A stretch of DNA of 49,743 nucleotides, taken from positions 6,029,026-6,078,768 of the forward strand of contig FN649728.1 of NCBI GenBank assembly GCA_000310025.1, given 5' to 3'. Origin of the DNA: Ectocarpus siliculosus. Its lineage: Eukaryota; Sar; Phaeophyceae; Ectocarpales; Ectocarpaceae. Both the position numbers and the translations under genes were made by a program. The notes under the pieces were generated by a model. It did not search any database, was not told where the DNA came from, and saw only the letters and a program-made list of their open reading frames with translations. This document shows positions 1-49,743 of this stretch, piece by piece (position 1 is the first letter of the stretch; each line of letters begins with the position of its first letter).

Positions 1-101
1 GGAATTCTACCTACTACATGACATAGCGACATTGACAATATTTGAACTAGTCAAACTGACTACTTAATGCTGAAGCTAAGGTAGTGCGAAATATTCCAAC
101 A
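1..101 (-). repeat. 3' LTR of the copia element (first 101 bases only)
   Basis: On the minus strand the LTR begins at base 101 with TGTTGGAATATTTCGC and continues out of the window. It matches 7543-7643 except for C/T at base 7 and A/C near base 79. The adjoining polypurine tract supports the boundary. Confidence 0.85.
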
Positions 102-112
102 TGCCCCCTCAA
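102..112 (-). promoter_or_regulatory. polypurine tract next to 3' LTR
   Basis: The minus strand reads GAGGGGGCAT directly before the LTR start, the usual place and composition for the plus-strand primer of an LTR retrotransposon. Near-identical purine runs recur further inside at about 361-371 and 408-418, so the tract is locally triplicated. Confidence 0.7.
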
Positions 113-664
113 TGAAGTAATGTCCATAATCTATGAACAGCTTGTACTGAACATCTATGATGCTGAGATACGGCGAACTACAACAACGCGCAGAAGAACA
201 AATGCATGGCACTTGGAGTGAGAAAGTTTTCCATGGATGCGTATCTGTGGCAAGAGAAAATGTCAACCCCACCACACTGAGTACGTGATTGATGTTACCT
301 ACAAGATCCTACCTTTTCCATAGGTATACCTCCAACTTTGTTGTGATGAACACACATACATGCCCCCTCGAATGACATTCACTTATACGGGCTACAGATG
401 TATATATGCCCCCGCGAATGGTATTCACTCAATATGAATTACGATATCATCGCAACAACGCATTCGTCTATGGTACCGGTTATCGTCCTCCAACCTGATC
501 TCGCATTCCGTCCTGTCCCCATGGCTTGCGATCGATGTGAACCTGTACGTCCGATATTCATCCATGGATGATGCCTCGAAAAGATCCCACTCGCCCCAAG
601 TAGTTGCAAGTGTAGATGGTTGTTCCCTAGTTCTGGATGGAATTCCTGGCCGCTCCAAAGATCC
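113..664 (-). other. 3' untranslated internal region of copia element
   Basis: About 550 bases lie between the RNase H stop and the polypurine tract. No protein of retroelement type is seen. It holds two extra copies of the purine motif, each embedded in a repeated GAATGacATTCACT-like context (about 360-385 and 408-432), which looks like local duplication of the 3' end. Confidence 0.5.
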
Positions 665-2752
665 TCAATCCTTGGTTGAATAAGCCAGAATCTGGTCGAC
701 GAGCTTTCGGTGGATGGCCTTCGTAGTGCTCTTCGTGAAGAGGTCGGCAGGTAGATCTCCCGACGGTACGTGATATACGCTCAAGCGTCCGCTTTCGATG
801 AGCTCCGTTGTGAACCACTTCCGCAGCTGAAGGTGCTTCGTCCTGGCGCTGTAGGAGTTGTTACTCACTAGCGATAGAGCGCCCGTCGAATCATTTCCGA
901 TCCGAATGTTGCTGAACTGATTGAGGAATCCGAGTTCCGACAACATGTCTTGAATGTGGCAGCATTCTCGTGCTGCATAGGAGATTGAAACCATCTCCGC
1001 CTCCGTTGTGCTGAGTGCAGTCAGCGATTGAAGTGATGAAGCCCATGAAATGGGCGCGCCGCACAGAAGAAAAAGGTATCCACTTGTTGACCTCCTCTTC
1101 TCAAGGTCTTGAGCAAAGCTTGCGTCTGCCCAAGCTTGGATCTTGAAATCCCTGCTCTTGAACACGATGTCCAACTCTGGCCGTTGTTTGAGGTACCGGA
1201 GTACATGCTTAGCCCTGGACATGTGCGCCTTGCTGGGTTTGCTGGTAGCCCGTGTCAATTCAAGCACAGCGTATGATATGTCCCAGCGGCTTGTCGGGCT
1301 CAAATACAAAAGGCTTCCGACTAAGCTTTGGTACGTCTTGATGCCGTCCTCGTCGAGTAGAGTCTCCGCTGGCTGATCCAGCGATAGCTCTCCTCCGACG
1401 CTTGGCGTGCTAACTGGGTTGCAGTCTTGCATCCCAAATCGTTCGAATAGTGAAGTGGTGTAGTCCGTTTGGCTGATCCGGAGGGTCTTCTTTACTCGGT
1501 CGCGTGTGATCTTCATCCCCAGGATGAGGGACACCTCTCCGAGATCGCTCATGGTAAAGCGGTCCATAAGCTGCTTCTTCTTCTTGACGAGTAGCTTCTT
1601 GTCCGGCGATGTCAGGAGAATGTCATCGACATAAATTGTTAATAGACAGTATCCTCCCCCAATTTCTGTGATGTACATGCACGGGTCCGTCTTTGTAGCC
1701 CTGAATCCCATCGCCAGAAGAGCCTTGTCCAATGTGAGATGCCAAACGCGGCTTGCTGTCCGCAGTCCATAAACAGCTTGCTTTAGCTTCATGATGAAGG
1801 GTTTTCCTTGAGCGTCAAGCTTCTCGTATCCAGGAGCTTGTCGCACGTATGTCGGTGAGTCGATAGGGCTTTGAAGGAACGCCGTCTTGACGTCCAGCAT
1901 CAAAATATCCCAGTCAAAATGGCAGGCGATGGCCATTAGTATCCGTTGACTCTCGATGCGGCAAACCGGTGCAAAGGTTGCCCCGCAATCGATTCCAGGT
2001 CGCTGAGCATATCCTTGACAGACAATTCTTGCCTTGAAAGTGTAGTCGCTCTTGACCTTGAACACCCACCGCGATCCGATGACCTTGTTTCCGACCGGAA
2101 CCGCCGATCTTGGGATGAGGTCGTAGACGTTGTTCTCGTGAAGGCTCGCCATTTCCTTGTCCATTGCCTTGGACCATTGTGCGCTGTGTGTTGACGCCTT
2201 GGCTTCCTTGAACGTGTTGGGCAGCGTAATGCTGGCAGGATCCGGGTTGGATTGGGTGATTGTTTCCGTGACGTATGCATACTCCACGAGTGAACTACGT
2301 TCCGGCCCGTGCGCATAGTCTTCTTTCTCGAACGTGGCCGACGTAGCCAGTCGTTTCAATTCGAGTCTCGTTTTTCCGTCTAGCCCCGCAGTGTCCACAC
2401 TCGGGGGGTCTTGGGCTGGTCCCTTGGACCGTAATGTCCTGCTCAAAGATGTGACAGGTCCCTGCGACCGTAGTGATGTTGCCCTGTCTGGCGATGTATC
2501 AGGAAGCAATGAAGAACTTGAGGGGTCATGTCCCTGCGTCGAGTCCTCTCCGTGGTCAAATGACGTTCGGCTACTCGGTGTTCCCACAGAATCCGGTGTT
2601 GATGGCGGATCAACGTGACCCCTGAACCGGTTGTCGTGAGTGGACGTGGTGAACCCTCCAAATAGTTGTTCTTCTCCAACTCTTGGTCCTCCTCGTTGTT
2701 GGGTTCCTCCCTGGTTGTGTCGAGGAGGGGTAAATGTGCAAGAATGTCCCAA
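665..2752 (-). pseudogene. copia reverse transcriptase-RNase H
   Basis: This 695-residue open frame carries the copia RT domain (RVT_2), with VFKVKSDYTFKARIVCQGY and LDVKTAFLQSP upstream of the catalytic YVDDILLTS. The C-terminal RNase H follows, with ADASFA, the STTEAEM motif and TKHLQLR. It would copy element RNA into DNA inside virus-like particles. The first roughly 180 residues are the variable integrase-RT linker. The frame differs from that of the integrase ORF, and the two overlap between 2443 and 2752. A single-base indel within that overlap, or programmed frameshifting, is therefore needed to join them. The RT and RNase H cores themselves look intact. Confidence 0.92.
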
Positions 2753-3258
2753 CGATACGCTTCATCAGCGTCGTTGTTATCTGCATCTTCGTCTTCGTCT
2801 TGATTGGACAGGAGCTTGTCTTGTCCAGCTTCCGGTATTGCAGTTGGCGGCGTCTCAATGAACGTGACATTCCGGCTTTCCGTAATCCGGCGGTTGTGTG
2901 GATTGTAGACTCGATAGGACTTGCTGTCCTTGCTGTACCCCAGCATGATGCCTTCCCAAGCCCTCTGTTCTAGCTTGTTGCCGTGTCTCTCGTTGTGCAC
3001 GAAGGCCCTTGCTCCAATACCCCTCAAACCCGAAAGATTTGGTTCTTTCCCAAATAGCTTGGAGTATGGCGAGCTTCCGCCAAGTGCACGATGAGGAGAG
3101 CGATTAATAAGGAAGACCGACGTTTCGCATATTTCTCCCCACAGGAACTTCGGAAGTCCAGTGTCGATGAGGATGCACCTTGTCATGTTCATTATCGTCC
3201 TTCCGTCACGTTCCGATACACCATTCTGCTGAGGAGTATTTGTCGATGCAAACTCCAT
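2443..3258 (-). pseudogene. copia integrase, C-terminal half
   Basis: The ORF begins inside the integrase core with NTPQQNGVSER, which contains the final catalytic Glu of the D,D-35-E triad. It continues with the copia-type C-terminal pattern LPKFLWGE, INRSPHRAL, ARAFVHNERHGNKL, GIMLGYSKDSKSYRVY. It is in the same frame as the upstream gag-protease-integrase ORF and is separated from it only by the TAG at 3289-3291. It runs out of frame at 2443 after an acidic linker. Confidence 0.88.
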
Positions 3259-3288
3259 CTTTATTCCGGTTTCCCTGCAGTAGCTCCT

Positions 3289-5040
3289 CTAGTACTCAGC
3301 CACGTACTCTCCGCTTTTGTCGCAGCGTAGACGCTGCACCCTTAGCCCCAGGGGGATGACGTAGTCCTGAATGAAATAAGTCAGGGTGTCGATAGCTTGA
3401 TCCTTGGAAGATATCGGGTAAACCGCTTTCCATCTGGTGTGGTGATCCGTGAACTTGCTGAAATAGTTGGACCCGTCCTTTGCTTGAGGCTTGAACGGTC
3501 CGGCCAAATCCGTGTAGACCAACTCGAACGGAGAGGTTGTCGTGACCGTAGACTCCTTTGGATGCTTGAGCTGAGCACTTTTCCCAAGCTTGCAAACCTT
3601 GCAAGGGGAAAGATCTCCTTGGAACAAAACACCCGAGTCAGGCTTGGAGCGCAGCGTCTTCATGCTGTTCTCGTTCAGGTGTCCGAGACGACGGTGCCAG
3701 TTGTCCGTGTCCTCGTTGGTAGCAGGGAATGCCGACTGTGCCTGAGCTGATGAAATCTTGGGGAGAATCTTCAAATCCACCTTGAAGATCGACCCATCTC
3801 GCCTCAGAGGAAAGTGAACGTTTTTCCGTTTCAGTCTAGGAACATCCGATATGATGGTTTCTATTCCCTTCGTCTGGGCAGCTCCGGATGAGAACAAGTT
3901 CCGTCCGATCCCCGGAACTATCGTGATGGGTAGACGCGCCACATGCGTCTTGCCGTGGATGTCGGTGATGCCACACCGTATGTAGCCTGTAGCTGTTCCA
4001 CGCAGCTTGTGCAGGCCTGCCGTGGTTATGACACGGGATGGGACCAGTCTACGATAATCTGTCATCATCGCCTTGATCCCTGGAACCAGTTTGTCGTCGA
4101 TGTAGTGAGCGGATGCTCCGCTGTCCACCATCATCGGCAAGCGGGCAGTGTTGTGGTCCGATGTGGAGAGGCTTTCTTCCTCTTCCGTGACTGTGAACGA
4201 GAATCCCATGGCTTTTGGGATGTCATCGCTGTCTTGATCCGATGTCGTAGAATCCTTCTCCTCAGAAGCTTGAAGAGACAACTTGATGTGCTTGAACACC
4301 CTAGCGATGTCTTTCGTTGAGACGCTGTCGCTTGATGACTCATCTTCTTCAGCAGCTGCGTTGGCGAAGTTGCTCTTGCCCTGCCTGTGCTGTTTCCTAG
4401 AAGACTTCGGTGCGGCCTTCCTAGCCGCTGATGCTTTGCATTCTGAGGTGTCGTGGGTGTGTGTTTTGTGGAAAGAACACCATTTCTTCTTTCCGGTCGT
4501 GTCGCCGTTCTGACAGGGTGTGGATGTGTCGCCACCGAGGTTGTCGGCCGATCCTCCCGTCTTCGTGCAGTCTTTCTGGTAGTGTCCAAGCTCACCACAC
4601 GAGTAGCATCTGACCTTTGACGTGTCACGTCTAGCTGGACCAGCTGCCATAGCTGATCCCCTTCCTCTGCGCCCGGATGTTGCATATCCGTCCATGTGCA
4701 TGTTCTGAATAGTGAATTTTAGCTGCTCCAGAGTAAAATCTGGATTGCTCATGACGTGGAACTTGATGGACTCGTACTCTCTGGGCATCCCCCTCATGAT
4801 GGTGTCCATTTTTCTGTGCCGCGAAACATGCTCTCCTACCAGCTCGAGCTGCTCGGCGAGCTGGTCAATGTTCCTGAAGAAGGTGTCCGGATCGGATCCT
4901 TCTTCCATTCGGAAGTTGGCAAGTCTTGTCATGAGTTGTTGCCTCCTGTGAGTTGACTTGTTCTGATGCTTGTTCTCCAGCGCAAGCCAGGCTGCTTGGC
5001 CGTCTGCCTTCCTTCCTTTCTTCGACTCGTACGTGCGCAT
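3289..5040 (-). pseudogene. copia Gag C-terminus, protease and integrase N-terminal half
   Basis: Domains in order are a UBN2-type Gag segment with MRGMPREYESI, a zinc knuckle CYSCGELGHYQKDC, and the aspartic protease motif DSGASAHYIDD. The integrase HHCC finger follows (WHRRLGHLNE ... CKVCKLGK), then the first two catalytic Asp residues in VYTDLAGP and LRCDKSGEY. The ORF ends at a TAG (3289-3291) nine codons after the second Asp. The next ORF resumes in the same frame with the remainder of the core, so this is an in-frame nonsense change. Confidence 0.92.
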
Positions 5041-5082
5041 AAAACACTTTGCGTCTCCACTGGTAGTCAGGAATAAGACATT

Positions 5083-5601
5083 TTATAGTAGAGCGTTGAT
5101 CTGCTCCCATTCATCAATCTCACGTTGATTCTGAGGTGGCCCAGGTTGTTCCAAATCTCGCGCTTGAAGATCCGGCGATCCTGTCCCGGGACTGTCACGA
5201 TCCGCAGTCCTTCCTGGTATCACAACAGCAGTCGCCGCACTGCTGGCTGATGATTTTTCTTGAGTTCCTACAGCCTTGCTGCTGTCCCCGTCAGCGACTT
5301 CCTCGCTGGGCACCGGGGCTTCCATGGTGCCTGATGCACGGGCTCGCCGCGCATAGATCTCCTTCGGTCTTGAGGAGTCGCCATTCAATATCTCGAACAT
5401 GTCCCGCCGAGATAATTCCAGAACGGTCTTGATGTCGACCTTCCAATCTTCATACTTGTTTGGATTCCCGTCGAACTTCGGGATGCCTCTGACGATCGAC
5501 GTGAGCTTGCCGGTGGACTCTGCCATGATGTTACACCAGCTGCTGTGCTTGAGGGCTTGTACTTGCTTGTTGGATCCTGGAGCTCCGCCAGTCCGATCCA
5601 A
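5083..5601 (-). pseudogene. copia Gag N-terminus
   Basis: The frame encodes a Gag N-terminal region with PKFDGNPNKYEDWKVDIKTVL, typical of the copia capsid start (DUF4219/UBN2 neighbourhood). It ends in TAA at 5083-5085. The following ORF at 5040 is in the same frame and continues Gag with ESKKGRKADGQAAWLALENK. The 14 codons between are open, so one nonsense codon splits Gag. The start at 5601 or at an internal Met near 5525 are both possible. Confidence 0.8.
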
Positions 5602-5730
5602 TTTCTCGTGTTCTTGATTTCCGTCGTAGATCTCGTAGATCCAGAAAGTATTCCTCGCTTCCAGATCTTGTCACGAGTCCCGAATCTTCGTTTCCTCGAC
5701 CTTGACCTCGAACGATGTGCCAGAGCGCTA

Positions 5731-5749
5731 ACCGAGGCTCATAACCTCT
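5731..5749 (-). promoter_or_regulatory. primer-binding site, initiator tRNA-Met anticodon type
   Basis: The minus strand reads AGAGGTTATGAGCCTCGG. Its complement on the plus strand forms an anticodon arm GAGG-CTCATAA-CCTC with a CAT anticodon. Drosophila copia is known to prime from an internal half of initiator tRNA-Met, and this site fits that model rather than a 3'-end primer. It directly adjoins the proposed LTR end. Confidence 0.65.
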
Positions 5750-7643
5750 TGGGGATGTAGGCTTGTGGGTGTTGACGACCCGTATCGGCTCTCGAAGAGG
5801 TGTTTTTGTTTGTCGTCAAAAAGGGTAGTCCTAATTTACTCTTGAGTTGGTGCGTGCTCTCTCCGCAGTGTGTCGCGCAAGTAGAACGTGCGTATGCAGC
5901 AATGACCACTGATGTACATAAGCAGAGCACCCGATTGTGCAATCTTATAGTCACAGGTCAAAGGCAAAAACTCAAGTGCTGCGTGTAAGCCTGTACGTGT
6001 CCTGTACGGCTGCAGCGCGGCGTGCCAACTCACTTGTTGTGCCGCTGGACCCTTTAGTACGAGAGGCTTGGCTCTGAGTACGCAGGAAGGTCCGAAGGAG
6101 AAGAAGATGGTGTGGTGGAAATGTAATTACTTGATCAGTGGAGACCAGAAAGAATGTAGAGAAACAGAGGGGTAGTGAACCCCGGAGAAGTAGAGAGGTT
6201 GAGAAACCCCAAAGAAGCAGAGGGTTGGAGAGCCCCCAGAGAAGCAGAGTGAGAGGATGGGGCGAGTACGCGCTCATCCTCGAAATCATGGAATCACACC
6301 TATCCGACAACGTCGACCAATCGCACGTGTTCAGAGTACGGTACTGGTAAGCTACGATACGTTTCTGGAAAGATTACTTCAACACCATGCTCTCGAACTT
6401 GTGCCACGTATGCACATCAAGTATTGTACTTGCACGCACAAGTGATTACTTGCACTGACGTACGACAAACCGCAGAATACAGCTTCAACAATTGAACTAA
6501 TGACGTGTTTGCGCATACAACGAAATTTGCTACACTGATGCCATGTAATTTCTGTTAAAAATAGAGTCTTTCCACTGTGCGCAAAAAAAAAAAACGGAAG
6601 ACGAAAGATGATCCGCATTTGGCCGTGTAATCTCGCCGCGCACATACGTGCAGCCGTGTAGTTCGAAGGGGTCAGGAAAGATGTGCACATGTGCACCTAC
6701 ATTTGAAAATTGAAGCGTTAGTCACACCACGCCCTGTCCTCCGAGATGTCGGCGATGCACAAATCCCTCCCCCTCACTGTCCTGATGACCGTGCGATCTA
6801 CCCGTACTGTCTCCACCTGCAGCGCTATATGAGCGCAGCGCACAACTCGAGCTCTTCCGTTTCGTGCTCATCTTCTTCCTCGCTGCCAACCAACAGCAGG
6901 ACAGCTGCGCACAAGAGGCAAAGCTGCTCATGCATCAGTTCTCCGGTGCTCATGGCGCCGTAGCGGCGTTTAAGGTTGACATCCCGGATCGGCCTCCTGG
7001 TTCTATCCATGGCTTGTGTAAGGGGGCATGGGGCGGGCACTGGCTGCGCGTCTCGTAGCCCGCTGCCGTCTCGTGCCACAACGGCGCAGCAAGCGGCCCA
7101 AACTGACGTGGACCAACCAGCGCGCGTGGTCGTTCGGGCGGCAAATTTTGCTTGCAAATTTCTCTAAATGGCGAAATCTCAAGACATATTTAGGCAGAAG
7201 TCGCGTCGGAGGAACTTTAGATACCCCGAACTGGTCGTTACGAGCCAAATTTTGTTCTGCGCAAAAACGTCAATAATGTACTTTCCAAATTCGACTGCTG
7301 AGCGCAGACAAATATTCGTTCATTCAAGCACGCAAGTCTGAGTTACTTGCGGCGGTACATATCCTTTCATACACACAAGTCAGAGGCGACAACTACCCGA
7401 TGCATATATATTTCCGAGCACGCAAGCCTGAGCTACTTGCACTATGACATATTTCTGGAAATCTAGGCTATGCAGATTATTTCTGGATATGAAACACAGA
7501 ACATCAACCATGTCTCCATTCTCCGAGTATGACAGACCAGACGGAATTTTACCTACTACATGACATAGCGACATTGACAATATTTGAACTAGTCAAACTG
7601 ACTACTTAATGCTGAAGCTACGGTAGTGCGAAATATTCCAACA
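5750..7643 (-). repeat. 5' LTR of the copia element, about 1.9 kb
   Basis: The outer end is fixed by the match of 7543-7643 to bases 1-101. The inner end is inferred from the CA dinucleotide abutting the primer-binding site and is uncertain by about ten bases. The LTR holds no recognisable gene. It contains a three-copy purine-rich tandem repeat near 6165-6255 (GAGAAGTAGAGAGG-type units of about 27 bases). It also has several CGCAAG-CTGAG-TACTTGC motifs around 7330-7445. A length near 1.9 kb is long for copia, so a nested insertion cannot be excluded. Confidence 0.6.
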
Positions 7644-8185
7644 AATCGCAGCGGCAGGAAGCTGCCGTGACAACACAAGTACCTCGACACTGGAAGATCC
7701 CCGAGGAGAGCCTTTGCGCGGCAACAACTACTACAGAGAGAGCGGGAGGTCTGCGTGTAGCTGTTGGTGGACATACATGTGGCAGGCGCACGACACGCGA
7801 ACGGATGTTTGCATCGCATAGTAGTAGTAGCAGTATGGCTCGCCATCGCAGGAGGTATCCCATCCAGTCATGGTCGTTGTCTACCGTAAAAGGCGGACGT
7901 CGTCCGGCGTCTGGTCCACACTGCTGTGAAGCATCAACAAACAGTGGTCGAGCTATATGCATGCATGATTTTTTTGCTCTCGCTGTTGCAGGCAAACTTA
8001 CTTGCTTCCATAAAGAACCCGAGAAATTCACTGCTGTATCCCGACGTACAAGACTCCCATCGACACACCAGCACGAACGGGTAGGAGGAGTGGGTGCATG
8101 GAAGATGCCGTCACAGCACAGCTAATTCCACACTCCCACCACTATGTACAGTCGGCGTCTGGTCGATAAGAAAGTGGAAGGTAGG
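7644..8185. repeat. dispersed repeat family R, copy A
   Basis: This stretch resembles 9100-9660 and 18580-19215. Shared blocks include GGATGTTTGCATCGCAT, GGCGTCTGGTCCA.ACTGCTGT and the CCCGAGAA.TCACTGCTGT segment, in the same order. No protein is recognised. It is the most diverged of the three copies. Confidence 0.7.
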
Positions 8186-8950
8186 CATGATGAGACGGCG
8201 AGGGAAGAGTAAACGAGAAGAGACGGACCGAGTGGCGTGACACGTGCCGGATTGAATTTCTTTTAGCCAATCCCCCCCCCCAACGCTGCACCATTGCACC
8301 AACCCCCCACTAGTGACGACGTACCATTACAATGTATCGCTGGTTGGTGGCCATCTTTGTGTGTTTGCTGTTCGTTCGTTACGGTGGTCTCTCCACCGTG
8401 TGCCTTTTTCTGTCTCTTATTTCTTGTTATTTTCGGTCTGGTCTCTTTTTGTTCTCGCTCTTTTTCTTTTTCGTTTCCTTTTTCGTTTTCTTTTTTTCTC
8501 GTTTCTTCCTGTTTCCATATATTTTTTTATCTTTGTCGCTCTTTTTTCTTTGTCACTCTTTTTTCTCTCTTTTTTTGTGTCAGATGGCCTTGTCTGTCTC
8601 TGCTTGCGTGTGAAGCACCAAGATTGAACCAAGGGGGTGTACCTCTTTCTCTCTGGCCCGTGATGCTGACTCCTAGTCTCAGTTGTTACCTCGCATAGCG
8701 CGCAGAGGGAGCGGAGAACTCCAGAATATCGGTCGTTGATCTCTATTTATTTTATTATTCCTTAATTATATTTGCTTGCGGACCCCTCGGGGCCATTTTG
8801 TTTTTAGCCTACCTTTTTAGGGTAAGTTAGCCTGTGACCACGGGAATCGACAGCGTCAAGTGTTGGATTAGTACGGACACATGAAGGTACTGGGTAGAGA
8901 GAGATCGGAACGGTTTTTAATGTGGAAACAACAACATCAACAACAATGAT
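8186..8950 (+). mobile_element. LINE 3' end, copy 1 (5'-truncated)
   Basis: The first 70 bases match the end of the LINE coding region seen at about 42190-42260 and the remainder matches its 3' UTR. Shared landmarks are CACCAAGATTGAACCA, the block GGCCCGTGATGCTGACTCC, TTAGCCTGTGACCACGGG and GAGATCGGAACGG, then a (CAA)n-like tail at about 8928-8947. The T-rich block at 8440-8575 is a UTR expansion of TTTTTC-type repeats. Truncated 5' ends and a simple-repeat tail are typical of target-primed retrotransposition. Confidence 0.8.
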
Positions 8951-9660
8951 GAAGGTCGACCTGTCCTGCGTCGTTCGGTGTAAAATAATAAATGCGAAAG
9001 ATGGACTGCGTAAAGATCCAGCGATCTTTTCCGGCAGTGGCAAAAAATATGCAACCACATGCCGCAAAAAAAAAAAGTTGAGCGGGATACTACTGTAGTA
9101 AATAGAACACCGCCTTCTTGCCTTCTCTGTTGTTGTTCCACTCTCCTACGACGTCTATGTACAAGTAAGTACTGCTGTCGTTGTAGCACCATGTATGTGG
9201 AAGATCTCCGAGGGGTCCTCCTGCGCGGTAACGACAACATGGCGAGAGCTTTACGTGTACCTGTCCACGACACATGTGGCAGCCGCGCGACACACGAACG
9301 GATGTTTGCATCGCATTGTACTATGGTTCCCCGTGGCAAGAAGTATCCCATCCAGTTAGGTCGTTGCGGTAGTACGCGGACGTCGTTCGGCGTCTAGTCC
9401 ATACTGCTGTTGCAAAAACAGAGCAGTAATCGAGCTATGCGTGAATTGTTTTGCTCTGGTTCACTTTTGCCTCCACAACCCGAGAATCCCACTGCTGTAT
9501 CTCTACCTACAAGACTCCAATCAACAAACTAGCCCTGGCAGAAGTGCGTGGAAGATGATGTGACAGCACCACTTATTTGTCGACACTCACTCGTACGACT
9601 TCTATGTACAGTCGGCGTCTGGTCCATACTGCTGTAGAAATACAAAAATCGAGCCATATT
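8951..9660. repeat. dispersed repeat family R, copy B
   Basis: The stretch is collinear with 18406-19215, including GTAAAGATCCAGCG, CTTTTCCGGCAGTGGCAAA, the GGAAGTATCCCATC-like block and two internal copies of a 27-base CGGCGTCTGGTCCATACTGCTGT element (near 9388 and 9610). Since homology continues across the LINE tail, copies B and C descend from one larger segment. Confidence 0.75.
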
Positions 9661-10797
9661 TTTTTTATTTTTTCCCATACTAATAACAAGAAATGTATCA
9701 CGTCACGACGACCATCCTGTGAGTATAGACTTAACTACAATTATGTCGGAGGCCTGAGACGCAAGAGTTCAACCATTGTTGCACTCTAAAAGCAAGACGT
9801 TTTTTTGCGGTGCATCAGTTCGCGGTCGCCTTGATACTTTTTTTTCGCCGGTTGTTGCCCACTGCAGCGGGCCAGTCTCTGGATCGCATCGCCCCTGTCG
9901 CGAGCTCGAAACTCCAACGGCGAGTAAAGTTACAGCATGGTGAATGCACGCAACCACTATTATTTCAGTCATTGAGCTAGACGTTGCGGTGCGGTAAATC
10001 GGTTTTAATTGTTTTTAAATGGGGTTAAAACAAATTTTTCGGCCGTCTTCGCCGACGTGGGCGTGCCACTCTCGAGACCACAGCGCCCCTGTCGCGAGCT
10101 CTAGACTCCAAGGGCGAGCCGAGTTACAGCACCGTAAAGTACGGCTAAATATCGTGCATCCGGGCGCGTCTACTACTACGCAAGGGACATCAAGGGACTG
10201 TGATCTCTAAAGAATCACGCAGCTCATTGGATGAGATTTCGGAGAACGTCAACTTATAAATCATGACACATACTTGAAGTACAAACATACAAGCAGTACC
10301 TAGCACAGACTTTTTTTTGTCGCGTGGTCTCATCTGTAGATAGATATCGACAGACTGTCCGTACTGTATGGTATGCGTTGTAGGTAGGTACAGTAGTAGT
10401 GCATGCATGCATCCTGTCGCCTTCTTCTCTAGCGGAAGCAACGCGAACTGGAGTATGTATGTGCATCGTGTATTGTCACCGCACGGAGGTTACGTACGTA
10501 CTACATACGTATATGCCACACACACCCTCCAAGTTGCACATATTCTGCATCTTTCCATGTGTGTTTTTATTGTTCCTAATTTCTGCAGCTGTATGTAGCA
10601 AGGAAGATTTGACGAATGTAGATTGATCGTTGTTGTTGTGGTATGCCACAACTAACTTTAGATCTGTTTTGAGCTTGAACATGCACGCAAATCTCACGGC
10701 ATCATCAATACTGTGAACACTGCTGTTGTTGTTGTTGTATTGAAGGTGCTGCTGTAGACTGCGCTACATCGTATGTATATATACAGAGATCAACTTT
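9661..10797. other. no gene seen; one direct-repeat pair
   Basis: No ORF here has recognisable homology. Two copies of a roughly 48-base repeat, containing GCCCCTGTCGCGAGCTC and ending in GAGTTACAGCA or its variant, lie at about 9887-9935 and 10083-10130 in direct orientation. The rest is low-complexity sequence with GCATGCATGC and TACGTACG runs. Confidence 0.5.
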
Positions 10798-13065
10798 TCG
10801 TGATATCACACCGTTTCATGGAATAATTGGTGGAAGTTACAATAGTCGGAAGTTAGAATAATTGGTGGAAGTTTAGTCACAAGATAACTATGCAGAGTGA
10901 ATGAAAGAGTGCACATTTCATGGGATAACTGCTGGACGTGTGCCAGAAGTTAGAATATCTGCTGGAAGTTAGTCAGAAGTTAGTCAATGCAGAATGAATG
11001 AAAGAGTGCACATACATCCCGGTCACTCTCACTTTCGACATCCTCTCCTCTCATTCCCGCGTCGACCTTCAGTTGCAACACAACATGAACGCCCTCTCCC
11101 GTAGCTCCGCAGCAAAGCGTAAGTCCACCCAGTCAGAGAGTCGTAGTGGGGTGTACCGCCGCCCTGTACAACAGGGCGACCCCAACTGGCCTTGCCCCGG
11201 GCCCGACTGCGACGGCGGTCACCTCAAGCTCATAAACAAGCGCGACTGTAAAGGCAAGTTTGCCCCTTGCGACCGTACCAACAACCGCGACGCGGACAGT
11301 TGCAGCGTATCCTGCACCATCCCCACCCCGTCGACAACGTACCACAAGCCGTGCCAGCTCTGCCTCGCCCCGATGGGAGGTACTCCTTCGCTCGGGATCC
11401 CAACCGACCAGGTCAACAGCCGCGGCTACAAAGGTAAAAGAAAGTTCTCTCTTTGATTGTATCAAGTAGTTTCCGACTGATGTGTGCCTGAATGTTGTTC
11501 AGGTGCTGCATGAAGGCCTGGCATGAAACTGCATCGCAACCGCAACCGCTAAATCTCTCCACAAAAATGCCCTTGTTGCTTGCTGTTATTGTCAGAGTGG
11601 AATATTATCCACGCGGTGTGGCGTCTTTGCGCTGGTGCCAAGTCTTCGGACGGCAAGAAGTTCATGCACGTCACCGTCGCCCCCGCCAGCCTTATCGGGG
11701 TAAATCATGTGTACACCCGTTTACATCGGAACGTGATTGTGTAGTGACGAGTCGTGTGTGTGCGTAGTTACCTAGATATGGGTGCGCGGATGCATCCGAC
11801 TGTTGCTGTAAATTACTTACCCATATGTCACAAAAGTACACCGTGTTCACCGGTCGACGTCATAAAAAAAATAGCATTTTTTAGTATGGGGAGACCATGT
11901 GACATATGTTCCTTATATTTTCCCCTGTCAATGCACCGAGTTCAACCGTCGACGTCATAAATAAAAATATCATTTTTTTATGATGTAAAACCATGCGATT
12001 TTCTTTCCCTATATTTTTCCCTGTCACCCATCCGATATCCACTGCAAGGGTGTCCCGACGCAGCGACTAACGAGGAAGACCTGGCCGACGGGTGCACGGG
12101 AGAGATCGTCGAGGACGACCTGATCATCAAGGATTGAGACTCCCCGCCGCTGCACTACCAGTGCGCCCGCCGCCTGGACACAGACCATCAACGAGATCCT
12201 CAACAAGACCGACGAGCACCGCGACCTGGGAACTACCCACGCCGACCTCTAAAGTAAGACGCGTGTTCCATTTCGTCTCAAGAAATTCAAGGTAGATTGT
12301 TGCCACCTGCCACTGGCTTTCGCCAACTATCAATAGAGTAAAGATGTCACCCCATGTCTGACAATCATCGATGTCGGCTGACGTCAATTCATTGGGTAAC
12401 TCGTTCAGCAGCCGCATCTCAAAATCGCCAAACACGATCACATACTGCACGTCACAATCCACACCCCCAGCGAGAGTAACACTCCCTCGAGGAACGTACC
12501 AACAACTCCAAATCGACGAACACCTTCAGCTCGTCGAAATACCCAACGAAGATCGCTCACGCAACCCCGAACGACGCCTGAAACTCGAACACCACAAACA
12601 AACCTGTCCGGATAACGCGCAAGCTGAAATCTTAGCGGAATGTAGACGTCGCAATGCAAACAAGAACACACCACACGACTCAGACCCTGAACTCAATCTG
12701 ATACGTCAACATTTTAGCCAAATGAGGAATCGTGCACCGAGGTTACCGGCACCCAGTCTAGACAGCCATCGCGGTGATGCTAATAACCAAATCTGCCTTG
12801 GAGTGCAAGACATTGACTCGCAATCATTCGACTTCCCCTCGGCACCTTTTGAGCTAGAACACACGGATTTGGATGATCCACAAAATATCACATGTTCTCA
12901 CTGCAATGCTCAACTTTGGAAAGAAGAAAAGGGATTAAATTGTTGTAACAAAGGCAAGTCGTGTATCCATCCTCTCCAATCTATCCCCCACCATCTTATG
13001 GCGCTGTTTGAATATCTTCTGACTAACTTCCACCAATTATTCCATGAAACGGTGTGATGTCACGA
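10798..13065. repeat. long-range inverted repeat pair, about 42-base arms
   Basis: The left arm (about 10798-10839) contains CACACCGTTTCATGGAATAA. The right arm (about 13024-13065) is its reverse complement with one mismatch. The left arm continues into tandem copies of GAATAATTGGTGGAAGTT and TGAATGAAAGAGTGCACAT (10855-11015). The right arm lies within the Helitron-like coding sequence, so this may not be an ordinary terminal inverted repeat. Confidence 0.7.
11085..12137 (+). pseudogene. unidentified multi-exon Cys-rich protein gene, decaying
   Basis: Exon 1 (11085-11433) starts at an ATG in context ACAAC and encodes a Cys/Pro-rich segment with CPGPDCDGGHLKL, DCKGKFAPCDR, SCSVSC and CQLC. 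This suggests metal binding. A GTAAAAG donor follows. Exon 2 begins after TGTCAG at about 11596 and joins in phase to give EWNIIHAVWRLCAGAKSSDG up to the GTAAAT donor near 11701. A third exon-like segment (about 12048-12137) reads CPDAATNEEDLADGC and ends at TGA. Its phase does not fit exon 2, and protein-like sequence continues past the TGA in two frames to about 12250. The family is not recognised. The position just upstream of a Helitron relic suggests a transposon-borne gene, but this is inference. Confidence 0.4.
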
Positions 13066-13263
13066 TACAACGGGCTTTTCGGATTTACTGCATTAGGCGC
13101 AGGCTGTATTCAAAAAAAGACATGGACTGAACCGCCAGCCCCTTCAATGCTCACCTTGCATGGACGTGTTTACTACGGCATATTCGACCTCCAACAACAT
13201 TATGAGAACTATTCCGTGTCGAAGAAATCATCGCATCTAAACGAACTTTGGATGCCCAGATAA
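12371..13263 (+). pseudogene. Helitron helicase-like protein, N-terminal relic
   Basis: The first frame (12371-13057) ends with the zinc-finger-like block CSHCNAQLWKEEK ... NCCNKGK ... LQSIPHHLMALFEYLL. The next frame (13054-13263) continues with SRYNGLFGFTALGAG and LHGRVYYGIFDL. In Helitrons the matching pattern is C..C.A..W..E, CC..GK, L..LF, YN..F.FTSLGA and .GQ.YH, just before the Rep domain (family knowledge). A one-base frame change near 13054 separates the halves. The Rep HUH motif and the PIF1 helicase are not found downstream, so this is a fragment. Confidence 0.75.
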
Positions 13264-15060
13264 ACATCCACTTTATGAATGCCTCCACATTACCTCCTCC
13301 CCAACAACCTCTTTCTTCTGCTCTAAATTTACATTATACGGTTATGACACGTACACGCTCTTACATCCATCTCCCCAATAATTGCATTCTGCCCCCAGCG
13401 CAGGCACCCTACCACCTGCACCATCACCGACATCATCACGGCCATCGCCATCACGCTTCAACATTAAGAAGCTCGAGACCTGCGTACAAGGCTGCAAACG
13501 AAACCATACCTTCCGCAGTGGTAATCGGCAATAACCACCAGGGCCGTAAGGGGCAACGATGACCCGAGGCGGGAGGCGTCAACTCTTTCACCGTCAACTA
13601 GCGGCAACGCCGTCAAACCACTGCGTGCGGTGTTTGTTCTTACTTTGTCTGAATGTTGTAGGTGTTCGGCTCCTTTCACATTGTGAGGGATACCGCATAT
13701 CGGCGTCATTAGAGGGGGACATTAGAGAAGGGTGCGACATTACACTGGAGAAGTTAGAATATGACCATTCGAGCGGGACGACACCGAAAAAGTTAGAATC
13801 ATAGCTCCAGAACATTAGAGGGGGATATTAGAGAAAGGCGCGACACTGAAGAAGTGTGAATATGAGAGTTAGGCGGCGTTACACCAGTAATATCAACTAC
13901 CGGCATACAGTCGAACAGTTGCAGTGTTCGTTCTTTCTTTGGCCCCTTTGGGGAGGATATTGGCCACAGCAAAGCCACTTAGAGAACATTGCCTGAGTGT
14001 TACTACGTTCTTACCGGCGGAAGAATAGGGAGGCGAACGTAGCTTACATCTCCTTTCGTCCGCACCGGGCGAAGCTAGACAAAAAATCACGTACACGCGA
14101 CTCTTTTGGCTTCATCATGTTACACCGGGAACGGCACATTTCTCGAATACAACGCGAACATCTTCACACCGCTCATTCGGTCACCCTGCGGCTTCATGCC
14201 CTTGGTATGCTGTGCACAGCCTTCACACCTTCCCTTTTTAAGCCTACTACTGAGGACGAGAGCGCCTCTGCGCCCGAAGTCCGGAGCCCTTGTATAGATA
14301 ACATGATGTGCTTTGCAGCATTTTTCTTACCTAGCCATATCCCTTTTAATGGGTAAGAGCATTTTCATTGAGCCGCACTTGTGTTGTCAATTTGGTTATG
14401 CAAGCTTTGTCTCAATGGTGGTGTGGGGGGTAGATTCGGGATATTTCTACAGCTCCCCTTCCCTTTGGATGATATTGTGAAGAGTAATATCTTTCGATTC
14501 AGGATTATTAATCATCAGCTCTTCTTCTGGATCGAGCTTATTGGATTTGAGTATAGAATCTGCATAGATAGATGATCTTCAGGGTGGGCTAGTGTTAAGG
14601 AGTGTTGCTGTAGGGCCTAGATAGGGTACATCTTAGTCTAGTATAGGATGTGGGATGTCCGTGAGGTATACCTCTCAGGGACCATACCACATCAGGACTC
14701 AGCTATCTGCGTGCCCCCTGGTTGCTAGGAGGATCCCCTCCTCAATCAGACCTTCCTCGCTCTCAATTCAAGCAACATCTCATTTCTACACAATCGTGGA
14801 GACAAGGCATCAAGCGACCGTACCTCTTTCTTTACCCTAGGACCGAGCTGCTTCCAACAGCTGGACCTCCTTTATAACTAACTGCTGGTAGGGCTCGGGG
14901 GTTCGCAACCTCGGGCTGAGAACCGCTTTTCATACGGCAGCTCGGGCAATGCTGGGCTATGCGAATCCAACGCGACCGGGAAAGAAAAAGTGGACTTCGG
15001 TTTTTGGGGAATAAAGACATTACCAACTAGCCAAACCCCCTCGCCTTGCTTCAATTACCA
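13264..15060. other. no clear gene; direct repeats and exon-like patches
   Basis: Direct repeats of about 55 bases containing CATTAGAGGGGGA.ATTAGAGAA lie at 13703-13765 and 13812-13870, with GAAGTTAGAAT motifs like those near 10845. A splice-acceptor-like GTCTGAATGTTGTAG at about 13650 resembles one near 11490. No ORF from 13871 to 15060 is recognisable. Confidence 0.4.
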
Positions 15061-15113
15061 GTAAAGTTTGTAAAATGTTTCGCACTTTCTCCATGGAGCT
15101 CCATGGAGCACCA

Positions 15114-15420
15114 TTTTTTTTTTTGTTCTTCACTTCAAATCAGCGCTCACAGCACTAGTGCCGTTTATTCCAACCCGTGGTCACACAGAAGAGCCTCTCT
15201 CTACCCTCCCCTCCTGCGGTACTTCGCCTTCAATTTTTAATGCGAGAAGAGTTCAGCACTCTGTTCCCTCTGTGTACACACGAACTAGCGCTATCCACTT
15301 GGCCAGGAGCGGAAGCGAGAGAATAACTCGCTTTGAAAGAAAAGCTCGCCTACGCCGGGATTCGAACCCCTGACCTGACCTCTAGAAGGTTATGAGGCTA
15401 CCAACTAGACCACCGCCCGG
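15114..15420 (-). mobile_element. tRNA-derived SINE, full-length copy
   Basis: On the minus strand the element starts with a tRNA-like head. The A box TGGTCTAGTTGG is at 15401-15412 and the B box GGTTCGAATCC at 15358-15368, the correct spacing for an internal RNA polymerase III promoter. The anticodon-loop region reads CCTCATAACC, resembling tRNA-Met. Acceptor and T stems are poorly paired, so this is not a working tRNA. A second A-box-like TGGCCAAGTGG lies at 15295-15305. The body ends in a poly(A) run (plus-strand T run 15114-15124). CATGGAGCACCAT flanks both ends and could be a target duplication, although it equals the array unit. Confidence 0.75.
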
Positions 15421-17200
15421 TTTTCATGGAGCACCATGAAGCACTTGATTTGTAACGTGTTTCTCACGCTTCCCATGGAGCACCATGGAGCACCATGGTG
15501 CACCAGCACTTGATTTCTAAAATGTTTCACACTCTTTCCATGGAGCACCATGGAGCACCATGGAGCACCATGGAGCACTTGATTTGTAATTTTCTTTCTG
15601 CACTTTCCATGGAGCACCATGGAGCACCATGGAGCACTTGATTTGCAAAATGTTTCACATGTTCGCCATGGAGCTCCATGGAGCACCATGGAGCACTTGA
15701 TTTGTAAATTGTTTCTCACGCTTCTTATGTAGCACCATGGAGCACCATGGAGCACTTGATTTGAAAAATATTTTCCACGCTTCCCATGGAGCTCCATGGA
15801 GCACCACGGAGCACCATGGAGCACCATGGAGCACCATGGAGCACTTGATTTGCAAAATGTTTCACACTTTTCCCATGGAGCACCATGGAGCACCATGAAG
15901 CACCATGGACTTGATTTGTAAAATGTTTCACAATTTTCCCATGGAGCTCCATGGAGCACTATGGAGCACCTTGGAGCACTTGATTTGTAAAATGTTTCAC
16001 ACTTTTCCCATGGAGCTCCATGGAGCACCATGGAGCACCATGGGGCACTTGATTTGTAAAGTGTCTCACTCCTCCCATGGAGCACCATGGAGCACCATGG
16101 AGCACCATGAAGCACTTGACTTGTACAATGTTTCACACTTTTCCCATGGAGCTCCATGGAGCACCATTGAGCACCATGGAGCACTCGATTTGTAATAATA
16201 AAGTATTTCTCACGCTTCCCATGGAGCTCCATGGAGCACCATGGAGCACCATGAGGCACTTGAGTTGTAAATTGTTTCTCACGCTTCCCATGGAGCACCA
16301 TGGAGCACTTGATTTCTAAAATGTTTCACACTTTTCCCATGGAGACATGGAGCACTCGATTTGTAAAGTGTTTCTCACGCTTCCCATGGAGCTCCATGGA
16401 GCACCATGGAGCACCATGAGGCACTTGATTTGTAAAACGTTTCTCACGCTTCCCACATGGAGCACCATGGAGCACCATGGAGCACTTGATTTGTTTAATG
16501 TTTCACAGAGCTCCATGGAGCTCCATGGAGCACCATGGAGCACTTGATTTGCAAAATGTTTCACACTTTCCCCATGGAGCTTAATGGAGCACCATGGAGC
16601 ACCATGGAGCACTTGATTTGTGAAATGTTGCACACTTTTCTCATGGAGCTCCATGGAGCACCATGGAGCACCATGGAGCTCCATGGAGCACATGATTTGT
16701 ACAGTGTTTCTCACGCTTCCCATGGAGCACCATGGAGCACCATGCATGGAGCACTTGATTTGTAATTTTCTTTCTACAACACTACCCATAAAGCACCATG
16801 GAGCACCATGGAGCACCATGGAGCACCATGAAGCACTTGATTTGTACAATGTTTCGCACTTTTCCCATGGAGCACCATGGAGCACCATGGAGCACTTGAT
16901 TTGTAAAATTTTACACGCTTCCTATGGAGCTCCATGGAGCACCATGGATCACCATGGAGCACTTGATTTGTACAATGTTTAACACTTTTTCCATGGAGCT
17001 CCATGGAGCACCATGGAGCACCATGGAGCACTTGACTTGTGAAGTGTTTCTCACGCCTCCAATGGAGCACCATGGAGCACCATGGAGCACCATGAAGCAC
17101 TTGATTTGCAAATTGTTTCATACTTTTCCCATGGAGCTCCATGGAGCACCATGGAGCACTTGATTTGTGAAATGTTTCACATTTTTCCCATGGAGCACCA

Positions 17201-17348
17201 TATATTTTTTTATTTTTTTTGTTCTTCACTTCAAATCAGCGCTCACAGCACTAGTAGTGCCGTTTATTCCAACCCGTGGTCACACAGAAGAGCCTCTCTC
17301 TACCCTCCCCTCCTGCGGTACTTCGCCTTCAATTTTTAATGCGAGAAG
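17201..17348 (-). mobile_element. tRNA-derived SINE, 5'-truncated copy 2
   Basis: The 3' body of the SINE at 15114-15246 is repeated almost exactly (from GCGAGAAG at 17348 down to the T-run at 17201-17220), with a TAG insertion in ACTAGTAGTGCC. The tRNA head is missing. It sits inside the minisatellite. Confidence 0.8.
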
Positions 17349-17887
17349 GAGCACCTTGGAGCACCATGGAGCACCATGGAGCACTTGATTTGTAAAGTGT
17401 TCCTGACGCCTCCCATGGAGCTCCATGGAGCACCATGGAGCACCATGAAGCACTTGATTTGTACAATGCTTTACATTTTTCCCATGGAGCACCATGGAGC
17501 ACCATGGAGCACCATGGAGCACTTGATTTGTGAAATGTTTCACATTTTTCCCATGGAGCACCATGGAGCTCCATGGAGCACTCGGTTTGTAAAATGTTCA
17601 CATGTTTTCCATGGTGCACCATGGAGCACCATGAACTGATTTGCAGCACCATGCACTACCCTTCATGATGCTCCATGGTGCTCCATGGTGCTCCACGGTG
17701 CTTCATGAACTGATTTTCATGGGAACCATGGATACCATGTTGCCCATGGAGCACCATGATTTGCAGTTCGTGGAGCACCATGGAGCATCATCATGGAGCG
17801 CCATGGAGCACCATGGTTCGCAATTCATGGTGCTCCATGGTGCTCCATGAACATGTTCACGACGTGACCCAATAATGTCAAACCCCC

Positions 17888-18405
17888 CCACCGTGTGCCT
17901 TTTTCTGTCTCTTATTTCTTGTTCGGTCTGGTCTCTTTTTGTCCTCGCTCTTTTCTTACCCTTTTCTTTTTCGTGTTCTTTTTCGTTTTCTTTTCTCTTT
18001 TCTTCCTGTTTCCTTTTATTTTTTTCTCTTTGTCCCTCATTTTTCTCTCTTTTTCTGTGTCAGATGGCCTTGTCTCTGCTTGCGTGTGAAGCACCAAAAT
18101 TGAACCAAGGGGGTGTACCTCTTTCTCTCTGGCCCGTGATGCTGACTCCTAGTCTCAGTTGTGACCTCGCATAGCGCGCAGAGGGAGCGGAGAACTCCAG
18201 AATATCTGTCGTTGGTTTCTATTTACTTGCGGACCCCTCGGAACCAGTTTGTTTGAGCGTACCTTTTTAGGGTAAGTTAGCCTGTGACCACGGGAATCGA
18301 CCGCGTCGAGTGTTGGATCAGTACGGACATATGAAGGTACTGGGTAGAGAGAGATCGGAACGGTTTTTAATGTGGAGACAACAACAACAACAACAACAAC
18401 AACAA
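17888..18405 (+). mobile_element. LINE 3' UTR, copy 2
   Basis: Collinear with 8395-8950, starting at CACCGTGTGCCTTTTTCTG and ending in an uninterrupted (CAA)n tail at about 18380-18404. It has a 28-base deletion relative to copy 1 near 18230 (a Tn.TATTTTATT segment is missing). No coding sequence of the LINE remains. Confidence 0.8.
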
Positions 18406-19215
18406 TGATGAAGGTCGACCCGTCCTGCGTCGTTCGGTGTAAAATGATAAATATATGCGAAAGATGGACTGCGTAAAGATCCAGCGGTCTTTTCCGGCAG
18501 TGGCAAAGAAACATGCAACCACATGCCGCAAAAAAACAAAAGTTGAGCGGGATACTGTCGTAAACAGAACACCGCCTTCTCTGTTGTTGCAGGCAGGTTT
18601 GCTTCCACAACCCGGGAGCCCAACCCACTCTTGTATTTCGGCCTACAAGACTCCAATCGACACAAGCACCGGTAGGTGGGTGCGTGGGAGATGCCGTGAC
18701 AGCACAACTCCACTCTCGTACGACATCTATATACGGTAGTACTGCTGTTGCTGCACCATGTGCAAGATCTCCGAGGGGTCCTCCTGCGCGGTAACGACAG
18801 CATGGCGACAGCTCTACGTGTACCTGTCGTCGACACATGTGGCAGCCGCACGACGCACGAACGGATATTTGCATCGCATTGTACTATGGTTCGCCGTGGC
18901 AGGAAGTATCCCATCTAGTTAGGTCGTTTCGGTAGTACGCGGACGTCGATCGGCGTCTATTGTAGTCCATCCTGTTTGTTGCAAAACACAGCAGTAATCG
19001 AGCTATTTTTTGCTCTGGTTCACTTTAGCCTCCACAACCCGAGAATCCCACTGCTGTTTCTCGACCTACAACACTCCAATCAACAAACCAGCCCTGGCAG
19101 AGGTGCGTGGAAGATGTTGTGACAGCACAACTAAGTCGACACTCGTATGACTTCTATGTACAGTCGGCGTCTGGTCCATACTGCTGTGGAAATACAAAAA
19201 TCGAGCCAGGGCGCA
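18406..19215. repeat. dispersed repeat family R, copy C
   Basis: It matches 8951-9660 over nearly its whole length. It differs by an additional block (about 18590-18700) that is shared instead with copy A (GCAGGCA...TTGCTTCCA, the TACAAGACTCC.ATCGACACA block and GGTGGGTGCGTGG). Copy C is therefore intermediate between A and B. Confidence 0.75.
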
Positions 19216-19429
19216 CAAAAAAAAAATATCCGACACCTAAAAGGGTCGTTTTATACATTCCAAATTTTTGTTCAAATGTACAAATATTCCGAAAATCTGG
19301 ACATTGTACGGAGGCGTTTGTCCAAATATATTCAAAAAATCCGGAACGAACCTGGGCCCGAAAATTTGTACCCACTAGCTTCCAAATTTCCAAAAAATGT
19401 CCAAATTTTCCAGCATACTGGCGGCATCG

Positions 19430-20780
19430 GTCCTACAACCCCCTGTCAAGGGTGCCACAGGCCGTACCACAAGGGCTAGAAAACAGCAGATCTAGCTGAG
19501 ATGTTGTCTGAGTTATGGCGGACGGCAGCAAACGTGGTGAGACTCCTGTTGCGGTGTTTTTTTCTCGACGGGGCAGCGCGCGCCTGCCCATGTCCGATCG
19601 AGAGGAAATAATGCTCCTGACGAGGTGCACCTAGCAGCTATCTCACCACGACAGCAGGGCTGAGCACAGGGGTGGTCATGTCGATGCTCGGTCATGGCCT
19701 TGTTCCCAAGACGCAGCAGACTGCTGTCGTGCCGCGGCGCCTAAATGGGGACGAGCAAATACTTCCGTGCTTCCTTGCGGACATCTGTAGGCGGCGACAC
19801 TCTCGAGGATGGAGGTACGCATCGATGAACGAGTACGCGTTCAACTGGAGCCGCTGGCACATACCCTGAGCACAAGGACGAGTCTACCAGGCAAGTGGGA
19901 AGAGATGGGAGGCAGACGGGCATGCCCTGTTCGTCTCCAGTAACCCGTTTGCACTTTGGTTCCCCGCCCTCTGCTATTATTCTACTGCTGCAGTGACCCG
20001 CTCTTTTTCCTGTCTTGTGCTGTGGTGAACCGATGCGCATATCTGCTCCTGTTTATGCATACACCATGCATCCATCCTTTGAATATCCGCCCGCTGTCAC
20101 GCTGGCTGGAAATTGCAACCTCTTCTACTGAGGCTCAAACTTTGTACAAGTACCTGGGTCCATCAGTTTTTCGGTGTCTTACTGCTGTAGTTCTTTTAGA
20201 CTCCATGTGTTTCTGTATTCGGTGTTGTTGCTCATCGAACACGGCTGGCTGCTGTGCTGTGGCATCGCATCATGTGCAGGAACATGCGACGGCATTGGCG
20301 CGCTGTCGAAGATTCGTGCGCCCTGCCTACTTGTTGTGGCGGATATGGTCGAGAGCTTCATACTTCGACCTCACCGTGCGATTGACTTTGCGGAGGAGCT
20401 GACCTTCGTGTCCCGTGGCACCAACGACGAAACCGTTCTATGCACGCCTAGCCGGCGGACCTACTGCTGCTTGCTGTGGAGGTATGTGCGGCATCTACAC
20501 ACACTGATGTGACGCCTCTTCAGCCAACTGCTGTCAGCGTTGCTGTAAACGAACGCGTGAAATTGCCCGTAACAGCAGCAAAAGGGTCAGTTGGGTCTGT
20601 ATTGGCGTGGGCACAGCACCAGCAGTATCGTAGCGTTCGTTTGCGGCGATGTACTGTAGATTCGAACCACGCCACTGGTTGTAGATCTAGATCGCTCCTG
20701 GACTGCTTGTAGCCCGTTGAGTCGACTCCAGAGGCGGAGCTTGCGTTGGAGCTGCAACCTAGGTAGGGGTGAAAGTATTG
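19430..20780. other. no identified gene; unplaced ORFs
   Basis: Open frames near 19956-20402 and 20174-20512 (plus) have exon-like composition (for example CDGIGALSKIRAPCLLVVAD) but match no family I know and lack a convincing splice chain. The sequence is rich in CTGCTG trinucleotides, as elsewhere in this window. Confidence 0.3.
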
Positions 20781-20781
20781 C

Positions 20782-22437
20782 GTGTTTCGGCAAACCCTGT
20801 GGAGCATTGTCGGAAGGAAGGGGTTTGAAGCAGACAACCAACTTGAGACAACCGTCCTCTTTAGCAACGCCGTTTTAGCGCTGACTCGATTGGACATGAA
20901 ACGCTTTTTTGGGCGCGGGTTTCCCACTCATTTTTCAATGGCAGTCTTTCTGTGCGTGTATTTATTTTTCCTTGATATCCTACCTGAAGTACACATTTCA
21001 GGGACAGCGTGCATATTGGCGACCTGATCGATGGTTGGGACTGCCTGAAGCAACTGCCAACAAATCCGCAACTTGGACCAAACGAAATGTCCTGGCCGTG
21101 GTGTCTGTGGAAGCGAGTACATGAGTGACACAGGTTGACTTAGGTACCCCGTCCGGAACCCAATTTGTTTCGCGGTGTTTCGGTACTGGTTTGTGCTGTT
21201 TAATTTGACTCGTAGGTTATCTTTCGACCTGAGTCACAAACCCAAAGAAGTTGAGAATTCAATATTGTCTGCAAGGGCTTCAACCCTTCCCTTCCAACAC
21301 CCTAGACCCACCTACAACAACAGATACCGGCTATTCCCGCGTGTGCCTCCCGAAACCGTCTATCGAAAAAAAGGCCGAAAACACCGCGGGGTTTCCATTC
21401 GGGATTTGGTATAAGTACCTGGTACTACTTCGAGTAACGTATGGTGCAGGACATGAAGTGGGACGAGGGGTGCTTCCCGAGACGCTACGCTAACTGAAGA
21501 GAAACAGTAACAACGAGGCGTCGCCGTCATCCCCCCAACCCTCTTCACCCACCCCTTACCCCAGCCGTGTGCCTCCTGCGAGTATTTATTTTGTTATTGC
21601 GACATTAATTTGTTCGGGACAAATATTGATAATGCTCCTTTCGTGCGGTGGGTCCTGGGTTGTGAGTTGGATGCATGGCATCAGCTACCCGGAACCCAAC
21701 TGTTGTGTTGTTATCTTGCCCCTGCGAATTTCGTCTTCATCTAATGCTTAAGGCGAGCATCCAACGATGCGTTGCCGACTAAACATCAAGAACACTGGCA
21801 TGGATAAGCGAGCGGGGTCCGGCGAAGTCGACACGCCCATGACGATGACGATACTGCTTGACGAACAGCGTGGATACCGTCCGGACACAACCTGGTCCGG
21901 GCTAGGAAATGATTTGGTCGGGCGGGCGGGGAATGTTGCGTGGACGTGCTGCCTCGAGGAGACTGTAGATTTGGGATCGTGGGCAGGGGGTAGAGGAGCC
22001 CTGGCTTGGGCTGGGTCGGTGACGGCGGAGGGCGACAGGAGCTTGTGTATTTGCTGTGCGGGGGGGGGTGCTGTTGTCTAGGTTGGGACCAAGGGGGTCA
22101 TCAGCGAGAGGGAGGCGGTGGACGAACGAGGGATTGTCGGGTTGGGTTGCGCCATTTCGACAAGCACACACTGGCCGCTACACGGACAAGGGCAGCGAGA
22201 ACGTTTCGGTAGGCGGTCTTCCATTTGGAGTTGATTTTTGTTTGCTGTCTTCTTCATGGAGAGGTGCTGTGTAAGGTTTTCTTATGTCTTAACACCAGCC
22301 CTTATCACAAAACGCTGAAGGTGTACGTGGCAGACAAATATCCCCTGCGATGTGCGCTCGCAGCCTTTGCGCTTGGTGTCTTTGCTTGGTTTTTTGTTGT
22401 TCCTGTTCTCAGTGTGCTGCTGCAAAGCACCGGGTAG
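20782..22437 (+). CDS. possible exons of an unidentified membrane protein
   Basis: Two protein-like stretches are seen. The first (20782-21027) reads RKGFEADNQLETTVLFSNAV and ends in a hydrophobic VFLCVYLFFLDIL. The second, after a plausible acceptor at about 22290, reads YHKTLKVYVADKYPLRCALA and is followed by a membrane segment (FALGVFAWFFVVPVLSVLL) and a TAG at 22435-22437. An AATAAA lies about 50 bases after the stop. The two may or may not be one gene, and I could not build a continuous splice chain. No family is recognised. Confidence 0.2.
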
Positions 22438-22439
22438 AG

Positions 22440-25370
22440 GTGCTTGCCTATACGACGGTTTTGTGGCTTGGTGTGCTCATTCAATGAATAAAAGCGAATA
22501 GGTTGTGCGGATCGCATGCAGATCACGAGCGTTCTTGGTGATGTCGTGATAGCACACCCCCCACACTAAATTTATGTTTGAAGGGGTTATTGTTGCGGAA
22601 TGAGGACTGCCACTCTACGGAGGTGAATGAAACGATGAAGATGCCGGGAGAAATGCCTCGGGCATTGGCCAACCGCGTAAGAAAAAAACTATAATGCCCC
22701 AGGGCGAACTCAAAGTTTTGAGCTTCGGCGAGTTTTTTGGGGGGGAGATTATCATGGAGGGGGGTGCTCTGTACGGCAAGTGACGTGCTAGACCGCACGA
22801 AATAGCTCAAGCTCCTGTGGGGAGGTGGCGTTTGTAGTTTACACACCACGAACAACTAAATGTTGGGGATCTTATTCACGTGGAAGAATGCGTTTGACTC
22901 TTCATTCAAGCAAAGTGCAGCATACCATGACCACCGCAGCATGACTAGTGCGATCTTCCTGAAAATCACGCACGTGGCAGATCGCCCCAAAGAAGGAGCC
23001 CACGTGAAAACGACATACACAAGGAACCACACACGTCGCCACGCTGACTGGCCCTTCGTCAAGCGTCCTACTACACGAAAAAATAAAATGCCGGGCATGG
23101 GGTGTCAGGCCGAAGTGTATTTTGGAGCATCGGCTCAGCTCTCTTTCCTGTTACCCCCAGTACGAACGCATGCCACAAAAATATTTGCACCTATGTCAGC
23201 AAGGTGCCATTCAATTCTCACGCAATGCTTGGTTCCTGAAGAGAAACTTTGCCTACAAATATTTATTGCGTATAGCACGACAACGCAAATTACGAATGCT
23301 TTGCTTCGTCTTTGAAAACAAGTACACACGCTACCATTTTACGAGTGGCGAGGAACAAGAAAAAAAAAGGCGTAGTTGCCACCGTACCGTCCCCGCCGTC
23401 CTTTCAAACCAGCAATGGCCATGTGCGTGGGCCTTCCAGGAACCACACCGACATGCATAACCAAGTAAGAATGCGAGGGACGCCAAAACCCGAACGTATC
23501 GAAAGCACGTTGAAGTTGTGCTAAACAAATGCGTCCCAGAAAATATTTCGCCATCATGCAGGCACGCCATCTGGATCACCCCTAGAACAACAAGCCCCCC
23601 TTGTATCCCCCCACGCAATTCCTGCTCGCTCTCATCCCTCCCTCATGCTGCGAGATATCCCCCCACCGCTCCGTCAACCTGCGGCATTTTTTACCATAGC
23701 AAAAATATGTGAGAAGGGCGATCGGGGGGAGGTCAGCTGGGTAAAAAAGGCACGGCAACTTTGCTGCTGTACAACTTTGTTTTTTCTTTCTGGTGCCCCG
23801 ATCTGCCACTTCGTTTCGCAAGCACTGATGGGACAGCTCAGAAAAGGCGTTCCTTCTTACTGATATAAGCGGAGAATGACGCTAAGATGTGATCGTGCAA
23901 CCTCGTTCTGTTGCAGGAAGGAAATCAAAGGGGTTGCCTGAATCGATTTTGGCTTTCGGGGAGAGGTTTGGTTACCCTTTGATAGTTGGGGCATCACCTT
24001 CACTATTTCGTTCTTGAAAGTAGTAGTCGGTGACCCATTTCTCCGCGCTGTATCCTGGTTGCCGAGCTCTGCTTTCGCGCCAGCTGCGTCCCTTGCTCTC
24101 GGCAACGTCTTTCTTCTGCCAGTCATCTACTCCGTCACGCGAGGAACGTAATTTTGTTCATCTTCTTCTAGCTTTATGAGGTGCGGTCGCCGACTGCAGC
24201 GGCATTTCGCCTTGATGGCGCAAAAAAGAAGTGGCAACGGTGCGGGACGCTCAGTCAAATATTGCATTGTAGCAGAGTCGCACCCCAGAAATCTGGCGAG
24301 TGCAGGCGAGCAGAGAGCGGTAAGTCTAGGTAAACACGTACCAGTTTTTTCTCGCGTCCTGGTCAGGCATATTCGGTGTCGGCAACGTCGGAGGGGTGAT
24401 GGGGTGTAATCCGACAAAAGCGTTGTATTCGTACAATACAATCCACACTTTGTCTCACAAGGACCGCTGGCAGAAAATGGCTGTTGCTATACTTCTAGAC
24501 GAACACGCCACAACGCATGAGCGCAAAAAATGCTGCACATGGTATGCATGTCACTACAAAAGATAAACGATATACCACTGCTGCCGACTTGACCGACGGA
24601 TTGCAGCAGGTTTCGGCGATACTACTGCTGTATCCGCGACAGCCAGAAAAGTAGACGGCGTGTCGTATATTTTGTAGGTAATAGAACACAAGTACTCTCG
24701 GCATGTATTTGCCCACACGCAAAAAGTACAGACATGCAGCGGTGGATCACAAATTAGGTACAGCACCTGCGTGGCACCAGCATGTTTTGATGTGTATTTA
24801 AGAGGACACATGTGGGTGCAGCAGCTTGTACCATGAATACCACCTGGCACATGCTTCGACTTGCAGTGCGAGACAAAGAGTTGGGGGTGGCGCGGGTGCG
24901 AGCGAGTGCGGTGAGACAACAGAGAGGGGACGAGAGCGAGACACACACACACACACCAGGCGGCGTATACAGAAAACACGCTTCTCACAGACCTGCTGCT
25001 GTAACCTCGAGGCCCGAGACATGATGGCTTCTACTTTCAACAACCTGGCTGGCTCTATCCAGCAAGTAGGACATGCTCTTGGTATCGTGTTGCTTCGCGC
25101 TTCGCCTTGGCCCGGGGTGTTGCCTGGCGCCGAGCAGGGAAAACTGCATGCGGCTGGACCTACAGCAGCGCCATTATCCGCCCTGTCTGCTGAATCCAGA
25201 CGGGACTTGCCCTTGGTGACCACCAACCCCATCTTTGTTGGGCCCTACCATGGTATTGCGCGTGTGGGGTCGTTGTCTGTGGAGTGCGGGGTGTGGTTGA
25301 AGGGGCACGCCCTCTCGCCATCACATGCGGCGAGATTTATTTGGAAAGTTGCCTTGCAGCGTGTATAAAA
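22440..25370. other. no identified gene; weak ORFs
   Basis: A plus-strand frame at 23122-23460 contains a basic, protein-like patch (FSRNAWFLKRNFAYKYLLRI). A frame at 24826-25368 contains MMASTFNNLAGSIQQVGHAL after a possible splice acceptor. Neither is recognised. A (AC)n run lies at 24942-24957. The region may be cargo of the inverted-repeat-bounded segment. Confidence 0.25.
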
Positions 25371-25449
25371 TGAAAGTGTTGGTTCCAAATATTTGGACCC
25401 AAATTTCCAGAAATTTTGGACAAAAAATTTGGAATGTATAAAACGCCCC

Positions 25450-27600
25450 TAACCCTACCTACACGACGGCAAAGGTGACGACAAAGAAGAAATCGCGTGC
25501 AGGCCCATATGCTACAATTGGTATCTCCTTTGCAACTGGGCGGGACGGAGTAATATCGTGGTCGTTTACTGTTGCTTGAAGGTTTGACACACCTATATTA
25601 GATCCGAGGACGGAGGAATGAAAATACAATGTAATTTTGGAACTTTGGCCAATAGTGCTACGTAGTACACCGTGTCGTATTCACCGTGTCGTATTCACTT
25701 GTTCAATCATTTTCTGGTGCAGCCTTGCCACACTGTGAACGAGAAATGAGGAGATCCATCCGGTGATTGTGATGGGTCGTGAAGACATTGCCAGATGGTA
25801 TGACGGCCTACTGTAGTCCCCATTCCTACGACATCGTGACATCACCCGCGGCAGGTGGCAGATAGTGCCGACGAAGGGCACGAGACTAAACTACAAAAAT
25901 GCTTCCCTGGCCGAGGTGAAGTAAACATGGCCGCCAAATGTTATAAATATTTTGCTTCGAAATCAACCCACGAGTACTACTCCATGTGCAGCACTGATTA
26001 AAGACCAACACGCGCGTAAACCCTACCATCTACAACACCAGCATACCTTAACCTACCCTAAACCACCAAATCATTTCATTATCTCTCCAAAACCTCGCAA
26101 AGCATCCAAATTAACTGTATGCGAACATCACCAACACTCTAGAACGCACGTACAGCAGTGAGCACCTTTCTTTCCCGATCCAAGCCCTCCTCCCCCGAGC
26201 GGGAAATTCGTAACCTTCACCATACTTCATGGCAGCAGTGACAACCAACGACAAGAGACGAGAGATCGAATTCCAATGAACAACACACGACACAAGTAAC
26301 ACCCATGAGCATGCACCCCCTTCCCCCAAGACACCGCCGGGTTGGATTGGAGTCGATGACCCGATCGGGCATCAAATATCACAACGTGCCTGCAACATCA
26401 CCCGAAAATTACGTCAAGATCACAACACAATCACAAGAGGAGCACGAGTGCGTCTACCCCGTTCACATACATCTTGCCTTGGAAAGGCAGGAACTCAGCA
26501 GCTCTTCCAACAGCCCATCACTGAGGTGCATCTATGTACCTCCCACCACGACCAAAATGAATTCATTACAACAAGCACACAACGCTTCTGGCGTTTACCA
26601 CGGTTATGACGTTTACCACGGTGCGCTTACACCACGACAGGGATAAAACGGTGTACATNNNNNNNNNNNNNNNNNNNNNNNNNNNNNNNNNNNNNNNNNN
26701 NNNNNNNNNNNNNNNNNNNNNNNNNNNNNNNNNNNNNNNNNNNNNNNNNNNNNNNNNNTTTTGGACAGCAGGTAAATACATGAGGGGCACAGGGGGATGA
26801 AACTTTATTCCTCCATCCGGTGCCAAGCAAAAATCAAGCCCCCCCCCCCCCCAACAGCCCAAACCATAAGCCCCATGAAAATCAACAGCCAGCAGATTTG
26901 ACATTGTAGGACGGCATCGTGATGAAGAGCCTTCACAATCCTGAACCAAATCAACCGACTCGCCCGACCTACACCATCCACTCATCGAACCTACGCCGTC
27001 CGCTCATCGGACCTACACCCTCCACTCCTCCTCCTACACCCCATCCCACACGGCCACGAATACCCACCGCAAATCACTTCATTAATTCACAAGAAAATTC
27101 CAGCCGACTTCCCTCAAATAACCATGTGATCCACCCACCCACCCAAAACCTCTACGGGGATACTAAGGTCGACATCAGCTGTACTCATGACAACATGCGC
27201 CTTCTTTCCATCCGAAACCTCTCCTGAGTAACGTAACACGATTCTCCGGCAACATCCAACTTTCAGAAACGAAAAATTGATAGCAACGTTTCCCCCACGT
27301 GGAGCGGGTGTGGGAAAAACGATATGCTCCAGAAACTTACAAAAACTTGATGTTTGTCTTATGCACAACGATGATATCGCCGTAAGGCGACGACGCCCTC
27401 AAGAAAAACGTGCACAGGTGACGTAGCCGTACCATGTTATGAGTAAAAGCATGTGGTAGACGACCTCAACCATATGGTCATAACAAGGTCGGCTACAAAA
27501 ACGGCTACAGCACCTCTACAACAACAACAACAACAACAACAAGGAACCGCAAGATCACACCATCCGGCCTCATTTTTTCACATGTGTTAAAATAGAAGTC
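25450..27600. other. gene-poor stretch with assembly gap and short tandem repeats
   Basis: No supported gene. The strand is A/C-rich. A tandem repeat of about 27 bases (CCTACACCATCCACTCATC units, three copies) lies at 26968-27030. ACGTTTACCACGGT-like units are doubled at 26590-26622. A (CAA)n run occurs at 27517-27541 without a preceding LINE match. Confidence 0.5.
26659..26758. other. assembly gap, 100 N
   Basis: Exactly one hundred undetermined bases, the conventional placeholder for a gap of unknown size. Linkage of left and right halves depends on scaffolding. Confidence 0.99.
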
Positions 27601-27657
27601 CAACGCGCAAACTTTCGAAAAACAACACTCAGCCAAGACAACACATTGTCATCATGC

Positions 27658-30600
27658 TCAGTGGATGGCTCCCTCGGGGACGCACTGGTGGAACTGCTCG
27701 TTGCGCTCGACGCACTCGGCGCCGGGCCAGCAGCACTCGGGGCCTTCCCGGTGCAGCCCTCCGCACTGCCCCCAGCCCTCGGAGCAGCGGTCGCCGCGGG
27801 GGCGGCACTGGAATCGGATCGAAGAAAGCAAGCAAGACACGAGAAAGCACACACGACACACAGGCAGGCGGGCGGAGTTGTTGGGACGGCGAAGAGGAGA
27901 GAGTCCACGGCGAGTCACAATGGTTGGTAGAAGAGCACACAAACATAGTGGCGATTGACGAACACTCTCTTGCTGGGTAAGCCGAACGCTCTATCCCGGG
28001 TAAGACGAACACGCTAACCCTAACCGCAGCCGAAGGATCCAAAAGTTGGCGAACTCAACGGAAGGGAGGGAGGGAGGGAGGGAGGGAGGGAGGGAGGGAG
28101 GGAGGGAGGGAGGGGGGCGTTTCAAAGGAGGCATTCTCATCACCGGAGCGGGGCATCCCCGACGCGGACGCGTCCACAGAGGGGGAGTGGGGGCAACGAG
28201 TATTGTGGGGGAAGAATAATCCACGTTGGAGAACCACACCGGGAGGGGGGGGGGCGTTCTCGCGGAGAGGCGTTACTGAAAGGAGGGGGGCGTCCTCAAG
28301 GCGTGTGCCACTACACCCACAGAATAAAAGCAACCTATCAATCGACGCCGACACTTTCGGTCAGCCAGTCAGTCGCGTACACAGCAAAGAAAAACAACCG
28401 ACCCAACTAACTGCCGACGTTGTACCTCAGAGTAGCAGTCGGCCATCTTCTCGCACTCGTAGCCGGCCCTGCAGCAGGTGGACCCGTCGTACCCCGCCCC
28501 CCCGCACTGGGCGAACGCACCGACGGGGTCCTCGCAGTCGGGGTCGGTCGAGACAGGGGGGGGCACCGACGGCGCGAAGGTCGCCACGATCGGCTCGGTC
28601 GGAGAGTCCATGGGCGTGGCCGGCTCGAGCTCGGCGGTGGGCGCGGGCGTGGGCTCGTCGGTGTCCTCTTCCTCGTCGTCATCATCGACCGTCGCGGGCG
28701 CCGGCGTCCGCGCCTCGTACTCCTCCTCCTCTTGTTCCGCTGTCGTGGGCGACGGCGTCATCGGCTCTTCGTGCTCCTCTTCCGGAGTCGGGGCGTACGT
28801 GGGCTCGTACTCTTCGACGACGGCCGTAGGCGCCGGGGAAGGCTCTGTGGCTTCGTCCACGGGGGCCTCGGGTTTTTGGGGGGTCTCCGGGGTGGGGGCG
28901 GGCGCGGGCCCGGGGCCCCCGTCTGGTCGTCGATTGGAAAGAACCGCGGCAGCCGCGGCGGCGGTGGTAGGTATTGGTTGCAGACGTCAGAGTCTTGTGT
29001 GTGTGAATGTCGTGATTGCATTCAGTGGTGAAGGATCTTGTTGCTGCGAGCATAGCAGTAGGAAGATCGGTTGAGGATAGCACGTAGGGAAGGCTTATAA
29101 AAGCTCACCCACGGTGGCGGCGGGGAAGGGGGAGGGAAATCAACATCAGAGAGTTCACGTAAATGAGGGAGGACCGCGACTGATTCCCTTTTCGCGGCAA
29201 CGATCAAACCATGCTGACTGCTGTCAGGATGCCACAACAAGGTGCCTCTACCTACACCAAGAAGCGCTACTGGTGGTGGGATGGAAGGTCGGCATGGGTC
29301 ATGAGGAGCCTTACCGGACGTGATCGAGACATCGGCGCAGTTCCAGAACTCCTCCGGGTAAGCGTCGCCGTCGCCGCACTGCCCGACGGCCTCGTTGATC
29401 CAGTCGGCCTTGGACGGGGCGCACGAGCTTGGCCACGAGGGAGGGTTGAACTCGGCGTAACCTTGGTGCTTGCACGAGTTGCCGGTGTCTGCGATGTGGC
29501 GAGAAGTGCGGGGCGGGGTTCTGCTGATTCAAGCGTGAAATAATGCTGGTGCGCGAGTGAGCCTTGCCGGACATCTCACGTTGTGTAAGTGGAGGTGTCG
29601 GGACAATAAACAATACAACCAAAATCAACTCGAAAAAAGGCTGCTGCGCCGGGGTCTAGTTATTTTCCGTGCTGAAGCTACCGTGCACAGCGCTCAGAAG
29701 AAGATAGCGCCCGGGTCCGATCTACAACGCCACTATATAGTGTTGGCGCATGAACAGAGGGCCGTCGTAACGCGGGTTAAGATGGACCTGTTCATCGGGT
29801 TGTTCGTCAAAATAGTTCCCAGCAAGCAAATGAGACTCATCCTTCCGGAAACAAGATAACAGGTTTTGCTCCACAGTAGCATACCGGCATCACAACAACA
29901 ACAACAGTGCAGTGCTCTAAACGGTGTTTGTGCGGCATCGTCCCTGCCTTGGATGCCGCCGGACAATATAGATTGGCACCATCTGCCACCAACAACGCGC
30001 TTCGACGATCACGACGTGGAAATCCACAACAACAACCAAGTCTCAACATCAACAACAACGACTCACAGTAGGCCATCTGGACAACGCAACGCTCGCAAGT
30101 CACCCCCTGGGGTAGCTGGAACCGGGCGGTGGCCACGTCGCCGGCGAAGGCGCCTGGCAGGAGTTCCTGGTCGGTTTCGCTGGCGCGGCAGGGGGGGTCG
30201 AGGATGAAGCGCCCCCTGTTGAGGGGGTCGATGGGGCCGTTGAACTCGTCGTCTTCCGCGCGGTCCAGGGGGTACTCGTTGAAGCAGGACTGCGTGACGA
30301 CGCTGTCGGGGCCGTCCGGGAGGTCGTCGGCGTCGCAGAGGAACATCTCGACATGGCCCTGTCAGGAAAATAGGTGTGTCAGAGGCGCATGGAAAGATTG
30401 GTAACAGACAGGTTGGATTTGGAAGACACGGGGAGAGACTATTCGTCCGCGCTAAAAGAAGAGGCTGGCAAGCGTCAAACGAGAACAACGAGGTTGTTCA
30501 GTGCGGGGATCTTGGGGGAGAGAGGAGAAAGGTGCCCGGTTTTCGACGAAAAGTTCAACTTCATAGTAAATTGCGGACGTTTTCGCTTCAAGGTATATGG

Positions 30601-32508
30601 CGTAGGGCATTCTATTTCCTCACAATATCTGCCGGCAGAAGTCAAGATGATCGTGATGTCTTGAGTCGTGCATAAAATTTGCGAGGATGATGGGAGAAGA
30701 GTACGCGTAGAACAAGGCTCTTCGTTTAGAGCATGCCCACAACATGCTTCTTTTTCGTATATTGATTGGACGCACCCAGTGGTAGGTCGACACGACGATC
30801 TTGACCTCGAGGATGCCTCCTTCGGCGTACGTCTCCAGCACGGGGTAATTGCTGTTCTCCTGCCCGTACTTGTTGGAGCCTTCGGCCGCGGTCTGAAACC
30901 AAGAGGAAACGGAGAAAGGCGCGCACGGGTTGCAAAAAAAGAAAAAATGAGTACTCCTCTTTCTCCATGTCTGGTCATGTATGTACATGCAATAGTGAAT
31001 GGAAAAGTGATCTGATTGGATGAGGCCTCTCGTGCGCGGGCGGGAGACTTCGCCTTGTAGTACATGATCCATGGGTATATTGGACAGGCCGACGACGATG
31101 CAAATAATATTCATGGGTATTCGAACAGAGGTATAAACTATTAAGACACACGGGTATTGGAACCGATTCGCTTGCAAGCAACATTAATGTATGCTGTGCT
31201 GTACAGCAGTACACATGCACTACAGTAGGGTGTGGCCTATAGAAAATTGGTGATCAACGCTGCTCGGTTATTACAAATCCCGAGACGTTCGATGAGATCC
31301 ACCGGGTGGTTCATGATTTGCTCCATAAGTTGGATCCACCATCGGTCTGATAGGTAATAACGCAATAACCTCGACAACAGTCAGATATAAATCTTTGTGA
31401 CGCCTCCTGGCTTTCCCCTTTCCCCCGCCCTCCCCCATTTTCGTCCACCGCGTCGTCGGTCGATGGACTCCTCCGCTATCAGCATGACGTTCAGACCAAA
31501 ACAAACAACCGCATAACAGTAGTCTACACTGCCACAGCAATACCTGCTCGGGGTCGCCGCAGACCCCGTGCCTCTGAGCCACCTCGTCACTCTCGATGTA
31601 GTTCCCGTTTTTAGCACGTTCCCCGTTGAAGTGGGGCCACGGCTGGTCGCCACCACGCGCGCGGATCGCGGCCGGCCCACGGCTCTGGAAACAGTGTGGG
31701 CAGTAATTTATGTCCGGCGATCCCCTATGGAGGGTAGGAGGAGCAGCAGGCATAGCCGCGTGTGTGTGTCGTTGGGCTGTGGGAATTTGATTTTGTGTTT
31801 TTTGTTCACTTCAAATCAGCGCTCAGCACCTGTTGCCGTTTGTAACAACCCGTGGCCACACTGGAGGGTTCCACTCCCTGAGGCCCCCTGCCCACTCCGT
31901 CCTGTGGTTCTTCGCGTTCAAGTTTCTATGCGAGACGAAAGGATCCGAAAAAAAGTGGTATCTTGGCAGCCGTAGACGGATCCTCAGTATCTTTGGTACA
32001 CACATACATACATCCCCAATCGTCACGACGAGCAGCCAGGTGCACACATTGGCCGACTCGCGTTGTGGCCCAAACTACTGCTGTACGTGCCTAAACGTCA
32101 CCGAGTGCTCTCTCTCAACAGATGTTATGGATTGTTACGGTGAGGGGAGAGAGAGGTGCATGGCACAAGCTACCGCCACAAGCTACTGCCACCGTGGATC
32201 CTGAATTTTGGCATCTCCACAACAGCAGTGTAATCTAGTCGTACTCTGTAGGTCGTACAGTAGCAAAGTAGTAGCTGTCATCACACACACTGCACACTGC
32301 AACCCGTCATGTCACTTCTGGCTGCGGGCTGAAGTACACGCGCAAGCTACAGCATTGATTCTCAAACTCACGGTTCTTGGAAGGCTTCTGTGCCCCACAG
32401 CTGGCGCGAGACCGGGTTCATCATGTAGACGTGACCATCGCTGACAGGCAGCTGGGCGAAGAATCCGCTGGCGGCGAGAAGTGCTGCGGCTGCTGCTGTC
32501 CTTGACAT
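27658..32508 (-). CDS. secreted lytic polysaccharide monooxygenase-like protein with two CBM1 modules
   Basis: Seven exons splice in phase with GT-AG introns: 32508-32372, 31724-31544, 30892-30776, 30358-30067, 29488-29315, 28922-28426, 27807-27658. The product is 515 residues. A signal peptide of about 25 residues ends VSDG, so the mature protein starts at His26 (HVYMMNPVSRQ), as copper LPMOs require. The catalytic domain continues with YCPHCF (53-58), GVCGDP (99-104), the second histidine-brace candidate His144 in STYHWGH, RFILDPPC (195-202) and CERCVVQMAYYTG. It ends with EFWNCADVSI, where Phe290 fits the axial position. A Pro/Thr/Glu-rich linker (about 301-429) leads to CBM1 modules at about 430-469 and 474-508. 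It should oxidatively cleave cellulose or chitin outside the cell. The family is chitin-binding type 4 (AA10/AA15-like); which one, and the substrate, are uncertain. Confidence 0.9.
28062..28114 (+). repeat. (GGGA)n microsatellite in intron 6 of the LPMO gene
   Basis: About thirteen GGGA units in a row on the plus strand, giving a (TCCC)n run on the transcribed sense strand of intron 6 (27808-28425). G-quadruplex formation on the plus strand is plausible. Confidence 0.95.
31797..31936 (-). mobile_element. tRNA-derived SINE, diverged 5'-truncated copy 3
   Basis: It matches the SINE body at 15114-15246 over its length, with landmarks ACTTCAAATCAGCGCTCA, AACCCGTGG.CACAC, and TATGCGAGA near the head side, but with many substitutions. 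It lies in intron 1 of the LPMO gene (31725-32371) in the same orientation as the gene. It is clearly older than copies 1 and 2. Confidence 0.75.
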
Positions 32509-33015
32509 TGCTGTGATGATGTTGGGCCCTTGTGGTCTAGACCTGTTGATGGTGGTGCTGATTGCAGGAGTTTCGGTGATGGATCACAGCTCGAGGAACA
32601 CTCTTGTTGGGAGAGGGAGAGAAGAGGTGGGAGGAGAAAGTGTGAGTTCGTGGGGTGAGGTAGGAAGGTGCGGTAGGTAGGGTGTGTGGGAAAAGATCTG
32701 TTGGAGATCTATTCAACAGCTGTATTGATACCGTTGCGGAACAAAAAAAAAAGTGAGAGTTGTGCTGATTTGCTTCATCAACGGTTTTGAGAGACGGTGG
32801 ATGTTCATGCATCTCTCACACTCATCGCAGGAGGAAGAGACCGTCGTGCATATGACTGTTGTAAACCGGGCGGCGTACGGCAGGGAGAGATAAGGGGCAC
32901 AGGCAAGAGAGATAAAGAAGGGTGGTTGGTGTACACACAACATCGCTACATCCTCCGTATGTATGTAGACTACGTGCACGTACGTACGTAGGTACTACAA
33001 TGTAAATGTTTCAGA
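32509..33015. other. upstream region of the LPMO gene
   Basis: This is the 5' flank of the minus-strand LPMO gene. Purine-rich GGGAGAGGGAGAGAAG at about 32610-32630 and a GGTAGGTAGGG stretch are visible; no clear TATA box. No separate gene is recognised. Confidence 0.4.
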
Positions 33016-33253
33016 TTTATTTTGTTTTCTTTCGAATTGCTTCATTATTTCTTCGGTTTCTAGGCTACGTGTTGGGGAGAGAGACGCACGAAACGCTCAT
33101 CGTCTCTCCGGCCGCGTTAGCTGCAAAGGCCGGCGTCAACTCTTACAAATCCATCTCTCTCCCCACAAATACTAGCCGGGGGACTACGACTGCAAACGCA
33201 GGAGTCCCAAAACTGACCAAGTCCTCAAATGGTACACACCATTCTACAACACC
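33016..33253 (-). repeat. split direct repeat B2 (outer)
   Basis: 238 bases matching 33585-33823 except for one C in a CTCCCC run. It forms the 3' terminus of the element on the minus strand. A 68-base spacer (33254-33321) separates it from A2 and shares only TACCGAATA with the flank of B1. Confidence 0.9.
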
Positions 33254-33321
33254 TGACTAGATACCGAATATTCCCGAACTTATGCCCCCACCTTCGAAAG
33301 AAAAGGGATGGGAGGGCGGGA

Positions 33322-33584
33322 TTTTCTAAACTGCCGCCGCTACTGCGTTAGGCGGCTGCTGCTGTCCTTCCGTTGCTTCACGCGCTCTGTAGCTGTCACA
33401 CGTTACCCGACTTTGCTACAGCCCCTGCGTGGACTCGATCACGGAATGACACCCCCAACTATAGACTAATAATTCCAAACACCGTGACCCTGGGTTTCCG
33501 GTAGAAAATGAAGCCAAATTCTAATTCGACTGTTACAAAATAAACACCAGTTTATTCTATCTGCTTCGACGAACAAACCTTCCT
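33322..33584 (-). repeat. split direct repeat A2 (inner)
   Basis: 263 bases matching A1 with a single A/C difference (GTCACACG versus GTCACCCG). Its edge abuts B1 without a gap at 33584/33585. Confidence 0.92.
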
Positions 33585-33823
33585 TTTATTTTGTTTTCTT
33601 TCGAATTGCTTCATTATTTCTTCGGTTTCTAGGCTACGTGTTGGGGAGAGAGACGCACGAAACGCTCATCGTCTCTCCGGCCGCGTTAGCTGCAAAGGCC
33701 GGCGTCAACTCTTACAAATCCATCTCTCTCCCCCACAAATACTAGCCGGGGGACTACGACTGCAAACGCAGGAGTCCCAAAACTGACCAAGTCCTCAAAT
33801 GGTACACACCATTCTACAACACC
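33585..33823 (-). repeat. split direct repeat B1 (inner)
   Basis: 239 bases, near-identical to B2. It lies about 40 bases downstream of the recombinase stop codon on the minus strand. Confidence 0.92.
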
Positions 33824-33864
33824 CACATCGAGGTCAGTTTCTGGACGACTACCGAATAAGTCAA

Positions 33865-35019
33865 CTATCCGTTCCCCCAGACGGTCCCCTCCCCCGGCTG
33901 TCTCGATACGATCCTACTGCCGTCTGTAAGTTTCCGTGACACTCGCCGCGAATCCTCTACATTGTTTCGCGCGTACGGCTTGTATGCATCCGACCTCCAC
34001 TTCCCTTCTCTCTGAATCACTCGTTCTGCGATGTCTCCGCCCGATGCAAGAGCCGTCGCGCCTCCAATTCGCAACGATTGCAACGCGTACTCCTGGGGGT
34101 TACGCCCCGACCTCGCTACCACTTCTCTGAGTGCACGGAGGGCAGCAGTATACCTCACTACTCTCACTGCTCTTCCACTACGGTACGAAGCCAACGGTGC
34201 GGAGTCAGGGAACGTCGCATGACACGATAACAGCTCCACCACAAGAGCCACCGCGCCACCGCGTGCTCTCACACCTGACTGCGGTCCGGTGACTTCGTCT
34301 CGCGTACGAACCCGTATGTTTCCTTTCTGCTCTTGATCGGCCTTGTGCCCTCTAAACCTCATTTCGACACGGTCTGCTCTACGATAGTGACTAAAGACTA
34401 ATTGCGTCTCGCCAGCAAACAATGCTACGTCCGCCCTCGTAAGACAGTGTGCCTCATGCACCCTGCCCGCATCATTCGCGAACACCTCATCAGACCGTGT
34501 GATAAAGAGATAGGACAAGCACAGACACAGCCACATCACTCTGCCCCCTTCCCCCCAGTTCTGGCTTGCGCTTTCCCCGTCCAGCAGCATACGCCAAGAC
34601 ACAGGCAGGCGCACACGGCGTACCGTCCCCACAGCCACGTGGTTCCTCGCAATCCCCCTTAGCGCACATTTCAACATCGGAGACGACAAGTCTAGCTCGA
34701 CAGAAGCTTCCAGCCTATGAAAATGTTGTACAGCCGTGAGTTTTCCGGATATTGTACTCGCTAGATTACCCTCAGACTCGAAACACCAGGCTACGAAGTC
34801 TATCAACTCCCACACATGAAGGTCCCCGGCACGTTGCCCTAGGAACTTGGGCTTCTCCGTCAGCCTGCGAAACGTGCACCAAGAGTTGAAGCCTGACGTG
34901 TAAGTCCTTCTAGACGAAGACGCAACTGAGTGCTCGACGAGCTGCATGCCAAGACGTCGGTAACAAAGTCCCGTCCTGCCTGTCCCAGGTCCTGAACCTG
35001 CTGATAGCCCTGGAGCCAA
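33865..35019 (-). CDS. tyrosine recombinase of the split-repeat element
   Basis: The frame gives about 384 residues. An N-terminal SAM-like segment (SSRRTYTSGFNSWCTF) leads to the catalytic core. The first catalytic Arg is in YLFITRSDEV (Arg175), the second-box motif is QSLRIGGATALASGG (Arg317), and WRSDAYKPYAR supplies Trp341 and the nucleophile (Tyr349, or Tyr346). DIRS-type recombinases usually have HSLR, and here the His is Gln314. It would integrate circular or linear element DNA by Tyr-mediated strand exchange. The frame is continuous with the upstream zinc-finger frame except for one TAG at 35113-35115, so no certain start can be chosen. No frameshift is seen, and the core looks intact. 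Confidence 0.85.
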   Translation of the reverse strand: MAPGLSAGSGPGTGRTGLCYRRLGMQLVEHSVASSSRRTYTSGFNSWCTFRRLTEKPKFLGQRAGDLHVWELIDFVAWCFESEGNLASTISGKLTAVQHFHRLEASVELDLSSPMLKCALRGIARNHVAVGTVRRVRLPVSWRMLLDGESASQNWGEGGRVMWLCLCLSYLFITRSDEVFANDAGRVHEAHCLTRADVALFAGETQLVFSHYRRADRVEMRFRGHKADQEQKGNIRVRTRDEVTGPQSGVRARGGAVALVVELLSCHATFPDSAPLASYRSGRAVRVVRYTAALRALREVVARSGRNPQEYALQSLRIGGATALASGGDIAERVIQREGKWRSDAYKPYARNNVEDSRRVSRKLTDGSRIVSRQPGEGTVWGNG

Positions 35020-35112
35020 CCTCGTGTAGACCGGCGTGCTGCCGTTCGATTTAGCCGCAGGTGCGCTGCCATCCGAGGTAGGCCCCCCCGCTACGCGGGA
35101 GAGCCCGCACCC

Positions 35113-36061
35113 CTATTTGTCTTTCCCGTGGGTGAAGAAGCCAGCGGCCTTGGGTCTCGCGCCGCCCTCGCCAGCGGCGCGCGCCTCTCCTCCGCGCCCT
35201 CCCCCGTTGCCGTGGCCAACGCCGCGCGCGCCGGTTGCCGGAGTTTCGGACGCTCCGCGCCTAGCGTGGGAAGGGTTCTGGGCGTGGATGTGTGGGCAGT
35301 TACGATCATGGCAACCGGACGACGAGTTGAAGGCGAAGCAGTAACCACGAGCGTGTCGAGCGATGCCGCCACTTTCTCTGTCACCAGGACGCCTTTGCGA
35401 AGCAAGGATTGCCACTCCATCTGCGACAGTTTTGAAACTGCCGGGGGCCGCCCCAGGATGAGCCACGCTTTTACCCGGCGGAGGTCCCCCCACATCCGCG
35501 CTCTATCCTTTGCCGTAGCCTTAGCCCGCCTCGGCGCTGGGTGTAGCGGGGGCCCGAGAGGCCGATGGTGGGGCGGTTGTGCCCACAAGTTGCACCCCCC
35601 CCCGGAAGGCCAGGTCCTGCTGCTTGGGTGGCGATCAGGTCGTCGATCGTTGCTTGAAGCTGCTGGCGATCACCGGCAGCCTCATCGCGCTTCCGCTGCA
35701 GCTCCTCCCTCAGGCCGTCCACCAGCCCGCGGAGAGAAGCGAGCTCAGTCTCATCAGCGGGGGGGTCGCCGCGGGTGCCTGTCCCTGGCGCTCGCGAGGA
35801 GGATACCGCTCGACGCCTCGCGGGAGTACGTGATCCGCTGCGCGTCGAGGGGCGAGCCGTCGAGCTCGCCACCGATCGCGCGGTAGACCTCTCGTGCGTG
35901 GTGTCGAAGGTGTCGCCGCCCGACCTCGCCCTGCTTGCCCAGCCGCTGCCCTGCCGCTCCGCGTGGAGGCCCGTGTCGGCATCTGGTCGCGGTTGGAGTC
36001 GTATAAGCAGCGGACCGGCGGCAGGCGGCGGGCGAGCGTCAGGGCGGCGTTGCGGGAACAC
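35113..36061 (-). pseudogene. Gag-like protein with coiled coil and CCCH-type finger
   Basis: Three overlapping frames appear to form one protein. The 5' frame (36061 to about 35580) is Arg/Pro-rich and then coiled-coil (DETELASLRGLVDGLREELQ). A middle frame (about 35530-35380) carries RRVKAWLILGRPPAVSKLSQ. The last frame (about 35370-35113) carries CFAFNSSSGCHDRNCPHIH, a C-x8-C-x4-C-x3-H finger, then Gly/Arg-rich sequence and HGKDK-TAG. Similar fingers occur in Gag of DIRS-like elements. At least two frame changes are needed, so this copy is probably damaged, or my frame path is wrong. The finger frame is the same as that of the recombinase. Confidence 0.5.
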
Positions 36062-36365
36062 TTCTTTTCCTCTTCATCGTGGGCGTAGTCGATCGCGCGC
36101 CTGGATCTGCAGTTAGAATGGTCTACAAATCCTATCTTCGGGCGAAACTATCTGACGTGGGTTTTCGTCGGGCCCAGAACGACGCGTTGTTATATCGCGA
36201 GCTCGCGTTAGTTCATTCTCGACGCCTGTGGATTGAATGGAGTGATTATTGCTGCTGACGCTACGGTCACCGGACGTCGACCAATCCCGAATATTTCTCT
36301 CTTTGGAACACTAGCGATGGGTTTCTCTTTTTTTTTTTTTTATATATATATTTTCTTGGATTCGG

Positions 36366-37275
36366 TGAACCCCGGTTCGCCATCGGCACGGGTGCTTCCA
36401 CTCATTGGCGCGTCCCGTGCTGATACGTGTTTTTTTTTTTTTTTCGATGCGTTGGATACGGTGAACTCCACTTGCCAACAGCGCGGGTGCTTCCACTCAT
36501 TGGCGCGTCCCTCGCTGAAACTGACAACACATATGCAGCACGGGTGCTTCCACTCATTGGCGCGACCCGCACTGATGATACTTGTACGCAGCGCGGGTGC
36601 TTCCACTCATTGGCGCGTCCCTTGCTGAAACTGACAACACATATGAGCACGGGTGCTTCCACTCATTGGCGCGTCCCGTACTGATACGTGTATGACTTCG
36701 TTTTCGATGCGTGGAGATCGGTTAATTCTACTCGCCCAACAGCACGGGTGCGCCCACTCATTGGCGCGTCCCGTACTGATACGTGTACGGCGTTTTTGTT
36801 CTTTCTTTTTGAGATCGGTTAACTCTACTCGCCAACAGCACTCATTGGCCCGTCCCTTGCTGAAACTGACAACACATATGCAGCACGGGTGCTTCCACTC
36901 ATTGGCGCGTCCCGTGCTGATACATGAACGGCGTTTTGTTCTTTCTTTTTGAGATCGGTTAACTCTACTCACCAACCGCACGAGTGCTTCCACTCATTGG
37001 CGCGTCCCGTGCTGAGGCTGACATCACATATGCAGCACGGGTGCTTCCACTCATTGGCGCGTCCCGTACTGATGCATGATTTGTGGTATTTTTCTACCGC
37101 TGCGTTGAATTCGGTTAACTCTACTCGCCAACAGCGCGGGTGCTTCCACTCATTGGCGCATCCCGTGCTGATACATGTATGACTTCGTGTTTCGTTGCGT
37201 TGAGATCGGTTAACTTCCACTCGCCAACAGCACGGACGAGTGCTTCCACTATTGGCGCGTCCCGTGCTGGTGCGT
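36366..37275. repeat. minisatellite inside the split-repeat element
   Basis: About twelve copies of a unit centred on CACTCATTGGCGCGTCCC occur, spaced 50-100 bases apart. Two alternating spacers are seen, one with TGAAACTGACAACACATATG and one with GAGATCGGTTAACTCTACTC. It lies between A1 and the Gag-like region, where a leader would be. Minus-strand frames reading GRANEWKHP repeats are products of the repeat. Confidence 0.9.
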
Positions 37276-38423
37276 GTCCTTGTTTTTTTTATTTTCATTG
37301 AGATCACTTCCGCATAGACAATCCTACGGCAGGTTGACGAGTTTTTGGCATGCATCAATTGCTGTCCGGGCGTTTTTGGTCGCTTAATCGTCGATGGACG
37401 TGACGTATTCTTATAGAAGGTTTGTGTCACGGCGGCAATAAATTTGACGTGATGCCCCTCGAGACCGTGATGCACTCACATGGACCGCTACCTGACGTTC
37501 CTCGCGAGTTCGAACCTCGCGTGTCACATCCACCTCCCCCCCCTATTTTTTTCTCATCTTCTTTTTCCTTATGCATACAGCACGTAGTTCGCTGTCTCGT
37601 TTTTTTTTTCTCGTCTTCATTGTTTTTCAGTCTTTTTCTTTGAGTCTTTCTCTCGCATGCATGTGTTTTTGCTTTTATCCGTTCCCGTGAATGCTGTTGA
37701 ATGCACTTTCCGATTACGTATGCGGCCGCTTTGTATGCCATGGGACTTGTCGATACCATCAGTGGGGACTTGTCAATACCATCCGTGGAGACGATTGCTT
37801 ACGTGAGTGGGCATATTATCGTCGATTCCTTCAGCTATATGCCCCTCTGTGCGCGGCACAGACAAGATTGTACCGGCAAGTAGTCCCTAGTAAGCCGGGG
37901 GAAACAGAAAACAAGGCACCTGCCTCATGTGCATAATCGTGACAGCATCATGCCCTACTGCCGCGGGTCGATTGGTTATGTCCGATGCCGCAGGGTTCCT
38001 CCACCCCGTGCAGTACAATGGCTGCTATCAACCGCGACAAGTCAGCGTGCGACCATACAACAGGCCCCGCTCTTTCTTTTTGCCGTTGAATTTTTTCTTC
38101 AGAGAGAGTACGTCTGGTTGGGACGAACCGCATTTTTTTTCTTCAGCGAGAGTACGTCTCGGTTGGGATGAACCGCATCCCATGTTTGGGAAGGGACCTA
38201 TCTGAGCGGCGCGGCGAGCGAGACTGCGTTGGCTTGCCGCCGCTTATCTTACTGCACCCTCCCCCCTCGTGCTAAATGCACGCAGCGGTGAGGTCACAAG
38301 AGTAGCGGGACGCGAATAGGAACACGGCCGACACGATGGATGTTGGACACGAGTACACACCTTTATATGGAGAGTCGCGTGCTGGTCACTTCCCCAATGC
38401 TTGCGCCGTGTCCCGTCCCGCCC
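37276..38423. other. non-coding 5' internal part of the split-repeat element
   Basis: No recognised protein on either strand. It contains a T-rich stretch (37545-37660), a doubled GACTTGTC.ATACCATC.GTGG unit (37743-37795) and a doubled GAGAGTACGTCT.GGTTGGGA unit (38101-38170). RT motifs were looked for here and not found. Confidence 0.55.
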
Positions 38424-38686
38424 TTTTCTAAACTGCCGCCGCTACTGCGTTAGGCGGCTGCTGCTGTCCTTCCGTTGCTTCACGCGCTCTGTAGCTGTCA
38501 CCCGTTACCCGACTTTGCTACAGCCCCTGCGTGGACTCGATCACGGAATGACACCCCCAACTATAGACTAATAATTCCAAACACCGTGACCCTGGGTTTC
38601 CGGTAGAAAATGAAGCCAAATTCTAATTCGACTGTTACAAAATAAACACCAGTTTATTCTATCTGCTTCGACGAACAAACCTTCCT
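38424..38686 (-). repeat. split direct repeat A1 (outer)
   Basis: Forms the 5' terminus of the element on the minus strand and matches A2 with one difference. Its right edge is set by loss of homology after ACCTTCCT. TTTCAGATTTA occurs just outside both ends of the element (about 33009 and 38695), possibly target-related. Confidence 0.92.
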
Positions 38687-39070
38687 ATTTTTTTTTTCAG
38701 ATTTAGGAACACAAAAAAAGAAACATATTGTAACCGCTCCGGGGTACTGGGCGATATGATGAGCGTTGTACGACGTCATGATGAGCGTTGTACGTGTAGT
38801 AGCGCAAACTTGAATTATTTGTCGGGGATTCATTCGTTCGTGTCCACAGGATTCACCAACAGCAGCAGAGAGAGTACTGCGGTACATATAACACACAGCC
38901 AACAATTTTTCCACCAACTTCCGTTGTTGTTTTTCGTGGTGTCGCGAAAGTACACATTATGCGCATCATGGCATACGGAAGGCGTCCGCGTCGTCAGTCA
39001 GTCAGTTGGACCAGTACGTGCATTAGAAGGTAGCACTGAACAAGACCGGAACGTTTTATAATTTGAAGAT

Positions 39071-39110
<40 letters not shown>

Positions 39111-39554
39111 CAACAACAACAACCAGCGCAACAATAATAGTGTACAAACGAACACAACAATAATTGTGTTCAATCAAAGAACTACCCGTTGAGATGTGGT
39201 ACCACATCCATCCATCCATCCGTCTATCTATCGGCGAGAAGTATGCTATCTGCGAGAAGTATACAGACAGACGCCGCCTTCCTGTAACAATCATCGGTAA
39301 ATGTATACTGTAGTATCCCCCCATTGATAAATAAAGTAAGCCAACAAGAAAAGCGCCGGTTCGGCTACTGTACCTACACGCACGGCGGTTACCGGGGGGT
39401 ACACAACAACAACAGATGGAGGATGCCGATTCACTTTTATATCTTTCGAAGTAAGTGTTCAAACGCTTTTATTGAAGTCTTGACGTAGTTGTACCGTGTT
39501 GTTGACGGAAGAGGATGATATACAAGAAAAATGAGGGATCGGATGTATTGACTT
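38687..39554. other. degraded LINE-like tail and simple repeats
   Basis: A stretch at 38990-39067 (GACCGGAACG.TTT.TAAT and a GGACCAGTACGTG block) weakly resembles the end of the LINE 3' UTR. It is followed by a long (AAC)n run (39068-39123). CATC tetranucleotides follow at 39208-39222, and GCGAGAAGTATGCTATCT is doubled near 39235. No gene is seen. Confidence 0.45.
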
Positions 39555-40403
39555 CCGTAAGCTACGGAGTTTTCCCCGGGGAGGGGATCGTTTTTTTTTC
39601 TGAAACCAAATCCCCCGGGGGGAAATTGACGTACCGCGGGGGGTTAGTTTTTATTTTTTTCAACGCTACCCCGGGGGGAAGCCCCCCCCCGGGGGGTTGT
39701 GCAAAATAATGATGGTCCACACACTCACACACAGCGCGTGGTGAAACTGAGATGGATAAGGTTTACGAGCAAGCGTTCAACAAGCGGAGGGAGGAGGAAC
39801 GTAAGAGCAACAAAGACGATGAGAAAAAGACAGCAAGAGGTATCATTCATTGCCGAAGCTCATGCAACAACAATTCGCAGTTTGTCCGCAGGAATAAGCT
39901 ATTTTTATGCTTCCGTTCTACCTTGAGTTGTGAGATTCAAAAATGACTACGACTATTTTTCCATTTCTGCGTGCGAAGGTTTCGTCAGCATGCTATATGG
40001 TACGTTTCAGCTGACTCCAGGGATGATAAATGCAAGAAATAGACCAAAAACACGAAAGCATTTAACCCATAAAACAACGCGAGGGCCAAGTGACAAACGG
40101 TACACCTAAATCTCGCTCGAAGCGCAGATAGATCTGCAAGTGAATTTTCCGTCCCATATCATGCTTTTTGTGCTCCGCGATTCAACAAAATCGGAACAGA
40201 AAATAAGGGAAATACATCCCCCCCGGGGGGAACTCTTGGGAAAAATGGTACCCCGGGGGGAAATTGACATACCCGGGGGGGGGTGTTTTGTTGGGCAAAA
40301 CGATCTACCCCGGGGCTAAATCAACGAACTCTTCCTTCCAGGCCGAAAATGTAACTGGGGGGGGGGGGGCTCTAACCCGGGGGGAAAACTCCGTAGTTTA
40401 CGG
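39555..40403. mobile_element. MITE-like element with CCCCGGGG boxes
   Basis: The ends are inverted: CCGTAAGCTACGGAGTTTTC at 39555 and its complement (one difference) ending at 40403. Each terminal motif is itself nearly palindromic (CCGTA..TACGG). Subterminal regions on both sides carry runs of CCCCGGGGGG, with CGGGGGGAAATTGAC.TACC repeated at about 39616 and 40254. The 849-base element encodes no recognised transposase. Flanks TATTGACTT and TATACTTGC give no clean target duplication. Confidence 0.7.
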
Positions 40404-40794
40404 TATACTTGCATTACACCGTGTTATGACGTTGGCAAGGGATTCAAATCTTTGCCAACCACTTGAGTTTCTAGTTGTGCTCACTAATGATAGATACATG
40501 TAGATGATGATGACGTTGGAACGCGAGGGAAAACAATTTGCAAGTTACATGTTGAAGGTAGAGGAGAATCTAAGAGTGAAAAACATGTGGTACTTACTAG
40601 TTGAATGAGTGAGTAAGGGCGTGAGTTACATGGGGTTAGTGAGGCCTTCCACTTTCTCCTCCCTCTTGGTGCCAGTGTTCATCATTCATGAGCAACTCTC
40701 GGTGATCTGCGTTTGTTTGCGACGACGGCGGTTGCTGCAACGCCATTTCATCTGTATAGGCTGGTGTGCATGTATTTAGCCTACATGCAGTTAT
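40404..40794. other. no gene seen
   Basis: No ORF with recognisable features and no repeat matched elsewhere in the window. Confidence 0.4.
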
Positions 40795-41412
40795 ATGGAC
40801 ACAGTTGAGTGACGTTCGCTGTAGTTCGGCGTGTCTCAGAACGAAGAGAAGAAAAAAATGACGTTGTCTGGCGGACCCCAAGGTCAGATTTTGATTGCTT
40901 TCATGGTGATGGTGACGAGCGAGCACAAGGGGCAGGTACGCACTTACTTCTGCTCAGCTCGACCCAAATCAACAGAAAAATATGTTCTACAGTACTCGAC
41001 CCCCGGAACTCTCCACCTCCGAACTATGATTTTGGGGTCTTGAGGTCGCAACGGTTCATGCTGGCAGTCCTGTGTACATATCCTAAATATACATTCCATT
41101 CCTTTGTAGATTGCTGCAATTACGATTAGCTTGCTGCTGCTATGACTAGCTACAGCTATTGGACGTGGCAGATCGCCTGTTGCTGTTTGACGAAAATGTA
41201 CAATTGTAGATGTTGCTACCCCATGCTGCATGTACTACTGCATGTACTACTGCTAGCTGATCACATCCTACCCGTGTTTGTATTTATGTAGGTTGCTGCT
41301 ACGCCAATATTCTGCTGTGCTTCCAACAGCGAAAATACAGGGGTAATACAGTAACCTAATGCTGCCTATTGCTGCATAGTCCACACACTCACTCATGGAC
41401 ATCCCCTACACG
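40795..41412. repeat. dispersed repeat family D, copy 1
   Basis: Collinear with 44330-45205: shared blocks are GGACCCCAAGG, GAGCACAAGGGGCAGGT.CGC, GTAGATTGCTGC, CTATTGGA.GTGGC and TTCTGCTGTGCTTC..ACAG followed by ACAGGGGTAATAC. The end at about 41412 is where the LINE begins. No coding potential is recognised. Confidence 0.7.
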
Positions 41413-42845
41413 ACCTCACGTTGGAGAATAACGCTGCAAAATATCTACGCCTACAAGCATCACCCGGGAGATCACTTACCGCAGCAGAACAGTTTGGGCG
41501 TGCGTCAGGGGATATTGCCGGGAGCTCTTCGATAGGCCGAGAGCACCGTTCCGACTCAAGACTCGCCTGCTCCAGGCCGAGTCGACGGAGGCACTGCCGT
41601 ACGGCTGCATGACATTGGCCCCACGTCGCCAGCACTACCGGTTGTTGCGGTCGATACATCACCTGCTGTCCTGCGAGTTATCGGTTACCGACGCAACAAG
41701 GGCACCTACCGCCAAGCTCTCCGAAACCCAGACCCTGAAGAGGGTAGGGTGGAAGAGCGTCGAAACCACTGTTCGGCAGCGGCGCCTGCTGTTCGCGGGA
41801 GCATTGGCAAGGTAGCCAGAAGGGCGTCTCCCGAAATGGTTGTTGCTTGGTGAGCTGGTGGGGGGGAGGGCCCAGGCAAGGTGGAACCGGAGCGAAATTG
41901 GCAGATGTGCCTGAAAGACTTCCTCGAGATGTTCGAGGCAAAGCATGGATCTACGGACGCCGAGCCATGTGTCTTCGGAGTCCCGCAAACAACTTCGACG
42001 GAAGCAGCGAAGGTGGAGCGGGGTGTACCGTGGGATACGAGGGTACTGCAGAGAGCGAAGAGGTTCACGACGTCCTGGCACAAGAATGAAGAGGAGACTA
42101 GCCGGCAACGAGCGCTCAAACGACAACAAGCCCGGCAAAAAAACGGACATGGCAGCAACCAATGGGGAGGGAGGGGGGCAGCAGACGTTAGAGAAGGCGA
42201 GGGAAGAAAGCAAACGAGAAGAGGCAGACCGATTGGCGCGACATGCACCGAATTGAACCCCTTGATTGACTAACCTCCCCCCAAACTCTAACCCTATCCC
42301 TAACCCTAACCCTATTCCTCACTGCACCATTGCACCAACCCCCCACTAGCGATGACGACGTGCCTTTGCTGTCTCGGGTGGCCTTTTTTGTTTTGGGTTG
42401 TTCATTTGTTTGTTTGTCACTACAGCAGTAGCGGTTCTGGTGTCTGTCTTTCTCTTTTCCTTCCTCTTCTAATTTTATTTTTTGTCTTTTCCTTTCCCGA
42501 TGGCCGTCTCTCTTTGCTTCTGTGACGCACCAAGATTGAACCATCGAATATTCCCACCCCTCTGGCCCATGATGTTGACTTCCAGTCTACGTTTACCTCG
42601 TATAGCGTGTAGAGGCGAGCGGAGGGTTCTAGGCTATCTGTCTTTGATATATATTGACTTGCCGACCCTTCGGGTCCTTTTTGTTGGTTGCATATCTTTT
42701 TGGGCGAATGTTAGCCTGTTACCACGGGCATCGACCGCGTCAAGCGTGAGGCTAGTACGGACAGATGAACGTACTGGATAGAGAGAGAGATCGGAACGGG
42801 TTTATGTAGTGTGAAGACAACAACAACAACAACAACAACATTACC
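41413..42845 (+). mobile_element. LINE, 5'-truncated copy 3 with coding remnant and (CAA)n tail
   Basis: The left part encodes the C-terminal region of a non-LTR reverse transcriptase and the right part (42262-42817) is the 3' UTR shared with 8260-8950 and 17888-18405. It ends in (CAA)n at 42818-42841. The UTR contains a telomere-like CTAACCCTAACCC block at about 42287-42316 that is absent from the other two copies. Confidence 0.85.
41530..42270 (+). pseudogene. LINE reverse transcriptase C-terminal fragment
   Basis: One frame reads TRLLQAESTEALPYGCMTLA and then VGWKSVETTVRQRRLLFAGALAR before a TAG at 41813-41815. Another continues with ERNWQMCLKDFLEMFEAKHGS and RFTTSWHKNEEETSR to about 42271. 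This order (YGC.TW, TTVR.RRLLFAG.LAR, the LPKW.L.GEL region at about 41830 and the W......L..F region) is the conserved tail of many stramenopile and fungal LINE polymerases. The catalytic RT core and endonuclease are missing through 5' truncation. A stop and at least one frameshift are present. Confidence 0.8.
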
Positions 42846-44329
42846 AGGCACTGTAGATTCTCATGCAAAACGCACGAAATGGACCCAATAATGTTCATGC
42901 CCCACGATGGAGGAAGCACTTTGCAAAACGTCTACCTATGACTAGGAATGTCTTCATGTATGCCTTCGAGTCGATGAATGAGTGTTAAAGAATGATGGTC
43001 TTGTTGGCCTCTAGACGTTGGTGCGACTCCAGACTCAATGCTTCCATGGCCCCTGGGTGGTGTCCTCTTATCTCGGCCATACCACGTCTCCGTTGATGTC
43101 GGCATGCAGTAGCTTGGGGATTTAACGGCGTGGTCGTCCTCCTCCGAGAACCGTTGCGCCGACTTTCCAGTGCAGAATACCAAGGCTATGGACAAGGTCA
43201 ACGGGTCTCCATCAGAGTGATGTCGAAGATCCTCATGCCCTGCACCCCTAGATAGTGCGACCCCATCCTCGCAGTGGGCGATCCTGTGTCCACGCATGAA
43301 GATGAACCTGGAGGAGGCTCGCCGTCCTGGTTGGGGGTCTTCGGTTGTGTCTCCGGCTCGTGTTACTCTTCCCTACCTCGCAGACGTCGCAGTCGATGCA
43401 GAAGAGATTGAGCTCCTGTCCGGCCGGTGTACCCGCTTCTCGCCGAACCGTACGTGCTGAATGAGGCGCCCATGGAAGAAGCCCATGCCATATTGTACGT
43501 GAACAGGAAAACCTCCTCCTCGTGCGCGAAGTCGTCATCGTCCGTCCACTCGTCAATGCACCTCCCGCCGTCTCCGGCTACGAGAGATACTGGCTTGACG
43601 CCTTGGTGCGTACTCTCCTCCTGAGGGCCCATCTGCCTGGTTCCCCTCACGTCACAACTCTCACTGCTGTTGAGTGCGGTGTCCGTGGGCTCGTCTGTAT
43701 TCCCGTCTGCCTTGGGCAGCAGCTCTTCACTGCAGACTTCGAGAACCCTGTACCTGATGGCTGCGTATCTTTGCGCGGGTGGACGGCCTCCAGACTTTCG
43801 CATTGCGATTCCTCCTGTGTTGTTTCAGCGGTAGACATGATGTACATACTGCGGTACAGAAATAGTGTTCGATGTGCAGATTGCTCGATGTGTAGTATCA
43901 TCAAGGCTTCCTTTCTTGCGAAGAGTGTGTCATGTCCCTCAAGCCCAACGCGCCAGTCTTACTGCAGCCGCAGTGATACCGAGCGCGTGACTACGTGTAT
44001 CAGTGCCGCCTCGCGCTCTTGTTGTTTGTTGAGCGGTGGAGCAGGTCGACCCAAAATCTTGAAATCTCCGAAATCTCCGAAATCTCCCAATAATCGAGGT
44101 TTGTCCGCCTTTTGTTCCGATATCTTCTGATGCTGTCAAATGCTGGCATAGTGCAGCTGCCTGACGATGGCGTGTCTTGGACGCGCCGTGATGTCCGTAG
44201 CTCGTAGTGTAGAATCGTTATGCAAGTCTCATAAGCTCTTGGTGATATGCGCTTGCAGACAGCGGTTACTCTGAAAGCATGATCCGCTGGGGTGTAGCCA
44301 CGCGTTGTGTACATACATAGCCTCCGAGA
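42846..44329 (-). pseudogene. possible retroelement relic, mostly unidentified
   Basis: Minus-strand frames at 43363-43803 and 43248-43556 are protein-like (EEEVFLFTYNMAWASSMGAS, then CIDCDVCEVGKSNTSRRH). CIDCDVCEVGKS vaguely resembles the CxxC...GK end of the copia pre-integrase finger, but no other integrase motif follows and frames break often. Below 43250 and above 43810 nothing is recognised. Confidence 0.25.
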
Positions 44330-45205
44330 AGAGGTGCACACTGCTTACAGAGAGCCACTGCAGCTCTGTGTGTCTCGGAACCAAGAGATGAATACATGTC
44401 GTTGTTGCCGTCGGACCCCAAGGCGAGGTTTTCTTAGATGGTAATGATGAGGAGTGAGCACAAGGGGCAGGTGCGCGCCTGAGTGTGCTCAGCCCGAAAC
44501 ATAAATGGCCTCCCAGATGTCCGTCTCGGTCTCCGAAAATCTCATGGTCCCATGCAATCCCAATACTGTATCCCAATGCTGACAGCTTGACAGTCCCGCA
44601 TATCCTACAGTACATTTTCCATGACCTGTCGTAGATTGCTGCTACTGCGATTAGGTACTGCTGCGATGACTAGCTAGATATATTGCTGCCAGCTTATACT
44701 ATTGGATGTGGCCATTACTTTAGTGGTTTGCATAAGAACCTAATTGCTGCTCCACCACACTACTGTAGTCAGCAGCTGCTTGCTGATGTATCACACACAC
44801 CAATCACTATATTTCAGCGGCGTAGGTTTCTGCTACAGAGTCGTGGCTCCGATATAAGAGGGTGGTGTGACAATGATCCTCGACCCTCTTACATCGGAGC
44901 GCCCTCTCATACCGAGACAAGAGGATACTCAACTGCACTACGGCGGGTCAAGTCAGTGACAACCGGGTTAGACCCTCTCATATCGTCGGAGCCCCCTCCC
45001 ATAATCTACCCTCTTCTTTTCGAAAATATGCACTAAACTCTTCACTTGTTACAAGTATCGTAGCCACGACCGACCGTACGCCATTCTGCTGTGCTTCTGA
45101 CAGGGAAAACACAGGGGTAATACGCATGTCGCCTACCTCCGCGTTTTGTTGCGTAGTACTTACATGTAATCCATATTTTCATATTCATGGATATCCCCGA
45201 CGGCA
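44330..45205. repeat. dispersed repeat family D, copy 2
   Basis: It aligns with 40795-41412 and is longer because of the hairpin element at 44845-44993 and adjacent sequence. Divergence is clearly higher than within the SINE or split-repeat pairs, so the duplication is old. Confidence 0.7.
44845..44993. mobile_element. small hairpin MITE in repeat D copy 2
   Basis: The ends are inverted: GGCTCCGATATAAGAGGGT at 44845 and CCCTCTCATATCGTCGGAGCC ending at 44993, with a further internal copy pair (CCCTCTTACATCGGAGC near 44883). The segment is missing from repeat D copy 1, so it is an insertion of about 150 bases. No clear target duplication. Confidence 0.55.
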
Positions 45206-47087
45206 GGTAGCAACAGCGTTATTTTCATATTTTCTTAAACAGCAACCTCGGCAGCACAACGGTGGACGGTAACGAGTGAACGTTAACGACCAGAAGACCA
45301 CCAGGGCGCCCAATTCCCATTAAACCCCACAGTCAACAGTTTATTGCTCAAACAATGGTCTGGTGGTACGCATACCATCGTATGTATACGCTCATTTTTG
45401 TTCCATGCCATATTCTCAGGGTGGGCGGGCGCGTGTGCCCGTTTCGCCGGGGCGGGTGGTCAAACGAGGGGCGATCCCTTAATCACATCCGACATCCTTC
45501 AAGCAAGGAAGCGCATATGCAAACTTAAACTACCCTTTCGAATAGTTCATATTCGGTAGTCTATGCCATGCTTTTCCTCTCTAGCGCGGTTCGCTTCACG
45601 GGCGTCCATGTCATACGACATCGCGCCTGCTAGCTGCGCCTGCACCGCAGACGACGTTACGGATGTTTCGGCGTGCAATGCACTGAAGAAACGCATCTGG
45701 AGTTTTCTTCTTCCCTGTATCCTTCCAAGACCAGAGCAACAGACGCAGTAGAGTTGTTGCCGTATGACACGATGATTGCACCGTCCACATGATGATGAGA
45801 CACCGAGATCATTCAATGCCTCTTGGGGTAATGGCTCGCTTATTGAGCAGCAGCTGCCTTGACCTTGAAAGCTCTTGTTTCCTATGTATTATCTTCCGCG
45901 TCGTGCAGAACACCGCCGCTGGCAATACCTAAAATATCCTGTTGCCTCGCCAACGAAAAGGGTCACTCACACCGCGAAAGACGTTTCTACCGTATGCGTA
46001 AGTATTAGGATGTTCTGGCGGCGGGCAATGAACGTCACCCCGCAAAAAATGACTATGATATGTATCTACCTACCGTGCGCATGCTTTTGCGGAGAAAAAA
46101 TCACCCCGCAAGATCTACCTACAGTATGCATACGTCTTTACTTTCTTAAAAATAGTCACTCCGCATGGCATCCACTTCGCACCAGCGTACGTCAGCCAAA
46201 GCATGTACCACCCGACCGACAACGCCGCTCCAACAAACACCTTTGGGTGAACACTGTCGTCCTCCAGCGTCAGATTCTCGCATGTATGAACAAGAAACTA
46301 CGGGAGTGACGTACCGCGGAAGTGGCGACAGACTTGTGATACCGGCGCCACGCCGAATACCATCATCGAGCGGACTAAAGGTCCACAAAATCGACAGGAC
46401 GCATCGGCAACGACCATCATTATCTTACTTTTCCATCCATTATTTGCAAAATAAATGACCTGAGGTAACTAACTCGGGAAAAACGAAGAATTCCAGCGGG
46501 TAGCGCACTGCGCGTACAAACAGCGATTGGAAGGACACCAAGAGCTATTTCATCGACACACCGAGCAATTTCAAGTTCACGTGTGGCGCGCTTCAGTGAC
46601 ACTCCAGTCTAAGAACCTCTACAGCAATAAAACCTATAATATACTCCATACAACAGTAACACAGGAATACAGGACAACATGAAAGAGTGAAGAAAAAAAG
46701 AAAAAAGTCACGCGTCAGAGTCACGCGTTAGAGTCGAACTCTTGGACATGGGAGAGACCGATCGGTCGGATCAGGCCGGCGTTTGTTTCTCCACCGATGC
46801 TTTCAATGTTCGTGTCGAAAACACCTCTCGTGACCACCCGGGCGTAGTAGAAACCCGGGTGGAGAGGGGGGGGAAATACAGAGCAGCAGCGCGAGCGAGA
46901 TAAACAAGATATCGGACGCGCTGACCTAGCCTCCTTCCCATACATCTCATCCCTCCTCCCCCTGCTTCACCACTTTCATAACTACGAAACAAATAAGACA
47001 CCCGAAACCAAGGTAGGACGCTCATCCTGCCGTCTTCGACGAGTTGACGCGTTTGCGCCGGGGCGAATATTCGGCAGATTAGGCAGA
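45206..47087. other. no supported gene
   Basis: Several short ORFs lack any recognisable feature. A CTACC..ATGCGTA-type motif recurs three times (about 45988, 46061, 46113), near CACCCCGCAA repeats. The last few hundred bases would be the 3' UTR and flank of the minus-strand gene ending at 47088. Confidence 0.4.
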
Positions 47088-49200
47088 TTAGGCCGTGTCC
47101 GGGGTAGGGGCCACCGCAACACCGGCAACCGGCGCGGTCGTGGTCGCCTGTTGAAATGATGTGATGGTGGTTTGTGGTTGAAGGGTTAGGTGAAGAACTT
47201 GGTGCCAACAATACGGTAGCAACGCCGCACACAGGCAGGAAGTATCATCTTGCTTGCGACAAGCCGCACCGATGCTAGGTTTAGTTTGATAGCTGGAGGG
47301 ACAAAAAAAAATACAAAAGCAGCAAACAACAACAACAACGGCAACGACACCAAACGACAACAACGACAACGAAAGCCAGACAAAGCAGGAACTATCGTAG
47401 CCAGGGACGGCAAGCAGCGAGACAGATCCCAACGGCGATAAAAAAACAACGACGAAACAACAACAACGACAACAACAATAACAACGCGCCAGAGTTTGAC
47501 TGTCCACTTTGCTTACCGTCACGGGCTCCGGAGTAGTAGCAGCTAACGCCGCTACAGGCGCCGGAGTAGTAGCAGCAACCGCTGCCACCGGCGCTGGAGT
47601 AGCAGCAGCCGCAGCTACAGGCGCCGGAGTAGTAGCAGCAACCGTTGCCACCGGCGCTGGAGTAGCAGCAGCCGCAGTTACAGGCGCCGGAGTAGTAGCA
47701 GCAACCGCTGCCACCGGCGCCGGAGTAGCAGCAGCCGCCGCCACAGGTGCCGTAGTAGCAGCAACCGCGGCCACAGGCGCCGGAGTAGCAGCGATTGCGG
47801 CAGCCGGCGCAGTCGTCGCCTGTGTTGGGAGGAAGCACGGGGCGCACAGCGACAACAAGCGGCGGCAAAGACAAGAGAGGGGGGGGGGAGCAGCAAGCAG
47901 GCGGAGGGTTAATGGAGGGGAACGGTGGGCGGACACCTCCAGCACTGCCTACTACAGAAGGCGAGCATGGAGGCCTGTACCGAAAGAGGGTCTGGGATTA
48001 AACGTGGCCGCGGGGGGGGGGGGGGGATAAGGGTTGGCATGCGTCCTAGTGGGGGCTGAAGAAGCAGGAACAACAACAATGGAAATCTCGCCCCCCCCCG
48101 CGGTGGTGGGACAATGATCTAACCGCTAGGGCATGCAAAACATGAGTCGCCAAGGTGTCACGGTAATACCGTCGCCCGACCGTTGTTAGCGGTGGCTGCC
48201 AACCTCGATTGCGTGCTTACCGCTGCCGGAGCCGCCGTGGCAGCCACCACAGGTCCAGGAGTTACAGCGGCAGCGGCCGGCGCGGGTGTCGGGGCAACGG
48301 GGGCGGCCGTGACCTGTACTTTTTGTGTTGCAAGAAAAAAACAAGGTTGCGATGTCGTTGTGTAATAAGAAAATAAACATGGGCGAGAGGCGGTGGCAGG
48401 TCTGTGAGACGCAACAAGTCTGGTGGGCCGCCCCAGAACAGAAGTAGCAGTCGAACGGCGTGTTGCGAGTAAGAAAGCGCGAGTAAGAAAGAGGCAGCAG
48501 ACATCACATGTAAGCACAAAGCGAGCGCATGAATTGAGTGGACGGCTGCACGACCATCACAGGCAGCTTCCAACACTTGTGCAGCAACTTGCGGCCACAA
48601 GAGCGCCTGGAGGAAGGGCCAGCAGCACCCGTGAGGAGGGGGGGTGTAGGCCAAACTCCATCAACACGTTGTGAAGACATGCAAGGGCATGAGAGAGAGA
48701 GAGGCAGCAGAAAATGTGACGACGAGGACCGGTTTGGTGACGGGTGTTTTTTTCTTTCGACAGGCCTTCCTCAGGGAAGTTTCGTGCTTGTTCGGGTTGT
48801 TCCAGGCAAGCCTCCGGCCGTCGGAAAGGGTGTATGTTAACTGCTTACAGCAGTAGCTGGGAAGTTGGATGACCGCGTGTAGGTCGGGACGGTTCAGAAG
48901 GAAGGGCGCACCAACGCCGCCACCAACTACGGGCACAAAACATTCAACAGCATCATCATCATCAACAACAACAACAACAACTTTGTCCAATCATCATCTG
49001 CCCGGCTTACCGCATCAGGGGCATCCGCTTCCACCTCGTCGACAGGGGGCGCCGTCCCAATCGCGGGGGTGTCGGTGACGAGGATGGGCGTTGCTGCGTC
49101 GCCCCCGCCGTCGGCCGCTGCCTCGGTGGCAGCCACGAGGTCGGTGGTATTGCTAACTGGCTCGGTGGTAGCGACGACCTCGCCGATCGGGGCAAGCGAG
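47088..49200 (-). CDS. 3' exons of an Ala/Pro/Thr/Val-rich linker-like protein
   Basis: Four exons can be joined on the minus strand: 49200-49011, 48313-48221, 47819-47517 and 47147-47088, ending in TAA. Every donor in between is GTAAGC and every internal junction is phase 0. Exon 49200-49011 encodes GEVVATTEPVSNTT and IGTAPPVDEVEADAPDA. The next two encode tandem PAPVAAVAAT repeats, and the last ends VAGVAVAPTPDTA. This composition is typical of extended, possibly O-glycosylated linkers or wall-associated proteins. No domain or signal peptide is in view, so function is unknown. The 5' end lies in or beyond 49201-49743. It could be the C-terminal part of a secreted protein built like the LPMO at 27658-32508. 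Confidence 0.5.
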
Positions 49201-49743
49201 CTGTAAAAGCAATCCGGCGACGAGGGAGGGGGGGTTGTGTACTCATGTTGTGCATGCCTTAGTTGTTAGACCGGGGTTCGGGGGCGAGCGAGCTGTGAAT
49301 GCCGGCGGCGACAGGTGGCGGCAGCGACAACAAGGACGGGGTGCCGACCGGTTCGGTTCAAAAACTTGCGACCTTCGTGCCGGTCGGGGCAAGAGAGCCG
49401 TAAATATTATGACGGCGGAAGCGTGGGGCGGGGGTCCGTGAACCATCGGAGCCTGGAGTTCACAGTGTGCTGCTTTCGCGGGATGTTTGGAGAAGTTAGC
49501 GATGTGTGGGCGGAACAAGGCCAGCAACAATATCAACCTGAGACGCAGCAAAGCCCATCGAAAACCGAGCACCAGCAGGATCAACATCAAGACAGCCTCG
49601 AGCACCAACGTCAACAACAGAAACGACAACGCAAGAGAGCTCCAGAAGCAACAAAAACCACATCGACGTTGACACAGCAAACAACAGGATCAACATTAAC
49701 GCAGCATCGAGCACCAACAACACCAACAGGGAGAGCAAGGGCG
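49201..49743 (-). other. probable intron sequence with degenerate exon copies
   Basis: On the minus strand CTCGCTCGCCCCCGAA (from 49292) and CTCTCTTGCCCCGACCGG (from about 49399) resemble the start of the exon at 49200 (CTCGCTTGCCCCGATCGG). In translation they read SLAPEP and SLAPTGTKVAS against SLAPIGEVVAT, but contain stops. Bases 49520-49743 are (CAAC/ATC)-rich and include two AGC.TCGAGCACCAAC units. Confidence 0.4.

Follow-up and report, generated by a model that had tools for sequence, protein, structure and literature searches.

Ngaro retrotransposons, which belong to the DIRS order, are defined by split direct repeats with the internal pair downstream of the tyrosine recombinase (YR) gene (PMC4157794, PMC3783388). 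Fifteen Ngaro families have been reported from Ectocarpus (PMC12477816). A complete DIRS1-like element of another kind, which encodes a methylase and a YR of the ALOG type, has been described from the same genus (PMC3537659). Cryptons are YR DNA transposons that carry the YR domain only (PMC4157794). PAT-like elements of the DIRS group combine a methyltransferase domain with split direct repeats. TOC1 of Chlamydomonas, about 5.7 kb long, has split repeats and internal tandem repeats and is not known to encode reverse transcriptase (RT); in these traits it resembles the element described here. TOC elements have been assigned to the PAT group (PMC3266345, PMC4157794), and the likeness is one of description rather than of repeat or protein comparison.

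Derivatives that have lost coding capacity are known from other retroelements. SIRE is a short derivative of VIPER that matches the VIPER A2-B2 region (PMC6681497); a 578-base A-B insertion at locus L025 is comparable to it, whereas YR and the bulk of the length are retained in the element studied here. TRE5-A.2, which lacks ORF2, is mobilised in trans by TRE5-A.1 (PMC5633606), a service by full-length relatives like that proposed below, although TRE5-A is a non-LTR element and has no recombinase. In copia and BARE1, pol sequence (2.9 kb in copia) is removed by splicing to give subgenomic RNAs that make Gag, and DNA copies of the spliced BARE1 RNA could not be amplified (PMC3735527). Loss of pol from retrotransposon RNA by splicing is also proposed for the present family, but here the product would be a YR message, which would have risen to be the abundant form in the genome.

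The window analysed here, 49,743 nucleotides of Ectocarpus siliculosus contig FN649728.1, contains an element that is Ngaro-like in its A-pol-B-A-B repeats, in the position of the internal repeats 3' of YR and in the lack of a target duplication. Its RT-bearing relatives have the order gag, RT-RNase H (RT-RH), YR; Pfam, which also misses YR, showed no methyltransferase domain in the frames of one of them, L062. It differs from Ngaro elements in that its family lacks RT-RH and a working gag, and it may be among the 15 families already reported (PMC12477816). We consider it about 85% probable that the element inserted recently and is a non-autonomous derivative of a Ngaro-like retrotransposon, lacking RT and mobilised in trans by RT-bearing relatives.

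Repeats, ends and insertion sites

The element occupies 33,016-38,685 on the minus strand and has a complete A1-ORFs-B1-A2-B2 order. The 274-base T repeat is present at 33,322-33,595 and 38,424-38,697 (99% identity), and the S repeat of about 240 bases at 33,016-33,253 and 33,585-33,823, in two ungapped blocks of 100% identity each with the register shifted by one base. The left terminal repeat A1 (38,424-38,685) is followed by a non-coding leader (36,148-38,423), in which the number of units in a tandem-repeat block at about 36,375-37,318 varies between copies. Downstream of the coding part lie B1 (33,585-33,823), A2 (33,322-33,595, overlapping B1 by 11 bases), a spacer of 66-67 bases (33,256-33,321) and the right terminal repeat B2 (33,016-33,255). 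The internal pair is thus 3' of YR, as in Ngaro elements; the repeats also fit the PAT-like layout. An Rfam search of the window gave no match. Cryptons are not known to have a gag or RT history or split repeats, and a Crypton identity was rejected on account of the split repeats and the RT-RH and gag remnants.

The left end reads TTTATTTTG in all 31 junctions listed (28 distinct places), with different flanks, and the right end reads CCTTCC followed by T in all 21 junctions listed (17 distinct places), as it does in L015, which the junction script had set aside. Because both ends are fixed across the junctions listed, the bounds of the element can be placed at 33,016 and 38,685. No fixed internal difference separates A1 from A2 among 16 A1 and 27 A2 copies, duplicate, short and divergent copies having been removed beforehand. 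In six copies with both ends read, any exact target duplication is at most 1 base. Only in the window copy does a 7-base word, TTTCAGA, occur close to each end, where it might be taken for a duplication; words shared between the ends of the remaining five are no longer than 4 bases. At L025, comparison of paralogous empty and filled sites showed that length was neither gained nor lost, and C12 carries a tandem B1-A2-B2-A-B array whose extra joint is identical to the internal B1/A2 joint. The RT-less copies were shown to end and to join their targets as YR products would: the ends are fixed, a T-rich target is retained on one side, and there is no duplication. Two further loci are partial: L053 has A2-B2 and a cut B1, with YR absent in 7.6 kb, and the sequence of L038 stops in A2.

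Coding remnants and RT-bearing relatives

The YR frame (33,865-35,112, minus strand; 415 aa from stop to stop) is open and has a predicted Cre-like fold (best E 6e-8). Neither Pfam nor a PDB sequence search gave a match for the window YR, while its relative P0058 carries PF00589. Among 60 relatives, R206 is conserved in 58, K257 in 59, the histidine of HxxR in 50 (7 gaps) and Y380 in 44 (15 gaps). Conserved residues and fold identify a tyrosine recombinase, as expected of a Ngaro element, with the window copy itself carrying glutamine (Q345) at the catalytic histidine position of HxxR. This change and one change in A1 are common to the window and L052, and therefore an element with the H-to-Q replacement was itself copied. 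Replacement and silent changes number 5 and 3 on the branch leading to the RT-less YRs, as against 2 and 11 on the one leading to the RT-bearing cluster, a marginal difference (Fisher test, two-sided p 0.056, one-sided 0.041). The RT-less YR therefore seems to have lost constraint. In a named organism, relatives were found only in Ectocarpus sp. CCAP 1310/34 (67% for YR, 57% for RT-RH). The assembly is also rich in light-harvesting genes (87 matches, many to exon fragments), which together with these relatives points to a brown alga; the RuBisCO large subunit gave no match in it.

Upstream of YR, a gag remnant with a CCCH finger (35,113-36,147, minus strand) has a broken frame and, relative to the RT-bearing L059, is missing 510 bases (join near 35,349) and 79 bases (join near 35,222-35,226). 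The gag frame is broken in all six complete RT-less copies translated, the window included. When 23 RT-RH proteins were used as tblastn queries, no RT was found in the element beyond the retained ends of RT-RH: 19 of the 20 rows fall in 34,863-35,112, and a single row (query P0077, E 5e-5) in the gag part. The retained pieces, both on the minus strand, are residues 1-39 (34,996-35,112; 94.9% identical to the RT-RH of L062), which now form the start of the 415-aa YR frame, and the last 46 residues, 723-768 (34,863-35,000; 97.8%), which overlap that frame. The original prediction of an element without RT therefore stands; of its account of the interval as Gag-like and recombinase sequence only, the recombinase is upheld, whereas gag is a broken remnant and the RT-RH ends are present as well.

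Since both RT-RH ends remain, RT was lost by internal deletion from an L062-like element. By sequence comparison, the RT-less family was shown to derive from an RT-bearing type through loss of RT-RH residues 40-722 and parts of gag. The original prediction had named, as an outcome that would refute it, the removal of RT from this copy only by an internal deletion. There is such a deletion, but it extends to the whole family, in which elements without RT are the common kind. Each repeat gave 40 scored matches (from 342 and 355 candidates), and YR has 101 scored places in the 189-Mb genome, which speaks against a chance arrangement. According to a count by hand, 73 of these cross the deletion join, 6 start at the join (residue 37) with RT just upstream, and 22 start elsewhere; RT-less copies are thus the common form (73 against 6). 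Over 2.56 kb, five other complete copies match the window copy at 99.8-99.9% identity. The expected Ngaro/PAT-type layout with both repeat pairs, the recent movement and the further copies carrying the repeats were accordingly all recovered.

A search for full-length copies in which RT-RH separates the gag finger from the recombinase had been proposed as a check, and such copies were found (L059, L062 and L063). Among 89 scored of 490 candidates, nine places have 90-100% identical RT-RH (C14, C74, C27, C79, C147, C156, C187, C85 and C273). The match in C273 adjoins an assembly gap, and those in C187 and C85 contain a stop. C74/L062 has open frames for gag (564 aa), RT-RH (768 aa) and YR (392 aa), and the 768-aa RT frame of C79 is also open; in L059 the RT and YR frames are broken, and in L063 the RT frame ends early. 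A 1341-aa frame with YR in C241 was rejected as an RT-bearing copy, as it spans an N gap. In the main YR stretch, DNA identity between the RT-bearing copies and the window is 97.6-98.1%. L062 is 96.6-98.3% identical to the window in A1, A2, B1 and B2 (58 bases for A1, the left end being partly outside the sequence compared) and 100% in the spacer, and its own B1 and B2 differ by 2 substitutions. The structural model of P0066, an RT-RH relative, resembles Ty3 RT (best E 5e-11), with low Foldseek TM-scores of 0.22-0.33 on query length; a PDB sequence search with RT-RH gave no match. In Pfam, the three L062 frames gave no match except RVT_1 at E 0.02, under the cut-off, and no methyltransferase; Pfam misses YR too, and a further domain would have little space, since the frames of RT-RH and YR overlap.

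Origin of the RT-RH deletion

The deletion join is the sequence GCAGGT (34,996-35,001, minus strand), which reads CAG/GT as after removal of a GT-AG intron. In L062 the removed block is 2054 bases long with GT-AG boundaries; once it is removed, the RT frame reads on into YR without a shift, and the predicted spliced junction is ATCAGCAG joined to GTTCAGG. The join is identical in two RT-less lineages that are separated by the tree test (run without L016 and L017): a single RT-less clade is rejected by the YR tree (p 5e-5) and the combined tree (p 5e-4), and the second lineage groups beside the RT-bearing C187 with support of 95/91.

There is about an even chance that RT-RH was lost only once, by ordinary deletion between the 6-base GCAGGT repeats that flank it, and that the two lineages share the join by descent, their YR ends having later recombined with those of RT-bearing copies. 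With the 231-base piece upstream of the join taken alone, a single RT-less clade is not rejected (p 0.096). Retroelements are known to switch templates when their RNAs are packaged together, which would be expected here. Splicing was rejected as the cause of three gag deletions, whose ends lack GT-AG, and this likewise favours ordinary deletion. Against it are the rejection of a single clade, the position of C187, and the fact that a GT-AG placement is possible for only 4 of the 216 repeats of at least 6 bases between the two zones. Conservation of the donor and acceptor bases was set aside as proof of splicing, since these bases also specify conserved amino acids.

A deletion that is GT-AG, in frame and identical in two lineages is suggestive of RT-less elements that are retrotransposed spliced YR messages. 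We tentatively propose, at somewhat less than even odds, that the RT-RH block is an alternatively spliced intron, such that unspliced RNA would yield RT-RH and RNA spliced at CAG/GT...CAG/GT would yield YR. Spliced YR messages would have been copied into DNA by reverse transcription and integrated on two or more occasions, founding RT-less families about tenfold more numerous than their parent in the scored lists, and the element would keep generating its own parasites. Neither this origin nor the window family was found in the available text of the literature on split-repeat, RT-less or non-autonomous YR elements, retrotransposon RNA splicing, brown-algal Ngaro elements and TOC1.

Mobility of the RT-less family

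RT is most likely supplied in trans by the rarer complete relatives, as the original prediction had offered as one of two possibilities; RT-bearing partners, the broken gag, the copying of an element with the H-to-Q change and the apparent loss of constraint on YR all point this way. Gag and YR are probably supplied in trans too, although the RT-less YR, whose frame is still open at most scored places, may work in cis. Element RNA would be converted into circular cDNA by the Gag and RT-RH of RT-bearing relatives, through the shared repeats, and YR, either its own or that of a relative, would integrate the circle through its A/B junction at a T-rich target. The RT-bearing copies are putative active sources at present; the B1-B2 differences of L062, the broken or shortened frames of L059 and L063 and the stops in C187 and C85 speak against current activity.

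The second possibility, a new mode of transposition in which a DNA circle is moved and amplified by the recombinase on its own, with no reverse-transcription step, is now highly improbable. The open YR frames fit it, as do the exact A/B joints that recur, including that of the C12 array. However, partners with RT and nearly the same repeats exist in the genome, so that no new mode is needed, and two copies with a changed HxxR histidine, together with the marginal 5:3 against 2:11 changes, are unexpected for a self-sufficient YR transposon. Moreover, excision and insertion alone would fail to account for so many copies in which the A pair and the B pair are both present. Least credible of all is a dead family that looks young through segmental duplication or assembly error: some copies do have broken YR or gag frames, and the YR copy C241 contains an N gap, but the 28 distinct places have different flanks at the same left end, tandem-repeat number varies between copies, and there is a nested insertion with a paralogous empty site.

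Non-autonomous YR retrotransposons seem to be little described, and few were found in literature searches. The trans-mobilised family favoured here is young, keeps its YR frame, and shares its assembly with RT-bearing partners whose ends are nearly the same; because these partners are identifiable, the use of RT, Gag and YR in cis or in trans is directly testable. If the RT block is indeed a spliced intron, this would explain both the expression of the overlapping, out-of-frame YR and the origin of the RT-less derivatives. The excision of the RT-RH block at an apparent splice site is a hint at how such parasites arise.

Element structure, copies and insertions

Self-comparison of the window confirmed the two repeat pairs of the original prediction. 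On the minus strand the element reads A1, leader, gag remnant, tyrosine recombinase (YR) frame, B1, A2, spacer and B2. The leader, between A1 and the gag remnant, is non-coding and holds a tandem-repeat block; the YR frame, between the gag remnant and B1, encodes 415 aa; and 66-67 bases separate A2 from B2. Junctions across copies place the exact ends at 33016 and 38685. B2 starts with TTTATTTTG at 28 distinct places with differing flanks, and A1 ends with CCTTCC followed by T at 17 (from 31 and 21 junction rows, respectively, duplicates being removed by hand); locus L015, left out of these counts by the script, also agrees with the element end. The window lies at C3:6029026-6078768 of a 189 Mb assembly and also contains, on its minus strand, a Copia-type polyprotein with long frames (665-5670; zinc knuckle, integrase, reverse transcriptase and RNase H by motif), a long HGAPWCSMVLHGAPWE-like tandem-peptide run in a minisatellite-like block (15405-16921), and pieces whose motifs suggest a CBM1 cellulose-binding module and a polysaccharide monooxygenase (about 28369-32583).

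Genome searches with the A and B repeats revealed a large family (342 and 355 candidates, respectively, with 40 scored for each). The same YR was reached in 19 of 20 fetched B2 loci, the exception being L038. Five of six longer fetched stretches (L049, L050, L051, L052 and L054) are complete copies, 99.8-99.9% identical to the window over 2.56 kb and differing mainly in tandem-repeat number, with little other variation; YR was not found in the sixth, L053. No fixed internal difference separates A1 from A2 (16 and 27 copies, leaving out duplicates and short or divergent copies), and comparison of B1 with B2 in all six complete copies, counting the window, gives gap columns but zero substitutions. 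Shortened derivatives that share this A1 end are L010, L016 and L017, from which much of the gag and leader is also missing.

At L025 (G000:C14:3549120-3552391) a 578-base A-spacer-B insertion (locus 1501-2078) lies inside another copy's leader and may be seen either as the split-repeat counterpart of a solo LTR or as a mini-element resembling SIRE. The original prediction had proposed a search for empty sites, and the window's own leader provides a paralogous one: CTGTCTCG directly followed by TTTTTTTTTTCTCGTC when empty, and CTGTCTCG, element, TTTTTTGTTTCTCGTC when filled, with length neither gained nor lost. L016 is joined to another copy's leader at the same position. Among six copies with both ends read, exact end duplication is at most 1 base, and a 7-base word near both ends occurs in the window copy only. 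Judged from sequence, these insertions match what YR joining of a circle to a T-rich target should look like. L079 (G000:C12:1581800-1583420) is a tandem B1-A2-B2-A-B array. Its extra joint is identical to the internal B1/A2 joint, which would fit insertion of an A-B circle at that point or unequal exchange.

RT-bearing relatives and the extent of the loss

P0013, an Ectocarpus protein whose YR part is 67% identical, has RNase H-like sequence ahead of YR (motifs by eye) and, as a genome query, led to relatives bearing reverse transcriptase-RNase H (RT-RH). The full-length copies envisaged earlier, with RT-RH between gag and YR, do exist. In L062 (C74) the gag, RT-RH and YR frames are all open from stop to stop, and A2, spacer and B2 are nearly identical to those of the window family; its A1 lies only partly within the fetched stretch. 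L063 (C27) is similar, except that its RT frame is cut short and its matches reach no further than A2. L059 (C14), which over YR and B1 shares 97.7-97.8% identity with the window family, carries gag with its finger, RT-RH and YR, the RT and YR frames both being broken. An RT-RH search found nine places with 90-100% identity, with an open 768-aa frame at two (C74, C79) and an internal stop at two (C187, C85). The predicted fold of P0066, an RT-RH relative (pLDDT 80.6), resembles Ty3 and retroviral RTs at significant E-values but with low TM-scores.

Alignment with L059 shows what the window family lacks: 510 and 79 bases in gag, and roughly 2,050 bases in RT-RH. The predicted absence of RT between the repeats stands, apart from the first 39 and last 46 RT-RH residues. 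Loss of RT only from this copy had also been considered; among 101 scored YR places (of 744 candidates; 102 rows, C257 appearing twice), hand counts gave 73 that cross the deletion join, six with matches starting at residue 37 and 22 starting elsewhere, although this list may be biased to the RT-less form because the query was an RT-less YR. The six (C27, C74, C79, C147, C156, C187) are those with RT directly upstream, compared with nine RT-bearing places in the separate RT search; C14, also RT-bearing, has a split YR and is absent from the scored YR list.

A second Ngaro-like family, about 66% identical in DNA over YR, is represented by L058 (C460, G000), with RT-RH and YR in a single 1112-aa open frame, and L061 (C15), with overlapping frames. 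Here RT lies upstream at 11 of the 13 top-listed YR places, and not at C183 and C19.

Origin of the deletion join

In all seven RT-bearing copies readable on both sides (L059, L062, L063, C79, C156, C147, C187), the missing block starts with GTGTGGATG after CAG and ends with TGGCAG before G; C206 (RT 73% identical) has both boundary sequences as well. At the join in RT-less copies, which reads ATCAGCAGGTTCAGG, the RT start continues into YR without a change of frame. Among four distinct deletion joins examined, only this one fits GT-AG. Of the 216 repeats of at least 6 bases shared between the two zones of L062, 4 allow a GT-AG placement. Conservation of the boundaries alone is no proof of splicing, since the same bases encode conserved residues, and the acceptor pyrimidine tract is poor by eye. 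An ordinary deletion is possible, because the 6-base repeat GCAGGT flanks the block on both sides.

Five RT-less copies retaining more gag (C269, C137, C71, C11, C344), found with the L062 gag, all have the RT-RH join and the 79-base gag deletion of the window family. A second RT-less lineage (L056, L057), 94% identical to the window, has the identical RT-RH join and a different, 688-base gag deletion. In the YR tree, support is 83/84 for placing the window lineage next to the L062 cluster and 95/91 for placing the second lineage next to RT-bearing C187. Forcing the RT-less copies into one clade was rejected with YR (p-AU 5e-5), with the combined pieces (5e-4) and when L016 and L017 were included (0.003), but not with the 231-base upstream piece on its own (0.096). 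The same picture could also arise if RT-less copies had recombined with RT-bearing ones.

The recombinase and mobilisation

Pfam and PDB sequence searches gave no match for the window YR. A protein search found relatives of up to 94% identity. Comparison of a structure model of the window YR (mean pLDDT 76.5) with the PDB gave 33 matches at E up to 0.001, almost all of them titled as Cre or the Cre derivative Tre. Of 60 relatives, 58 retain R206, 59 K257, 50 the HxxR histidine (7 gaps) and 44 Y380 (15 gaps). Where the whole YR is readable in RT-less copies, the window and L052, which also have an A1 change in common, carry Q in place of this histidine, and L049 and L054 carry H; the YR frames of L050 and L051 are shifted.

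Constraint on YR seems to weaken after RT loss, given the branch counts and pairwise dN/dS. With changes polarised by tree neighbours, replacement and silent changes number 5 and 3 on the branch to the RT-less YRs, against 2 and 11 on that to the RT-bearing cluster (Fisher test, p 0.056 two-sided, 0.041 one-sided); dN/dS is 0.16 for L054-L062 and 0.35-0.64 when one of the pair belongs to the second RT-less lineage. In the three common-form copies checked (window, L049, L054) a TAG directly precedes a G7C run, which could be a gag-pol shift site; YR of the common RT-less form may therefore be poorly expressed. That position reads TGG in L059, L062, L063, C79 and the five copies that retain more gag; the search pattern had no match in C187, C147 or C156.

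We conclude that this young element is a non-autonomous derivative of Ngaro-like type, for which mobilisation in trans is most likely. The new transposition mode offered as an alternative, in which the recombinase alone moves a DNA circle, is unnecessary. An interesting possibility is that the element was born by splicing.
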